From contig NZ_CADEPK010000001.1 of NCBI RefSeq assembly GCF_902829255.1, positions 1 to 64,000 on the forward strand: DNA of 64,000 nucleotides. Reading direction: 5' to 3'. Below the pieces are notes generated by a model that saw only the letters and a program-made list of their open reading frames with translations, did no database searches and had not been told where the DNA came from. This DNA comes from Metabacillus niabensis (GTDB taxonomy: Bacteria; Bacillota; Bacilli; Bacillales; Bacillaceae). Positions 1 to 64,000 of this stretch are shown here, one piece after another. Within the stretch, counting starts at the first letter, position 1. Each line of letters starts with the position of its first letter. Made by a program: the position numbers and the translations under genes.

Positions 1-83
1 CAATATGACTTATCACATTGTCTTCTTCCCTCTCTATTATAAACGGTTTAATTTGGAAATTGTTTCATAACTTTTACTTTTTT

Positions 84-545
84 TCAAAATTTTATATGTT
101 TTTTTAGGACGATCATATCCATACATTGAATACCATTTTCAAAAATCGCTTCTTCATAGTTATCTATGAAATAATTTTTTAGAATAGTCTCGATCCGAAA
201 ACCGCATTTTTGATAAAGAGCTAGCTGATTTATACTTGAATTGCCTGTTCCAATCACTACATGATGCTTACCGCTTGCCTCACTTTGCTTTGTGACAAAA
301 TGCAGGAGCTTTTTTGCTATTCCTCTTCCCCTATACTTAGCTTCCACAGCTATATTAACAATTTCATCTTCTTCTCCTCTTGGAACAACGACAATAACTC
401 CAACCAATTCATGCTGATATTCCGCCACAAAAACGATACCAGTCTTAAGATATTCAGCTATTTTCATTTTTGAAGGGTCTGCTTCAAGAAGGAGATGATA
501 TGGTGCTTCCTCTGTTTCAAGGAGCTTCCGAATTACGATTTCCAT
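84..545 (-). CDS. GNAT family N-acetyltransferase
   Basis: A 153-residue single-domain GNAT acyltransferase, which would move an acetyl group from acetyl-CoA to an amine substrate that the sequence does not identify. The acetyl-CoA binding signature is visible as VEAKYRGRGIAKKLL (motif A, R/Q-x-x-G-x-G/A), followed by IGTGNSSINQLALYQKCGFR, the usual motif B stretch with an Asn and the YQKCGF turn. There is no signal peptide. The start overlaps the end of the upstream dehydrogenase gene by 13 nt, so the two are probably cotranscribed. In B. subtilis ykwC neighbours the acetyltransferase gene ykwB, and this could be its counterpart, but substrate and orthology are not proven here. Confidence 0.85.
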   Translation of the reverse strand: MEIVIRKLLETEEAPYHLLLEADPSKMKIAEYLKTGIVFVAEYQHELVGVIVVVPRGEEDEIVNIAVEAKYRGRGIAKKLLHFVTKQSEASGKHHVVIGTGNSSINQLALYQKCGFRIETILKNYFIDNYEEAIFENGIQCMDMIVLKKHIKF

Positions 546-1399
546 AACTTTATCAACGCCTGTGTCCCACTGTTTTCTTCTCCAGATTGTGCTAGCTTTT
601 CATATAGTTCATGTGCAAGCTTTAATCCAGGAGTTTGCAAATCCATATTTCCCGATTCTTCAAGGGCAATTCCCATATCTTTAATAAAATGCTTTACAAA
701 GAATCCAGGTTCAAAATCATCAGCTAACATCCTTGGGGCGAGATTACTTAGTGACCAGCTTCCAGCCGCTCCTGTCGAAATACTCTTTAGGACATTAGCT
801 GGATCCAATCCTGAACTTTCAGCATAAGCAATCGCCTCACAAACTCCAATCATCCCTGCTGCTATTGCGATTTGATTACACATCTTAGTATGCTGACCTG
901 AGCCTGATTCCCCTTGATAAACAATATTTTGCCCCATTGTCTCAAAAATCGGTAAACAATACTCATATGCATCCTTATCACCGCCGACCATTATAGCAAG
1001 TCGTGCTTCCCTTGCACCGATATCACCACCTGAAACAGGAGCATCAAGAGCAAATAATTTTTTCCCCTTTGCTTCTTGATATATTTTCTTTGCTAAAGCA
1101 GGCTTTGAAGTTGTCATATCAATAATATATGTACCTGGACGAGCTGATTGAATAATGCCGTCTTGGCCTAAATAAACTTCCTCCACGTCTTGTGGATAAC
1201 CAATGATCGTAATAATGACGTCACAATCGCCCGCTAATTCCTGAACAGTATTTTTCCATACTGCACCTTGCTCGATAAGCTGTTCAGCCTTTTTCTTTGT
1301 ACGTGTATAGACTTGTAAAGGATAACCAGCGCGAAGAATATTTTTCGCCATGCTTTGTCCCATAACACCTAGTCCAATAAATCCAACGGTTTGCTTCAT
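533..1399 (-). CDS. ykwC: NAD(P)-dependent beta-hydroxyacid dehydrogenase (YkwC type)
   Basis: A 288-residue member of the 3-hydroxyisobutyrate dehydrogenase / 2-hydroxy-3-oxopropionate (tartronate semialdehyde) reductase family, oxidising a beta-hydroxyacid with NAD(P). The N-terminus has the Rossmann motif GFIGLGVMGQSMAKNIL, then the substrate-binding signature DAPVSGGDIGARE around residue 120 and the catalytic-lysine segment GSGQHTKMCNQIAIA around residue 170. Length is normal for the family and the protein should be cytosolic. It precedes the GNAT gene and overlaps it. The true substrate cannot be read from sequence; YkwC is the best named match by family and by its proximity to the pts genes, as in B. 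subtilis. Confidence 0.85.
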   Translation of the reverse strand: MKQTVGFIGLGVMGQSMAKNILRAGYPLQVYTRTKKKAEQLIEQGAVWKNTVQELAGDCDVIITIIGYPQDVEEVYLGQDGIIQSARPGTYIIDMTTSKPALAKKIYQEAKGKKLFALDAPVSGGDIGAREARLAIMVGGDKDAYEYCLPIFETMGQNIVYQGESGSGQHTKMCNQIAIAAGMIGVCEAIAYAESSGLDPANVLKSISTGAAGSWSLSNLAPRMLADDFEPGFFVKHFIKDMGIALEESGNMDLQTPGLKLAHELYEKLAQSGEENSGTQALIKLWKS

Positions 1400-1514
1400 T
1401 TTTGTTCCCCCTTATAAGAAGTAATAGTTACATTATAAAAGAATAAAGTAGTATTTTACCATTTTTTTCACAATCATTTTAACAATATAAATTTTCTCTT
1501 TTTGGTTAAAATAG

Positions 1515-2839
<1,325 letters not shown>

Positions 2840-2847
2840 CATCCCCT

Positions 2848-3633
2848 TTATATAGACTTTACCATTCCGCCATCAACTAAAAAGGTTTGTCCGGTCATAT
2901 AGGTGTTCATATCAGATAAGAGGAAACAAACATACGTAGCAAATTCCTCAGGCTTCCCATATCTTCCTAATGGAATTGTTTTGTTCATCATGTCCTCTAT
3001 TTCTTCTTTTGTTTTCCCTTGCTTATTAGCAGCAATCTCATCAAGTGATGCAACTCTATCAGTAGCAATTCTACCTGGTGCAACTGTGTTAATCAAAATC
3101 TCATATTGTGCTAGCTCGCTTGCAAGTGTCTTCGTTAACCCAATCATTCCAGTTCTAAACGTATTTGATAAAATTAGTCCAGGAATTGGCTCCTTTACTG
3201 AGGAAGAAGCAATATTAACAATTTTCCCACCATTCTTTTTCATATAAGGTAATGTTTCCCGAATGAAACGTATGTAGCTTAGAAGATTTAACTCAAACGC
3301 ATATTGCCAATCATCATCTGACATCTCTTCAAATGTTCCAGCAGGCGGACCACCAGCATTATTTACTAGTAAATCAATTGTTCCAAATTTTTCAACCGTT
3401 GCTTTTACTAATTGCTGAATTTCCTCCTTCTTCGTTACATTACATGCCTTATATTCAACTATTCCTTTGTTTACCTCAGTTAAATCTGTTTTTACCCTAC
3501 TTAATTTCTCCTCATCTCGACTTGATATCATGACATTTGCACCTAGTGATGCAAGTTGCTCTGCAATTGCTTTTCCTAATCCTTGGCTTGATGCAATAAC
3601 AAGTGCAGTTTTCCCTTGAAAATTACTGTACAT
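2848..3633 (-). CDS. SDR family oxidoreductase with atypical active site
   Basis: A 261-residue short-chain dehydrogenase/reductase resembling 3-oxoacyl-ACP reductases. It has the cofactor motif ASSQGLGKAIAEQL near residue 14, the NNAGG motif around residue 90 and a C-terminal MTGQTFLVDGGM. The serine segment NIASSSV is present, but where classical SDRs have Tyr-x-x-x-Lys this protein reads LSNTFRTGM, so the catalytic Tyr and Lys appear to be replaced. This variant may be shared by a subfamily, so activity may be retained by another mechanism or lost. No signal peptide. It is monocistronic and convergent with cypC; a functional link to fatty-acid hydroxylation is possible but unproven. Confidence 0.85.
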   Translation of the reverse strand: MYSNFQGKTALVIASSQGLGKAIAEQLASLGANVMISSRDEEKLSRVKTDLTEVNKGIVEYKACNVTKKEEIQQLVKATVEKFGTIDLLVNNAGGPPAGTFEEMSDDDWQYAFELNLLSYIRFIRETLPYMKKNGGKIVNIASSSVKEPIPGLILSNTFRTGMIGLTKTLASELAQYEILINTVAPGRIATDRVASLDEIAANKQGKTKEEIEDMMNKTIPLGRYGKPEEFATYVCFLLSDMNTYMTGQTFLVDGGMVKSI

Positions 3634-3790
3634 ATTTTCACCTCATCAATTTAGATCAATAGTATTACAGTTAATCTGCTTCTTTACCTTATTATTATGA
3701 CTTATCATATTAATATAAAACAGATTCAATTTTATATTTATAGAGGAAAAAAAGTAGTGTTATAGAATCATTATCTAGAGGTGATTGGTA

Positions 3791-4459
3791 ATGTTTAGGA
3801 AAGAGATGTATTTGTTTCATGATAATAAACCAGTCAAAACATTCTTTCGTCAGTATACAGAAGATGACTTTGAGCAATTGATTGCTATACAAAGGGAAAG
3901 CTTTCCACCGCCATTTCCGCCTGAATTATGGTGGAATAAAGCGCAGTTGCATAACCATGTAACAATTTTTCCAGAAGGTGCTCTTTGTGCTGAGATTGAT
4001 GGAACGATTATTGGCTCGATAACTGGATTAATCGTACAATTTGATCCACTTCATCCCAATCATACATGGGAGGAGATAACTAATAATGGATACATTCATA
4101 ACCATAACCCAAATGGAAATACGTTATATATTGTTGATATATGTGTTGCTCCGCCATATCGTAAATTAGGAGTAGGGAAATGGCTAATGCAATCCATGTA
4201 TGAAACGGTCATTTCATTAGACCTCGACAGATTGTTAGGTGGAGGAAGACTTCCTGGCTATTCTAAGGTTAGTCATGAAAAATCAATTGATGAATATGTA
4301 AACAATGTTCTGAACGGAACATTAAAGGACCCGGTCATGTCCTTCTTATTGCGTTGCGGACGTACACCTGTTTGTCCAGTTAAAAATTACCTTGAAGATA
4401 AAGAATCTTGTAACTATGGCATGCTAATGGAGTGGCGGAATCCGTTTAAGAGTTGTTAA
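3791..4459 (+). CDS. GNAT family N-acetyltransferase
   Basis: A protein of about 222 residues with a GNAT fold. The acetyl-CoA motif is VDICVAPPYRKLGVGKWLMQSM around residues 115-135, and a long insertion (PGYSKVSHEKSIDEYV) follows, as in larger GNAT enzymes acting on small molecules. The start chosen is the ATG at 3791, since AGAGGTG at 3777-3783 sits 7 nt upstream; an in-frame TTG at 3785 lies too close to that site. The gene is alone on this strand, followed by a decayed gene. Substrate unknown. Confidence 0.8.
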   Translation: MFRKEMYLFHDNKPVKTFFRQYTEDDFEQLIAIQRESFPPPFPPELWWNKAQLHNHVTIFPEGALCAEIDGTIIGSITGLIVQFDPLHPNHTWEEITNNGYIHNHNPNGNTLYIVDICVAPPYRKLGVGKWLMQSMYETVISLDLDRLLGGGRLPGYSKVSHEKSIDEYVNNVLNGTLKDPVMSFLLRCGRTPVCPVKNYLEDKESCNYGMLMEWRNPFKSC

Positions 4460-4521
4460 CTGTCGTTCCTATTACAATTCGATAATTAATTGGAAGATAT
4501 AAACAGAGGTGGTTATGAACA

Positions 4522-5152
4522 ATGAAAAACGATAGAGATTTACCTGATAAATCTTATTTTTGAAGGCATTGAAAAGAAGGCTAGATGAGAGTCATATTGA
4601 AAGGACCAAAATTGTAGAAAAACTCTCGATTAACTACGCAGGCTTTCGAGGAGAACAATCGATTGAATATTACTCACTTTAATAGATAACAAAACAAATC
4701 GAATATTACACGAATATCAGGCTACAGAGAATCAATAATTGTTATTTTCAAATCGATTACCTCATCGTTAGCCAAAAGTATTGATAATTATGTAAGTAAA
4801 ACATATAAAAGGGATACTTTATTTCGATAGAAAGTTTAATCAACTGCTCCGAATTGATGACTCGAGTAAAGAAACAGGCTTTCCTGACCCTATCCTTCAA
4901 GTAAACCGCCAAAAATCACAACTACAATATTTTCTCCGAAAACACAATTTACCTAATGTTCCAGTTATTCCATTAGTGATTATAAGTTATCCTTCAACAA
5001 TCATTAAAGTAACTCCAGATCATAAAGATGTATCCCAAGTTGTCATACATTCAGGAGCATTACCATATAAAGATAGGAAATATATTCTAGAGATTTCCAA
5101 ACTTAAAGAATCGATACGAAATACTGATTTGGAAGTATATTTAAGTAATTGA
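4522..5152 (+). pseudogene. Decayed NERD (nuclease-related domain) protein gene
   Basis: No open frame remains, but conceptual translation across frames gives a recognisable Bacillus NERD-domain protein. The N-terminal part MKNDRDLPDKSYF shifts frame at 4558-4562 into LKALKRRLDESHIERT and then YAGFRGEQSIEYY, ending in stops near 4680. FQIDYLIVSQKY follows around 4750-4785, then several stops and indels exactly where the catalytic EVKN stretch should be. A clean 110-codon tail starts near 4817 (LYFDRKFNQLL, GFPDPILQVNRQ, HNLPNVPVIPLVI) and ends at TGA 5150-5152. A ribosome binding site (AGAGGTGG) remains upstream. Multiple lesions rule out a single sequencing error. Confidence 0.75.
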
Positions 5153-5214
5153 AAGTATTTGTGAATTAATGGAAGTATTTATTTTTACGAATGAAGATTA
5201 TTCACAGTAATAGA

Positions 5215-5245
5215 GAAAAAGACAGGCTATATGCCTGTCTTTTTC
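5215..5245 (-). terminator. Terminator of the ptsGHI operon
   Basis: A perfect 13-bp inverted repeat (GAAAAAGACAGGC and its complement) with a 5-nt loop, 4 nt after the ptsI stop codon. It ends in a T tract on the minus strand and could also work on the plus strand. Confidence 0.9.
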
Positions 5246-5248
5246 AAA

Positions 5249-6967
5249 TTATACATTAAATGTCTCTTTAACAAATGCAACGACTTCTTCAGTTGTGCTC
5301 ATGCCAAGAACTTTTTCTTTTACAGATTGTGCTTCTGCTTTTGAAAGTCCTTTAATTTGAGTACGTGCTGGAAGAATTGATGTTGCACTCATAGAGAATT
5401 CATCAAGACCAAGTCCTAATAATAATGGGATAGCGATCGGGTCGCCAGCCATTTCTCCACACATACCAGCCCATTTGCCTTCTTTATGTGCTGCATCAAT
5501 AACCATTGAAACAAGACGTAAGATTGCAGGGTTGTATGGTTGATATAAGTATGATACACGTTCGTTCATACGATCTGCTGCCATTGTGTATTGGATAAGG
5601 TCATTTGTACCAATACTGAAGAAGTCAACTTCTTTCGCAAATTGGTCTGCCATAACTGCTGTTGATGGAATTTCAACCATCATTCCAATTTCAATATTGT
5701 CAGATACTTGAACACCGTTAGCTACTAGCTTTTCTTTTTCTTCTAAAAGAATCGCCTTAGCTTCTCTAAATTCAGAAACAGTTGCAATCATTGGGAACAT
5801 GATACGTAGGTTTCCGTATGTGCTAGCACGAAGTAAAGCACGTAATTGAGTGCGGAAAATATCTTGCTCTTCCAAACATAAGCGAATTGCTCTAAATCCT
5901 AAGAAAGGGTTCATTTCTTTTGGTAGGTGTAAGTATGGTAATTCTTTATCTCCACCGATGTCTAAAGTACGGACAACGACTGGCTTTCCTTCCATTCTTT
6001 CAAGAACAGCTTTATATGCTTCAAATTGCTCGTCCTCAGTTGGAAGCTGGTCTCTTCCCATGTATAAAAATTCTGTACGGTATAATCCGACTGCTTCACC
6101 GCCATTTTCGATAACACCTTTTACATCATCAGGTGTTCCGATGTTTGCAGCAAGTTCAACATGTTGACCATCTTTTGAAACAGTTGGCTCATTGACTAAT
6201 TTAGCCCATTCAGCCTTCTGTGCTTCATATTTAGCGCGTTTTTCTTCATATTGAGCAATGACTTCTGCTGAAGGGTTAATGATAACATCACCATCTAAAC
6301 CATCAACAATAACCATTACGTCATTTTCAATACTTGAAGTCGCTTGTTTAGTCCCTACAACTGCTGGTATTTCCATTGAACGAGCCATAATCGCTGAATG
6401 TGATGTACGACCACCAATATCAGTTGTAAAACCTTTAACAAATTGACGATTTAATTGAGCAGTATCAGAAGGTGTTAAATCCTCAGCAATAATAACAACC
6501 TCTTCAGAAATAAGGCTCGGATTTGGAATTTGAACACCAAGTAAGTGAGCAATTACACGTTTTGTTACGTCACGAATATCTGCTGCACGTTCTTTCATGT
6601 ATTCATTATCCATAGATTCAAACATTGAAACAAACATATCAGCTGTTTCTCTCATTGCGAATTCTGCATTTACAGATTCTGTGTTAATTTTATCTAATAC
6701 AGGATTAAGTAATTCGGGATCACTTAATACTAATAAATGTGCTGCAAAAATTTCTGCTTTATCAGCACCTAGTTCACGGTTTGCATGTTCTTTAATTTTT
6801 TCAAGTTCTTCTTTAGATTGGCTGATCGCTTGTTCAAAACGTTGCTTTTCAGCTTCCTTATCAGCAATCTCCCTTTTTTCGATCGTAAGCTCTGGCTCTT
6901 CTAAACGGTATGCTTTTGCAATCGCAATACCTGCTGAAGCTCCGATCCCTTTTAGGTTATTACTCAT
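5249..6967 (-). CDS. ptsI: PTS enzyme I (phosphoenolpyruvate-protein phosphotransferase)
   Basis: The general cytosolic PTS enzyme I: it autophosphorylates from phosphoenolpyruvate and passes the phosphate to HPr. The 572-residue length is typical for Bacillus. The phosphorylated histidine is His190 in [16 protein letters not shown], and the PEP-binding barrel carries the signature [13 protein letters not shown] and the catalytic Cys region [12 protein letters not shown] near residue 500. Its ATG overlaps the ptsH stop by one base (TAATG), so translation is coupled. It is the last gene of ptsG-ptsH-ptsI and is followed by a strong terminator. Confidence 0.98.
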
Positions 6968-7233
6968 TATTCGCCAAGCCCCTCGTTTTTCAATGTTTCT
7001 GTAATTCCAGCAATTGCTTCATCTGCATCTGAACCAGCTGAAATAATCTTAATTTGGGCACCTTGAGGAATTCCTAAAGACATAACACCCATAATTGATT
7101 TTAAGTTAACAGTCTTACCGTTATATTCTAAGTTTACATCTGCATCAAATTTGCTAGCCGCTTGCACTAATACTGTTGCAGGACGTGCGTGAATTCCTGT
7201 TTCTGCTGTTACTGTAAATGTTTTTTCTGCCAT
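6967..7233 (-). CDS. ptsH: Phosphocarrier protein HPr
   Basis: An 88-residue HPr, the shuttle between enzyme I and the sugar-specific EIIA domains and, when phosphorylated on Ser46, the corepressor that lets CcpA bind cre sites. His15 is in ETGIHARPA and Ser46 in [12 protein letters not shown], both intact. AAAGGAG lies upstream of the ATG. It sits between ptsG and ptsI; a 154-nt gap to ptsG contains a strong hairpin that may separate ptsG from ptsHI expression. The intact Ser46 agrees with the cre-like sites seen elsewhere in the window. Confidence 0.98.
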
Positions 7234-7342
7234 TTTTCATCAATCTCCTTTAAAATCTTTCAATATTCTACAAGTTTCTATTTTAACAGTGAATGAACTC
7301 AAAAGACAAGTATGTCGTATTAGAAATAGAAATTTAATCATA

Positions 7343-7378
7343 TTTTGCGCCTTACTATTCGTTTAGTAAGGCACAAAA
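7343..7378 (-). promoter_or_regulatory. Hairpin between ptsG and ptsH
   Basis: The inverted repeat TTTTGCGCCTTACTA / TAGTAAGGCACAAAA has one mismatch (14 of 15 pairs) and a 6-nt loop, between the ptsG stop and ptsH. No long T tract follows on the minus strand, so it may be a partial terminator or an RNA-processing or stability element that sets the ptsG to ptsHI ratio. Confidence 0.6.
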
Positions 7379-7387
7379 TAGCTTAGA

Positions 7388-9496
7388 TTAACCCTCTATA
7401 GAAATAATATTTTCATCTTTTGCATTTACTTTACCAGTTGATTGAAGCTTAATTGATTGACCTTCTTTAAGATTTGTAAACACAATCGGTGTCATAATAG
7501 ATGGTGCAAGTCCCTTCACTTTTTCGATATCGACTTCAAGTAGTTTTTGACCTTGTTCGACAATATCCCCTTCTTTTACAAAGGTTGTAAAGCCTTCACC
7601 TTTAAGATTAACTGTATCAATACCAAAGTGGATTAAAATTTCCTTTCCACCATCTGATTGGATTCCAATCGCGTGCTTTGTTGGGAATACATTCAGAATT
7701 TTACCATTTACTGGTGAGACAACTGTACCTTCTGTTGGTAAAATTGCAAATCCATCACCCATCATTTTTCCAGAGAAGACTTGGTCAGGTACTTCTGAAA
7801 TTTCTTTTATTTCACCTGTTAGAGGTGCAACAATTGTTTCATTTACAATTTCGTTTTGCAGGCCATCTGCTACTACATCTTCTACTTGTTCACGAACTTC
7901 TTGCTGTTGAGAAGCTGTTTTTGTCACGCGAGGTTTCTTTCCTGCCATTACATCTTGAATTTGTGTTTTTAAATTATCCGATTTTGGTCCGAAAATTGCT
8001 TGAATATTATTTCCAACTTCAAGAACACCTGAAGCACCTAATTTTTTCAAACGATCTTTATCGACATTTTTCGCATCATTTACAGTAACACGTAAACGAG
8101 TAATACATGCGTCTAAATGTTTGATATTTTCTTGTCCACCTAAAGAAGCTAAAATTTGCACTGGTAATTCGCCAGCATCAGTTGTTGCTGCAGAAGAATC
8201 ATCAGAAGTTTCAACTGATGCATCTTCACGACCTGGAGTCATTAAGTTCCATTTGCGAATCGCAAAGCGGAAACCAAAATAGTAAATAACTGCAAGAACT
8301 AAACCAACTGGAATTACTAACCACCAATGTGTTTGTGGATTTAACATACCAAAGAGAATAAAGTCAATTAATCCACCGGAGAATGTCATCCCGATTTTAA
8401 CGTCTAAAATATGCATAGTCATAAATGATAATCCGGCAAAAATAGCGTGGATTCCAAATAGTACAGGTGCTACGAACAAGAATGAGAATTCAAGTGGTTC
8501 AGTAATACCTGTTAGGAAAGATGTTAACGCTGCAGAACCCATTAGGCCGGCCACAATCTTTTTATTCTCAGGTTTTGCTTCATGATAAATCGCTAAAGCT
8601 GCTGCTGGAAGACCGAACATCATGAATGGGAATTTACCAGTCATGAATGTACCTGCTGTTAAATCTTGTACACCATCTTTAATCTGGTTAAAGAAAATCG
8701 TTTGGTCACCACGTACAGTATCACCTGCAGCGTTAACATATGAACCAAACTCAAACCAGAATGGAGAATAGAAAATATGGTGTAAACCAAATGGAATTAA
8801 TGAACGTTCAATGACACCAAAGATAAATGCAGCCAACGTTCTATTTGCATCTAATAAGTTTGTTGAGAATGCATTTAAGCCTGACTGAATTGGTGGCCAA
8901 ACAAAATACATAATGATACCAAGAACAACAGCTGAAGCTGCAGTCGCAATAGGTACAAATCGTTTACCTGCAAAGAAACCTAAGTATTGCGGAAGTTCAA
9001 TTGTAAAGAATTTATTATACATATAAGATGCCAATACCCCTACAATAATCCCGCCAAATACACCAGTTTGCAATGTCGGTATACCTAATACATTTCCATA
9101 AGCTGCACTATGGTTTGCTAAAAATTCAGCTAAAGCAGCAGAATCTGTCGGCATTACGCCTAAGCCTTTTAAAATACTGCTCATCGTAATATTCATAATT
9201 AAATATCCGATTAATGCAGCAATCCCTGCTACACCATCACCATTTGCTAAGCCAATTGCAACCCCTACAGCAAATAATACCGGTAAATTAGAGAAAACGA
9301 TATTTCCCGCATTTTCCATTACACTTGCTATAAGAACTACCCAATCACTTGTTAGAAATGGAGCAAGATTAGTTAGTGTTTCGTTTTGCAAAGCATTTCC
9401 TAATGCTAGCAATAGACCAGCAGCTGGTAATAACGCAACTGGTAACATGAGTGCACGTCCAATCTTTTGAAGGACGCCAAAAGCATTTTTAAACAT
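7388..9496 (-). CDS. ptsG: PTS glucose transporter EIICBA
   Basis: A 702-residue fused glucose permease of the PTS, which imports and phosphorylates glucose at the membrane. The order is EIIC (about residues 1-410, many membrane helices, with [12 protein letters not shown]), EIIB with its phosphocysteine Cys464 in [11 protein letters not shown], a linker rich in Gln/Glu, and EIIA with His623 in [10 protein letters not shown]. The domain order matches B. subtilis PtsG. It is preceded by a leader with a terminator that the adjacent antiterminator GlcT is expected to control, and followed by ptsH-ptsI. Confidence 0.97.
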
Positions 9497-9601
9497 AATA
9501 AAATAAACCTCCTACCTTTTAATTAAGCAACAAGATAAACAAGAAACAAACAGAATTAACCGTTTACAGTTAACCTGCAAACAAGTCAAAACAAACAAAA
9601 A

Positions 9602-9684
9602 AGGCATGGTGAACAGGTGCTTAATTTACTAATAGGTATACTTCCCCAAAATAGCAAATAAAACACGCTTGTTCACTCATGCCT
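9602..9684 (-). promoter_or_regulatory. ptsG leader terminator / GlcT antitermination region
   Basis: In the minus-strand ptsG leader, AGGCATGAGTGAACAAGCGTG (9664-9684) pairs imperfectly with CACCTGTTCACCATGCCT (9602-9619), and a T-rich tract follows on the transcript. Position (between glcT and ptsG), size and the neighbouring BglG-family regulator fit the RNA antiterminator/terminator switch known for Bacillus ptsG. The exact RAT boundaries were not derived. Confidence 0.75.
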
Positions 9685-9721
9685 GATCGAATCAGTAACA
9701 CGTGAATAAGATCGGTTACAT

Positions 9722-10561
9722 TTATTTATTTGTTAAACGGTATAAGTGCATTGTTAAATATACGGTTTCTGCTTCATAAACAGGTTTCTTTAATACTTGT
9801 TGCATGACTTTAATCATTTTCCATGAAGTATTGTAGCATAAAGGATATTCCTTTTTCAACAAAAAAGATAATTTTTCTGGTTCAGCTAAAGATTCACCGG
9901 AGTTTACCCGCTCAATTGTATAGCGTAAATGTCGGACTAGTCTTAAATAATTCACACTTTCTCTATCAACAGTTATTTTAAGGGACTCCTCAATAACATC
10001 TGTTAAATGGCTTATTAGCTGTGAGTATTGATTTACCTCTGATAACGGCTTATTTGTGATAGAGCTATGGATATGCAAGGCAATAAAACCAATTTCTCCA
10101 TTTGGTAACTGTACATTCAACCTCTTATTTAATCGTTTTATAACATCAGTAGCAAGTTCATACTCAAAAGGATAGAGAGATTTCGTTTCAAGCAAGAAAG
10201 GATTCTTTATATCCATCCCTTGTTGCAAACGCTTTAACGCAAAGGTGATATGGTCAGTTAATGCAATATGAATATGCTCATTAAGTGGATGGTTCACTCT
10301 TTCCGCAATATAACGTATCTCATCTTGAATAATCTCGAGCATTTCATCATCAATATCAGTCAATAGCATTTTATATTGCTCTTGTTCTTTTTTGTTTGTT
10401 AATACAAACATTTTTTCAATATTATCTTCTTCAATTACATCTCCTGGTTTCTTGCCAAATCCAATTCCTTTTCCTATTAAAACAACTTCGCCATATGACT
10501 GATGTTCAACAATTAAAACATTGTTATTTAATGATTTTTTTATGATAAAGGACCCCGTCAT
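9722..10561 (-). CDS. glcT: PtsGHI operon antiterminator GlcT
   Basis: A BglG/SacY-family RNA-binding antiterminator that, when glucose is transported, stabilises an antiterminator in the ptsG leader. It has an N-terminal CAT RNA-binding domain (GSFIIKKSLNNNVLI, VVLIGKGIGFGKKPGD) and two PRD domains with conserved histidines (NHPLNEHIHIALTDHI; FIALHIHSS; YLTMHLYRL). The start is the ATG at 10561 (MTGSF): AAAGGAG ends 9 nt before it, and an upstream in-frame TTG actually contains the ribosome binding site. It lies directly upstream of ptsG, in the same order as in B. subtilis. Confidence 0.93.
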   Translation of the reverse strand: MTGSFIIKKSLNNNVLIVEHQSYGEVVLIGKGIGFGKKPGDVIEEDNIEKMFVLTNKKEQEQYKMLLTDIDDEMLEIIQDEIRYIAERVNHPLNEHIHIALTDHITFALKRLQQGMDIKNPFLLETKSLYPFEYELATDVIKRLNKRLNVQLPNGEIGFIALHIHSSITNKPLSEVNQYSQLISHLTDVIEESLKITVDRESVNYLRLVRHLRYTIERVNSGESLAEPEKLSFLLKKEYPLCYNTSWKMIKVMQQVLKKPVYEAETVYLTMHLYRLTNK

Positions 10562-10591
10562 GAATCCACAACTCCTTTGCAATCCAATCCT

Positions 10592-10687
10592 TCATATCGT
10601 ACAAGAGATATATGCCCTTTCCAGCTGTTGTATAAGTTCTTGTATTTTCTCTTCTGTTATTTTGGCTTTCTTTTTGAAAAAAAACAT
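10592..10687 (-). CDS. Possible 31-residue small protein upstream of glcT
   Basis: An open frame of 31 codons, beginning MFFFKKKAKITEEK and continuing as a Gln/Glu/Lys-rich probable helix (IQELIQQLERAYIS). GGTGGAG stands 6 nt before the ATG, better than chance. It ends 30 nt before the glcT start codon. I recognise no family. It may be a small protein, a leader peptide for glcT, or a leftover of a longer gene. Confidence 0.4.
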   Translation of the reverse strand: MFFFKKKAKITEEKIQELIQQLERAYISCTI

Positions 10688-10840
10688 GTAAACTCCACCT
10701 ACCATAAAATTATCAATTATGTATTAACTAAACGATTCCTTTATTCTCCATTTACCTAATTGTACCATTTGCTCTTGAAAGTAAAATCTCAAATTTTAAA
10801 AACAATGAACTTTAGCAAAAGTGGATGACTCAAAACCAAA

Positions 10841-10852
10841 GGGTCAGACCCC
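10841..10852. repeat. Short palindromic repeat, GGGTCAGACCCC type
   Basis: A copy of the GGGG(A/T)C-x-G(A/T)CCCC-like palindrome that recurs near 29.6, 34.2, 58.8 and 62.2 kb. The rest of 10688-11044 holds a terminator, a relic of a nitroreductase gene and no intact gene. Confidence 0.5.
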
Positions 10853-10917
10853 TCATCTAGAATTAAGAAACGAGAGTTAAAAGGATGGTGGAGTGTTTTT
10901 CATATATTGTTCTTAAT

Positions 10918-10940
10918 AAAAAAAGGGCTGAACCCAGCCC
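10918..10940 (-). terminator. Probable terminator downstream of the pectate lyase gene
   Basis: On the minus strand GGGCTG-GGTT-CAGCCC is followed by seven Ts, about 105 nt after the pectate lyase stop. It overlaps the start of the nitroreductase relic. Confidence 0.6.
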
Positions 10941-11017
10941 CAACAACTAATTGGTTAGTTTTTTAAATATATCGCAAATTGTTCTTGATGAGATTATAGC
11001 TTCAAAGAATAAAACTG
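10930..11017 (-). pseudogene. Decayed fragment of a nitroreductase gene
   Basis: Two stretches match the intact nitroreductase gene upstream: 10930-10954 against 12631-12654 (about 21 of 24 bases) and 10974-11017 against 12707-12761 (GCAAATTGTTCTTGA and TTCAAAGAATAAAACTG identical). Between and within them the fragment lacks roughly 30 and 11 bases. Order and orientation agree with the intact gene, so this is the remains of a duplicate copy, now sitting on the other side of the pectate lyase gene. Confidence 0.6.
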
Positions 11018-11044
11018 ACTATTTATTTTTGACAATAATCATAT

Positions 11045-12046
11045 TTACGGTTGAACGACTCCAACACCTGCATATTGAGTGACCATTGATTTTACATCCT
11101 CAACAGGAGTTAGCGTATAATTGTATGGGACTGTGTAATTTGTAGTGGATGATGTTGGTTGGCTGCCTGTGCTATTAAGATAAAGATTGTTTGAAACATT
11201 CCAATAACCTGTCTCGTCGCTGTACCAAAAACCTAATGGGTTATGTGAATTTTCAAATACATTGTTTTCGACAAGGAGTTCCGCACCCATTCGTGCATTT
11301 ATACCTGAACCATCAATTCCTTCATAATAGTTGTTATAAAGATGTCCTTTGCCATAACGGAAGCTAGGAACACGGGAGTTTAAGTTTTTAAAATGATTAT
11401 GGTGGAATGTGATATTTCGATCGGCATTATCACTATCTGATGAGCCCATCAACATTGCTTTCCACCCATCATGTACATAGTTCCAAGAGAAGGTTATATT
11501 ATAAGCGTCACGCTTTACATCGAAAAGCCCGTCATAATAATCTTTGTCTACATTTAGGCTAGCATAAATCTCATTATGATCGACCCAAATATTACTAGAA
11601 GGACCTTCAATTGTTACGGCATCTTTATCGCCAGCTCTAACTTCGTGAATCGTGAGGTTTCGAATGATGATATTATTTGCTCTCCATACTTTGATGCCAA
11701 TTCCATCAAATTCACCGTTTGTACCAACGCCTAATATGGAAACATCAGAAACATCTTTGAGGTTGATTTTACTATCAGAGGTGTTATTGGGTGTAATCGT
11801 TCCATTCACATAAATCGTTAAAGGTGTATTATCATCCTTATTATTTAAAGCTTGGATGATTTCATCTCCAGTCTGAACGGTAACCGTATCTCCACCTGCA
11901 CCGCCAGTTGTTCCACCATTAGAAGTAGCAAAGCCTTTCATACTGAAATCAGGAGTAGCAGCAGAAACAGATTGAAAAGACAAACCAACAACTAAAATTA
12001 TCATTGAGATACTTGCAATAAACATCTTTAATAATTTTGTTTTCAT
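11045..12046 (-). CDS. Secreted pectate lyase (PL1 family)
   Basis: An extracellular lyase that cleaves polygalacturonate by beta-elimination. The 333-residue protein starts with a Sec signal peptide (MKTKLLKMF, a hydrophobic core and a likely cut after VSA). The parallel beta-helix signatures are clear: [11 protein letters not shown] (the PL1 WIDH-type motif), the metal-binding Asp region [18 protein letters not shown], and [13 protein letters not shown] with the catalytic Arg. The ATG at 12046 is preferred to an in-frame GTG at 12058, because AGGAG lies between them. A cre-like site about 100 nt upstream suggests CcpA repression. It could be pelA-like or another PL1 member; orthology was not resolved. 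Confidence 0.92.
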
Positions 12047-12143
12047 CTTTCTCCTCACGTCCTTTATTTAATTTATCTTTTCAAGCAAATTCTAGATGCA
12101 AATGGTCTACCCTCCTTCCAATTAGGATTAATGAAATCATAAC

Positions 12144-12159
12144 ACGTAAGCGTTATCAT
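12144..12159. promoter_or_regulatory. cre-like CcpA site upstream of the pectate lyase gene
   Basis: On the minus strand ATGATAACGCTTACGT matches the consensus WTGNNARCGNWWWCAW with one mismatch. It lies 98 nt before the start codon. The 12059-12444 gap otherwise holds the nitroreductase terminator and no gene. Confidence 0.55.
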
Positions 12160-12386
12160 AAAATAATCATTACATCAGATGTTGAGTATTTAAGTAAAAA
12201 ATTACCACAATAACTAAAACCTTTCTTAAATCTCCGTTTTTTTCCTATGACTGGACTATGCATTAAGTAGGACTATTACAGGTGCTCAAGGAAAACTAGG
12301 AATGATTATGTATGACTTTTCATTCAATAAAAAATGTAGGCACCTAACGAAATGATTACTAAGCTTTTCAAATTGTTAATTATAAA

Positions 12387-12420
12387 CAAAAAAGATCTGA
12401 TGCATTATCAGACCTTTTTG
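12387..12420 (-). terminator. Terminator of the nitroreductase gene
   Basis: The inverted repeat AAAGATCTGAT / ATCAGACCTTT is followed on the minus strand by a T tract, about 25 nt after the stop codon. Confidence 0.8.
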
Positions 12421-12444
12421 TTAAGATAAACGATTTCTTTATCT

Positions 12445-13044
12445 TTATTTATAAAATTTCACTCGATCTTCAAGTGGCTGGAATTCTTTATCACCAGGCT
12501 CTGCAGTAGGGTTACCGAAAGGCATTTGTGCAATCAATTTCCATTCAGCTGGGATATTCCATTCCTTTTTCACTTCATCATCGATAAGTGGATTGTAATG
12601 CTGTAATGATGCTCCTAATCCTTCTGCCTCTAAACCAGCCCAAACAACTAATTGATGCATTCCAGAAGCTTGGTTTGACCAGATTGGGAAGTTTTCAGCA
12701 TATAGAGCAAATTGTTCTTGAAGAGATTTAATGACTGCTTCATCTTCAAAGAATAAAACTGTTCCATATCCTGCTTTAAAAGAGTCCATTTTTTGTTGAG
12801 TTCCAGAGAAATCTCCTTCGCCAACTACTTTGCGTAAAGTTTCAGTTGTAATATCCCATAATTTATCATGAGCTTCACCAGTTAATACAACAATACGCGC
12901 AGATTGTGAGTTAAAAGAAGAAGGTGTATGCTTCACAGCAAACTCAACGATTTCTTTAATTTTCTCATCAGTTACTTGTACGTCTTTATTAATTGCATAA
13001 TAAGAACGTCTTTCTTTAAGAACAGAGTAAAAATCCTTTGACAT
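12445..13044 (-). CDS. Nitroreductase family flavoprotein
   Basis: A 199-residue FMN-dependent NAD(P)H oxidoreductase of the nitroreductase family, of the kind that reduces quinones and nitro compounds. The FMN-binding segment is LKERRSYYAI at the N-terminus with TPSSFNSQSARIVVL, and the C-terminal part has EGLGASLQHYNPLID and LIAQMPFGNP. The start is the ATG at 13044, with GGAGGG 9 nt upstream; a longer frame to 13095 has no such site. It resembles the B. subtilis MhqN/YdgI group, but I do not assign one. A decayed fragment of a second copy lies at 10930-11017. Confidence 0.85.
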   Translation of the reverse strand: MSKDFYSVLKERRSYYAINKDVQVTDEKIKEIVEFAVKHTPSSFNSQSARIVVLTGEAHDKLWDITTETLRKVVGEGDFSGTQQKMDSFKAGYGTVLFFEDEAVIKSLQEQFALYAENFPIWSNQASGMHQLVVWAGLEAEGLGASLQHYNPLIDDEVKKEWNIPAEWKLIAQMPFGNPTAEPGDKEFQPLEDRVKFYK

Positions 13045-13215
13045 ACTATGTATCCCTCCAAAAATATTGTCTTTAAATTGAATATCTTGAAACAAGGATT
13101 ATTTTAAACTAGTAAGTGGGATAGTGTCAAATAATTGTTTTTTTATTTTTTTGTAAAGGATGTCTGTAAACTTTGTTTCGTTTAATTAGTAGTTGTTAAG
13201 GGTATTTGCATTTGC

Positions 13216-13310
13216 AGTGCCCACTTTCCGCGGGGTGGGCGGTGAGCATTTGTTGTAAATACTGCAGGGTCTCACCTATCTCACGCATCCTGCAGGAATT
13301 TCGACTTACA
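13216..13310. repeat. Bacillus-type intergenic repeat (truncated copy)
   Basis: This gene-free stretch has the composition of a widespread Bacillaceae intergenic repeat: CCACTTTCCGCGGGGTGGGC, GGTGAGC, CTGCAGGGTCTCACC and CCTGCAGGA in that order. It is far richer in GC than its surroundings and has CTGCAGG in inverted relation at 13262 and 13289. No terminal inverted repeats or transposase are seen. Confidence 0.55.
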
Positions 13311-13375
13311 CTCAAAATCAACCTTTACAAACTTTAGCTAAAAAATAACTTTGTTTTAGAAAAGAGCTCTTTCAT

Positions 13376-14137
13376 CTAAAAAATTGAAATAAGCTCTTTT
13401 GTATAAGAATGACGTTCCTTACTAAATAACTGATCACGGTTAAATTGTTCGATAAGCTTGCCGTTCTTCATCACCATCATCCTCTGGCTCATTTGGCTGA
13501 CAGCGGCAAGATCATGTGAAATAAACAAGTAAGATAGATTTAAAGTTTCACGAAGCTCTGTCAATAATGAAAGCACCGCTCCTTGAGAAATAACATCGAG
13601 GCTCGCAGTTGGCTCATCGAGAACGATAAGCTCAGGCTCAATACTGATGGCCCGGGCAATTGTGACACGTTGTCGTTGGCCGCCACTTAATTCATGGGGA
13701 TATCGATCGGCTAAATCAGGAGTCAGTTCAACAGCTTCAAGAAGTTGCTTTACAAAGGCCTCTTTAGAAGTATAGGAAAAATGGCTAAGATTAAGCTCCT
13801 TCCTATATTGAACAAATGGATCAATCAAGGAATCTTTTATTTTTAATTTTGGGTTCAATGCAGCAGATGGATTTTGAAACACGATTTGTATCTTTTTTCG
13901 ATATGGTAACAGCTGACGTTCATTAAGCTTCTCAATCGGTTCACCCTTAAATTGAATTGATCCACTATCAATTGGTTCAATTCTTAACAAGCAACGAGCT
14001 AATGTACTTTTACCACAACCACTTTCACCGACAAGTCCAAGACATTCCCCTTTGTTTAGCTCAAATGAAAGGTTACTCACCGCAGCTTTACTACCTTGAT
14101 ATGATTTTGTTAGCTGTTTCACAGTAAGGAGATTCAT
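13376..14137 (-). CDS. ABC importer ATPase, second subunit (NikE/DppF type)
   Basis: A 253-residue ATPase of the nickel/peptide/opine importer family, one of two that power the transporter encoded by this operon. Walker A is GESGCGKSTLAR, the signature LSGGQRQRVTIARA and Walker B LIVLDEPTAS, followed by the switch histidine in LFISHD. Its ATG overlaps the stop of the preceding ATPase gene by 4 nt (ATGA), indicating translational coupling. It is the last gene of the five-gene Zur-box operon. Substrate cannot be told from the ATPase; the operator points to zinc or a zinc chelate. Confidence 0.9.
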   Translation of the reverse strand: MNLLTVKQLTKSYQGSKAAVSNLSFELNKGECLGLVGESGCGKSTLARCLLRIEPIDSGSIQFKGEPIEKLNERQLLPYRKKIQIVFQNPSAALNPKLKIKDSLIDPFVQYRKELNLSHFSYTSKEAFVKQLLEAVELTPDLADRYPHELSGGQRQRVTIARAISIEPELIVLDEPTASLDVISQGAVLSLLTELRETLNLSYLFISHDLAAVSQMSQRMMVMKNGKLIEQFNRDQLFSKERHSYTKELISIF

Positions 14138-14934
14138 CCGTTATTGACCTCCTGTAACCCTGATGGGAGGCCTCGTCCAAGTGTAGGCGCCGCCTCAATC
14201 AGCTTCTTAGTATATTCATGCTGCGGGTGGTCAAGTATACGATGCTTTCCACCTGCTTCAACGATTTGGCCCTCTTTCATAACAGCTAAACGATTCGCAT
14301 ATCGTCTGACATGACGCCAATCATGTGTGATGAATAAAATTGCACAACCTGTTTCGTTTTGCCGTTTTGCAAGCAACTCTAAAATCCTGTGTCCTGAAAC
14401 ACTATCAAGTGCCGTAGTTATCTCATCAGCAATCAATAAGTCCGGTGATAATAAAAGGGCTATTGCGATTGAAACGCGCTGGAGTTGTCCACCACTAAGC
14501 TGAAATGGATATTGATTGTACAAAGCGTCATCTAATCCAACTGATTCAAGAGCCTCCATTGACTTGTTTTGTCTTGCTTTTGCATCGAGAATACCATGAG
14601 CTCTCTGATATTCGTCAAAATGCTGACCAATCGTTCGAAACGGTGTAAAAGAACCCTGATAATCCTGAAAAATATAGGACAATTTTTGACCGCGAATATT
14701 CCTTATTTGTTTTGCTGATAATGACAGCAAATCTTCTCCTTTAAAAAGGATCTTTCCCTCAACCCGCAAATTAGGAGAAAGCATTTGTCCAATTGCTTGT
14801 GAGAGGATGCTTTTGCCGCTCCCGCTCTGCCCAACCAATGCATACCATTCTCCTTCACGGATGGAAAGAGATACGTTCTGAACGATTTTCTTTTCTTTAC
14901 TGCTAATGGATACATTGTCAATCGATAAAGTCAT
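14134..14934 (-). CDS. ABC importer ATPase, first subunit (NikD/DppD type)
   Basis: A 266-residue ATPase paired with the next gene. Walker A is GQSGSGKSILSQ, the signature LSGGQLQRVSIAIAL, Walker B LLIADEITTALD and the switch LFITHDWRHV. Having Asp-Glu-Ile rather than Asp-Glu-Pro after Walker B is usual for NikD/DppD-like subunits. It begins 2 nt after the permease stop codon. The C-terminal EAAPTLGRGLPSGLQ is the short tail seen in the DppD/OppD group, without an obvious Cys-rich iron-sulfur motif. Confidence 0.9.
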   Translation of the reverse strand: MTLSIDNVSISSKEKKIVQNVSLSIREGEWYALVGQSGSGKSILSQAIGQMLSPNLRVEGKILFKGEDLLSLSAKQIRNIRGQKLSYIFQDYQGSFTPFRTIGQHFDEYQRAHGILDAKARQNKSMEALESVGLDDALYNQYPFQLSGGQLQRVSIAIALLLSPDLLIADEITTALDSVSGHRILELLAKRQNETGCAILFITHDWRHVRRYANRLAVMKEGQIVEAGGKHRILDHPQHEYTKKLIEAAPTLGRGLPSGLQEVNNG

Positions 14935-14936
14935 TG

Positions 14937-15779
14937 CTACACCTCTTTCTTCACATCATAATAGTCTCGCAAATAATCCCCAAGCATATTTGTTAATAAC
15001 ACAACTATTACAATAGCTAACCCAGGATAGATCATTAATTCAGGCCTTGACTGAAAGTATGGGCGTGAGTCATTTAGCATTGCCCCCCATTCAGGAGTTG
15101 GTGGCTGTGCTCCTAGCCCAATGTAAGAAAAAGCAGAAATGAGCAAAATAATTTTACCGAGATCAAGACTTGCCAAAACGAGGACATGCCCAACAATATG
15201 CGGAAATAAATGCTTACGGATAATTTTCATTGAAGATAAACCATTTGTACGGGCAATCAACACATAATCTTTTTGGGATTCTGATAGAACCGTACTTCGC
15301 ACAAGACGCGCATAACTAACCCATTTGACCATCACAATAGCAAGGACAAGATTACCGATGCCTGGTCCAAGTAAACCGCTCAGAACAATCGCAACAATCA
15401 TATCGGGGAAAGCTAGAAATGCATCCGCAATTCGCATAAAGATCCGATCAACAATTCCTCGCTTATATCCGGAAATAAGACCAAAAGGGATTCCAATGAT
15501 AAGCGCAGCAACAAGCGCAAGCAAGCTATAACCAATTGTCTGTTGCCCACCTAGCAAAAGCCTTGTTAGTACATCACGCCCTAGTTGGTCTGTTCCAAGT
15601 GGATGCTGAAGACTCATGCCTTGAAGTCGTCCATCAAGATTTGTTAATGTTGGGTCGTGCCGCAAATAAAAGAAGGCATAAATGACCATTACAATAACAG
15701 CCCCTCCGCAAATCATAGCCAATATCGCTTGCCAGCTATTCCTTTTTACCTTGGGCAAATGCATCGACATTTGTCTCAT
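14937..15779 (-). CDS. ABC importer permease (NikC/DppC type)
   Basis: A 280-residue inner-membrane permease. It has a cytosolic N-terminus, one early helix (AILAMICGGAVIVMVIYAFFYL), a periplasm-facing segment with LQHPLGTDQLGRDVLTRLL (typical of DppC/NikC) and about five more helices. The ATPase-contact EAA loop is DYVLIARTNGLSSMKIIRKHLFPH. Its start overlaps the preceding permease stop (TGATG). With the NikB-like subunit it forms the translocation channel. Confidence 0.9.
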   Translation of the reverse strand: MRQMSMHLPKVKRNSWQAILAMICGGAVIVMVIYAFFYLRHDPTLTNLDGRLQGMSLQHPLGTDQLGRDVLTRLLLGGQQTIGYSLLALVAALIIGIPFGLISGYKRGIVDRIFMRIADAFLAFPDMIVAIVLSGLLGPGIGNLVLAIVMVKWVSYARLVRSTVLSESQKDYVLIARTNGLSSMKIIRKHLFPHIVGHVLVLASLDLGKIILLISAFSYIGLGAQPPTPEWGAMLNDSRPYFQSRPELMIYPGLAIVIVVLLTNMLGDYLRDYYDVKKEV

Positions 15780-16723
15780 CAGTTGATTCTCCTTTCTTTT
15801 AGTCTCATTTCCGGATTTAAATACCTATAAGATAAATCCACACATGTATTTACAACAAAAACGATAATGGCCATGATTAATATATACCCTTGAATTAACG
15901 GATAATCCCGTTGACGTATCGCATCAACAACAAGCTTTCCGATCCCCGGATACGCAAACAATACTTCAATCACCACTACACCACCGATTAAACTTCCTAA
16001 GCTGACTCCAAATACAGTAATAACAGGTGGCAGGCTATGGCGAAATGCATGTACTAGAAAAATTCGCCGTTCTGATAGCCCGCGCGCTCTTGCAGCACGA
16101 ATAAACTCCTGACTAAGCGAATCAAGTAAGCTTGAACGAAGCAAACGAACATATACGCTAGAGATAGCCAAGCCAAGTGTCAATGATGGTAAGATCAAAG
16201 AAACAAACCCTTCTCTCCCCATTGTTGGAAGCCAATTAAAGCGGACACCGAATAAATCAATTAAAATAAGACCTAGCCAGAAGCTTGGAATTGCAGCACC
16301 AATAATCGATAATACTCGACTTACTTGATCGATCCAACTATCTCTATATAGGGCAGATAAAGAGCCAAGTGGAACAGATACGATGAGCATAACAATTAAT
16401 GCGCCGGCGGCTAGTTCGATCGTAGCAGGCAATCCCATTAAAATCATATCTATAACAGGTTGACGAGTGACATATGACGCCCCAAAATCAAGTTGGATAA
16501 ATTTAAGGAGCCAAAGCCCGTACTGAACAAGCAATGGCTTATTAAATCCCAGCTCTTCTCTTAAAGTCTCTACTTGCTCCTGACTAACAGATAACTCATC
16601 AACATTCAAAATCGTTAAAACAGGATCACCAGGTGCCATTCGAACAAATAGAAAACTAACAAATGTAATAAATAACATAAAAAATAATACTTCAAAAAAT
16701 TTCCGAGTAAGAATTTGGACCAT
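15779..16723 (-). CDS. ABC importer permease (NikB/DppB type)
   Basis: A 314-residue permease with six predicted helices. The N-terminal FEVLFFMLFITFVSFLFVRMAPGDP is the DppB/NikB signature. The EAA loop EFIRAARARGLSERRIFLVHAFRHSLPPVI would contact the ATPases, and FAYPGIGKLVVDAIRQRDYPLIQG is the conserved C-terminal block. It starts one base after the stop of the binding-protein gene. The N-terminus is membrane-embedded, with no cleavable signal. Confidence 0.9.
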   Translation of the reverse strand: MVQILTRKFFEVLFFMLFITFVSFLFVRMAPGDPVLTILNVDELSVSQEQVETLREELGFNKPLLVQYGLWLLKFIQLDFGASYVTRQPVIDMILMGLPATIELAAGALIVMLIVSVPLGSLSALYRDSWIDQVSRVLSIIGAAIPSFWLGLILIDLFGVRFNWLPTMGREGFVSLILPSLTLGLAISSVYVRLLRSSLLDSLSQEFIRAARARGLSERRIFLVHAFRHSLPPVITVFGVSLGSLIGGVVVIEVLFAYPGIGKLVVDAIRQRDYPLIQGYILIMAIIVFVVNTCVDLSYRYLNPEMRLKERRIN

Positions 16724-18322
16724 TTACTTCACATCCAACTCGTTAGTAATCATGTAATACTCACTACGCGTTGTTAGCCAATTTTTAACCTTGTTTTCGT
16801 TGTATGCAACAATCGTCGATGGATGCAAAACAAATGAATTAATCACATTGTCATGGACATAATCAGCAGCCTGTTCTGCTAAAGTTGCCCGCTCCTCTTG
16901 ATTGACTGTTTGATTAAGCTTGTCAATAATCGCCGTCAGTTCAGGCTCCTGGGCACCACTAAAGTTAAGAGCACCAGTTGGATGATAGGTTGCATTTAAA
17001 TAATAGCCAGCATCTCCACGAGGAGCTGTTAAATTACTGTATGTGGCTAAATCCCAGTCACGGTTTGACGCCATGTATTCCTCTGGAATATCAATTTGGC
17101 GAATCTCCACATCAATGCCAATTTTTTTCGCATCCGATTGAAACACTTGGGCAATTAAAGGCAAGTCCGCTCGCGCACTATAGGTTAAAAGAGTAAACTT
17201 AAGCTGCTCTCCGTCTTTTTGCATTTTCCCGTCTTCAAGTGTATAGCCCGCTTCCTCTAAAAATTTAACCGCTACATCACTCCCGGTTTTACTCTGCTCA
17301 TACGTTGGTGCAAATGGTAATGATGGTAAAAATGGACCGACAGCAGGTTCTGCGTAACCTAATAAAATTGTATCAACGATCTTTTGACGGTCAATCAGTG
17401 CATCTACAGCACGACGTACATTGATATCCTTCAAACTTTTACGTTCCATATTCATCGTCATTTGATGTACGCGGAATGTCGCAGTTGATTCAACTTTAAT
17501 CCCTTCTTGTGCCCTTAATGATTCCAAGCTCTCTACTTCAGGGCGATAGACGATATCTACTTCCCCAGATTTCAGCGCTAGCGAACGGGCATTTGCATCC
17601 TCATTAAAGGAGAAAGTCACCGAGTCAAGCTTTGAGGCTCCATCCCAATAATTATCGTAACGTACGAGTTCTAGCTTGCTTCCAGGTGTAAATGATTTTA
17701 ACGCAAAAGGCCCTGTCCCAATCGGTTTACCTACAATATCCTCTTCTGTTACATCAATGATCGAAACATTGGGATTAACAAGTTCTGAAACAAATTCCGG
17801 AAAAGGCTCCTTAGTTGTTATATGTAATGTATAACCATCTGCTTCAATCTTCTCAATTTTAAGTGCGTTCTGTATTGCCACACTCTCCTTTAACGCTCGT
17901 TCAAGAGAGGCTTTCACCGCTTTTGCATCCATTTGTTTACCATTTTGAAACGTGACATCTTCACGAAGCTTAATTGTCCAATGTTGCCCATCCTTACCTT
18001 CCCAGCTTTCTGCTAGCCATGGTGCAACCGTTAAATTTTCTTCATCTAATCGCACTAGAGTTTCCGTTATTCCTGCTCTAAGTGGGACATAACTTGAATC
18101 AACATGAGGATCTAGAGAATTAGTAGAGAAATTATAAAGAAAATGAATATGCTTATCCTCTGCGTTTTTCTGAACAGTTCTTTCAGAAACTTCTGTACAA
18201 GCACTTAACAAGCTAACACAAACTAGTAAAATACTTAATTTTAGTAAGTGAGTTTTTATGTATTTGCCGAAACTACTAAACTCTAAAAAGCCGTTCGAAT
18301 TATTGCTTTTCCATAAGTTCAT
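16724..18322 (-). CDS. Substrate-binding lipoprotein (NikA/DppA family, SBP_bac_5)
   Basis: A 532-residue extracellular receptor for the ABC importer downstream. A long N-terminus precedes a lipobox LLSAC with Cys42 as the lipidated residue. The body has the family landmarks APWLAESWEGKDGQHWTIKLREDVTFQNGK and KPIGTGPFALKSF. The start is the ATG at 18322, because GGAGG lies 7 nt upstream; a longer frame would begin inside the operator. It is the first gene of the operon, with a Zur box filling the promoter spacer and a second partial box downstream. NikA/CntA-like proteins bind metal chelates and DppA-like ones bind peptides or heme; the operator favours a zinc-related ligand. Confidence 0.88.
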   Translation of the reverse strand: MNLWKSNNSNGFLEFSSFGKYIKTHLLKLSILLVCVSLLSACTEVSERTVQKNAEDKHIHFLYNFSTNSLDPHVDSSYVPLRAGITETLVRLDEENLTVAPWLAESWEGKDGQHWTIKLREDVTFQNGKQMDAKAVKASLERALKESVAIQNALKIEKIEADGYTLHITTKEPFPEFVSELVNPNVSIIDVTEEDIVGKPIGTGPFALKSFTPGSKLELVRYDNYWDGASKLDSVTFSFNEDANARSLALKSGEVDIVYRPEVESLESLRAQEGIKVESTATFRVHQMTMNMERKSLKDINVRRAVDALIDRQKIVDTILLGYAEPAVGPFLPSLPFAPTYEQSKTGSDVAVKFLEEAGYTLEDGKMQKDGEQLKFTLLTYSARADLPLIAQVFQSDAKKIGIDVEIRQIDIPEEYMASNRDWDLATYSNLTAPRGDAGYYLNATYHPTGALNFSGAQEPELTAIIDKLNQTVNQEERATLAEQAADYVHDNVINSFVLHPSTIVAYNENKVKNWLTTRSEYYMITNELDVK

Positions 18323-18358
18323 TTTTTTCCTCCATATTATTATTTCTTTTCTAAAAAA

Positions 18359-18373
18359 CCGTAATGATTTCGA
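18359..18373. promoter_or_regulatory. Second, degenerate Zur box before the importer operon
   Basis: CCGTAATGATTTCGA matches TCGTAATNATTACGA except at two positions. It is 11 nt from the perfect box and would lie in the transcribed leader. Confidence 0.55.
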
Positions 18374-18378
18374 TTTGA

Positions 18379-18407
18379 ATTCTATCGTAATCATTACGAT
18401 TTGACAA
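18379..18407 (-). promoter_or_regulatory. Promoter with embedded Zur box for the metal importer operon
   Basis: On the minus strand TTGTCA (18402-18407) and TAGAAT (18379-18384) are 17 nt apart, and the spacer is almost exactly filled by the perfect palindrome TCGTAATCATTACGA (18385-18399). This is the B. subtilis-type Zur box. Repressor bound there would block RNA polymerase directly. Confidence 0.85.
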
Positions 18408-18488
18408 GTGGTAATTTCATTTTTCCTAAATCTTTTAGTATTGATCTCTGATTGTCTTATAAATACTTGCTTTTTAAATTATTTGTAA

Positions 18489-19673
18489 CTACTCAACAAT
18501 AAACGGTGGGAGTGGGTCGTGAAATTTGCTCCAGTCTTGAATCATCTCTTCGTCTGTTAGAAGACATTCATCTAAGGCCGCTTCAATTTGTTCTTTATTT
18601 AAATCTATTCCGATGAGAACAAGTTCATTCATTCGATCTCCATAAACTTCGTCCCAACGTTCGAGCAATTCAGGATCTTCTTCAAGAATTTTAGCTTGCT
18701 CCTGCTTAGATGCTGCAGCAATCCATTCACCAGCTCCTTGAAATATAATTGATGGTCCAGCTTGTGAAAGTAAGCCTGTCATATTATTACGGGTAGCCAG
18801 CCAAAAGAATCCTTTCGCACGGACAACTTCCACTGGCCAGTTTTCTAGCCACCTTAACCATCTTTCTGGATGGAATGGTTTTCTTCTTCGATAAACAAAG
18901 GAGGAAACCCCATATTCCTCTGTCTCAGGAGTATGCTCTTCGTTCAGCTCCTTGATCCAACCAGCAGCTTGACTAGCACGTTCAAAATCAAATAAACCTG
19001 TATTCAAAATACACGATAACGCCACAACAGAATATGCACTTTCAATTATCCTTGCTTCAGGATTCAATTTTTGTAAGACTAGTTTCAATTCCTCAATACT
19101 TTCTCGATCAACTAAATCAATTTTATTTAACACAAGAACATTAGCAAATTCAATTTGATCAATGAGTAAATCGACTATTTCCCTAGTATCCGTTTCATCA
19201 TTTCCCTGCTTTCGATCTAGCAGACTTTCCCCTGAAGCAAAGTCATGCCAGAAACGATTTGCATCAACTACTGTGACCATCGTATCAAGCTCGCAGTATT
19301 CAGGTAGGTTAATCTTTAAGTTTTCATCAATATAGGTAAACGTTTGGGCAACTGGTATAGGCTCAGAAATACCTGATGATTCAATTAGGATATAATCAAT
19401 GTCACCAGCTTTTACAAGCCGCTCTACTTCTACAATCAAATCCTCACGTAACGTACAACAAATACAGCCGTTCTGCATTTCAACTAGCTTTTCGTCAGTT
19501 CGGCTAAAGCCTCCTTTTTTAACCATTGTGGCATCTATGTTAACCTCACTCATATCGTTAACAATCACCGCAACCTTTAAGTTTTCTCTGTTTTGTAATA
19601 CATGATTTAATAAAGTCGTTTTCCCTGATCCTAAATAACCACTTAGAACGGTTACCGGTACCTTTCTTTTCAT
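18489..19673 (-). CDS. zagA: COG0523 zinc metallochaperone GTPase (ZagA/YciC type)
   Basis: A 394-residue GTPase of the CobW/COG0523 family, whose B. subtilis member ZagA (YciC) is induced when zinc runs out and delivers zinc to a client enzyme. Walker A is [14 protein letters not shown], the metal-binding CxCC motif is Cys70-Ile-Cys72-Cys73 in [12 protein letters not shown], and the guanine motif is NKID near residue 175. A CobW C-terminal domain follows ([16 protein letters not shown]). A Zur box lies 17 nt upstream of the start codon, between this gene and the flavoprotein gene. Placement with the importer supports a role in zinc sparing. Confidence 0.9.
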
Positions 19674-19689
19674 CTAATCTCCTCCTAAT

Positions 19690-19704
19690 TCGTATTCATT
19701 ACGA
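19690..19704. promoter_or_regulatory. Zur box directly upstream of the COG0523 GTPase gene
   Basis: TCGTATTCATTACGA differs from the perfect box at one position. It sits in the 39-nt gap between the flavoprotein stop and the GTPase start, beside the AGGAGG site, so it would have to act on an internal promoter or as a roadblock to read-through. Confidence 0.8.
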
Positions 19705-19712
19705 TTTAAAAT

Positions 19713-20879
19713 TCATAGCCTAGCCACTATTCTCTCCGCTGCCTGCCTAGCACCGGAAATATTTCTAGCAATAGGGCCCATCTCCAACTCTGCCAACGGT
19801 CCCATTACATATAAATGAGGACACCACTCTAGGGCTTTATTGACAATTGGATAGCCGCAATGGGCACATGTTAAATGTTCCTCTTCAATTAGTCTCTCTA
19901 TCCATCGATGACCAGGTCTTGTTGGTAAAAAACCTGTTGCAAGTAATACATGTCTAACTTGAAGTGAATTCGAGATTACGTTAAGATTCAATGTTTCCTT
20001 GTCTAAAGTAAATGAAGTAACTTCACCATCAATAATATGTAGCTTCTCTTTTGCCTCTAGTCTCTTCATTGCATATAACACATCTCTTGGAACAGAGCCT
20101 TTGAATCTAGCTCGTTTAATTTGCTCTCGACGTATTCGATAATCCTTCACCCTACTAAATGGTCCCTGACGCTTTAACCCTAACCAACCAGGATCGCTAT
20201 CAAAGTCATGCACACGAAATGAATGACGTTTTATTAAAGATACTTTCCCAGGAAACTGTTGAGATAGCTTAATAGCTAGATGAGCAGCGGTAATCCCTCC
20301 GCCAATAATCGCAATAGGTGCTTTCAGCTTTGAAACATCCTTCATGTTTTCATCAAATATATGATGAACCCTTTTCGGACAATTGACAGCAAGCTCCTCT
20401 GCCCAAGTAGGAATCAAAAGCTGTTCATTCACGCTGATGGCAATAACGACATTTTTGGATTTAAACATTTCTCCGTTTTCCGTATACACTTCCCAAAAGT
20501 CCTTTCCTCTTTGAACCTTTCCAACTAATCCTTTATGCCAGCATTTCTTTAAACCTGTTTCGAATATTACTTTATCGCAATGCTCATTAAACAATTCTAA
20601 TGAGGGACGTTTATAGATCCCATAGAAATCTTTATGTACATTTGATACTTTCCTTGCAAACTGCTGTAAACTAAAAGGATCAATATCAATGTGATGAACA
20701 GACGGCGAACGAAGATAGGACATTGATATTTTAGCAGTATTTTGCTTCCATCTAGTCATAGGTTCGCTATGAGGATCGACTATACAAAGCTTTAATGGTT
20801 CGACTTTTTTATGTTTAATTAAATAGGTAGAAATAGTACATCCGTGAATACCACCGCCAATAACTAACCAATCTAGCAT
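19713..20879 (-). CDS. FAD/NAD(P)-binding monooxygenase-like flavoprotein in the Zur island
   Basis: A 388-residue flavoprotein of unknown function. The N-terminus is an FAD Rossmann motif (VIGGGIHGCTISTYL), and a second dinucleotide motif IAIIGGGITAAHLAIKL lies around residue 190. The C-terminal VLLATGFLPTRPGHRWIERL is the ATG-type motif of flavin N-hydroxylating monooxygenases and related oxidoreductases. The remote likeness is to the lysine/ornithine N-monooxygenase fold, but no exact family can be claimed. HLTCAHCGYPIVNKALEWCPHLY near the C-terminus contains a CxxC pair and a third Cys that could bind metal. A Zur box lies 23 nt before the start, so it is probably made under zinc starvation. 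Confidence 0.75.
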   Translation of the reverse strand: MLDWLVIGGGIHGCTISTYLIKHKKVEPLKLCIVDPHSEPMTRWKQNTAKISMSYLRSPSVHHIDIDPFSLQQFARKVSNVHKDFYGIYKRPSLELFNEHCDKVIFETGLKKCWHKGLVGKVQRGKDFWEVYTENGEMFKSKNVVIAISVNEQLLIPTWAEELAVNCPKRVHHIFDENMKDVSKLKAPIAIIGGGITAAHLAIKLSQQFPGKVSLIKRHSFRVHDFDSDPGWLGLKRQGPFSRVKDYRIRREQIKRARFKGSVPRDVLYAMKRLEAKEKLHIIDGEVTSFTLDKETLNLNVISNSLQVRHVLLATGFLPTRPGHRWIERLIEEEHLTCAHCGYPIVNKALEWCPHLYVMGPLAELEMGPIARNISGARQAAERIVARL

Positions 20880-20901
20880 TTACTTCCTCCTATAGCACAA
20901 A

Positions 20902-20916
20902 TCGTAATAGTTACGA
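20902..20916. promoter_or_regulatory. Zur box upstream of the flavoprotein gene
   Basis: TCGTAATAGTTACGA matches the Zur consensus with one mismatch. On the minus strand TTGATT and TATTAC, 17 nt apart, form a weak promoter that the box overlaps at its -10 end. Confidence 0.8.
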
Positions 20917-21063
20917 TTTATATTTTAATCAACATATCTGATAAATACAAGTTTTTTCTAGACCCAATATATTTATTTGAAATTCCTTTCCATAAACAGG
21001 CATAAGAAACAGCCCCCTACGAAAAGTCCAATATTCTTTTCAACAGTTCTAAGGTATGATAAA

Positions 21064-21079
21064 GTATGTCCATACAAAT
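21064..21079. promoter_or_regulatory. AraR-like operator upstream of araR
   Basis: GTATGTCCATACAAAT differs at two positions from the copy at 22519 and resembles the AraR consensus ATTTGTNCGTACAAAT. At 52 nt before araR it suggests autoregulation. Confidence 0.6.
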
Positions 21080-21130
21080 AATCCTATTAACAAAATTTGA
21101 ATGCGAACAACTTTGAAGTGAGTGAGTGAA

Positions 21131-22222
21131 ATGAAACCAAAATATCAAGTTCTTATTGATGATATAAAAAGCAAAATACTTTCAGGTGATTACAGTGTAG
21201 GAGAACAAATCCCTACTGAATCTGTCCTGCAGGAAACATATAATGTAAGCCGTCACACAGTTCGAAAGGCCATATTAGAACTATCGAACGAGGGATTTTT
21301 AAGAAGTGAAAAAGGATCAGGTACTTATGTAAAAAGCCAATATCAATCAAAATCAGGTGGAAAGTCCAATAAAAAAACAATTGGTGTCATCACTACCTAC
21401 ATTTCTGATTATATATTTCCTTCAATTATTCGTGGAATTGAAAGAAGACTAAACGAAGATAATTATTCACTGCTATTAGCTAGTACAAATAATGATGTCG
21501 AACAGGAAAAGAAAGCATTGGAGATGATGTTATCATTTGGTGTGGATGGCTTAATTGTGGAACCTACAAAAAGCAATATATATAATCCAAATATCTCTTA
21601 CTACTTATCATTTAAGGAACAGGATGTACCATTTGTCATGATCAATGCTTATTATGAAGAGCTGGATGTTCCTTTCTTTCGTCTAGACGACGCAGAGTCT
21701 AGCTATCTTGCAACAAAAGAATTGATATCAAAAGGACACACACAAATCGGGCTAATTTCAAAAATAGATGATTTACAAGGAAAGTACCGAATGAAGGGAT
21801 ATATCAAGGCACTAGGAGAAGCAAAATTACGTTTTCAACCAGAGCATGTGCTTTTGTATGATACAGAAACAAAGCTTGACTTATATACGAACTTAAAAGA
21901 GCTTCTTACTAAAAATCGAAATGTATTAACTGCCATTGTTTGTTATAACGATGAGGTAGGATTAGAACTAGTAAATGTATGCAGACAACTTGATATTTCT
22001 GTTCCTGAAAACATATCTATTATTGGCCAAGACAATTCTTATATTGCTAAAAATGCTAACATTAAACTAACAACATTAACACACCCCCAAGAAAAAATGG
22101 GAAGAGATGCAGCTGATTGGGTCATCAAAAAGTTGCAGGGCAAAAAGGATTTACCTAATGAAAACTATTACCAACCAGAGTTAATTGAAGGTGAAACTGT
22201 AAAAGAGCTAAATAAACAGTAG
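21131..22222 (+). CDS. araR: Arabinose-responsive repressor AraR
   Basis: A 363-residue regulator of the B. subtilis AraR type: an N-terminal GntR winged helix (KYQVLIDDIKSKILSG, VSRHTVRKAILELSNEGFL) joined to a LacI/GalR sugar-binding domain (TIGVITTYISDYIFPSIIRGIE, DGLIVEPTKSN, THPQEKMGRDAADWV). L-arabinose should release it from DNA. The ATG at 21131 is chosen since homologues begin at this MKPKYQ; a GTG three codons upstream is possible. Operators matching the AraR consensus lie before this gene and before the GH43 gene. It ends in a clear terminator. Confidence 0.9.
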   Translation: MKPKYQVLIDDIKSKILSGDYSVGEQIPTESVLQETYNVSRHTVRKAILELSNEGFLRSEKGSGTYVKSQYQSKSGGKSNKKTIGVITTYISDYIFPSIIRGIERRLNEDNYSLLLASTNNDVEQEKKALEMMLSFGVDGLIVEPTKSNIYNPNISYYLSFKEQDVPFVMINAYYEELDVPFFRLDDAESSYLATKELISKGHTQIGLISKIDDLQGKYRMKGYIKALGEAKLRFQPEHVLLYDTETKLDLYTNLKELLTKNRNVLTAIVCYNDEVGLELVNVCRQLDISVPENISIIGQDNSYIAKNANIKLTTLTHPQEKMGRDAADWVIKKLQGKKDLPNENYYQPELIEGETVKELNKQ

Positions 22223-22317
22223 TTTTGACCTTTTGTAGTTAGTAAACAACCCCTTCTAATTACTCACACCCTCCCACATTATCTCAGGTTGCCAGAAAAC
22301 AATATACTAAACTCTAA

Positions 22318-22352
22318 AAGGCTTCTCAAAAAATAATTTAATGAGAAGCCTT
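22318..22352 (+). terminator. araR terminator
   Basis: The perfect 11-bp inverted repeat AAGGCTTCTCA / TGAGAAGCCTT has a 13-nt loop and is followed by AAATTTT. It lies about 95 nt after the araR stop. Confidence 0.75.
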
Positions 22353-22518
22353 AAATTTTGGATTTTAATAGTAATTGGCTCTGCTTACCTCAACTATATG
22401 GATTTTCGGCTAAATATAAATAATGAACTAATTTATCAATCAACTATATCATTTTGATTCCCTACAATAATAGGAATGGCAATACAAGTAATATTGTAAA
22501 GTGAAGCTCCTTTCAAAT

Positions 22519-22534
22519 ATTTGTCCATACAAAT
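22519..22534. promoter_or_regulatory. AraR-like operator, araR-GH43 intergenic region
   Basis: ATTTGTCCATACAAAT is nearly identical to the AraR operator consensus. It lies 208 nt upstream of the proximal operator pair, at a distance where looping is possible. The rest of this 714-nt gap holds the araR terminator, the other operators and no gene. Confidence 0.75.
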
Positions 22535-22741
22535 TAATATTTCAATACCTAACAACTTAAAGGATACTTTCAATTTAATTATTTAAACATAATCAACCAG
22601 GTTCTTCTACCCCTTCTTAATCATTGATTAATTCTTCATATATCATCTATTTTACAGGAACTTATTAAAATTCCGAACAGTTCATTATGTCTACCTTCCG
22701 GATGATATTATTATATTCAATCATTTATCACTTATCAATAA

Positions 22742-22757
22742 ATTTATACGAACAAAT
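22742..22757. promoter_or_regulatory. AraR-like operator just upstream of the GH43 promoter
   Basis: ATTTATACGAACAAAT has two mismatches to ATTTGTACGTACAAAT. Its centre is 31 bp, about three helical turns, from the operator inside the promoter. Confidence 0.65.
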
Positions 22758-22767
22758 AAATTTATAA

Positions 22768-22796
22768 TTGACAGATGTACGTTCAATTGCTAAGAT
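22768..22796 (+). promoter_or_regulatory. Promoter of the GH43-MFS operon with an operator in the spacer
   Basis: TTGACA (22768-22773) and TAAGAT (22791-22796) are 17 nt apart. The spacer contains a degenerate AraR site with the GTACGT core (22773-22788). Bound repressor would occlude polymerase. Confidence 0.65.
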
Positions 22797-22898
22797 TTTA
22801 TACATCAAGACAGTTTCTTATGAATTTTCAGAAATGAAACCCCTTTATGAAGTTGAATTAGCAGATTCATAAAGTAATTCAACCTATTACATTATCAA

Positions 22899-22912
22899 TT
22901 TAAGCGTTATCA
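22899..22912. promoter_or_regulatory. cre-like CcpA site in the GH43 leader
   Basis: TTTAAGCGTTATCA has one mismatch to the cre consensus TGWAANCGNTNWCA. It lies downstream of the promoter and 25 nt before the start codon, fitting a transcription-roadblock site. Confidence 0.6.
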
Positions 22913-22936
22913 CGCATTATTAAGGAGTGTTTTAAG

Positions 22937-23923
22937 ATGACAGAAGAAATATTAAATCCAATTGTTTTACAACGTGCAGATCCTTTCGTCTATAAACATA
23001 CGGATGGCTATTATTATTTTACAGGCTCTCATCCTCTCTATGATCGCATTGTTCTAAGAAGAGCAAAATCGTTAAATGATTTACAAGAGGCTAAGGAAGT
23101 AGCTGTTTGGTGGAAGCATGAAAGCGGACCTTTAAGTGAGTTAATATGGGCTCCAGAAATTCATCGGGCAAATGGAAAGTGGTATATTTACTTTGCTGCA
23201 GCACCTGATACAAATATTGATGACGATACGTTCAACCATAGAATGTACGTTCTTGAAAACGCATCCGATAATCCACTTGAAGGAACTTGGGTTGAAAAGG
23301 GTGAAGTTAAAACGGAAATGTCAACGTTTTCTCTTGACGCTACAACATTTTTCCATAAAGGTGAACAATATTATGTCTGGGCACAGCAGGACTTAAATAT
23401 TAAAGGACACTCAAATCTATATATCGCAAAAATGGAAAACCCTTGGACATTATCTACTAAACCAGTGATGCTAACCAAGCCCGAGCTACCATGGGAAATC
23501 AAAGGCTTTTGGGTAAATGAAGGGCCTGCTGTTTTAATTAAAAACGGAAAAGTATTTCTTACATACTCAGGAAGTGCCACTGGAGTAGATTACTGTATGG
23601 GGCTTTTAACTGCCAGTGAAGATGCTGATTTATTAAATCCTGATTCATGGACGAAAAGTCAGGAACCAGTATTCCAAAGCTGCCCTGAAAATGGTCAGTA
23701 TGGACCGGGACATAATTGCTTTACAGAGTCTCCTGATGGTAAAGATACGATACTTGTCTATCATGCTCGTAACTATACAGAATTAGTCGGAGATCCACTT
23801 TATGAACCAAATCGTCAAGCACGCGCGCAAAAAATTGAGTGGGATGAACAAGGAAATCCGATATTTGGTGTACCCGTTCCCGATAAAAGATGGACTCCTA
23901 AGACACCAGAAGTTTTAAAATAG
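22937..23923 (+). CDS. Intracellular glycoside hydrolase family 43 enzyme
   Basis: A 328-residue five-bladed beta-propeller glycosidase of family GH43, most likely releasing L-arabinose or xylose from imported oligosaccharides. The catalytic triad candidates are Asp15 in QRADPFVYK (base), Asp134 in FSLDATTF (pKa modulator) and Glu195 in WVNEGPAVL (acid). GPGHNCFTESPDG is another family landmark. No signal peptide, so it should act in the cytosol on sugars brought in by the next gene, 16 nt downstream. AraR operators, a promoter and a cre site precede it. Exact specificity (arabinofuranosidase versus beta-xylosidase) is not readable here. Confidence 0.9.
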   Translation: MTEEILNPIVLQRADPFVYKHTDGYYYFTGSHPLYDRIVLRRAKSLNDLQEAKEVAVWWKHESGPLSELIWAPEIHRANGKWYIYFAAAPDTNIDDDTFNHRMYVLENASDNPLEGTWVEKGEVKTEMSTFSLDATTFFHKGEQYYVWAQQDLNIKGHSNLYIAKMENPWTLSTKPVMLTKPELPWEIKGFWVNEGPAVLIKNGKVFLTYSGSATGVDYCMGLLTASEDADLLNPDSWTKSQEPVFQSCPENGQYGPGHNCFTESPDGKDTILVYHARNYTELVGDPLYEPNRQARAQKIEWDEQGNPIFGVPVPDKRWTPKTPEVLK

Positions 23924-23939
23924 GAAGGAATTAACTAAC

Positions 23940-25193
23940 ATGAGTAACTTAAAACAACTTAAATTCTGGAACTTCGGCGGTATGTACTATTTTTACTTCA
24001 TGATCTGGGCTTTAATATTTGCCTTCTTACCATTTTGGCTAAATAAAACAGCACATCTGGATACGAGTGTTTCAGGTTTAGTATTCTCAGCAATGGCTGT
24101 AACTGCCCTTATCTTGGAACCGCTTTATGGATTAATCCAGGATAAGCTAGGCTTAAAGAAATATTTATTCGGTTTCGTTGTTTTATGCCTGTTATTTATT
24201 GGGCCGTTCGTTCAATTTGCTTTTATTCCACTTCTTCAAATTAATGCTGTATTCGGTGCAATAGTTGGTGGAGCATTTTTAAGCTTGTGTTTAAACGGTG
24301 GTGTCGGGGTTGTTGAAGCATATATTGAACGTTCTACACGGGCAAGTAATTATGAATATGGGCATGTTCGTCTATTCGGTTCATTAGCTGGTGGAACAGC
24401 TGCATTTATTGGTGGAATCATGTTTGTACGTAACCCTTATAGTATTTTCTGGGCATGTACGGTTTCTGCCATTGTTCTAGGTGTACTCTTATGGGCACTT
24501 CGTGTCAAAAATGTAGATACTAGTAGTGAAGATTCTAAAGAGAATGAAGAAACTCCTGTTACAAAAGAAAATATCATGAACGTATTTAAAAACAGAAGCT
24601 TTTGGGGATTTTGTATCATGATGATTGGGATCGCCACAATGTTTGACGTCTTTGATCAACAATTCCCAAATTACTTTACTAGCTTTTTTGATGATGCATC
24701 TAGAGGAGAGCTCGTATTTAGCCGTATTGCCTCGATACAAGTCTTTATCGAAGCAGGTTTTATGGTGTTAACACCATGGTTTATTAATAAAATCGGAGCG
24801 AAAAACGGACTGATTCTAGCAGGGATTATTTTATTTATCCGTATTCTAGGGTCTGCATTTTTCACAGAGATTTGGATGCTGTCACTCTGGAGAATCCTTG
24901 CATCTATCGAAATGCCATTAATGCTTATTTCTATCATGAAATATATTACAGGTGTATTTGATGTTCGACTATCTGCAACTGTCTATATGCTTGGATTTAA
25001 CTTCGCAAAACAAATTGGTATCACCATCTTCTCTTATGTAATGGGCTCCTTATATAAGACAATGGGATTCCAAAACTCGTATGTTATTATGTCATTGATG
25101 GTAATTGTATTCGTTACCATTGGTGCGTTAATTATGAAGAGTGAAAGACACCAGCAGCCTACCGTTAACAATAACTTGGTTGCAAGTAGATAA
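23940..25193 (+). CDS. MFS oligosaccharide:proton symporter (LacY-like)
   Basis: A 417-residue, 12-helix major facilitator transporter resembling the oligosaccharide:H+ symporter (LacY) group. The N-terminus WNFGGMYYFYFMIWALIFAFLPFWL is characteristic, GLIQDKLGLKKYLFG is the loop 2-3 motif with a conserved Asp, and the central loop is charged (SSEDSKENEETPVTKEN). It is cotranscribed with the GH43 gene under AraR-like control, so it probably imports arabinose-containing oligosaccharides that the glycosidase then cuts. It is followed by a strong terminator. Confidence 0.85.
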   Translation: MSNLKQLKFWNFGGMYYFYFMIWALIFAFLPFWLNKTAHLDTSVSGLVFSAMAVTALILEPLYGLIQDKLGLKKYLFGFVVLCLLFIGPFVQFAFIPLLQINAVFGAIVGGAFLSLCLNGGVGVVEAYIERSTRASNYEYGHVRLFGSLAGGTAAFIGGIMFVRNPYSIFWACTVSAIVLGVLLWALRVKNVDTSSEDSKENEETPVTKENIMNVFKNRSFWGFCIMMIGIATMFDVFDQQFPNYFTSFFDDASRGELVFSRIASIQVFIEAGFMVLTPWFINKIGAKNGLILAGIILFIRILGSAFFTEIWMLSLWRILASIEMPLMLISIMKYITGVFDVRLSATVYMLGFNFAKQIGITIFSYVMGSLYKTMGFQNSYVIMSLMVIVFVTIGALIMKSERHQQPTVNNNLVASR

Positions 25194-25223
25194 GTTTCTT
25201 GAATATATCAATTTCTAAGCTTG

Positions 25224-25262
25224 GCACAATTAGTTTTTTCTAGCTAATTGTGCTCTTTTTAT
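25224..25262 (+). terminator. Terminator of the GH43-MFS operon
   Basis: GCACAATTAG and CTAATTGTGC form a 10-bp stem with a short loop, followed by CTTTTTATT, 30 nt after the stop codon. Confidence 0.9.
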
Positions 25263-25334
25263 TACTAATTATAGCTCTATGTACCTTCGTCGTCCAATTT
25301 ACACTACTTTACTAACATTAAAAGATCATTTTTT

Positions 25335-26168
25335 CTAAAATTGCTTTTGGTGTTCAAAGCAATATACCTCTCCATTAAACCGCTCCTTATTTGTTAAACA
25401 ATATTCCTTAACCTTTACTGTTAGAGGAGTGCCACATACTTTACACTTAGCTGTAGGAGAGTTACCAGAGCTTATTATGCTACTTGTTGATGATTTAAGA
25501 GCTTGTACATGTCTTTCTCTAATTTCATTATCCGTAATGTTTGTCTTTAATATCCGCTGATACAATCCCTCAATATCATCCTCTGAATATACTGGAGAGC
25601 TATTTTGCAGTTTTAACACATTTAGCTTCCTCGAAATAAATTCAGATAGCTCGATATCATATACGATTAACTCATTAGATTGAATCTTTCTTAGCTCTAA
25701 ATCCACCTTGAACGTACAGCGTTTTGTGAATGAGATCATTGATACGATGTTTGAGCTATCTATCTCAGCAATTTTTTTAAGTGCTGAAATATGACCATAG
25801 TTTTGATGAAATGGATTCATCATTTGGTATTTCCCATCGACTGACCATGTTTTCCTGTCTTTACCACCGTATATAGTGCCTTGATAATTTTTCGTTTCAA
25901 TAATAAATACAGCATATGGTATAAATACAATATGATCGATTTGCGAATACCCTGATTTTGACTTTGGGTTTGGGATAAGAATATCACTTAAATATTTGCT
26001 ATCCTTTGGAAGTTGATCTAGTTGAATATTGATTTTATATTCTCCAATATCACCGATTCTATTAGGTTGTACCTTGACTTTCCTAGCTTGTTTTTCATCA
26101 GTAGTTTTCGGTTCGTTTCTTTTAGTTGAAGTGTTACTAGACCCTTTTTTGAATAGCTTTGAAAACAT
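25335..26168 (-). CDS. NERD-domain protein with a C-terminal zinc-ribbon-like motif
   Basis: A 277-residue protein with a nuclease-related domain (NERD), a restriction-endonuclease-like fold whose cellular role is unknown. The domain has GDIGEYKINIQLDQL, the YSQIDHIVFIPYAVFIIETKNYQG stretch carrying the D...ExK catalytic pattern, and GGKDRKTWSVDGKYQMMNPFHQN. A hydrophilic Lys-rich N-terminus precedes it. The C-terminus has CKVCGTPLTVK and then Cys and His residues (EYCLTNKERFNGEVYCFEHQ), a likely zinc site. Two ATGs are adjacent; the second is 6 nt from AGGGGG. Intact, unlike the NERD relic at 4522-5152. Confidence 0.8.
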   Translation of the reverse strand: MFSKLFKKGSSNTSTKRNEPKTTDEKQARKVKVQPNRIGDIGEYKINIQLDQLPKDSKYLSDILIPNPKSKSGYSQIDHIVFIPYAVFIIETKNYQGTIYGGKDRKTWSVDGKYQMMNPFHQNYGHISALKKIAEIDSSNIVSMISFTKRCTFKVDLELRKIQSNELIVYDIELSEFISRKLNVLKLQNSSPVYSEDDIEGLYQRILKTNITDNEIRERHVQALKSSTSSIISSGNSPTAKCKVCGTPLTVKVKEYCLTNKERFNGEVYCFEHQKQF

Positions 26169-26269
26169 CATATGCCCCCTGTTTTATGTATTTATGGATA
26201 TCACCCCTAATATCGGTATTTTCGTAATGTTTTTTACATTTTTAAGCATTCTTAAAGAGCAATAATAAC

Positions 26270-26316
26270 AAAAAAAGACTACCTCCTTTTTATTTAGGAA
26301 GTAGTCTATATTTTTT
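26270..26316 (-). terminator. groESL terminator
   Basis: AGACTACCTCC and GGAAGTAGTCT form a long stem, with a run of T on the minus strand, about 55 nt after the groEL stop. Confidence 0.85.
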
Positions 26317-26370
26317 AGAAAGGGTGAGAAATAGGTTTAACTATTTCTAGATGTTTGGCTTTGGGAAGCC

Positions 26371-28017
<1,647 letters not shown>

Positions 28018-28060
28018 TCAAATTTTTTAAAATGTATTCTATGATATGTTTGCTGCTTTC

Positions 28061-28345
28061 TTATCCGATAACAGCTAAAATGTCGCTTTCACGTAAAATT
28101 AAGTATTCAGTACCTTCATATTTCACTTCAGTACCAGCATATTTTGAGAAGATAATACGATCGCCTTCCGCTACTTCAAGAGCTACTTTTTCTCCGTTAT
28201 CTAACACACGGCCTGTACCAACAGCAACTACTTTTCCTTCTTGTGGCTTTTCTTTTGCACTATCTGGAAGAACGATACCACTAGCAGTTTTTTCTTCTGA
28301 TTCAACTAACTCGATAATAACGCGATCACCTAATGGCTTTAACAA
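28061..28345 (-). CDS. groES: Co-chaperonin GroES
   Basis: The 94-residue heptameric lid of the GroEL chamber. The core [19 protein letters not shown], the mobile loop [16 protein letters not shown] and the tail [11 protein letters not shown] are all present. Start is TTG at 28345 with GGAGG 9 nt upstream; a longer in-frame reading to 28363 would run through the ribosome binding site. First gene of groESL, with a CIRCE element about 50 nt upstream, so HrcA-controlled heat induction is expected. Confidence 0.97.
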
Positions 28346-28396
28346 GTGAAACAACCTCCTCAAATTTCTTGAAATTATGATAATTTTTCCTTTTTA

Positions 28397-28423
28397 TTAG
28401 CACTCAGCATTCGTGAGTGCTAA
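28397..28423. promoter_or_regulatory. CIRCE operator (HrcA binding site)
   Basis: TTAGCACTC, 9 nt, GAGTGCTAA: a perfect CIRCE inverted repeat between the groES promoter and start codon. Confidence 0.98.
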
Positions 28424-28433
28424 CACAATTTAT

Positions 28434-28462
28434 ATATTATATAAGATTTCTTTTAATTTCAA
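28434..28462 (-). promoter_or_regulatory. SigA-type promoter of groESL
   Basis: On the minus strand TTGAAA (28457-28462) is followed 17 nt later by TAATAT (or 15 nt later by TATAAT), just before the CIRCE. The remaining part of the 28346-28671 gap holds nothing else recognised apart from the ydiL upstream region. Confidence 0.7.
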
Positions 28463-28671
28463 GTCTGAAGTGAAAAAAATTTTGAGAAACTTTTCTACTA
28501 GATTATGTCTTATTATAGGGAAATTTAAACATTGTTTGTCTATTTTTCAAATGTTCTCATACATATGATTAAAGTAAGGTATGATACAATAAGCAAGGAT
28601 AACTAAGGCAAGAACATCGCTACTATTAAGAGCTCTTTTTTCCGAGGGTCAGTAAATCAAAGGAGGCTTTT

Positions 28672-29406
28672 ATGAAAAAAAATTATTGGTTTATTATATT
28701 AACATATATCGTCATGCAATTCTCTGGAATTGTAGGAATCAAATTGTTTGCCTTATTACATATTGGAAACACAAACGCAGAGTTGGTGGCATATTGGACC
28801 ATTTTCAGCTTTACAGTAGCCTTAATTATTACTCTCCTTTTATTAAGAAACGATCGGGAGGATGCGAGACTACTTCGGGGTGAACCCGCTTCAGTCGGGA
28901 GCTCAATTGGTTGGGCTATTGGTGGGGTATTTTTAGCACTATTTGCCCAAATGATTGCTGCCAATCTAGAAATGTATCTCTTTGGAATAGAACCTGGCTC
29001 GGAAAATACTCAAACAATTGTGAAGTTAATCAAAGCATCATCACTATTAATTATCGTAACCTCTGTTATTGGGCCAATTCTAGAGGAAATTATTTTTAGG
29101 AAGATTATTTTCGGTGTTATTTATCACCGTTCTAACTTCGTGATTGCGGCATTAATTAGCTCTTTTCTCTTCTCCATCTTACACGGAGAACCTGAACACT
29201 TTCTAATTTATGCTTCAATGGGCTTCACCTTTGCCTTTCTTTATGTCAAAACAAAAAGAATCATTGTGCCAATTTTTGCTCATGTTGCCATGAATACGTT
29301 AGTCATTATTATGCAATTTGTCTTAGCCGATCAAATTGAAAACCTCGAGAAAACATTAGAACAAATGGAACAAATGCAAGTGATTATTGGAGGCTTTTTA
29401 TTGTGA
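28672..29406 (+). CDS. ydiL: CPBP family intramembrane metalloprotease
   Basis: A 244-residue membrane protein of the CPBP (CAAX protease and bacteriocin-processing/Abi) family. The metal-binding motifs are GPILEEIIFRKIIFG (EExxxR), FSILHGEPEH (FxxxH) and FAHVAMNTL (HxxxN), with about seven helices. Such proteases cut within membranes; substrates of YdiL are unknown. It precedes ydiK with a 4-nt overlap and is divergent from groESL, in the gene order of B. subtilis. GGAGG lies upstream of its start. Confidence 0.9.
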   Translation: MKKNYWFIILTYIVMQFSGIVGIKLFALLHIGNTNAELVAYWTIFSFTVALIITLLLLRNDREDARLLRGEPASVGSSIGWAIGGVFLALFAQMIAANLEMYLFGIEPGSENTQTIVKLIKASSLLIIVTSVIGPILEEIIFRKIIFGVIYHRSNFVIAALISSFLFSILHGEPEHFLIYASMGFTFAFLYVKTKRIIVPIFAHVAMNTLVIIMQFVLADQIENLEKTLEQMEQMQVIIGGFLL

Positions 29407-29612
29407 GAACAAATCCTATCTCAATGGGAATCTTTTATTTAGTAATGGGATTGTTATTTATCTATTTAGCAATTTCAACTGCAAATGCTAGCAAAGGAAT
29501 TTTCAGCTTTCCTACTATTCTTTTAATGCTTATGGCTACCTTTGACATCGGTGTAGCAATTAGAATATTTCTCTTCACTAGAAAAGTGAAAAAGAATAAT
29601 AAGCAAAAATGA
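29403..29612 (+). CDS. ydiK: Small two-helix membrane protein (YdiK type)
   Basis: A 69-residue membrane protein of unknown function with two hydrophobic segments (IFYLVMGLLFIYLAIST and ILLMLMATFDIGVAIRIFLF) and a basic C-terminus (TRKVKKNNKQK). The GTG start overlaps the ydiL stop (GTGA), so translation is coupled. The same pair lies next to tatC and groES in B. subtilis. It ends at a long terminator hairpin shared with tatC. Confidence 0.8.
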   Translation: MRTNPISMGIFYLVMGLLFIYLAISTANASKGIFSFPTILLMLMATFDIGVAIRIFLFTRKVKKNNKQK

Positions 29613-29667
29613 GGATATCCGAAGATTGGGGACTGACCCCAATCTTTGGATGATCCTCATTTTTTTG
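29606..29667. terminator. Long bidirectional hairpin between ydiK and tatC
   Basis: GAGGAT and ATCCTC close a stem of about 22 pairs whose tip is GGGGACTGACCCC (29628-29640), with A/T runs on both sides. The tatC stop lies within it. Its core matches the dispersed GGGGAC-GTCCCC repeats. Confidence 0.85.
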
Positions 29668-30406
29668 CATTTTCCTCTTCAAATTTTACCTTTTGTGCCT
29701 TTCGATAAGAAATTCGGGAAACCCATATACTTATTTCATACAAAATAAACAAAGGAATTGATACCATTAAATGAGAGGTCAGCTCTGGAGGTGTTATCAA
29801 TGCCGCTATAACTAGTAAGACAAAATACGCGTATCTTCTAATCTTTGATAGAAACATAGGGGTAACAATTCCTAGTCTTGTAAGAAACATAACAACAACT
29901 GGTAATTGGAATAGTACACCAAATGGAATGACTAGCTGTAATAAGAAAGTAAAGTATTCATTAATCCCGATGACTTGGTTTATTCCTAAATCATTTGAGA
30001 TTCTTTCCATAAATTCAACGACAAACGGAAATAAAATAAAATAAGAAAAGGCCACTCCTAATAAAAATAACCCTACTGAAATTGGAATATAGCTTAAGGT
30101 GACCCGTCTCTCCTTTTCATAGAGACCAGGACTTACAAAAGACCATAATTGATATAGTATGATCGGTGACGTAAGAACAAAAGCAATGATAAACGCAAAT
30201 TTCATATAGACCATTAACGGGTCTGTTAAGTTAAAGGAGTTTAATGTTAAATTTCTTGCTTCATCAGTATGCTGCAAATAGATAATAATCGGTCTTGAAA
30301 GCAAAAAGCCAGCTATTACCGCTATGAAAAAGAAAACGACAACAATAATCAGTCGTTTTCTTAGCTCCGCAATATGTTCAAAGACCGACATTTCATTTTG
30401 TTTCAT
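29657..30406 (-). CDS. tatC: Twin-arginine translocase subunit TatC
   Basis: A 249-residue six-helix protein, the receptor for twin-arginine signal peptides in the Tat export pathway. Seen: the N-terminal EHIAELRKRLI, FVLTSPIILYQLWSFVSPGLYEKERR and the late block IPFGVLFQLPVVVMFLTRLG, all characteristic of TatC. It begins 18 nt after tatA and forms with it a minimal TatA-TatC system, like TatAy-TatCy of B. subtilis. Confidence 0.96.
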   Translation of the reverse strand: MKQNEMSVFEHIAELRKRLIIVVVFFFIAVIAGFLLSRPIIIYLQHTDEARNLTLNSFNLTDPLMVYMKFAFIIAFVLTSPIILYQLWSFVSPGLYEKERRVTLSYIPISVGLFLLGVAFSYFILFPFVVEFMERISNDLGINQVIGINEYFTFLLQLVIPFGVLFQLPVVVMFLTRLGIVTPMFLSKIRRYAYFVLLVIAALITPPELTSHLMVSIPLFILYEISIWVSRISYRKAQKVKFEEENAKK

Positions 30407-30424
30407 ATCGGTTTCATTCCTATC

Positions 30425-30613
30425 TTACTTGACTTCTTCCTTGTTTTTTCCCTTTTGATCCTCATCGTCATCTGCTAACCCTTTTGTTGCATTCTTAAAT
30501 TCTCTTAACGTATTTCCCGCTGCTTTACCTAGCTCTGGTAATTTTTTCGGTCCGAAAATTAATAACGCGACGATGACAATTAACACTAGACTCCCAAATC
30601 CTATGTTTGGCAT
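30425..30613 (-). CDS. tatA: Twin-arginine translocase pore subunit TatA
   Basis: A 62-residue TatA/E protein: one N-terminal helix ([19 protein letters not shown]), the [23 protein letters not shown] amphipathic segment and an acidic/Lys-rich tail. It oligomerises to open the Tat pore. No TatB gene is present, as is normal for Bacillus minimal systems. Gene order rex-tatA-tatC is that of B. subtilis. Confidence 0.96.
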
Positions 30614-30649
30614 AATGCCACACCTCCTTATGTTTATAGAAAGCTTTCT

Positions 30650-31297
30650 TTAAGATTTTTCATCAATCGGATAATGCTTTAAAAAGTAAACAAGTGATTG
30701 TAGCTCAACGGCAAGATCGATATGGTGAATTCGTATTTGATCAGGAACATTTAATCTTGCTGGTGTAAAATTAAGTATTCCTTTAATCCCTTTTACAATG
30801 AGACGATCGGTTATCGCCTGTGCTGCTGGAGCTGGGACAGTTAAAATAGCGACCGTTACATCATCAGGTAAAATCTCTTCAAGATCGTCTAAATTATATA
30901 CCGGTACTCCACCAATCTCCTTCCCGATTTTCTCCTTATCAATATCAAATGCTAAAGAGATGACCGTATTATTATTTTTCGTAAAATTATAATGCAAAAA
31001 CGCAGTTCCTAAATTCCCAACACCAATTAAGCAAACATTTGTTGTTTCATCCTGGTCTAATGTTTTTCGAAAGAATGACAACAAATAGTTCACATTGTAT
31101 CCATAGCCTTTTTTACCTAGTGCTCCGAAATAGGAAAAGTCTCTACGAATTGTTGCAGAATCTACCTTTACTGCATCACTTAATTCTGCTGATGATACTC
31201 GCTGTTTACCAGACGAGTGTAGATTTTTCAGAAACCTATAATATAAAGGAAGCCGCTTCGCTGTCGCTTGTGGTATTTTTGATTGTTCTATATTCAC
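30650..31297 (-). CDS. rex: Redox-sensing transcriptional repressor Rex
   Basis: A 215-residue repressor that senses the NADH/NAD+ ratio. The N-terminal winged helix has [27 protein letters not shown], and the Rossmann domain begins [19 protein letters not shown]. The GTG start has GAGGGA 7 nt upstream. It precedes tatA and tatC by 36 nt. Rex in Bacillus represses fermentation and respiratory genes. Confidence 0.96.
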
Positions 31298-31466
31298 TCT
31301 TATCCCTCACATTCATTCAAAAGCGTGACTTCGATTTTATTACCCATATCTTTTTTCTTCATCCTAACTCCAATGAGGGCAGGAGTTTATTCATTTCTTC
31401 TTTTATCATTTATGTAATAATAATCGTGAAGTCTTTACTTGCTGCTATTGATTGGAATCCCTTCTA

Positions 31467-31949
31467 CTAGTTTCTGTAGAAGTTCCCGCTTTTTCCACCA
31501 GTTTTTTCTACTAAAAAAGTTGGTCCGATAATCATGCCTTTATCAACAGCTTTACACATATCATAAACGGTTAAGGCTGTTATGCTTGCAGCAGTTAACG
31601 CTTCCATTTCAACCCCTGTACTCCCTTTTGTTTTGACAGTTGTTGTAATAAGAAGGATATATTCATTATCCTTGATATCCCACTGAAATTCAATATCAAC
31701 ACCTTTTATCGGAATGGGATGACACATCGGGATAACCTGTGACGTTTGCTTTGCTGCCATAATTCCAGCTACTTGCGCAACGGAAAGTACATCACCTTTC
31801 CCCATTTCATAATTGTTTATCTTGTCATAAACATCCTTTGTAACCTGAATGCTCGTCTTCGCCTTCGCTGTTCTTGCTGTGTCATTTTTTTCGGTTATAT
31901 CAACCATTTTCGCTCTACCTTGTTGGTTAAAATGCGTAAATTCTGACAT
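31467..31949 (-). CDS. moaC: Cyclic pyranopterin monophosphate synthase MoaC
   Basis: A 160-residue enzyme of molybdenum cofactor synthesis, converting the MoaA product to cyclic pyranopterin monophosphate. The signatures are [28 protein letters not shown] (with the conserved Cys-His) and [27 protein letters not shown]. Length is typical. It is separate from other moa genes here, as in B. subtilis, and lies upstream of rex. Confidence 0.96.
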
Positions 31950-32186
31950 ATCTATTTCCCCTTATACGTAGACTATACACTATTTTTTATCATCTGTCTG
32001 TTTAGTATTTGTGAAAAATTTACTGAGATCATCACTCAAGTACAAGTCTTCTTCTTTCTTTTTTCATTTCTAATGATAGTAAATTTTTTTATTTAAAAGA
32101 GTGGTGGGAAAAATCCCCTTTAGTCTCAATGTTGCCCAATACATGTGATTTAAGCTACACTTAAATTATTAGTAGAGGTGAATGTT

Positions 32187-34121
32187 ATGATTTTATTACA
32201 AATAAATCAGCTTAGTAAATCTTTTGGTGCTGACCCTATTTTAACCAATATTAAGCTAGAAGTACAAACTAAGGATAAAATAGCGATCGTTGGCCGTAAT
32301 GGTGCGGGAAAATCAACGCTATTAAAAATTATCGCTGGCAATATGTCCTATGACAGTGGAGAAATTATTAAACCTAAGGGTGTTTCAATTGGTTATTTAG
32401 CTCAAGATACCGGTCTTGAATCACAATTATCTATTTGGGATGAGATGCTTACAGTCTATAAAGAGCTTCAAATAATGGAACATGAGATGAGACAGCTTGA
32501 ACAAAAAATGTCGGTTATCGACCCTAGCAACAATTCTCGTGAATTTGAACAACTATTAAAAGAATATGATAGCCTTCAAATTACCTTTAAAGATAAAGGT
32601 GGCTATCAATATGAAGCAGACATTCGTTCCGTCCTGCATGGTTTAGGGTTTAGTCATTTGGATTCCGCTACAAAAATTTCCTCATTAAGTGGGGGACAAA
32701 AGACTCGTCTAGCTTTAGGTAAGCTGCTGTTAACGAATCCTGACTTATTAATTTTGGATGAACCAACAAACCATTTAGATATTGAAACATTAACATGGCT
32801 TGAACACTATTTACAAAACTACTCTGGTGCCATTTTAATTGTTTCACATGACCGTTATTTTTTGGATAAAATTGTAACACAAGTATATGAGATTAGTCGC
32901 CAAACGAGTACAAAATATCTCGGAAACTATAGTAGCTATTTAAAATATAAGCAAGAGAATTATGAAAAAGAATTAAAGGCATATGAAAGACAGCAAGAGG
33001 AAGTTGCTAAGCTGCAGGACTTTATTCAACGGAATTTAGCCCGAGCATCAACTACTAAGCTTGCTCAAAGTAGAAGGAAAAAATTGAATAAAATGAGTTT
33101 AATGGACAAGCCGCTCGGTGACGAAAAATCGGCCAACTTTCAATTTGATATTGAAAGACAAAGCGGAAATGATGTTCTAAAGGCTACTGACATTTCTGTC
33201 GCATATAGCCCAGGCAATCCAATCTTATCAAATATTTCCTTCTCTATTTCTCGTGGAGATAGCATTGCCTTAGTAGGACCAAATGGAATCGGTAAATCTA
33301 CTCTGCTTAAATCGATCGTCCAAAAGCTTGATTCATTTACAGGTAGCTTTGCACTTGGCTCACATGTACAAATAGGCTACTATGATCAGCAACAAGCAGA
33401 TTTAAATTCAAATAAGCGAGTTCTTGACGAGCTATGGGATGAATATCCTACGAAAACAGAAAAAGAGATCCGAACCGTTCTTGGTAATTTCTTATTCTCT
33501 GGTGACGATGTACTTAAGCCTGTTCACTCCTTAAGCGGCGGAGAAAAGGCTCGGCTTGCTTTATCAAAATTAATGCTGCAAAATGCAAATTTCCTCATCC
33601 TAGATGAACCAACGAACCATTTGGACTTAGATAGTAAAGAAATTCTAGAAAATGCGTTAATCGATTATCCAGGTACGATATTATTTGTTTCACACGACCG
33701 TTATTTTATAAATAGAATTGCGATGAAAGTATTTGAGCTATCTAGAGACAAAGTAACCGAGTACTTAGGTGATTATGATTACTACCTAATGAAAAAAGAG
33801 GAACAGCTAGAAATTGAACAATTAAATAAGCAAGAGAAGGAATCAGAGAAGAAGGATGTTGAAGCAACACAATCAACAGGTAAGCTTTCCTATCAACAGG
33901 AGAAAGAGTTAAAAAAACTTGAAAGACAAAAACAAAGAAGAATTGAAGAAATAGAAGAACAAATCAGCCAGTTAGAAGACCAAATAGAAAAAAATGAGAA
34001 GCTTCTATGTGATCCTGAAATCTATCAAAACCATGAGGAAGTTCAAAAATTAAACAATGAAAATGAACAATTACAATCAAAGCTTGAAGCTCTCATGAAT
34101 GAATGGGAAGAATTACATTAA
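32187..34121 (+). CDS. ydiF: ABC-F family ATPase (YdiF type)
   Basis: A 644-residue tandem-ATPase protein of the ABC-F family, which act on the ribosome rather than in membranes. Walker A motifs are GRNGAGKST and GPNGIGKST, the signatures LSGGQKTRLALGK and LSGGEKARLALSK, each with LDEPTNHLD. The interdomain linker is charged, and a C-terminal coiled-coil (EELKKLERQKQRRIEEIE) follows. No membrane segments. The start is the ATG at 32187, with AGAGGTG 6 nt upstream; a GTG at 32178 overlaps that site. Its specific role is unknown. It is convergent with tsaD. Confidence 0.92.
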   Translation: MILLQINQLSKSFGADPILTNIKLEVQTKDKIAIVGRNGAGKSTLLKIIAGNMSYDSGEIIKPKGVSIGYLAQDTGLESQLSIWDEMLTVYKELQIMEHEMRQLEQKMSVIDPSNNSREFEQLLKEYDSLQITFKDKGGYQYEADIRSVLHGLGFSHLDSATKISSLSGGQKTRLALGKLLLTNPDLLILDEPTNHLDIETLTWLEHYLQNYSGAILIVSHDRYFLDKIVTQVYEISRQTSTKYLGNYSSYLKYKQENYEKELKAYERQQEEVAKLQDFIQRNLARASTTKLAQSRRKKLNKMSLMDKPLGDEKSANFQFDIERQSGNDVLKATDISVAYSPGNPILSNISFSISRGDSIALVGPNGIGKSTLLKSIVQKLDSFTGSFALGSHVQIGYYDQQQADLNSNKRVLDELWDEYPTKTEKEIRTVLGNFLFSGDDVLKPVHSLSGGEKARLALSKLMLQNANFLILDEPTNHLDLDSKEILENALIDYPGTILFVSHDRYFINRIAMKVFELSRDKVTEYLGDYDYYLMKKEEQLEIEQLNKQEKESEKKDVEATQSTGKLSYQQEKELKKLERQKQRRIEEIEEQISQLEDQIEKNEKLLCDPEIYQNHEEVQKLNNENEQLQSKLEALMNEWEELH

Positions 34122-34141
34122 AAACGAAATTGAATCAATTT

Positions 34142-34189
34142 GGTTATCTCTCTGTGGGGACAGTCCCCGCTTAGGGATAACCTTTTTTA
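34142..34189 (+). terminator. ydiF terminator with a GGGGAC-GTCCCC tip
   Basis: GGTTATC pairs with GATAACC, and the inner GGGGACAGTCCCC (34156-34168) forms the tip, followed by a T tract. It is a dispersed-repeat copy serving as a terminator, 20 nt after the stop. Confidence 0.75.
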
Positions 34190-34239
34190 TTTCCAGCATT
34201 TAAAATTTTTACAAGTATATTTATCAGATCACTATTCCT

Positions 34240-34411
34240 TTATCCACAATCATTTCCCCTTTAATTTCAACATATCAACAGACTTATGCACATTATCCAC
34301 ATTTTTTGTTGATTTTATCCAAGTTATACACAAGGCATTTTATGCATATTTGACAGGATTTTTAATGACTTTACACAATTCTACAAAAATCGTGCATAAC
34401 CCTGTGGATAA
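34240..34411. other. Cluster of DnaA boxes outside oriC
   Basis: Within 172 nt between ydiF and tsaD: TTATCCACA at 34240-34248 and 34293-34301, TTATGCACA at 34284-34292 and TTATACACA at 34324-34332 on the plus strand, plus TTATCCACA on the minus strand at 34403-34411. All fit TTATNCACA. A sixth, TTATGCACG, lies at 34391-34399 on the minus strand. The middle boxes abut. No gene or AT-rich unwinding module with dnaA/dnaN is present, so this is not the origin itself. As I recall, B. subtilis has a DnaA-box cluster by gcp (tsaD), the same place. Confidence 0.85.
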
Positions 34412-34487
34412 CTTGTATTTTCTATATCTAAAGCCACTTATTCGCTTCATTCAGTACTTTTATCCTGCTGAAAAGGAAATGTAAAGA

Positions 34488-34514
34488 TAAAAAAAGCCTC
34501 CGAAAATCGGAAGC
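34488..34514 (-). terminator. tsaD terminator
   Basis: On the minus strand GCTTCCGA and TCGGAGGC (one G-T pair) form a stem followed by a run of T, a few bases after the tsaD stop. Confidence 0.8.
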
Positions 34515-34517
34515 TCG

Positions 34518-35540
34518 TTAATATGGGAGTAACTCTAAACCAGGATTTGCGTTTAATGCTAAATTACTTCTTACACCTTTTTCATAGAGGATACTTCCCG
34601 CCGCTGCAATCATAGCTGCATTATCAGTACATAGAGATAAAGGAGGAATCACTAATTCAAAACCATCCCTTTTTCCAAACTCATTTTCTAGTGCTGTTCG
34701 TAATCCTTTATTCGCAGCAACACCACCTGCTACTAACAGCTGTTTAACTTGATACTTATCCACAGCCTGAGCTGTTTTTGTGACCAAAACGTCTATGACA
34801 CTTGCTTGAAAGCTTGCAGCAATATCCTTAGCCTCTAATTCAATACCCTTTTGTTTTGCATTATGGAGCGTATTGATAACAGCAGATTTAAGGCCACTAA
34901 AGCTAAAATCAAATGATCCTTCACTAAGCCACGCTCTTGGCAAATCTATAGATGCTTGTCCTTCATGTGCAAGGCGATCAATATGAGGACCACCTGGATA
35001 GGGAAGACCTAATGTTCTTGCTACCTTATCATATGCCTCACCAGCCGCATCATCTAATGTTTCACCAATAACTTCAAAGCTTGCATGCTCCTTCATATAC
35101 ACTAATTCCGTATGTCCACCCGAAACAACAAGCGCAAGTAATGGAAAGTGCATCTCAGTTATGAGGCGATTTGCGTAAATATGACCTGCAATATGATGAA
35201 CACCTATTAGTGGTAGCCCTTGTGAAAAGGCTAATGCTTTAGCTGCGTTGATTCCCGTTAATAATGCTCCAACAAGTCCAGGTCCTTCTGTCACTGCAAT
35301 CGCCGATAAATCTTTAAAATCTAAGTTAGCCTGTTTCATTGCCTCATCAAAAACAACCGTTAGCTGTTCAACATGATGTCTTGATGCAATTTCAGGTACA
35401 ACACCGCCGAATCTTTTATGGCTTTCTATTTGCGACGCTACAACATTAGATACGATTTCACGGCCATTTTTTATAATCGCTGCAGCCGTTTCATCACAGC
35501 TAGTTTCAATTCCTAATATATATTGGTCTGCTTGACTCAT
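34518..35540 (-). CDS. tsaD: tRNA N6-threonylcarbamoyladenosine synthase subunit TsaD
   Basis: A 340-residue protein of the Kae1/Gcp/TsaD family that transfers the threonylcarbamoyl group to A37 of ANN-decoding tRNAs. Seen: [15 protein letters not shown] at the N-terminus, the metal ligands in [11 protein letters not shown] (HxxxH), and VSGGHTEL. The start is the ATG at 35540 overlapping the rimI stop (ATGA); the GTG five codons upstream is less likely. With tsaB and tsaE close by it forms the t6A machinery. Confidence 0.96.
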
Positions 35541-36001
35541 CCTAAATTCACCCACATTACTTTAGCATCTTCATAATTATCTGTATAATAATTTTTTCTT
35601 ATTCCACCTGTTTCAAAACCAAGCTTTCTATATAGTGATTGTGCGATATGATTTGAGACTCTTACTTCTAGAGAAAGTCGCTTCGCACTCATTTCCTTGC
35701 ATAGCTGCATAGAAAAACGTAATAGTGCTTCTCCTATTTTCCTTCCTCTAAAATCAGGATGTACCGCAATATTTGTAATCTGTGCATCATCCATAATCAC
35801 CCACAATCCACAATACCCAATGACGCTTCCTTCGTACTCTACAACTAAATATTTTGCAAAAAGATTTTGTTCAAGTTCGTAATATAATGATTCCTTTGAC
35901 CAAGGTGCGGTAAAAGACATTTTTTCGATTTCATAAACTTCCTCAATGTCTTCCTTTTTCATCGCCCTAATCGTAAATCTCTCATCCAAATTGTTCACCA
36001 T
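35537..36001 (-). CDS. rimI: Ribosomal-protein-alanine N-acetyltransferase RimI
   Basis: A 154-residue GNAT protein of the RimI type, which acetylates the N-terminus of ribosomal protein S18 in E. coli; the target in Bacillus is not established. The core is [22 protein letters not shown] and [29 protein letters not shown], the latter typical of RimI. It sits between tsaB and tsaD, as usual in Firmicutes, and overlaps tsaD by 4 nt. Confidence 0.92.
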
Positions 36002-36002
36002 C

Positions 36003-36692
36003 TTATTTTTGTTGTTCTAGCCATTTTGCTTCAGCTTCAGCTAATCGAATATAATTGGGAACAAGTGAATGAACGTCTGTTGCTATTTTTTTCATACCAA
36101 TCATACCTAATTCACTAGGTCTTGGATTATGTAGCGTCATTGAACCTATCACAGCTTTTTCTGCTAATATCTCTTTAATAAGCTCGTTATGAATAGAGAC
36201 ATCATTTCCTAAAAAAAGTACTTGTTCACCTGTTTCTTTAAGCTTCTCTAGCCATTCTGTTAATAATAGATTGCAATCTTCCTCTATTGTTACTAGGTTA
36301 TCATCAGAATAACGATATAATCCAGTATAGACCTGCCCTCTTCTCGCATCAAATAGAGGAGAAATGACTCCGTTAAAAAATTTCCCATTAGCTGCTAGGG
36401 CCTCTAAACTAGATACACCTACTATTGGAATGTTTAGTGACCACGCCATCGTCTTTGCAATCGACACGCCTATCCGGACTCCGGTGTATGATCCAGGTCC
36501 TGTAGCAACTACGATTTTATCAAGATCCTTCGGAGTGAGATCACATTCCTTTAATAATTGTTCAATCGCAGGCATTGCTCGAACAGAATGATTCTTTTTT
36601 AAATTGGTTATATATTCACCTATGACTTTATTTGCTTCTAAAATAGCTATTCCCAACACATTATTCGTTGTATCAATGGCTAAAGCTCTCAT
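36003..36692 (-). CDS. tsaB: t6A synthesis protein TsaB
   Basis: A 229-residue paralogue of TsaD (YeaZ) which scaffolds the TsaB-TsaD-TsaE complex. The N-terminus LAIDTTNNVLGIAIL and the block VATGPGSYTGVRIGVSIAKTMAWSLNIPIVGVSSLEAL are diagnostic. The C-terminus PNYIRLAEAEAKWLEQQK is typical. It overlaps the end of tsaE by 20 nt. Confidence 0.96.
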   Translation of the reverse strand: MRALAIDTTNNVLGIAILEANKVIGEYITNLKKNHSVRAMPAIEQLLKECDLTPKDLDKIVVATGPGSYTGVRIGVSIAKTMAWSLNIPIVGVSSLEALAANGKFFNGVISPLFDARRGQVYTGLYRYSDDNLVTIEEDCNLLLTEWLEKLKETGEQVLFLGNDVSIHNELIKEILAEKAVIGSMTLHNPRPSELGMIGMKKIATDVHSLVPNYIRLAEAEAKWLEQQK

Positions 36693-37155
36693 TTTTTAAC
36701 TCCTTACATATCTCATCATAAAACTTTCCATGCGGAGTCATCATTAACTCCCGATTTGTTTCATCAATATATTTAATCGAAATATCGATTCTTTCTAAAG
36801 GTAATTGGCTTTCAATCAAATGTGCCCATTCTACAACCGTTACACCGTCACCTTGAAAATATTCGTCAAAACCTAAATCCTCTGCCTCATCTTCTAAACG
36901 GTAAACATCCATATGATATAAAGGTAATCTCCCACCTTTATACTCTTTAATAATCGTAAAGGTTGGACTATTTACATTTCGCTTGATCCCTAAACCTAGT
37001 GCTAATCCCTTTGTAAATGTTGTTTTCCCCGCTCCTAAATCACCCTCAAGTGTTAGTACCGAACCACTTGTTAGCTTTTCAGCTATACTTTTAGCTAAAT
37101 TCCTTGTCTCTTCAGCATTGTTTGTACGAAATATGTATGATTCCAATTTTCTCAC
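36673..37155 (-). CDS. tsaE: t6A synthesis ATPase TsaE
   Basis: A 160-residue ATPase that assists TsaBD in t6A formation. Walker A is EGDLGAGKTTFTKG; SPTFTIIKEYKG and LPLYHMDVYRL are conserved family blocks, and VVEWAHLIESQLP follows. The annotated start is GTG; a TTG three codons in (37146) is an alternative because AGGTGAG overlaps the GTG. It follows thiL by 5 nt in one operon. Confidence 0.94.
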   Translation of the reverse strand: MRKLESYIFRTNNAEETRNLAKSIAEKLTSGSVLTLEGDLGAGKTTFTKGLALGLGIKRNVNSPTFTIIKEYKGGRLPLYHMDVYRLEDEAEDLGFDEYFQGDGVTVVEWAHLIESQLPLERIDISIKYIDETNRELMMTPHGKFYDEICKELKNESFSH

Positions 37156-37160
37156 CTGAC

Positions 37161-38144
37161 TTATTTTTTAAAATGATTAAAACCTGATTTATGAAGAGGT
37201 TCTCCATCTTTATCATTTTTCATAAGAAAAACTCCAGTATATTTCTTGCTGACATAGCCAATTTTAGTTATCTTAATCGATTGCTCATTACAAAGTCTTT
37301 TTAACTGTTCCCAGGATTCAGGTGATGTTGTCCCAACTAACTCAAAATCCTCTCCACCATAAAACATCCATTTCGTTATATCACAAGTCTGTTTTATTTG
37401 AGATAGCTCCTGACTAATTGGTAAATCCTCCTCATTAATCATAATTCCTACCCGACTTGATTCAGCAATTTCATGAAGCTCACTAGCTAATCCATCACTT
37501 ATATCATTTAAAGAGGCCCTTTTTACACTAGAAATAATTCGACCAGCTTTCACTTGTGGAGTAGGTCGTTTATGCCGCTCGATGAGATATTCTTTTATTG
37601 AAGCATCATCTATCACATATTTCCCCAATAAAATATCTAAGCCAGCTGAAGAATCACCAACTGTTCCAGTAACAAAAACAATATCCCCATCCTCAGCTTC
37701 ACTTCTTAACGTACGTACATTCTGCTCCACTTCTCCAATCACTGTTACCGTTACAACTAAATCCTTTGAGGTTGATACTGTATCACCACCGATAAGACTC
37801 ATGTTATAATGTGAAGCAATTTCGTTCATTCCTTGAAAAATATCGATTAATTCCGATTCCTTCCAAGTATTTGGAATTGAAATTGCTACTAAATAGTAAA
37901 GGGGAACACCCCCCATTGCAGCTATGTCACTAATATTTACGGCTAACGCTTTGTACCCTATTTCATACGGAGTAGATAGATGTTTTAAAAAATGAACTCC
38001 TTCAACCATTGTATCTACACAGACAACTTGATCCTTTTCTGAATCAGGTCTATAAATAGCAGCATCATCACCAATACCCATTTTAATATTAGGATGGTTT
38101 CTTTTCTTTGGTGTTATTTTATTAATAAAATCAAATTCATCCAT
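37161..38144 (-). CDS. thiL: Thiamine-monophosphate kinase ThiL
   Basis: A 327-residue kinase making thiamine pyrophosphate from thiamine monophosphate, the last step of TPP synthesis. Signatures: MGIGDDAAIYRP near residue 22, the AVNISDIAAMGG block around 75, and SLIGGDTVST around 115; the C-terminal DEISDGLASEL-type segment reads LNDISDGLASELHEIA. First gene of the thiL-tsaE-tsaB-rimI-tsaD operon, directly downstream of the rRNA/tRNA cluster, as in B. subtilis. Confidence 0.96.
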   Translation of the reverse strand: MDEFDFINKITPKKRNHPNIKMGIGDDAAIYRPDSEKDQVVCVDTMVEGVHFLKHLSTPYEIGYKALAVNISDIAAMGGVPLYYLVAISIPNTWKESELIDIFQGMNEIASHYNMSLIGGDTVSTSKDLVVTVTVIGEVEQNVRTLRSEAEDGDIVFVTGTVGDSSAGLDILLGKYVIDDASIKEYLIERHKRPTPQVKAGRIISSVKRASLNDISDGLASELHEIAESSRVGIMINEEDLPISQELSQIKQTCDITKWMFYGGEDFELVGTTSPESWEQLKRLCNEQSIKITKIGYVSKKYTGVFLMKNDKDGEPLHKSGFNHFKK

Positions 38145-38182
38145 TTCATTCTCCCATGTTCAAGAAGATTTCTTAAAGTATG

Positions 38183-38209
38183 AAAAAACCTTAGGATTTA
38201 CTCCTAAGG
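38183..38209 (-). terminator. Second terminator between the tRNA cluster and thiL
   Basis: CCTTAGGA and TCCTAAGG are a perfect 8-bp stem; six Ts follow on the minus strand. It would stop read-through from the stable RNA operon before thiL. Confidence 0.75.
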
Positions 38210-38343
38210 ATTACTTTTGTCTCTTATTAGTTTATCTCATAATAGAAGTTTATCCAAGTTTTATCCATTCAATCATGTTCGCCTCAGATTCAATCGTTTA
38301 TATCCAGGTTCTAAGAAAGATAACACTGGATAAAAATAGACAT

Positions 38344-38370
38344 AAAAAAAACGAAACATAATGTGTTTCG
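38344..38370 (-). terminator. Terminator of the rRNA-tRNA operon
   Basis: CGAAACA and TGTTTCG form a stem with a 5-nt loop, then a T tract on the minus strand. It lies 14 nt after the tRNA-Asp. Confidence 0.85.
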
Positions 38371-38384
38371 TAAATCATCTATAA

Positions 38385-38461
38385 TGGCGGTCCGGACGGG
38401 ACTCGAACCCGCGACCTCCTGCGTGACAGGCAGGCATTCTAACCAACTGAACTACCGGACC
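38385..38461 (-). tRNA. tRNA-Asp (GTC)
   Basis: A 77-nt tRNA on the minus strand. The acceptor arm GGTCCGG pairs with CCGGACC, with discriminator G and an encoded CCA. The anticodon loop CTGTCAC gives GTC for aspartate, and the T loop is GGTTCGAGTCC. It follows tRNA-fMet by 17 nt in the rRNA operon remnant. Confidence 0.97.
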
Positions 38462-38478
38462 ATTTCATTAACTTAAAT

Positions 38479-38555
<77 letters not shown>

Positions 38556-38575
38556 ACGATAATATAAAGTTTTTA

Positions 38576-38691
<116 letters not shown>

Positions 38692-38952
38692 AATTAGTGT
38701 ACGGCTTCCGATGAACTTCACATTTCTGCGTCATCTCATACGTCAGCATCCTCACGTACCGATGTACGCTCCGGTGCCTCCTCAATCGATTCCTTGAACT
38801 GTTCGTTCCTCGAAACCCTTTTACTTCATATAAAGTTATAAGGAATAATATATTCCTTCAAAACTAGATAACGATATTATATTCATTCACTTAGTTTAAC
38901 GCTCTTTATATCTAGCTCCAGAAGCCATCGGCTTCTTCTGCTTTTTTAAATT
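38692..38952 (-). other. 23S-5S spacer of the truncated rRNA operon
   Basis: A gene-free 261-nt spacer containing the rRNA-spacer-like CTTCAAAACTAGATAA motif near 38850 (plus strand) and a TCTAGCTCCAGAAGCC stretch common around Bacillus stable RNA genes. No tRNA is present here. Confidence 0.7.
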
Positions 38953-39077
38953 AGGTTAAGTCCTCGAACGATTAGTATCTGTCAGCTCCACGTGTCACCA
39001 CGCTTCCACCTCAGACCTATCAACCTGATCATCTTTCAGGGTTCTTACTCACTAATGTGATGGGAAATCTCATCTTG
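38953..39077 (-). rRNA. rrl: 23S rRNA, 3'-terminal fragment only
   Basis: About 125 nt at the 3' end of 23S rRNA on the minus strand: TGAGATTTCCCATCACATTA, GGTTGATAGGTCTGAGGTGG and GACTTAACC at the end. In intact 23S, the bases before CAAGATGAGATTTCCC are a G/C-rich CCCCCCT tract. Here the homology stops at about 39077, and the sequence beyond is unrelated AT-rich DNA leading to lytH. No other 23S or any 16S sequence remains in the window. Confidence 0.9.
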
Positions 39078-39247
39078 CATAAAAGAATTGGTTGATTTCC
39101 GCTTTTCCTTCCGCGAATATCACCATTGTCTTTTTATAAGATATTACCGCTTTTTTGTTTTACTAAAATATTCTGCCCCACCGCTTAGCTTTCGTTACAG
39201 GGTGAAGGTAGCTACTAAATGATAATGACTGAAAGGAGCTCATTACT

Positions 39248-40240
39248 GTGCGTAAGAAAATTCTCTGTTTCACCTTATGTTTGATGGTGCTATGTTTCTC
39301 TAGTCATCCAAAGACTTATGGTGCAGAAACGAATAAAAATGAAGATAACCAAAAGCTAATGAGCTTATATAAAAAGGTAGAAACGCTCACGACAATCCCG
39401 TGGTATGTTTTTGCGGCAATCGACCAATATGAAAGAAATGTAAGGCACTCGCGAAGAGATATTCCAAAAGCACCTGGGTTAATTGAAATTTATATTAAAC
39501 CTGAGGTATGGACTGGACCACTCAATCCAAACCAAAAGGATACCGATCCGAGAACGATTGGCTTATTTGGCGGAATTGGTGTAGACGGAAATGGCGATAA
39601 AAAAGCTGAGCCTACTAATGATGAAGATGTACTCTACACAATTGCCAATTACCTGCAATCTTACGGTTCAGATCTTGATAACATCAAGATTGGGTTGTGG
39701 GAATATTACCATCGTGATAAAGCTGTAGGACTCATATTAGGGCATATGAAATTATTTCAAAAATACGGCCGTCTTGATTTAGAAGGACATGCTTTTCCAA
39801 TCCCCCGTCAATATAATTTCACCTACCATAATACATGGGGGGATGCCCGTGGCTGGGGAGGAAGAAGAATTCATGAAGGGACAGATATTTTTGCGAATTA
39901 CGGTGTCCCTGTTCGTTCAACCTGCTTTGGTGTTATAGAAATGAAGGGTTGGAATCGATACGGTGGGTGGAGAGTTGGAATCCGTGATATTGATAATACG
40001 TACCACTATTTCGCACATTTAAACGGCTTTGCTGATGGATTAAAGGTTGGACAGGTTGTTGAACCAGGTCAATTAATCGGCTCAGTTGGAAGCTCAGGCT
40101 ACGGTCCACCCGGTACATCAGGAAAGTTCCCACCACATCTTCACTATGGACTATATAAGGACAACGGAAGAACAGAATGGTCCTTTGACCCATATCCACA
40201 TTTAAAAGCATGGGAACGAGCAGAACGTAACAAGAAATAA
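39248..40240 (+). CDS. lytH: Spore L-Ala-D-Glu endopeptidase LytH (M23 peptidase)
   Basis: A 330-residue exported M23-family metallopeptidase matching sporulation protein LytH, which trims stem peptides to single L-Ala in spore cortex peptidoglycan. The N-terminus is a Sec signal (FTLCLMVLCFSSHPKTYGAE). The zinc ligands are in HEGTDIF (HxxxD) and PPHLHYG (HxH), and the intervening YHYFAHLNGF is typical. The central IPWYVFAAIDQYERN is characteristic of the LytH group. Start GTG with AAAGGAG about 9 nt upstream. It starts 170 nt from the broken end of the 23S fragment, so its original promoter may have been affected. Confidence 0.9.
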   Translation: MRKKILCFTLCLMVLCFSSHPKTYGAETNKNEDNQKLMSLYKKVETLTTIPWYVFAAIDQYERNVRHSRRDIPKAPGLIEIYIKPEVWTGPLNPNQKDTDPRTIGLFGGIGVDGNGDKKAEPTNDEDVLYTIANYLQSYGSDLDNIKIGLWEYYHRDKAVGLILGHMKLFQKYGRLDLEGHAFPIPRQYNFTYHNTWGDARGWGGRRIHEGTDIFANYGVPVRSTCFGVIEMKGWNRYGGWRVGIRDIDNTYHYFAHLNGFADGLKVGQVVEPGQLIGSVGSSGYGPPGTSGKFPPHLHYGLYKDNGRTEWSFDPYPHLKAWERAERNKK

Positions 40241-40260
40241 TCGTTAAAGACGCGCAGTAT

Positions 40261-40290
40261 AAAGGGCTGACACAATCATGTCAGCCCTTT
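40261..40290. terminator. Bidirectional terminator between lytH and the NSS operon
   Basis: AAAGGGCTGACA and TGTCAGCCCTTT are a perfect 12-bp stem with a 6-nt loop. It serves the convergent lytH and metS ends. Confidence 0.9.
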
Positions 40291-40309
40291 AACGTTCAAT
40301 TATATTTAT

Positions 40310-40417
40310 TTACTTACTCTGTTTCGCCTTAACTACTGCATTTACAATACTAGCAACTAAGCCTCCCCAGATTACGACAATACCAACGACCATCATTGTA
40401 ATAGCAGATACACTCAT
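40310..40417 (-). CDS. metS: Small subunit of NSS methionine/alanine symporter (MetS-like)
   Basis: A 35-codon gene. The product starts MSVSAITMMVVGIVVIWGG and ends in AVVKAKQSK: one membrane helix with a basic tail, as in the small MetS subunits partnering NSS transporters. Its ATG overlaps the stop of the symporter gene (ATGA), so it is translationally coupled. It is followed by a terminator. In Corynebacterium, MetS is needed for MetP function; the same is inferred here. Substrate is not shown by the sequence. Confidence 0.85.
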   Translation of the reverse strand: MSVSAITMMVVGIVVIWGGLVASIVNAVVKAKQSK

Positions 40418-41925
40418 CGTGATACCTCCTTATTTGCAGAAGCTGCTAGTGCATTATTCTTTTTTTTACTAATTGAGAATAGCACCCCAACAAAAATGGC
40501 ACCTAACGCAACTGTCCATCCCCAATTAAATAAGAATTCACGAGGATAATCACCATATTCGCTAGTTAAATTCGTTTTTAAATTATCAAACATCATATAT
40601 CCTAAAACGACTGGTGTAATAACTGATAAACAAATTCTCCACCAAGCACCAAGCTTAATATCTGATAAATCATCAGCATGCTTTTGAAGGTTTTTCAATT
40701 CTTTTGCAAACCAAGCAATCGCAACAACTTCAATGAATCCAGCTAAAGTAATTCCAAATGTGTTAATAAAGTAATCAACAGAATCTAAGAAGTAAAGTCC
40801 GCCTTTTGTTGCAAATAATAGAGATGCAACAAACGCTAGCCCTCCGCCATATGCAACTGCCTTCGTACGTGAAACATTGAATTTTTCTTGGATACCTGCT
40901 ACATATGTTTCAATAATTGAAATTAACGAAGTCATACCAGCTAAAATTAATGAACCAAAGAATAAGAAGCCAAAAAGTCCGTTAAACGCCGGAAATTCAT
41001 TAATAATTTGCGGGAAGACAACGAATGCAAGACCTACCCCTGAAGAAACAACTTCAGATACTGGAACACCTTGTTGTGTTGCCATAAAGCCTAAGGCACT
41101 AAATACACCAATACCGGCAAGAACCTCAAACGCAGAGTTTCCAAATCCAGTAATAAACGCATTGTTAGTAAGATCTGATTTTTTCGGCAGATAACTAGAA
41201 TAAGTAATCATAATTGCAAAACCAATTGATAAACTAAAGAAAATTTGTCCGTATGCTGCTACCCATACCTTTCCGTCAAGCACCTTGCTCCAATCTGGTT
41301 TAAAAAATGCATCCAAGCCTTGTAATGCTCCATCAAGCGTAATAGCACGAACAACGATGATTGTAAACATAACAACGAGCAATGGAATGAAGATTTTATT
41401 AGCTGCTTCGATTCCTTTTTTAACACCGGCAAACATAACGCCTAATGTAATAACCCAAACGATAATGATTGGAATTAAGACGCCTGGCACTAAGCCACCG
41501 AAATCTCCAGGAGTTTCAGCAAGCTTTAAGTAATCATTGTAAAGGAAGCCTTCTGGGTCATCTCCCCACGTTTGCTTAAATGAAAAAATAGAATACGATG
41601 ATGCCCAAGCAACAATTGCTGGATAATAACAAGAAATAACGAATGCGATCGCTAGCTGCCACCAGCCTAGCCATTCTTTTCCTTTGCTAATTTTCGAAAA
41701 TGTTACTGGCGATGATCCACGGTACTTATGTCCTAAAGCAAATTCCATTACAAGCAATGGAATACCCGCAGTTAATAATGCAAACAAGTACGGTAGGAAG
41801 AACGCTCCTCCTCCATTTTCATATGCTGTTGCTGGAAAACGCCAAATATTTCCTAAGCCTACTGCAGAACCAACAGCTGCCATAATAAAGCCAGCCCTTG
41901 ATCCCCACTGTGGACGATTATTCAT
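40414..41925 (-). CDS. metP: Sodium-dependent NSS-family amino-acid symporter (MetP-like)
   Basis: A 503-residue symporter of the neurotransmitter:sodium symporter family, twelve predicted helices. Diagnostic: WGSRAGFIMAAVGSAVGLGNIWRFP at the N-terminus (substrate and sodium sites in helix 1) and the unwound helix 6 region FFSLSIGFAIMITYSSYL. Start at 41925 with AAGGGGG 9 nt upstream. Coupled to a MetS-like partner, it probably imports methionine, alanine or similar amino acids using sodium. A 7-bp inverted repeat at 42023-42043 (TGGACAT/ATGTCCA) lies about 100 nt upstream. The rest of the gap to yunB (41926-42309) is otherwise empty. Confidence 0.88.
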   Translation of the reverse strand: MNNRPQWGSRAGFIMAAVGSAVGLGNIWRFPATAYENGGGAFFLPYLFALLTAGIPLLVMEFALGHKYRGSSPVTFSKISKGKEWLGWWQLAIAFVISCYYPAIVAWASSYSIFSFKQTWGDDPEGFLYNDYLKLAETPGDFGGLVPGVLIPIIIVWVITLGVMFAGVKKGIEAANKIFIPLLVVMFTIIVVRAITLDGALQGLDAFFKPDWSKVLDGKVWVAAYGQIFFSLSIGFAIMITYSSYLPKKSDLTNNAFITGFGNSAFEVLAGIGVFSALGFMATQQGVPVSEVVSSGVGLAFVVFPQIINEFPAFNGLFGFLFFGSLILAGMTSLISIIETYVAGIQEKFNVSRTKAVAYGGGLAFVASLLFATKGGLYFLDSVDYFINTFGITLAGFIEVVAIAWFAKELKNLQKHADDLSDIKLGAWWRICLSVITPVVLGYMMFDNLKTNLTSEYGDYPREFLFNWGWTVALGAIFVGVLFSISKKKNNALAASANKEVSR

Positions 41926-42283
41926 TACAAATTTCCCCCTTCTCAAACTTGAACCAAATAACGGAACAATTTGAAATTACCTAATTTTCTGACTATTTAG
42001 TATAATCTATACATATTATAAATGGACATTATGCCTATGTCCACAAAAATTTGCGAAAAATATTATTTTAGTATGATTTATTCAGAAAATTTAAATAGTT
42101 CTGAAAGTAAATTACAATAATTTTCCTTTTAATATCTCTCCTTATAATCAAGGAAACAAAGCAATCCCACTCTAAAAAGTATTATTGAAAGCTAATACAT
42201 TTTATCATTTTTTTCAACATAAAGTTATTCTATAAAAAACAATATAACTGCGCAAGCTCCAAAGTTTAACAATTTTGATAATA

Positions 42284-42308
42284 AAAAAGAGCAATGAACA
42301 ACATGCTC
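42284..42308 (-). terminator. Possible yunB terminator
   Basis: GAGCA and TGCTC bracket a short loop, followed by a T tract on the minus strand. The stem is only 5 bp, so this is weak. Confidence 0.4.
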
Positions 42309-42309
42309 A

Positions 42310-43059
42310 TTACTCCTCTAATCCAGGTATGTCAACGTCCGGAAGATTTCCTTCAGAACCACCACCACCATGATATTGCGGAACATCTCCACGTTCTGAG
42401 AAATTTACGATTGGGATCGTATTCGTTGCTTTTATCACTTCTGTTGCAAATGGAATGACTACTTGAACACTTACCTCTACGTATAAAGATATTTCGTGTA
42501 CTCCACCATTAATACCATATTCCTTTGTCTCACTTTTTGTATCAACAAATACATCGCCAATTAAATAATATTGAATCGGAATTTCCGGTCCTAAGGAACT
42601 TAGTAACGAGTTATTCGTAATTACCCCTAATGGAATCCCATACACAATTCCATCAGCCAACTCTGTATTTGAAGTTTTACTATGGAAATTATTCCTCTCA
42701 ATTTGACTTAGCTTCTCCGTAATATTATCCTGAACTCTTTTTTTTGCTGCGTGTACTGCACGCTGATTTAAGTTAACTGATGTGACATTTCCATTACTAT
42801 TTGTTGTAATATCAACCAGATTTTCTTGCTCAGCCTCTGTTAGCACTTCTTTTTCTACCGCATTATGTATGATAGTAGTTGCAACCTTATTTGCTTCAAA
42901 CTTTGCTATCCTCATTAAAGTAGCTTCCACCTGAACATTAACAATCCAAAAGCTTACTGCCGTTAATATAATAAAAATAACTAACGTTAATAAGAGAACA
43001 TAACGAAAAGGTAATGGCCCTCGACGGCGGCGTACACTTCTACCGCGAAATTTAGGCAA
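42310..43059 (-). CDS. yunB: Sporulation protein YunB
   Basis: A 249-residue membrane-anchored protein of the YunB family, needed for normal sporulation in B. subtilis and of unknown mechanism. It has a basic N-terminus (RGRSVRRRRG), one helix (FRYVLLLTLVIFIILTAVSFWIV) and a large extracytoplasmic domain (EANKVATTIIHNAV, IPLGVITNNSLLSSLGPEIPI). Start is TTG at 43059, with AAGGGGGG 7 nt upstream. That ribosome binding site lies inside one arm of a 17-bp perfect inverted repeat, see 43062-43106. It is downstream of yunC. Confidence 0.88.
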   Translation of the reverse strand: MPKFRGRSVRRRRGPLPFRYVLLLTLVIFIILTAVSFWIVNVQVEATLMRIAKFEANKVATTIIHNAVEKEVLTEAEQENLVDITTNSNGNVTSVNLNQRAVHAAKKRVQDNITEKLSQIERNNFHSKTSNTELADGIVYGIPLGVITNNSLLSSLGPEIPIQYYLIGDVFVDTKSETKEYGINGGVHEISLYVEVSVQVVIPFATEVIKATNTIPIVNFSERGDVPQYHGGGGSEGNLPDVDIPGLEE

Positions 43060-43061
43060 AA

Positions 43062-43106
43062 TACATCCCCCCTTACAACATGTTTATGCTTGTAAGGGGG
43101 GATGTA
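43062..43106 (-). promoter_or_regulatory. 17-bp inverted repeat that can sequester the yunB ribosome binding site
   Basis: The arms at 43062-43078 and 43090-43106 are perfectly complementary with an 11-nt loop. On the yunB transcript the 3' arm contains the AAGGGGGG Shine-Dalgarno sequence, which would be paired. No T tract follows the stem on the minus strand, so it does not look like a terminator. Confidence 0.75.
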
Positions 43107-43164
43107 CGCATCTTTTTTATCTGATTCATGTTTGGTTATTTAACCGTTGTGTAAATGGACAACT

Positions 43165-43467
43165 TTATATCATTTTAAGCAAAGCATCTTTTCCTGCCAT
43201 TCCAACTTCAATTCCGTACTTTTCAGCCTCATATGTTACTGATTCTAACGGTGCTTCAAGCAATTGTTCAATCGTTCTAACACCGACTGCTCTTCCAGCA
43301 ATAATCCCACGATCCTTCAGTTTTTCATTTAATAAACCGACATCTAGAGCTCCACACATGATATACCCTTTTTCATTCGTTATCGCCATAAAATTTGTTT
43401 TTGGTAAAGCAATTGTAATCGCTGTAAACTGATTCCCGTCTATAACAATTGGCGTCATCGTTACCAT
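43165..43467 (-). CDS. yunC: DUF1805 protein YunC
   Basis: A 100-residue cytosolic protein of the DUF1805/YunC family; function unknown. The core ALPKTNFMAITNEKGYIMCGALDVGLLNEKLKDRGI and IAGRAVGVRTIEQLLEAPLESVT is very conserved. The start is the ATG at 43467, with AAAGGAGTG about 9 nt upstream, although a frame continues to 43488. It lies between yunD and yunB, in the same order as the B. subtilis yun block. Confidence 0.88.
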   Translation of the reverse strand: MVTMTPIVIDGNQFTAITIALPKTNFMAITNEKGYIMCGALDVGLLNEKLKDRGIIAGRAVGVRTIEQLLEAPLESVTYEAEKYGIEVGMAGKDALLKMI

Positions 43468-43542
43468 ATGCTCATACACTCCTTTCATTACTATATCTCT
43501 ATGAGTGCATAAGTAATACGTGTAGATAAAACGCCTATGAAA

Positions 43543-44937
43543 TTAAGGTTTTTTTGCCAATTGCCATGCTAATAAATCTCTCAATAATTCTGGCATATAA
43601 AATATTTTTTCCTTCGCATGGCTTATTGCAGGATATAGTGGCCCTAACGTAAACATATCCACGGTTGCCACTGCATATGTTTTTTCGGGATTGATCGGTT
43701 CTCCATGAACAAGTACTTCCGTAACATGCTGTTTCCCATCTTCTAATGTATCAGTTTGGATATCAATTCCCTCGTAAACCATTCTTCCCATTACTTTCCC
43801 TCTAAATCCTAACCCTTTTAATTGAAGATGCTCCATTTTTTCCTCTCTAGCTTGAACAATAACCTCTTTCAACACATCTCCCTTTAAATAAACCTTACAT
43901 GGATTAATTGGGTGTGGACAAATTCGATGCAAGTCCTTCTTTGTTATCGGACCTTTCAATAAAGGCTCTAGTAACATTCCTGAATTAACCATAGCCACTT
44001 CACCATCACACCAATCTAATAATGCTTGGACTAAAAGTTGTGGGAAAGGGGACTCTCGAAACCAATCAAGCGGCAAATCTTTATCGATAACAGCAACAAC
44101 TTCTGATAAGGTTGATTCACTTTTTACCATTTCCTTATTCAGCCATGATGCAGTTTCTTCGCAATACTCGACTTCCTCTTCCATCGGATAGACTTCAGCC
44201 TCACGTTGTACAATCTCTTTTTTGTGTGGATTGATTGTAAATGAGATATGACCGATATATTGTCCGTATTTACCAGCACCAGCAAGTAATGTACCATTCA
44301 TTTCCTTCCCTTTTTGTAAAACATGATGTGTATGACCACCGATAATAATATCAATTTCTGGAAATTCTTTTGCGATGATTTCGTCATCAGTAATACCTAA
44401 ATGAGAGAGGAGAATGATCAGATCAGCCTGATCTTTTACTTGATTGACCGTTTCTAATAAGCTCTGAAATGGGTCTTTTATTTGCCAGCCAAGTAACTCA
44501 TAAAACTTCTCATAAAAAACCGTCACACCTAGGACAGCTATGCTCATACCATTTTCCAGATTCATCATTTGATAAGGAACAACCCATGACGGCCGCTCCC
44601 CTAACTCAGTGTAAAGATTCGATAATACGATAGGAAATGTTGCATGATCATACAATGTATCTAAATCATCATGGGCAAACGTAATTCCTTCATTATTGCC
44701 TATTGTCGCTGCATCATAATGAAGACGATTTAATAATTCGACATTTGCCTTCCCATGAGTCGCCTCTGTTATTGGATGAAATCTATCAGCATGATCTCCG
44801 ATATCAAAGAGAAGCATCGTTTCATTATTTTGCTTATGTATGTCTCTCTTCTTATTTAAGAAATGGGCAATTTTAGGCCAATTTTCAAAATGACTATGTA
44901 AATCATTCGTATGATATAGGTGAATGGTTTCTAGCAT
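43543..44937 (-). CDS. yunD: Metallophosphoesterase/5'-nucleotidase family protein YunD
   Basis: A 464-residue protein with an N-terminal calcineurin-type phosphatase domain (HTNDLHSHFENW, LLFDIGDHADRF, GNNEG, IIIGGHTHH) and a C-terminal 5'-nucleotidase domain (GEVAMVNSGMLL, TYAVATVDMF). Metal ligands are intact. There is no clear signal peptide, unlike extracellular nucleotidases, so it may act in the cytosol on a nucleotide or phosphoester that is not known. Start at 44937 with a GGGGAG site upstream. It lies between yunE and yunC. Confidence 0.88.
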   Translation of the reverse strand: MLETIHLYHTNDLHSHFENWPKIAHFLNKKRDIHKQNNETMLLFDIGDHADRFHPITEATHGKANVELLNRLHYDAATIGNNEGITFAHDDLDTLYDHATFPIVLSNLYTELGERPSWVVPYQMMNLENGMSIAVLGVTVFYEKFYELLGWQIKDPFQSLLETVNQVKDQADLIILLSHLGITDDEIIAKEFPEIDIIIGGHTHHVLQKGKEMNGTLLAGAGKYGQYIGHISFTINPHKKEIVQREAEVYPMEEEVEYCEETASWLNKEMVKSESTLSEVVAVIDKDLPLDWFRESPFPQLLVQALLDWCDGEVAMVNSGMLLEPLLKGPITKKDLHRICPHPINPCKVYLKGDVLKEVIVQAREEKMEHLQLKGLGFRGKVMGRMVYEGIDIQTDTLEDGKQHVTEVLVHGEPINPEKTYAVATVDMFTLGPLYPAISHAKEKIFYMPELLRDLLAWQLAKKP

Positions 44938-45175
44938 GTCTCTCTCCCCTTTTCCATAAAGCATTTATGAAAAACGATCAGATTGGATTCAATGTCCAAG
45001 CTTTTATACTTTTTTAATCTATGAGCTATGTTCAAGCATATTGGTAATTTAGTGGATAGGTTTAGTGCCAACGTAAAAGGATTATCCATGGTTGGCTCAC
45101 GCACTAAAAACCTCCCTCTTTAGCGAAATAACCGCAAAGAAAATAAACGTTTACGCTTAATAAGCCCTCTAATTA

Positions 45176-46006
45176 TCATGTTAAGCCAGTCAATCCTTCA
45201 TAAATTAGCTTTAATCCGACAATAATTAATACAATTCTTAATAGGGTGATAATTGTTTTACCCTTTAGCTTCGTATTGATAAGAGCACCAAATTTCCCTC
45301 CAAACCATGCACCTGGTACTAATATCGCCGCAAATAACCAATCAATATTTCCCAAAGCTATATGTGTAATCGAGCCTGTTGCAGAGGATAGGAAAATAAT
45401 AAACATCGATGTCGCAACAGCTATATGTGGAGGAAACATAAATAATAAAACCATTGCAGGAACCATTAATGCTCCACCACCTATGCCAAATAGCCCGGAT
45501 ATAAATCCTACTACAAAAGCAATGACAATACCCAATATCGGTCGATAAGCATAAGTAAGCTCTTCTCCTTCCTCTCCAAAATAGGTCCGAACCACCTTTT
45601 TGCCTGGTCTTTCCTTTGCTTTTGGCAGTTTATCTCTCACCATTAAAATGATCGATATGAAGATCATAAACAAGCCAAACCATAATGAAAATGAGGATGA
45701 ATTGAAAAACTTATTCACATAAGCTCCGATAATTCCACCTGGTCCACTTCCAATAAAGAAGATAAGACCACTTTTATAATCAACTTTTTTATACTTCATA
45801 TAGGTCAACGTAGAGGAAAGACCAGTGAAAATAACAACTAATAATGATGTACCAACAGCAACCTGTGGTGATACATCATCAAATGCGGAAAAATAACTAC
45901 CGAGTGTTAATAGCATCGGAACAACAATAATTCCTCCACCTAAACCAACAATACTACCAATCGTTCCTGCTATTAACCCAACGATTAATAAAATAATCCA
46001 TTCCAT
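45176..46006 (-). CDS. yunE: TauE/SafE family anion permease YunE
   Basis: A 276-residue membrane protein with about eight helices of the TauE/SafE (DUF81) family, associated with export or import of sulfur-containing anions. The family signatures are GSIVGLGGGIIVVPMLL at the N-terminus and FISGLFGIGGGALMVPAMVLLF at the middle repeat, with GAWFGGKFGALINTKL near the C-terminus. Substrate unknown. It lies 8 nt after yunF and shares its direction. Confidence 0.85.
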   Translation of the reverse strand: MEWIILLIVGLIAGTIGSIVGLGGGIIVVPMLLTLGSYFSAFDDVSPQVAVGTSLLVVIFTGLSSTLTYMKYKKVDYKSGLIFFIGSGPGGIIGAYVNKFFNSSSFSLWFGLFMIFISIILMVRDKLPKAKERPGKKVVRTYFGEEGEELTYAYRPILGIVIAFVVGFISGLFGIGGGALMVPAMVLLFMFPPHIAVATSMFIIFLSSATGSITHIALGNIDWLFAAILVPGAWFGGKFGALINTKLKGKTIITLLRIVLIIVGLKLIYEGLTGLT

Positions 46007-46014
46007 TTTATAAG

Positions 46015-46887
46015 TTAACGCTCCTCTATATCACTAAACAGACTTAGTTGCTTCTCAGCAAGTCCGTCATAGGAGATGTCTAATAAATTCACCATCATTT
46101 TGGCATTATCTGCTGCATCTCCACCTGAATTATTATTAAATAACATATAAATTGTTTCTGTTTGCTCCTGTAGCTTTTGAATATGTTGTTTCCATTCAAG
46201 TAACTCTTCCTCATTATAGCGATACAAATAACGTACATCACGCCAATTGTCACCAGAGGAAGGTTTATTCCATCCATGAACATTTCGTCCATGAAGACGA
46301 ATTAACGTTTTCTTAGAATCAGTTGGATGAAGAACAGTCGGAATGGATCGTTCACCAGCCTGTGGCTCATCAACAATACTATGAATCCAGTTTTCAGCTT
46401 TCATAAACGCTAATGTTTTATCATAAAACTCCCCTGAAAACCAAGTTCGATTCCGAAACTCAAGCGCTACATCAAAATCACCCATTTGTTCTCTACACCA
46501 TTTTAAATACGTAACATTTTCCTTCGTACAAGCAAACCATGGTGGAAACTGAAAGAGAACCATTGCTAATTTATTTGATGTTCGAATAGGTTTTATCGAT
46601 TGAATAAATGCATGAAACATTTCCTGTTTATTTGCAAATGGGATATCCCCACGTAAATGCCCTGTCATGCCTTGATATGCTTTTACAACAAATTGAAACG
46701 CATCCGGCGTATCCCGCAGCCACTTCACAATATTGCGCTCAGGCTGAATCGCATAAAAGCTCGTATCAATTTCAACTGTAGGAAAATGTGCTGAATATTC
46801 TTTTAATTTATTCGTTGAACTCGTTTTAAGCGGATAAAGAGAATCATGATCTCCCCACCCTGTTAATCCGATTTGTATTAATGTCAC
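46015..46887 (-). CDS. yunF: DUF72 family protein YunF
   Basis: A 290-residue DUF72/YecE-family protein with a predicted TIM-barrel fold and unknown reaction. The motifs are GLTGWGDHD (N-terminus), HFPTVEIDTSFYAIQ, VKAYQGMTGHLRG, FQFPPWF and the C-terminal YMLFNNNSGGDAADNA. Start is GTG. It opens the yunF-yunE-yunD-yunC-yunB block, though a 238-nt gap separates yunE and yunD. Confidence 0.85.
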   Translation of the reverse strand: MTLIQIGLTGWGDHDSLYPLKTSSTNKLKEYSAHFPTVEIDTSFYAIQPERNIVKWLRDTPDAFQFVVKAYQGMTGHLRGDIPFANKQEMFHAFIQSIKPIRTSNKLAMVLFQFPPWFACTKENVTYLKWCREQMGDFDVALEFRNRTWFSGEFYDKTLAFMKAENWIHSIVDEPQAGERSIPTVLHPTDSKKTLIRLHGRNVHGWNKPSSGDNWRDVRYLYRYNEEELLEWKQHIQKLQEQTETIYMLFNNNSGGDAADNAKMMVNLLDISYDGLAEKQLSLFSDIEER

Positions 46888-47069
46888 GTAAAAATCAACC
46901 TCATTATGTATAGATTGTTTCTATTCATAATATACCACGTAAACAGCAGTTAGAACATTGTTGCGCTTCCTTATGACCTATTGTCTGCAAGATTGAATCG
47001 TTCATCCATGATTTGTTGAAAGAATAAAATAGTCGAGGAAATAAGAAGTAATGTGGGATAAACTAAAAT

Positions 47070-47103
47070 AAATGGGCTGACAAAAGAGATTGTCAGCCCA
47101 TTT
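47070..47103 (-). terminator. suf operon terminator
   Basis: AAATGGGCTGACA and TGTCAGCCCATTT form a 13-bp stem with an 8-nt loop, immediately after sufB. T runs flank it on both sides. Confidence 0.9.
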
Positions 47104-47107
47104 ATTA

Positions 47108-48505
47108 TTAACCGATAGAACCTTCCATTTCGAACTTAATTAGACGGTTCATTTCAACTGCATATTCCATTGGAAGCTCTTTTGTAAATGGCTCGATGAA
47201 GCCCATTACGATCATTTCAGTTGCTTCTTCTTCTGAAATACCACGGCTCATAAGGTAGAATAATTGCTCTTCAGAAACCTTAGAAACCTTTGCTTCGTGC
47301 TCAAGAGAAATATTGTCGTTTAAAATCTCATTGTATGGAATTGTATCTGATGTTGATTGGTTATCCATAATGAGTGTATCACATTCAATATTTGATCTTG
47401 CACCATCTGCTTTACGTCCAAAATGAACGATACCGCGGTATGTTACTTTACCACCTTGTTTCGAAATTGATTTTGAAACGATGGTTGAAGATGTATTAGG
47501 AGCTAGGTGAATCATCTTAGCACCAGCATCTTGATGTTGACCTTTACCAGCAATGGCAATTGATAACGTCATACCACGTGCACCTTCACCTTTTAAGATG
47601 ACAGCAGGGTATTTCATTGTTAATTTTGAACCAATGTTTCCATCAATCCATTCCATTGTTGCGTTTGCTTCACAAACGGCACGCTTTGTCACTAGATTGA
47701 ATACATTGTTTGCCCAGTTTTGAATCGTTGTATAACGGCAATAGCCGCCATCCTTAACGATAATTTCAACAACCGCACTGTGTAATGAATTCGTTGTATA
47801 AACAGGAGCTGTACAACCTTCAACATAGTGAACATGTGCGCCTTCGTCAACAATGATTAATGTACGCTCAAATTGTCCCATATTTTCTGAGTTAATCCGG
47901 AAGTAAGCTTGTAATGGTGTATCAACCTTTACACCTTTTGGTACGTAGATAAATGATCCACCAGACCATACAGCAGAGTTTAATGCTGCAAATTTATTAT
48001 CAGTCGGTGGGATAACTTTTCCAAAATGCTCACGGAAAATATCCTCATTCTCTTTTAATGCTGTATCCGTATCCTTGAAAACAATTCCAAGCTCTTCAAG
48101 GTCTTCCTTCATATTATGGTATACAACCTCTGATTCATATTGCGCAGATACACCTGCTAAATATTTTTGTTCAGCCTCTGGAATTCCTAATTTATCAAAT
48201 GTAGCTTTAATTTCCTCAGGAACTTCATCCCATGAACGCTCAGATTTTTCCGATGGTTTTACGTAGTACGTAATTTCATCGAAGTTTAATGATGCTAAAT
48301 CTCCACCCCATTGAGGCATTGGCATCTTATAAAAATTATCTAAAGATTTTAAACGGAAATCTAGCATCCATTGTGGTTCAGATTTCATACGAGAAATTTC
48401 TTCAACGATTTCTTTCGTTAATCCTCGTTCAGAACGGAAGATGGAGACATCCTTATCAGCAAATCCATATTTGTAATCGCCGATTTCTGGTGCTTTTTTA
48501 GCCAT
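47108..48505 (-). CDS. sufB: Fe-S cluster assembly scaffold SufB
   Basis: A 465-residue SufB, part of the SufBCD scaffold that assembles iron-sulfur clusters. Signatures are [20 protein letters not shown], the conserved [20 protein letters not shown] with the reactive Cys, [10 protein letters not shown] and [18 protein letters not shown]. Last gene of sufC-D-S-U-B, an essential system in Firmicutes. AGGAGTG precedes the ATG. Confidence 0.97.
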
Positions 48506-48549
48506 CTACATTCACTCCTATCTAGTTAGAATTAAGGGCAATCCCTTAT

Positions 48550-51498
<2,949 letters not shown>

Positions 51499-51520
51499 CT
51501 ATCTCTACTCCCCTTTACGC

Positions 51521-52306
51521 TTAAGCTTCTTGTTCAACAGTTTCGTCTTCAATACCTAATTCTTGTTTAATCCAGTCATATCCTTCTGCTTCTAAACGTT
51601 GAGCTAGCTCAGCTCCACCTGATTTCACAACACGACCTTGCATCATTACGTGAACTTTATCAGGTGTAATGTAATTTAATAAACGTTGATAGTGAGTAAT
51701 CATTAAGCAACCAAAATCCTCACTTCTCATTTTGTTAATACCTTTTGCAACAATTTTTAACGCATCGATATCTAGACCTGAGTCAATCTCATCAAGAATT
51801 GCAATTTTTGGTTCAATCATCATTAATTGAAGAATTTCATTACGTTTTTTCTCTCCGCCAGAGAAACCTTCGTTTAAATAACGTTGTGCCATATCTGGAT
51901 CCATTTCTAGCTCTTCCATGTTTGCATCCATTTTACGAATGAATTTCATTAATGAAATTTCATCGCCTTCTTCACGGCGAGAGTTAATTGCTGAGCGTAA
52001 GAATTCTGCATTCGTTACCCCGCTAATTTCACTTGGGTATTGCATTGCTAAAAATAGACCTGCACGTGCACGCTCGTCTACTTCCATTTCAAGAACATCT
52101 TCACCATCTAATGTAATGCTTCCTTTAGTCACCTCATATTTAGGGTGTCCCATAATTGCAGATGATAAAGTTGATTTTCCTGTTCCGTTAGGTCCCATAA
52201 TTGCATGGAACTCTCCGCCTTTTATTTCAAGATTTACACCCTTCAAAATTTCTTTCCCATCAATTTCTACGTGTAAATCCTTTATGATTAATGTAGAACC
52301 TGCCAT
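51521..52306 (-). CDS. sufC: Fe-S cluster assembly ATPase SufC
   Basis: A 261-residue soluble ABC ATPase of the Suf scaffold. Walker A is GPNGTGKSTLSSAIMG, the signature FSGGEKKRNEILQLM and Walker B AILDEIDSGLDIDALK, all typical of SufC. Start at 52306 with GGAGG 7 nt upstream; a longer frame to 52345 is not supported. First gene of the suf operon. The gap 52307-52640 upstream holds only the terminator of the next gene and presumably the suf promoter. Confidence 0.97.
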   Translation of the reverse strand: MAGSTLIIKDLHVEIDGKEILKGVNLEIKGGEFHAIMGPNGTGKSTLSSAIMGHPKYEVTKGSITLDGEDVLEMEVDERARAGLFLAMQYPSEISGVTNAEFLRSAINSRREEGDEISLMKFIRKMDANMEELEMDPDMAQRYLNEGFSGGEKKRNEILQLMMIEPKIAILDEIDSGLDIDALKIVAKGINKMRSEDFGCLMITHYQRLLNYITPDKVHVMMQGRVVKSGGAELAQRLEAEGYDWIKQELGIEDETVEQEA

Positions 52307-52596
52307 AATGTTACCTCCATAATATATAAAATTTACTATTCTCACTTTATTCTCATTCTAATATTATAACAAATGAAAAGTGAACACAACCTTTAAGGAT
52401 TATGGTCGATTTATGTCGGGATATGCCCACTTTTCTCTTGATTATGTGAGAAGTGATTAAGCAGTAGCAGTAGGTTACCTTTTCTAAATTTTTTTGTAAA
52501 GCTATTTTTTCATTTTTTTCACACTCTAAATAGTTTTCACTTCCATAAAAAAAACATTCTCTCACATTGAAATAAAAGAATGTCATTAAAAATAAA

Positions 52597-52627
52597 GAAA
52601 AAAGATGTCTTAAAAGGATAAGACATC
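52597..52627 (-). terminator. Terminator after the 73-residue gene
   Basis: GATGTCTTA and TAAGACATC form a perfect 9-bp stem with a 6-nt loop; a T tract follows on the minus strand. It lies 14 nt after the stop codon. Confidence 0.8.
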
Positions 52628-52640
52628 AAATAATAAAGGT

Positions 52641-52862
52641 TTATTTTTTCATTTTTCTTTCCACTTCGGCATATATTAATTGACTCTTACGATAGTCCTC
52701 TTCACGATTTTTTTCAACGCTTATTCTTTTTTCATGGTGTAATGCGTATTCTGCATATCCCATTCCATGTGAATGATGCATCGCTTTTTCCATATCAGCT
52801 GTGTAATGGAGGTCTAGCTGATTTGAGTGAATAACAATCAATCCCTTCGTTTGCTTTCTCAT
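52641..52862 (-). CDS. Small hypothetical protein, His- and Lys-rich
   Basis: A 73-residue frame with no recognised domain. It is hydrophilic, with several histidines in HHSHGMGYAEYALHHEKR and a charged helical C-terminus (EKNREEDYRKSQLIYAEVERKMKK). No membrane segment. The ribosome binding site is weak, but a perfect terminator follows 14 nt after the stop, supporting a real gene. It lies between suf and the methionine transporter operon, with empty flanks; 52863-53182 upstream has only the metQ terminator. Confidence 0.55.
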   Translation of the reverse strand: MRKQTKGLIVIHSNQLDLHYTADMEKAMHHSHGMGYAEYALHHEKRISVEKNREEDYRKSQLIYAEVERKMKK

Positions 52863-53075
52863 TTAAAAGCTTATCAGGAATAAAAAGATAACTCAAAGAC
52901 TGTAAGATTTCATTACATTTATTCACATATAATATCGAGGCATTTCGTTAGATTCTCATGCAGTTTTTAAAGAATTCCGACAATATACTCTGAAATGCTC
53001 CTGTTATAGGGAAGATTTTAAATAAGAAAAGCTATGCAAAAGGATTTGCTAAAAACAGGCTTACTTTTTAGATAA

Positions 53076-53123
53076 AATAAAAACCTGGACCAAGGTTGTT
53101 GTTAACCACATGATCCAGGTTTT
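53076..53123 (-). terminator. metNPQ terminator
   Basis: AAAACCTGGA and TCCAGGTTTT form a 10-bp stem enclosing a nested GGTT/AACC hairpin. T-rich flanks lie about 60 nt after the metQ stop. Confidence 0.8.
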
Positions 53124-53182
53124 ATATTTGAAAATTAGTCCTTAGCTAAATTTTCGTATTTAGCCCTTTACATACTTTCGTT

Positions 53183-54004
53183 TTATTCAGTTACAGGAAT
53201 AACTGAGTCTTTGTATTCTGACTTAATAAAGTCTTGAATTTCTTTAGATTTTAAAACTTCAACAAGCTTTTTAATGTTTTCATTATTTTCATCTTCTTTA
53301 CGAACAACAATTAAGTTCGCTGGTACAACGTCACTACCTTCAAAGGCAATACCTTCTTCAAGATTTACGTCACCTTCAAGAGCATAGTTAGCATTGATAA
53401 CGACAGCGTCACCTTCACCATTTTCAAATGAAGTTGCTAAAAGCTTTGCCTCAATACGTGTTGAAAAATCTAGATTTTTAGGATTTTCAACGATGTCCTC
53501 AACTCTTGCATTTTCACCAACGCCTTCTTTAAGCTTAATTAAACCAGCTTTTTCAAAGATAGGCAGAATTCGACCTTGGTCACTATCAGATGTACTAATA
53601 ATAATTTCAGCACCTTCAGGAAGCTCTTCTAATGACTTGTATTTCTTAGAATAAATACCGATTGGTTCTTTATGAATTTCCCCAACACTTACAAAATCAT
53701 AGCCCTTTTCTTCCATTTCTAAAGCCAAGTATCCAGGTGTTTGGAAGTAGTTTGCATCAAGCTCACCAGCTTCTAACGTTTTATTCGGTAATATATAATC
53801 TTGGAAAACTTTCACTTCAAGTTCAATACCTTCATCAGCTAAAATTGGTTTTGCTTTTTCTAGAATTTGCGCATGTGGAACAGCAGATGCACCGACAACT
53901 AGTTTGTTGGATTCTTCTTTGGAAGCTCCTTTTTCCCCATTACCGCAGGCAGCTAATACGACTAATAATAATGCTGTTAATAGAAGAGATAATTTCTTTT
54001 TCAT
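53183..54004 (-). CDS. metQ: Methionine ABC transporter substrate-binding lipoprotein MetQ
   Basis: A 273-residue lipoprotein of the NlpA/MetQ family that captures methionine outside the cell. The lipobox VLAACGNGEK gives Cys20, and the mature part has VGASAVPHAQILEKAKPIL, FQDYILPNKTLEAGELDANYFQTPGYL and VVINANYAL, typical MetQ blocks. Last gene of the SAM-riboswitch-controlled metNPQ operon. Confidence 0.96.
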   Translation of the reverse strand: MKKKLSLLLTALLLVVLAACGNGEKGASKEESNKLVVGASAVPHAQILEKAKPILADEGIELEVKVFQDYILPNKTLEAGELDANYFQTPGYLALEMEEKGYDFVSVGEIHKEPIGIYSKKYKSLEELPEGAEIIISTSDSDQGRILPIFEKAGLIKLKEGVGENARVEDIVENPKNLDFSTRIEAKLLATSFENGEGDAVVINANYALEGDVNLEEGIAFEGSDVVPANLIVVRKEDENNENIKKLVEVLKSKEIQDFIKSEYKDSVIPVTE

Positions 54005-54031
54005 TATTGTTTCCTCCTAAAATGTTTTTTT

Positions 54032-54703
54032 CTATCGTTTATCAATTATCTTAGTGAATACATCACCAATTATTTGAATGATAAATACAATGATTAAAAT
54101 CAGAACAGTAGCAACAAAGGTTAATAACGTATTATTTCCTTGGAATCCTTCAAGATAAGCAAAATTCCCTAGTCCTCCTGCACCGATGACTCCTGCCATT
54201 GCGGTATAGCTAACTAACGCAATCGCTGTTACGGTTATACCCGAAATTAAGGCTGGAAGAGCTTCGGGTATTAACACCTTAAAGATAATTTCAAAATTAG
54301 ATGCACCCATTGAATGAGAGGCTTCAATGACCCCTTTATCAATTTCTCTTAGAGCAATTTCTACCATTCTCGCATAGAATGGAGCAGAACCTATGATAAG
54401 TGCAGGCAATGCAGCATTGGCACCTAACATTGAGCCTACGAGTGCTTTTGTGAAAGGAATTAGTAGGACAATTAAAATAATAAATGGGATGGATCGGAAT
54501 ATATTAACGAATGTCGCAATAATTAAGTTAATAAAACGGTTTTCCCACATGTTACCTTTACCAGTTAAAAATAAGAGCAACCCTAATATAAGACCTAACA
54601 CAAACGTTATGAAAACAGAGATAACCGTCATGTAAAGTGTTTCGATCGTTGCAGCTAGTAAATCTTCCCACTTAAGTAATTCCAACCATTCATTCATTTT
54701 CAA
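54032..54703 (-). CDS. metI: Methionine ABC transporter permease (MetI/MetP)
   Basis: A 223-residue permease with five predicted helices. Hallmarks are the N-terminal LLAATIETLYMTVISVFITFVLGL and the EAA loop GVIEASHSMGASNFEIIFKVLIPEALPAL. It overlaps metN by 14 nt and precedes metQ by 27 nt. The Bacillus gene is called metP; I use metI here to avoid confusion with the NSS symporter gene. Confidence 0.95.
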   Translation of the reverse strand: MKMNEWLELLKWEDLLAATIETLYMTVISVFITFVLGLILGLLLFLTGKGNMWENRFINLIIATFVNIFRSIPFIILIVLLIPFTKALVGSMLGANAALPALIIGSAPFYARMVEIALREIDKGVIEASHSMGASNFEIIFKVLIPEALPALISGITVTAIALVSYTAMAGVIGAGGLGNFAYLEGFQGNNTLLTFVATVLILIIVFIIQIIGDVFTKIIDKR

Positions 54704-55706
54704 CCACCTCCACTCCTATTTTGTTTTCCTTAATGAAGGCTATTGCTTGATTGATAATCGCTTCTTCCCCTTGTAATTGAACGAATAATGTTCCATATGC
54801 GCCATTTTGTGTTTGCGAAATCTTCCCTTGTAAAATATTCACATTTATATCAAATTGACGGACAAGATTCGTAATAAGTGGCTGTTCTGTTGAATCCCCA
54901 ATAAAAGAAAGCTTAATCACTTTTCCATCTGGATAATGTTCTAATAATTGTTCAATAGTTTCCTCTGGTTCATTATCCTGGTTAAGGAACCTTTTTGTAA
55001 TCGGCTGCTGCGGATTTTTAAATAGCTCGAGAACCTCTCCTTGCTCAACGATGCTACCAGCTTCAATGACAGCAACTCTATTACAAATCTTTCTTATAAC
55101 ATGCATTTCATGTGTAATTAAGACGATCGTCAGCCCAAGTCGTTTATTGATATCAACGAGTAAATCTAAAATAGAATCCGTTGTTTGTGGGTCTAATGCT
55201 GACGTAGCCTCATCACATAGTAATACCTTAGGATTGTTCGCTAGCGCTCTTGCAATCCCCACTCTTTGTTTTTGTCCACCACTTAGCTGAGATGGATAAG
55301 AGTCTTCACGACCTTCAAGACCAACAAGCTTAATTAATTCGTCAACACGTCTTTTTCTTTCTAGCTTTTTCACTCCAGCAATTTCTAAAGGAAATGAGAT
55401 GTTTTCACGGACTGTTCTCGACCATAGTAAATTGAAGTGTTGAAAAATCATACTAATTTCTAAACGCGCTTTTCGAAGTTCTGCTCCACGGATTGAATCA
55501 ATTCTCTTTCCAGCAACGGTTATATTTCCACTCGTTGGCTTCTCTAATCCATTCAATAATCGGATCAATGAACTTTTTCCAGCACCACTATAACCGATGA
55601 CACCAAAAATTTCGCCCTTTTCAATCTCTAAATTGACATTATTTACGGCCTTAACTTCACCAGTTTTTGTATGATAAACCTTATTTACGTTTTCTAAAGT
55701 AATCAA
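54690..55706 (-). CDS. metN: Methionine ABC transporter ATPase MetN
   Basis: A 338-residue ATPase that drives methionine import. Walker A is GYSGAGKSSLIRLLNG, the signature LSGGQKQRVGIARAL, Walker B VLLCDEATSALDPQ, and a C-terminal ACT-like NIL domain (QFDINVNILQGKISQTQNGAYG) senses methionine. The TTG at 55706 is favoured: AAGGTGA stands 5-6 nt upstream, and Bacillus MetN begins near this point; the GTG at 55715 is an alternative that lies inside the site. It is preceded by a SAM riboswitch. Confidence 0.94.
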   Translation of the reverse strand: MITLENVNKVYHTKTGEVKAVNNVNLEIEKGEIFGVIGYSGAGKSSLIRLLNGLEKPTSGNITVAGKRIDSIRGAELRKARLEISMIFQHFNLLWSRTVRENISFPLEIAGVKKLERKRRVDELIKLVGLEGREDSYPSQLSGGQKQRVGIARALANNPKVLLCDEATSALDPQTTDSILDLLVDINKRLGLTIVLITHEMHVIRKICNRVAVIEAGSIVEQGEVLELFKNPQQPITKRFLNQDNEPEETIEQLLEHYPDGKVIKLSFIGDSTEQPLITNLVRQFDINVNILQGKISQTQNGAYGTLFVQLQGEEAIINQAIAFIKENKIGVEVVENE

Positions 55707-55773
55707 GTTGTTCACCTTCTTCCAAACTTTTTCTCACCCTGCAATATTTGATAAATCCTTATTATAGTATCCA

Positions 55774-55938
55774 AATAAAGCAAAAAGCCTTTCTGCATGG
55801 GAACAGAAAGGCACAGTAAATTGTCCTTTCTCCCATCTTTCAAAGCAAAAAGCTTTGCGTGAATTGGCACCATTTCAGCAAAAACTGACGGTTGCCGGGC
55901 TTCATAGGGCACTTCCCTCCACCTCTCTTGATAAGAGA
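55774..55938 (-). ncRNA. SAM-I riboswitch (S-box) with terminator
   Basis: On the minus strand the leader begins CTCTTATCAAGAGAGGTGGA, then GGGAAGTGCCC, GAAGCCCGGCAACC and TGGTGCCAATTC, the conserved S-box core. It ends in a terminator with arms AGCCTTTCTGC and CAGAAAGGC plus a T-rich tail. Binding of SAM should stop transcription of metNPQ. Confidence 0.96.
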
Positions 55939-55943
55939 ACAAA

Positions 55944-55971
55944 ATTATATTGTAAAAAATCAATTTTTCAA
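55944..55971 (-). promoter_or_regulatory. Promoter of the metNPQ operon
   Basis: On the minus strand TTGAAA (55966-55971), a 16-nt spacer and TATAAT (55944-55949) precede the riboswitch by 6 nt, in keeping with its transcription start. Confidence 0.75.
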
Positions 55972-56043
55972 TTACGAATAGTATGTTTGTGATTCTAACA
56001 ATATTTTTTCTTTATGTCAATTGATTTTTTCTTTAACTTCAGC

Positions 56044-56100
56044 AAAAAAAGAATGATTCAACACGTTGCCAATAATCAGCAATTTATTGTGAATCATCCT
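56044..56100 (-). terminator. metY terminator
   Basis: GGATGATTCA and TGAATCATTC form an imperfect 10-bp stem with a 29-nt loop, with seven Ts following on the minus strand, about 15 nt after the stop. Confidence 0.75.
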
Positions 56101-56113
56101 TTTATCAAAAAGA

Positions 56114-57412
56114 TTATTTACTTTTTAACCCTGTCGCTTGATAAATCGCTTGCTCAAGGTCATCGATAATATCTTCAATATGCTCAATTCCAACAGATAA
56201 TCGAATTAAGTCCTCTGTCACACCAGAGCTTTTTAAATCTTCTGCACCTAATTGCTGATGAGTTGTACTCGCAGGATGGATGATTAAGCTTTTGGCATCT
56301 CCGACATTTGCAACATGTGACCATAGCTCTACATTATTAATCACCTTCGCCCCTGCCTCACGTCCACCTTTAATACCAAACACAATAACTGAGCCAGCTC
56401 CATTTGGTAAATATTTTTCTGCTAAAGCTTTTGCAGGGTGATCGTCTAATTCCGGATATAATACCCATTCAACCGCAGGGTGTTGCTGTAAATATTTCAC
56501 CATTTTTCTAGTATTCGCAATATGCTCCTTCATTCGAACATGCAATGTTTCTAAACCTAGACTAAATTGAAATGAATTATAAGGACTGATTGCTGGACCT
56601 AAATCTCTTAGTAGTTGAACCCTTGCTTTGATAATAAATGCTTGTTCACCTAAAGCTTCAGCATATACTAAATCATGATAGCTTGGGTCTGGTGTTGTAA
56701 AACCAGGGAATTTAGGGCTATTCCAGTCAAATTTCCCTCCGTCAACAATAACTCCACCAAGTGTCGTCCCATTTCCTAACAACCACTTTGTTGCGGAATG
56801 AACGACGATGTCAGCTCCATGCTCTATCGGTCTACATAAAAATGGTGTTGCAAACGTATTATCAACGATTAGAGGAATTCCTGCTTCATGCGCAATATTA
56901 GCAACTGCCTCAAAATCTAAAATATCTAAGCTAGGATTTCCTATTGTCTCTGCGAAAATCGCCTTCGTTTTATCTGTAATTGCTACCCGGAAATTTTCCG
57001 GATTTTTCGGATCTACAAAATTCGTTTTAATCCCATACTTAGGCAATGTATTTGCGAATAAATTATATGTACCACCATATAATGTCGAAGCCGATACGAT
57101 CTCATCTCCTGCACCTGCAATGTTTAAAATCGAAAGAGTAATTGCCGCCATACCACTTGAAACTGCTAAGCTGCCAATCCCTCCTTCTAATTCGGCAATT
57201 CTTTCTTCAAAAACAGTTGATGTAGGATTATGGATTCTTGTATAAATATACCCTTGTTCCTTTAAACCAAAAAGATTTGCAGCATGCTCTGTATCATTGA
57301 ATACATATGCATTTGATTGATAAATTGGTACTGACCTTGCACCAGTTGTTGCATCCTTTTTTAAACCACCGTGTATCGTCACTGTTTCCGGACGATATTT
57401 TTTCTCTGTCAT
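56114..57412 (-). CDS. metY: O-acetylhomoserine sulfhydrylase (MetY type)
   Basis: A 432-residue PLP enzyme of the Cys/Met metabolism family that makes homocysteine from O-acetylhomoserine and sulfide. The length and ETVTIHGGLKKDATTGARSVPIYQSNAYVF match O-acetylhomoserine sulfhydrylases rather than the shorter cystathionine enzymes. The PLP lysine is in VVHSATKWLLGNGT. It is monocistronic, divergent from no gene, next to metNPQ. Its 134-nt upstream region has no S-box, unlike metNPQ. Confidence 0.9.
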   Translation of the reverse strand: MTEKKYRPETVTIHGGLKKDATTGARSVPIYQSNAYVFNDTEHAANLFGLKEQGYIYTRIHNPTSTVFEERIAELEGGIGSLAVSSGMAAITLSILNIAGAGDEIVSASTLYGGTYNLFANTLPKYGIKTNFVDPKNPENFRVAITDKTKAIFAETIGNPSLDILDFEAVANIAHEAGIPLIVDNTFATPFLCRPIEHGADIVVHSATKWLLGNGTTLGGVIVDGGKFDWNSPKFPGFTTPDPSYHDLVYAEALGEQAFIIKARVQLLRDLGPAISPYNSFQFSLGLETLHVRMKEHIANTRKMVKYLQQHPAVEWVLYPELDDHPAKALAEKYLPNGAGSVIVFGIKGGREAGAKVINNVELWSHVANVGDAKSLIIHPASTTHQQLGAEDLKSSGVTEDLIRLSVGIEHIEDIIDDLEQAIYQATGLKSK

Positions 57413-57546
57413 AAATCGTTCCTCCCCTTAGAAACTTTAAATAGTAGTCAGCTTATTAGCCTAATGTTAGAATAATCGCAATATTCGATTGATTTCGGCT
57501 ATTTTAATAGTAAACGATTTCAGATGCAATATTCAATAGAAACAGT

Positions 57547-57864
57547 TCAACTTAATTTAATGATTGCCTCTAATCTTAAGTAGTCACGGTAGGAACCTTT
57601 CATTTGAATTTTTCCAAAGGAGATCGATTGTTTAAGGCTTACTGCATTTAGAAGAACTTCCTCAATATCGTTTATTCTTCCTTCTAAGACGAAATGAACA
57701 TTTCCAATCGGTTCATAAACCTTCCTTGCTCCATTTGAAGAAAGCTCTATATAAAAACTTGTTTGTTGTACAGGCTTTATTTCAATTAGCAACGTTTTTT
57801 TCAATAAAATCGCTATTAATGATTTTGCTTTATTCACATTTGCAATAAATGTATTTGCACACAT
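57547..57864 (-). CDS. yusD: SCP2-like protein YusD
   Basis: A 105-residue cytosolic protein with a sterol-carrier-protein-like fold (VHFVLEGRINDIEEVLLN, IQMKGSYRDYLRLEAIIKLS); it may bind lipid-like ligands, but the function is unknown. Start at 57864 with GGGAGG 7 nt upstream, shortening the frame by 5 codons. The location next to yusE matches B. subtilis. Confidence 0.75.
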   Translation of the reverse strand: MCANTFIANVNKAKSLIAILLKKTLLIEIKPVQQTSFYIELSSNGARKVYEPIGNVHFVLEGRINDIEEVLLNAVSLKQSISFGKIQMKGSYRDYLRLEAIIKLS

Positions 57865-58048
57865 AAAAAAACCTCCCAATGCTCAATTAAGTTAATGTAT
57901 AACTTCATTGAAATTTGGAAGATTCCTTTAAAAATAAGTCGACAGTTTCTGTCTGTTTTTTCATCATTTGTTGCTTTCTAAATATTTCCCGAGAAATATG
58001 TCAATATTCCGTTTGGACAAACCTAAAAATCGCTATATTTTGTAGCAT

Positions 58049-58351
58049 TCACACGAAAGCCTTTAATGTTTCGTATAAAAATCCGACAGACTGAAATGCA
58101 TATATCTTATCTTTAACTTCTCCATCTCTTATAACGAGCAAACATGGAACACTTTCAATCTCAAGCTCCACAGCTTCATTCGGGTAGAAATTTAAGTTTA
58201 CCGATTGAATCTGAAGAGTTGGTAAAAGTTCTTCGACAACCTGAATCATACGCTTTGCGAGCTGACAGGTTCCACACATTGGAGTATATAAATATAACAA
58301 CATAAGTCCTTCATTTTGGATGTTAAGCTGTTTCTCTTTCCATTCAATCAT
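58049..58351 (-). CDS. yusE: Thioredoxin-family protein YusE
   Basis: A 100-residue thioredoxin-like protein. The active-site CxxC is in YTPMCGTCQLAKRM, where the usual Trp-Cys-Gly-Pro is Met-Cys-Gly-Thr. The cis-Pro region is IESVPCLLVI, with a third Cys immediately after the cis-Pro, unusual for thioredoxins. No signal peptide. Its function is unknown; it lies 20 nt after yusF. Confidence 0.85.
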   Translation of the reverse strand: MIEWKEKQLNIQNEGLMLLYLYTPMCGTCQLAKRMIQVVEELLPTLQIQSVNLNFYPNEAVELEIESVPCLLVIRDGEVKDKIYAFQSVGFLYETLKAFV

Positions 58352-58371
58352 ATCAAAAACTAATTACCTTT

Positions 58372-58719
58372 CTATAAATATTTTGCATTCACATCTATAT
58401 TAGCACTTAGTAATACGGAAGCAACATGATGGTCAGGTGCTGTTGCAACCTCTCGATATGCTCTATCAATATAAATATGTGATGCCTCTGGAAGCTCGCG
58501 TTTAAATTGTTTTCGCAAGCGATCTCCCGCGTCATCTGCATCAACTAAAATATAAACATCCTTTAAAAATAGCCTATCAATTAATTCATCTAATTTCGCC
58601 ATACTAATTGTGCCATTTGTACAAATAATTTCAACTGGCTCATTTATAACATTCAAAACTTTCTTTTTGTCAGATTTCCCTTCTACAATCAATACCTTTT
58701 CAACCTCAACTAATGACAT
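58372..58719 (-). CDS. yusF: Stand-alone Toprim-domain protein YusF
   Basis: A 115-residue protein that is little more than a Toprim domain, the metal-dependent fold found in topoisomerases, primases and RNase M5. The catalytic Glu is in VLIVEGKSDKKKV, the DxD motif in VYILVDADDAGDRLRKQ, and HIYIDRAYREVATAPDHHVASVLL follows. Start at 58719 with AGGTGA 5 nt before. The substrate is unknown; RNase M5-like ribonuclease activity is possible. Confidence 0.85.
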   Translation of the reverse strand: MSLVEVEKVLIVEGKSDKKKVLNVINEPVEIICTNGTISMAKLDELIDRLFLKDVYILVDADDAGDRLRKQFKRELPEASHIYIDRAYREVATAPDHHVASVLLSANIDVNAKYL

Positions 58720-58795
58720 AAACATCACCTGTTTTTTATAGTAAAGTTCTTTCTATAAACTATTCGATATGTTGAGGTTGTTTCCTTTATTTTTT

Positions 58796-58835
58796 GTTAT
58801 TTCCTTATGGGGACTGTCCCCATTTTAAAAATAAC
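58796..58835. repeat. Hairpin with a GGGGACTGTCCCC core
   Basis: GTTATTT and AAATAAC bracket a stem with the tip GGGGACTGTCCCC (58809-58821), matching the repeats at 29.6 and 34.2 kb. It lies between yusG and yusF. Confidence 0.6.
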
Positions 58836-58866
58836 AAGAAGAAACGACCCATTGTTTATAAAACAA

Positions 58867-58897
58867 GGGCCAGACCCCTTTATTTGGGGTCAGACCC
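58867..58897. repeat. Paired GGGCCAGACCCC / GGGGTCAGACCC palindromes
   Basis: Two copies of the short palindrome, 8 nt apart, beside the previous hairpin and 14 nt after the yusG stop. They could form terminator-like stems. Confidence 0.55.
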
Positions 58898-58910
58898 TAT
58901 TCATGTTAGT

Positions 58911-59147
58911 TTAGCACCAGCCGTTTTCATCGTCACAATCGACATATTTTTCATCCTTTTTTGATGGAACATCAGCATACTGATAAAAACGGCTATTTTG
59001 AAATTCGTATCCTTGTTTAAGGTTATATTGATTTTCTGAAACCATTTGACCAATCTTTTCAGATTCTAGATAAAGATTTAATTGCCCATCGGTAAATTTT
59101 CCGACGACACGATCTGTAATATCCAAACGCTGCTTCTCAAAAGACAT
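58911..59147 (-). CDS. yusG: YusG-like small protein (DUF2553)
   Basis: A 78-residue hydrophilic protein ending in EKYVDCDDENGWC, with DITDRVVGKFTDGQLNLYLESEKIG earlier. This pattern matches the YusG family near gcvH in Bacillus. Function unknown. The two C-terminal cysteines and acidic cluster could bind a metal. GGAGGG lies upstream of the start. It starts 58 nt after gcvH. Confidence 0.75.
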   Translation of the reverse strand: MSFEKQRLDITDRVVGKFTDGQLNLYLESEKIGQMVSENQYNLKQGYEFQNSRFYQYADVPSKKDEKYVDCDDENGWC

Positions 59148-59204
59148 ATGGACACCCTCCTTTACCTATTTGTAGGGTGTCCATAAATAGATGACATCAT
59201 GCGA

Positions 59205-59588
59205 TTAGTCTTGATTTGTCATTTTTTCATATTGCTCAGCAGTCATTAAATTGTCAACATCTGCTATGTTACTTGGCTCTATAACAACCATCCAAGCTTT
59301 TTCATATGGAGATTCATTAACAAATTCTGGATTGTCATCCAACTCTTCATTTATTTCGACAACCTTACCACTAATTGGTGCATATAGCTCTGAAACCGTT
59401 TTGACAGACTCTACACTTCCAAATGGCTCGTTCGCTTTAATCTCAGCACCAATCTCTGGTAATTCAACGAATACGATATCACCAAGTTCTGATTGAGCAA
59501 ATTCAGTAATCCCAATACGGACTTTGTCCCCTTCTACCTTTACCCACTCATGTTCCTCAGAATAACGAAGTTCCTTCGGTGTACTCAT
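59205..59588 (-). CDS. gcvH: Glycine cleavage system H protein
   Basis: A 127-residue lipoyl carrier. The lipoylated residue is Lys63 in [18 protein letters not shown], and the fold blocks [21 protein letters not shown] and [12 protein letters not shown] are intact. In Firmicutes GcvH also acts as a relay for lipoyl transfer to other enzymes. No gcvT or gcvP gene is nearby, as in B. subtilis. Confidence 0.96.
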
Positions 59589-59680
59589 GTTTATAACCTC
59601 CTACAATAAATTTTTTTCATTTACTGCAAATTACGATTTATACTCGTTGTACAAAATCGTAGTACAGTATACAAGAACAA

Positions 59681-60043
59681 TTACTTTGCTGCCCATGTTT
59701 GCTCATATTGTTCTTCTTTAAAGCCAATCGTGACATCATCTTCACTTACAGCAATAGGTCTCTTCAATAACATTCCATTTGAGGCCAATACTTCTATCAT
59801 TTCTACCTCTGACATTGAAGCTAATTTGTCCTTTAATCCAAGCTCGCGATATTTTTGTCCACTTGTATTAAAAAACTTTTTAATTTCTAATCCACTCTTC
59901 TTTATAAAGGATGCAACTTCTTCCTTCGTTGGTGGATTTTCAACAATATGTATTTCGTTAAATTCTATATTATGTTCTTCTAACCATTTCTTTGCCTTTC
60001 GACACGTACTGCATTTAGGATACCAATAAAAGTTTAATGACAT
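59681..60043 (-). CDS. yusI: ArsC/Spx-family protein YusI
   Basis: A 120-residue thioredoxin-fold protein of the arsenate reductase/Spx superfamily. The N-terminal YPKCSTCRKAKKWL has Cys11 and Cys14, giving CxxC, and IKKSGLEIKKFFNTSG and IEVLASNGMLLKRPIAV follow the ArsC pattern. The Arg residues of true ArsC are not all evident, so it may be a redox regulator or reductase. Same position, next to gcvH, as yusI in B. subtilis. Confidence 0.85.
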   Translation of the reverse strand: MSLNFYWYPKCSTCRKAKKWLEEHNIEFNEIHIVENPPTKEEVASFIKKSGLEIKKFFNTSGQKYRELGLKDKLASMSEVEMIEVLASNGMLLKRPIAVSEDDVTIGFKEEQYEQTWAAK

Positions 60044-60161
60044 ACGTTCACCACCTATTCCTTCACTATATGTCTAATATTTTATCATATCTTATTTCAC
60101 AAAACGAATGAGAAGTAATACAGATGGTTTACTATAATTCATACCGATATCAATGGGGATT

Positions 60162-60196
60162 AAAAAAGATGGCCCCGGAACAGTACCGAGGCCATC
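60162..60196 (-). terminator. glmS terminator
   Basis: GATGGCCCCGG and CCGAGGCCATC form an 11-bp stem (one mismatch) with a 7-nt loop; six Ts follow on the minus strand. It is about 120 nt after glmS. Confidence 0.85.
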
Positions 60197-60315
60197 TACT
60201 AAGTGCATAAAGGACTTTTTATTAACTGTCTATTTTTAAGGGTACAGTTCAAATTTTTGGTAAAAGGTTTTTTAAAACAAATTTTATAATAATAAAGCTT
60301 TCACTGCGTTTCTTC

Positions 60316-62118
60316 TTACTCTACCGTAACACTCTTAGCAAGATTACGTGGTTTATCAACATCACAGCCACGGTGTAATGCTGCGTAGTAAGAAATAAGT
60401 TGAAGTGGTACAACAGCAACTAATGGAGCTAACTCGGCTTGAATGCTTGGAAGAACGAAACGGTCATCCTCTTCTTCAAGACCCTTCATAGAAATGATAC
60501 ATGGGTTTGCTCCACGTGCAACAACTTCTTTCACGTTACCGCGAATACTTAAGTTAACATGCTCTTGAGTTGATAGAGCGATGATTGGTGTTCCATTTTC
60601 AATTAAGGCAATTGTTCCGTGCTTAAGCTCGCCTCCAGCGAAACCTTCAGCTTGAATATAAGAAATTTCTTTTAACTTCAATGCACCTTCAAGGCCGACA
60701 TAATAGTCAACAGAACGACCGATAAAGAAGGCATTTCTTGTTGTTGATAAATATTCCGTAGCAATTGCTTCCATTTCTTCTTTTTGACCACAAAGAACAT
60801 CCATAGCATTTGCAATAATACCTAGTTCTTTTGTTAAGTCAAATTCTAAAGATTGACCTTTTCCATTCGCTGCTACTGCCGCTAAAATTGATAATACAGC
60901 TAATTGTGCAGTGTATGCCTTTGTTGAAGCAACGGCAATTTCAGGACCAGCATGTAAGAGCATAGTGAAATCAGCTTCACGTGATAAAGTAGATCCTGGA
61001 ACGTTTGTAATTGTTAATGCCTTATGACCAAGCTCTTTAATTTGTACAAGAACTGCACGGCTATCTGCTGTTTCACCACTTTGTGAAATAAAGATAAATA
61101 ATGGTTTAGCAGAAAGTAATGGCATATTGTATGAGAATTCACTTGCGATATGAACCTCAACTGGGATTTTCGCCCAACCTTCAATAAATTGTTTTCCAAC
61201 TAATCCAGCATGATAGCTTGTTCCTGCTGCAATGATATAAATACGGTCTGAACTATTAACAGCATCGATAATTTCTTTATCAACTGTTAATCCACCATTT
61301 TCAGTGCGATACTTTTCAACGATTCGTCTAATAACGACTGGTTGCTCGTCAATTTCTTTCAACATGTAATGAGGATATGTGCCCTTTTCAATGTCGCTTG
61401 CGTCAAGCTCAGCTTTGTAAGGAGCACGTTCAATCACATTTCCTTGTAAATCTTTAATTGTAACAGATGTACGTTCAACGAAGACCATCTCTTTGTCCAT
61501 AATCTCCAAGTATTGGTCTGTAACATGTAACATTGCCATTGCATCAGAAGCTACAACATTAAACTCATCACCAAGACCTACAAGAAGTGGACTTTTGTTT
61601 TTTGCTACATAAATCATATCAGGGTTTTGCTCATCTAATAATGCGATCGCATAAGATCCCTTTAAGATTGATAACGTTTGACGGAACGCTTCCTCAACCT
61701 CTAATCCTTTTGCAACAAATTGATCAATAACTTGAACAACAACTTCTGTATCTGTATCACTAGTTAATTGAACATCTTGTAAATATTCACGTTTTAAAAT
61801 CGCGTAGTTTTCGATAACACCATTATGAACAATCGTAAAACGACTAGAAGCACTTTGATGTGGATGTGCATTGACACGACTTGGCACACCATGTGTTGCC
61901 CAACGTGTATGACCAATTCCAGTATGAGCTTCTACCTTCTCATCTACGATCTCACGAAGCTCTGCAATACGGCCTTTTTCTTTAAACGTATGCACTCCAT
62001 CTTTATTCATTACAGCGATTCCTGCTGAATCATATCCACGATACTCTAATTTTTCTAAACCTTTTAATAAAATATCCTTAGAGTCTTGTTGTCCAATAAA
62101 TCCTACTATTCCGCACAT
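60316..62118 (-). CDS. glmS: Glutamine-fructose-6-phosphate aminotransferase GlmS
   Basis: A 600-residue enzyme that makes glucosamine-6-phosphate from fructose-6-phosphate and glutamine, the first step of amino-sugar and cell-wall precursor synthesis. The N-terminal MCGIVGFIG starts with the catalytic Cys, followed by HTRWATHG; the SIS sugar-isomerase domains have [10 protein letters not shown] and the C-terminus ends [12 protein letters not shown]. The ATG at 62118 is chosen: the catalytic Cys must be residue 2, and GGGAGG is upstream, although a frame continues to 62160. Preceded by a glmS ribozyme. Confidence 0.98.
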
Positions 62119-62144
62119 ATACGTTTCCTCCCATTGGTGTTCCA

Positions 62145-62185
62145 AGGGACAGGACGTCATTTAATCGGAGACATTCACTGTCCCC
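62145..62185. repeat. Imperfect inverted repeat in the glmS leader
   Basis: AGGGACAG and CTGTCCCCT enclose a CGTCATTTAATCGGAGACA segment. It matches the GGGGAC-GTCCCC family at its ends and lies between the ribozyme and the glmS start codon. Confidence 0.55.
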
Positions 62186-62214
62186 TCACACATGTTTATC
62201 ATTATTTTTTGGAA

Positions 62215-62366
62215 GGCTACGTTTTTCCCTTTGTACAAAAAGTTGCCTCTTTGGTTTAAGGAAAAACTTACGGCTGTAACCAACAACCGGGAGGCATCCG
62301 CCGAAATTTCGATAACCTCCATCCTCGTCAACTAAGTTTTTTACGTTCACTTAGTTCAGGCGCTTT
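62215..62366 (-). ncRNA. glmS ribozyme (glucosamine-6-phosphate riboswitch)
   Basis: On the minus strand the leader has AAAGCGCC with the cleavage site after the A, GACGAGGATGGAGGTTATCG, TTCGGCGGATGCCTCCCGG and CTTAAACCAAAGAGGC, the conserved core and P3/P4 elements. Cleavage when glucosamine-6-phosphate is abundant lowers glmS mRNA. The 3' limit is approximate. Confidence 0.95.
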
Positions 62367-62534
62367 AATTATTAATAATAATCTAACCTACTACCCACCT
62401 TTCTATTTACAAAAATACAAATTTAATGATACAACAGAACAAATTACTTCGTCAATGACTTTTCCAACCTAAACATTTTTTGTTAAGAACTCTTAACACA
62501 ATTAACATATGATCATACAAAATAACTTGTTAAT

Positions 62535-62558
62535 AAAAAAGGCGGGAATCCCCGCCCT
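62535..62558 (-). terminator. glmM terminator
   Basis: GGCGGG-AATC-CCCGCC, with a run of T on the minus strand, immediately after the glmM stop. It separates glmM from glmS. Confidence 0.85.
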
Positions 62559-62564
62559 TTCACA

Positions 62565-63911
62565 TTATTCTAATCCCATCTCAGCCTTTACTACAGAAAC
62601 AATTCGGTCTACATATTCACGACATAATTCTTCTGTTGGTGCCTCAGCCATTACACGTACTAATGGCTCTGTACCAGATGGACGAACTAAAATACGGCCA
62701 TTGCCATCCATCTCTTTTTCAACCTCTTCAATGACTGCCTTTACCTTTTCGTTTTCTGTTACACGGTGTTTATCAGTTACTTTTACATTGATCAATAATT
62801 GTGGATATTTTTTCATTTCATTTGCTAATTCTGATAACTTTTTGCCTGTACGTTTCATAATATTAACTAGCTGTAATCCAGTTAATAATCCATCACCGGT
62901 TGTATTATAATCTAAGAAAATAATATGTCCCGATTGCTCGCCACCAAGGTTATAATCATTTACTTTCATTTCCTCGACAACGTAGCGGTCGCCAACTGCA
63001 GTTGGTACACTCTTAATTTCATATTCCTCAAGTGCCTTATAAAAGCCTAGGTTACTCATTACAGTTGAAACTACTGTGTTTTTCTTAAGGCGACCTTCAC
63101 TGTTTAAGAATTTAGCACAAATATACATAATTTGGTCACCATCAACAATGTCACCATTTTCATCTACTGCAATCAAACGGTCACCATCTCCATCAAAAGC
63201 AAGACCAATATCGGCATTCTTTTCCTTTAAAAAGGATGCCAATGCCTCAGGATGTGTTGAACCTACCCCGTCATTAATATTTAAACCATTAGGTGAAGTC
63301 CCCATCGTTGAAACATCCGCTTCTAAGTCTGCAAATAAATGAGTAGCTAATGATGAAGTTGCTCCATGAGCACAATCTAGCGCAATATGAATACCAGTAA
63401 AATCTTCATCCACTGTCTGTTTTAAAAATTGAAGATATTTTTGACCACCTTCGAAGTAATCATTTACTTGCCCTAAATGTTCCCCAATAGGTCTTGGTAA
63501 AGTATCTTCTTCTTGATCCATTAACGCTTCAATTTCGTTCTCTTGCTCATCTGAAAGTTTAAAACCATCTGGTCCAAAGTATTTTATTCCATTATCCTGA
63601 ACTGGATTATGGGAAGCTGATATCATAACACCAGCTTGAGCTCCTAGTGCCTTCGTTAAATATGCAACACCTGGTGTTGAAATAACGCCTAAACGCATAA
63701 CTTCAGCGCCAATAGATAGCAAACCAGCTACAAGAGCTCCTTCTAACATATGCCCTGAAATACGAGTGTCACGACCGATTATCACCTTTGGTCTTTCTGT
63801 ATCTTTCGTTAAAACATATCCACCAAATCGGCCAATTTTAAATGCTAATTCCGGTGTTAGTTCACTATTCGCAACTCCGCGTACACCATCTGTTCCAAAA
63901 TACTTTCCCAT
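62565..63911 (-). CDS. glmM: Phosphoglucosamine mutase GlmM
   Basis: A 448-residue hexose phosphomutase making glucosamine-1-phosphate for UDP-GlcNAc. The catalytic phosphoserine is in [15 protein letters not shown], the metal-binding loop DGDGDR in [13 protein letters not shown], the sugar-binding GGEQSGH and the phosphate-binding [18 protein letters not shown] precedes the start. It follows a cdaR-like gene, matching the cdaA-cdaR-glmM order, and glmS lies downstream. Confidence 0.98.
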
Positions 63912-63924
63912 TGGTTTCGCTCCT

Positions 63925-64000
63925 TTATTCCACGCCTTGTGAGGCTGAAGATATTTTCACTTTTACTTTTTTCTTTTGTAATGACCACGTGATGTTTTGC
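63925..64000 (-). CDS. cdaR: C-terminal end of a CdaR (YbbR)-like protein, partial
   Basis: The frame ending in TAA at 63925-63927 reads back to the window edge as [18 protein letters not shown] and a short tail ASQGVE. The position 13 nt before glmM matches the end of cdaR (ybbR), a regulator of the diadenylate cyclase CdaA, in B. subtilis. Only about 24 codons are visible, so the call rests largely on context. Confidence 0.6.

Follow-up and report, generated by a model that had tools for sequence, protein, structure and literature searches.

We analyzed the region between yunC and yunB in a stretch of 64,000 nucleotides of Metabacillus niabensis DNA (contig NZ_CADEPK010000001.1, positions 1 to 64,000), which is referred to below as the window. 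The product of yunB is FisB, a membrane fission protein. The encoded protein scores 183.5 bits against the TIGR02832 model (cut-off = 111.9), its nearest match belongs to a metagenome assembly named Bacillus (99% identity), followed by Metabacillus species, and the available text of PMC8670662 equates FisB with YUNB_BACSU. The following features were identified at this locus, all on the minus strand and given here in the direction of transcription:

43165..43488, minus strand: yunC (DUF1805), upstream of and co-directional with yunB; a scan for terminators with loops of 3-8 nt found no usual terminator in the yunC-yunB gap
43103..43110, minus strand: putative mother-cell (sigma-E type) -35 element TGCGTACA, proposed from conserved columns
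43090..43106, minus strand: 5' arm of the hairpin, TACATCCCCCCTTACAA, located by inverted-repeat search, its pairing kept across genera with mismatches that are mostly G-T
43090..43106, minus strand: the same stretch as DNA, which would also form the end of the putative -35 element plus the -35/-10 spacer
43079..43089, minus strand: loop GCATAAACATG of 11 nt, located by inverted-repeat search and CATA alignment, carrying a -10-like box
43081..43088, minus strand: putative sigma-E type -10 element CATAAACA, preceded by G, proposed from CATA conservation
43062..43078, minus strand: 3' arm of the hairpin, TTGTAAGGGGGGATGTA, located by inverted-repeat search and RNA folding, including the entire yunB SD
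43073..43076, minus strand: predicted transcription start zone, within the 3' arm, placed by its distance from the -10 element
43067..43074, minus strand: yunB/fisB Shine-Dalgarno sequence (SD), AAGGGGGG, wholly within the 3' arm
42310..43059, minus strand: yunB (fisB), 249 amino acids, TTG start, assigned by TIGR02832

The initial annotation had described a perfect 17-bp stem that buries the yunB SD, and this description is borne out: the two arms (43062-43078 and 43090-43106) are complementary at all 17 positions, lie 11 nt apart and form the sole pair returned by an inverted-repeat search of positions 42500-43600. Its placement of the TTG codon 3 nt beyond the stem is right if the first base of the start codon is counted, and as a gap it is too long, since only 2 nt separate the stem from the codon (43059-43057). 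The stem is G+C-rich and gains one extra G-U pair as RNA; an 86-nt RNA spanning the hairpin has a folding energy of -35.1 kcal/mol (z = -6.4; equally stable shuffles, 0/200), and a 156-nt RNA gives z = -4.6. We expressed the masking of the SD as the energy needed to open its 6-nt core in an RNA made of 75 nt of leader and 24 nt of gene, and this cost is 24.7 kcal/mol for the long RNA of the window, against 6.7 kcal/mol for shuffles. Five matches to Rfam 15 at the gathering score were found in the window and none at the yunB hairpin. Elsewhere on the minus strand, the window holds a glmS ribozyme (62211-62375), a SAM riboswitch (55830-55937), a 5S rRNA with tRNA-Met and tRNA-Asp (38385-38690), and a terminator-like hairpin with a T tail (42285-42319) that overlaps the yunB stop codon.

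Comparative analyses were based on 80 yunB upstream regions taken from among the matches listed, ordered by score. One yunB per genus from these 80, plus loci L009, L031 and L036, gave a set of 63 genera of the order to which the window belongs, which is part of the genera with yunB (matches in at least 110 of 117 genera). A second set comprised 25 genera of the same phylum outside this order, drawn from the best 30 loci after removal of genus repeats (L223, L224, L242 and L248) and of a Bacillus (L229). Start codons were picked by SD strength with a near-identical rule in yunB and in the control genes, a choice that could favor G-rich starts in both. Shuffled leaders numbered 100 per row for the 63- and 25-genus sets, 50 for spoIVA, ylbJ and spoIID, 40 for spoIIIAA and 40 or 20 for sigG; 29 of the 30 spoIID leaders were usable (L335 lacks a start), as were 29 of 30 for spoIIIAA, with a wider start search (L423 lacks a start).

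The cost of opening the yunB SD has a median of 13.3 kcal/mol over the 63 genera of the order, against 5.7 kcal/mol for shuffled leaders, and the mask reaches p ≤ 0.05 in 49 of them, 36 of the 63 standing at the floor set by 100 shuffles. The 25 genera elsewhere in the phylum show a smaller difference (8.3 vs. 5.0 kcal/mol), with p ≤ 0.05 in 12. By this shuffle test, a significant mask is absent in 14/63 genera of the order and in 13/25 outside it. A cruder duplex test with fixed segment borders, which cut close arms, gave p ≤ 0.05 in 45/63 and 10/25 genera, respectively. Costs of at least 10 kcal/mol were found for yunB in 50/63 genera of the order and 9/25 outside; among the controls, no leader of spoIVA (0/30), ylbJ (0/30) or spoIIIAA (0/29) reached this value, while 6/29 spoIID leaders and 26/30 sigG leaders did (24/30 for sigG with 120 nt of leader rather than 75). 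The shuffle test gave p ≤ 0.05 in 0/30, 0/30, 1/29, 8/29 and 26/30 leaders of spoIVA, ylbJ, spoIIIAA, spoIID and sigG, respectively. The low values of spoIVA, ylbJ and spoIIIAA indicate that a lock on the SD is not a general property of sporulation leaders, and the high value of sigG indicates that the measure recovers a case already published.

When 30 yunB upstream regions were inspected by eye, including that of the window and one cut at a contig end (L024), they presented a C-rich 5' arm, a GCATA motif and a G-rich SD arm. In the closest relative, the CCCCCC of the window is replaced by CCCTCC, which faces GGGGGG with one U-G pair. Other genera have arms that changed jointly, as in Neobacillus (L122; TCACCCC/GGGGTGA), L174 (AGCCCC/GGGGCT) and L184 (CCGTTCTTCTTTGC/GCAAAGGAGGACGG, with two U-G pairs). 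Outside the order, L222 (AACACCTC/GAGGTGTT) and L233 (CCCCTCCT/AGGAGGGG) likewise carry a CATA box between their arms. One genome of the subtilis group (G031) has what appear to be two yunB copies (L030 and L143), with the element on both.

A MAFFT alignment set the stem out of register, and arm swaps and mismatch counts were used instead of column-wise covariation; loci without CATA in place (L192 in the order; L230, L238, L243, L246 and L247 outside it) were left out of these counts and of the CATA alignment. When arms were swapped between the 62 remaining genera of the order, the mean pairing energy rose from -20.8 kcal/mol (native) to -16.7 kcal/mol (z = -10.5; 0/2000 permutations as good), and the 20 genera outside gave z = -7.3 (0/2000); since the permutation does not keep relatedness, these z values are not exact probabilities. 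Paired changes in related genomes, which had been suggested as a check on the stem, are thus present both as joint arm changes and in the swap test. Helices were scored by Watson-Crick matches with every mismatch penalized alike, and the best helices contain 43 G-T, 0 A-C and 19 other mismatches in the order and 4 G-T, 0 A-C and 4 others outside it. The sense RNA is more stable than the antisense RNA in 54/62 genera and less stable in 3.

These counts bear on the idea that the conserved object is a DNA palindrome lying over a promoter and bound by a dimeric regulator. A perfect palindrome does overlap the putative promoter, but the arm sequences vary among genera while the pairing stays, and a DNA palindrome gives no reason to accept G-T and refuse A-C (on the opposite strand the roles are reversed). 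Symmetry without strand preference was therefore rejected, 43 G-T standing against 0 A-C, and we regard an operator of this type as scarcely credible. The same imbalance identifies the conserved thing as pairing in the yunB-sense RNA. Taken together, the genus comparisons demonstrate that yunB-sense RNA whose start lies upstream of the 5' arm is able to bury the fisB SD in a hairpin and that this pairing is under selection. In the simplest reading, an RNA with both arms does exist and has some importance.

A second conserved feature lies between the arms. A CATA motif is found there, 18-50 nt before the start codon, in 62/63 genera of the order, and in some genera this box overlaps the inner stem. 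When the sequences are aligned on CATA, a G precedes it in 59/62 genera, an A stands at +5 in 55/62, and T and A are frequent at -18 (46/62) and -17 (48/62), the latter pair occurring together in 37/62; columns -20, -19, -16 and -15 are close to random, and the columns upstream of the 5' arm, as far as -32, are merely A/T-rich. In the window, this TA occupies positions 43106-43105, 16 nt before CATA. In the genera beyond the order, the box takes the form CATAnnnT, with the T in 18/20; here A and C prevail at -19 and -18 (14/20 and 13/20), and the TA of the order was not seen.

The sigma-E consensus letters served for comparison. The -10 element of the window, CATAAACA, has A in place of the T of the sigma-E box and, like most of the order, has its T shifted downstream by one base. 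The -35 element matches only weakly, the exactly placed TA found in 37/62 genera falling to 5/14 among those with a weak mask. The CATA box, by comparison, is retained in all 14 genera of the order in which the mask is not significant, which argues that it is there for more than a role in the loop. The described layout of sigma-E promoters comprises an 8-nt -35 element and a 10-nt -10 element with 12 ± 1 nt between them (PMC517825, available text). On these grounds, the stretch running from the -35 element to the loop looks like a mother-cell promoter of sigma-E type. Sigma-E is the most likely candidate, although the similar sigma-K may fit the sequence as well, since the -35 columns differ outside the order: the A/C seen there looks like the AC of the sigma-K -35 element (PMC3789822, available text) or simply belongs to the anti-SD sequence. 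In the available text of the same source, the yunB gene of Clostridioides difficile (CD0782) is listed in the sigma-E regulon, with a ratio of 0.32 in a sigE mutant and an unmapped promoter.

The position of the box has a direct consequence for the SD. At the usual distance between a -10 element and the start of transcription, RNA synthesis would begin some 14 nt downstream of the C in CATA, within the 3' arm. For RNA starting at CATA+13, the median cost of opening the SD over the order is 2.3 kcal/mol, and for the predicted short RNA of the window it is 2.4 kcal/mol. The initial annotation placed the buried SD in the sporulation mRNA of yunB, which is unlikely given that a start inside the 3' arm would leave the SD open; it had itself named transcription from within the stem as a finding that would speak against it, and the predicted start (43073-43076) falls there.

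Taking into account that an SD masked in the long RNA and a promoter inside the hairpin fit best together if the long RNA is unwanted, we consider it probable that the promoter of fisB is built into a translation lock, in which the hairpin blocks RNA reading through from yunC and spares RNA made at the inner promoter. This would be a mother-cell promoter, most likely of sigma-E type, with its -35 element and spacer within and beside the 5' arm and with the -10 element in the loop; the transcript would start within the 3' arm, lack the 5' arm and keep its SD open; and, outside sporulation, the lock would prevent RNA that enters from yunC from yielding FisB. Where relatives carry a T-rich stretch behind the SD, the hairpin may additionally terminate part of the read-through RNA. 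The gene arrangement is consistent with this proposal, as yunC lies upstream and co-directional in 71/80 named loci, 66 of which have it within 500 nt. Growing cells have been made to express GFP-FisB (PMC8274934, available text), so the protein is not obviously deadly when made early. If the lock operates as proposed, promoter choice would govern FisB synthesis at the level of transcription and again at that of translation, and none would come from stray read-through RNA.

The view of the hairpin as post-transcriptional control of a sporulation gene therefore stands insofar as an SD mask acting in RNA is under selection, and gives way as to its target, which is more likely the read-through RNA. 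A regulated leader, in which the fisB mRNA starts upstream and a factor (a protein, small RNA, RNase or temperature) opens the hairpin, would account for the fully paired SD and the conserved loop sequence. We nevertheless find it very improbable: the box matches a sporulation -10 element and keeps a constant spacing to a -35-like TA, the columns upstream of the 5' arm are of the plain A/T-rich kind noted above, no Rfam family reaches its threshold at the hairpin, and a stem of about -35 kcal/mol hardly melts unaided. With a start inside the 3' arm, none of these melting agents is needed.

The main rival to the read-through lock is termination, that is, that the hairpin is chiefly the intrinsic terminator of yunC laid over the fisB promoter and SD, with the SD pairing as a by-product. 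At least 5 T occur in the 8 nt after the SD in 45/63 genera of the order, that of the window being one of them, and this count is reached by only 3/30 spoIVA, 1/29 ylbJ, 1/29 spoIID and 0/30 sigG leaders; the mean number of T in the 8 nt between SD and start is 5.3 for yunB of the order (L141-L220) and 2.0 to 3.4 for four other sporulation genes. Another usual terminator, within 120 nt upstream of the 5' arm, was found in just 12/79 named loci, and pairing in RNA with tolerance of G-U suits a terminator equally well. Against this, the stem of the window continues through AUGUA and is followed only by UUUUG, the loop exceeds the usual length, 10 of the 18 genera of the order with fewer than 5 T keep a mask at p ≤ 0.05, and only 5/25 genera outside the order have the T stretch, a mask at p ≤ 0.05 being found in 8 of the 20 that lack it. 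The terminator scan made no call at the yunB hairpin, and its silence is no evidence, because it covers loops of 3-8 nt and is blind to one of 11 nt. We regard termination as the main function of the hairpin as rather unlikely; lock or terminator, the element would shield fisB from yunC. The 12 loci that have another terminator keep the element all the same, suggesting that read-through from yunC may not be its sole reason. It should be noted that the stem had been described as lacking a T tail, which is accurate for what follows it (just TTTTG) and not for the count from the SD, which gives 5 T in 8 nt (ATGTATTT), mostly inside the stem; given the T-rich stretch in 45/63 genera, termination may add to the block. 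The "fisB terminator hairpins" in the available text of PMC8060035 serve a convergent-transcription test and probably concern the 3' end of fisB.

We also searched the genome for further copies of the element. Besides the two arms themselves, the best of 14 further matches to the arm has 2 mismatches, so no close copy was found. Pairs of CCTCC and GGAGG number 37 forward and 37 reverse, exactly as in a reversed-pattern control (37 and 37), and a genome-wide class defined by this pattern was rejected. GCATA followed by AAGGRGG gave 4 + 4 matches, against 5 + 8 for the control, and inspection of these eight loci by eye (seven with flanks, L363 without) found the mask at the yunB locus only. A single case, L347 (G000:C30:25398-25436), has the look of the yunB element, with a hairpin of CCTCC, CATATGTT and GGAGG and a T6 tail before an ORF of about 50 amino acids; the 74-amino-acid gene that precedes it is presumably a DUF1128 gene.

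The proposed arrangement has parallels in other systems. Intrinsic terminators share with it the G+C-rich stem and, in many relatives, the T-rich stretch, and differ in that the fisB hairpin has a long loop, contains the SD and the putative promoter, and is followed in the window by only TTTTG. The transposase gene of IS10/Tn10 is protected from outside promoters by an inner promoter and a stem that hides the SD in read-through RNA; both elements would recur here, in a developmental gene rather than a mobile element. In phage T4, a long early RNA of gene e hides the SD and a late promoter starts inside the stem, so that the hiding of the SD in a long RNA and, by prediction, the internal start are shared, whereas gene and timing are those of a phage. 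The closest parallel is sigG (spoIIIG) of Bacillus subtilis, for which, in the available text of PMC5942855 (with its references 9 and 52, Sun 1991 and Masuda 1988), a large hairpin was proposed to block translation of RNA reading through from the upstream spoIIG promoter, whereas transcripts of sigG's own promoter are unable to form it.

The two genes have almost the same median cost of opening the SD (13.4 kcal/mol for sigG, 13.3 kcal/mol for yunB), and in both the RNA from the own promoter escapes the hairpin of the read-through RNA, on the fisB side as a prediction. They differ in that the sigG promoter is a forespore promoter, whereas that of fisB seems to be a mother-cell promoter with its -10 box between the arms; the fisB hairpin is shorter and often has a T-rich stretch, and sigG has a second, small hairpin at the ribosome binding site in its own mRNA (PMC5942855, available text). 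The logic of a lock on read-through RNA has thus been proposed before, and fisB is most likely a further case of the sigG kind. A search of open-access titles and abstracts, with subscription journals outside its scope, found no paper on the fisB hairpin. Among the spoIID upstream regions (L311-L340), the SD pairs in some genera with a stretch before or at the CATA box, as in L316 (CCAAGCCC/GGGCTTGG), beside a TTGTCC motif that we take to resemble a SpoIIID site.

Finally, it is possible, if less than probable, that a rule holds across the phylum, by which developmental promoters carry a complement of the SD in their -35/-10 spacer, with fisB, sigG and perhaps spoIID in some genera as members. 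One short DNA stretch would then serve as promoter, translation lock and often terminator, so that only RNA made with the right sigma factor would be translatable. If true, this arrangement would have persisted for a very long time, with arm sequences that differ considerably between the order and the genera beyond it, and it could be sought in other developmental genes.
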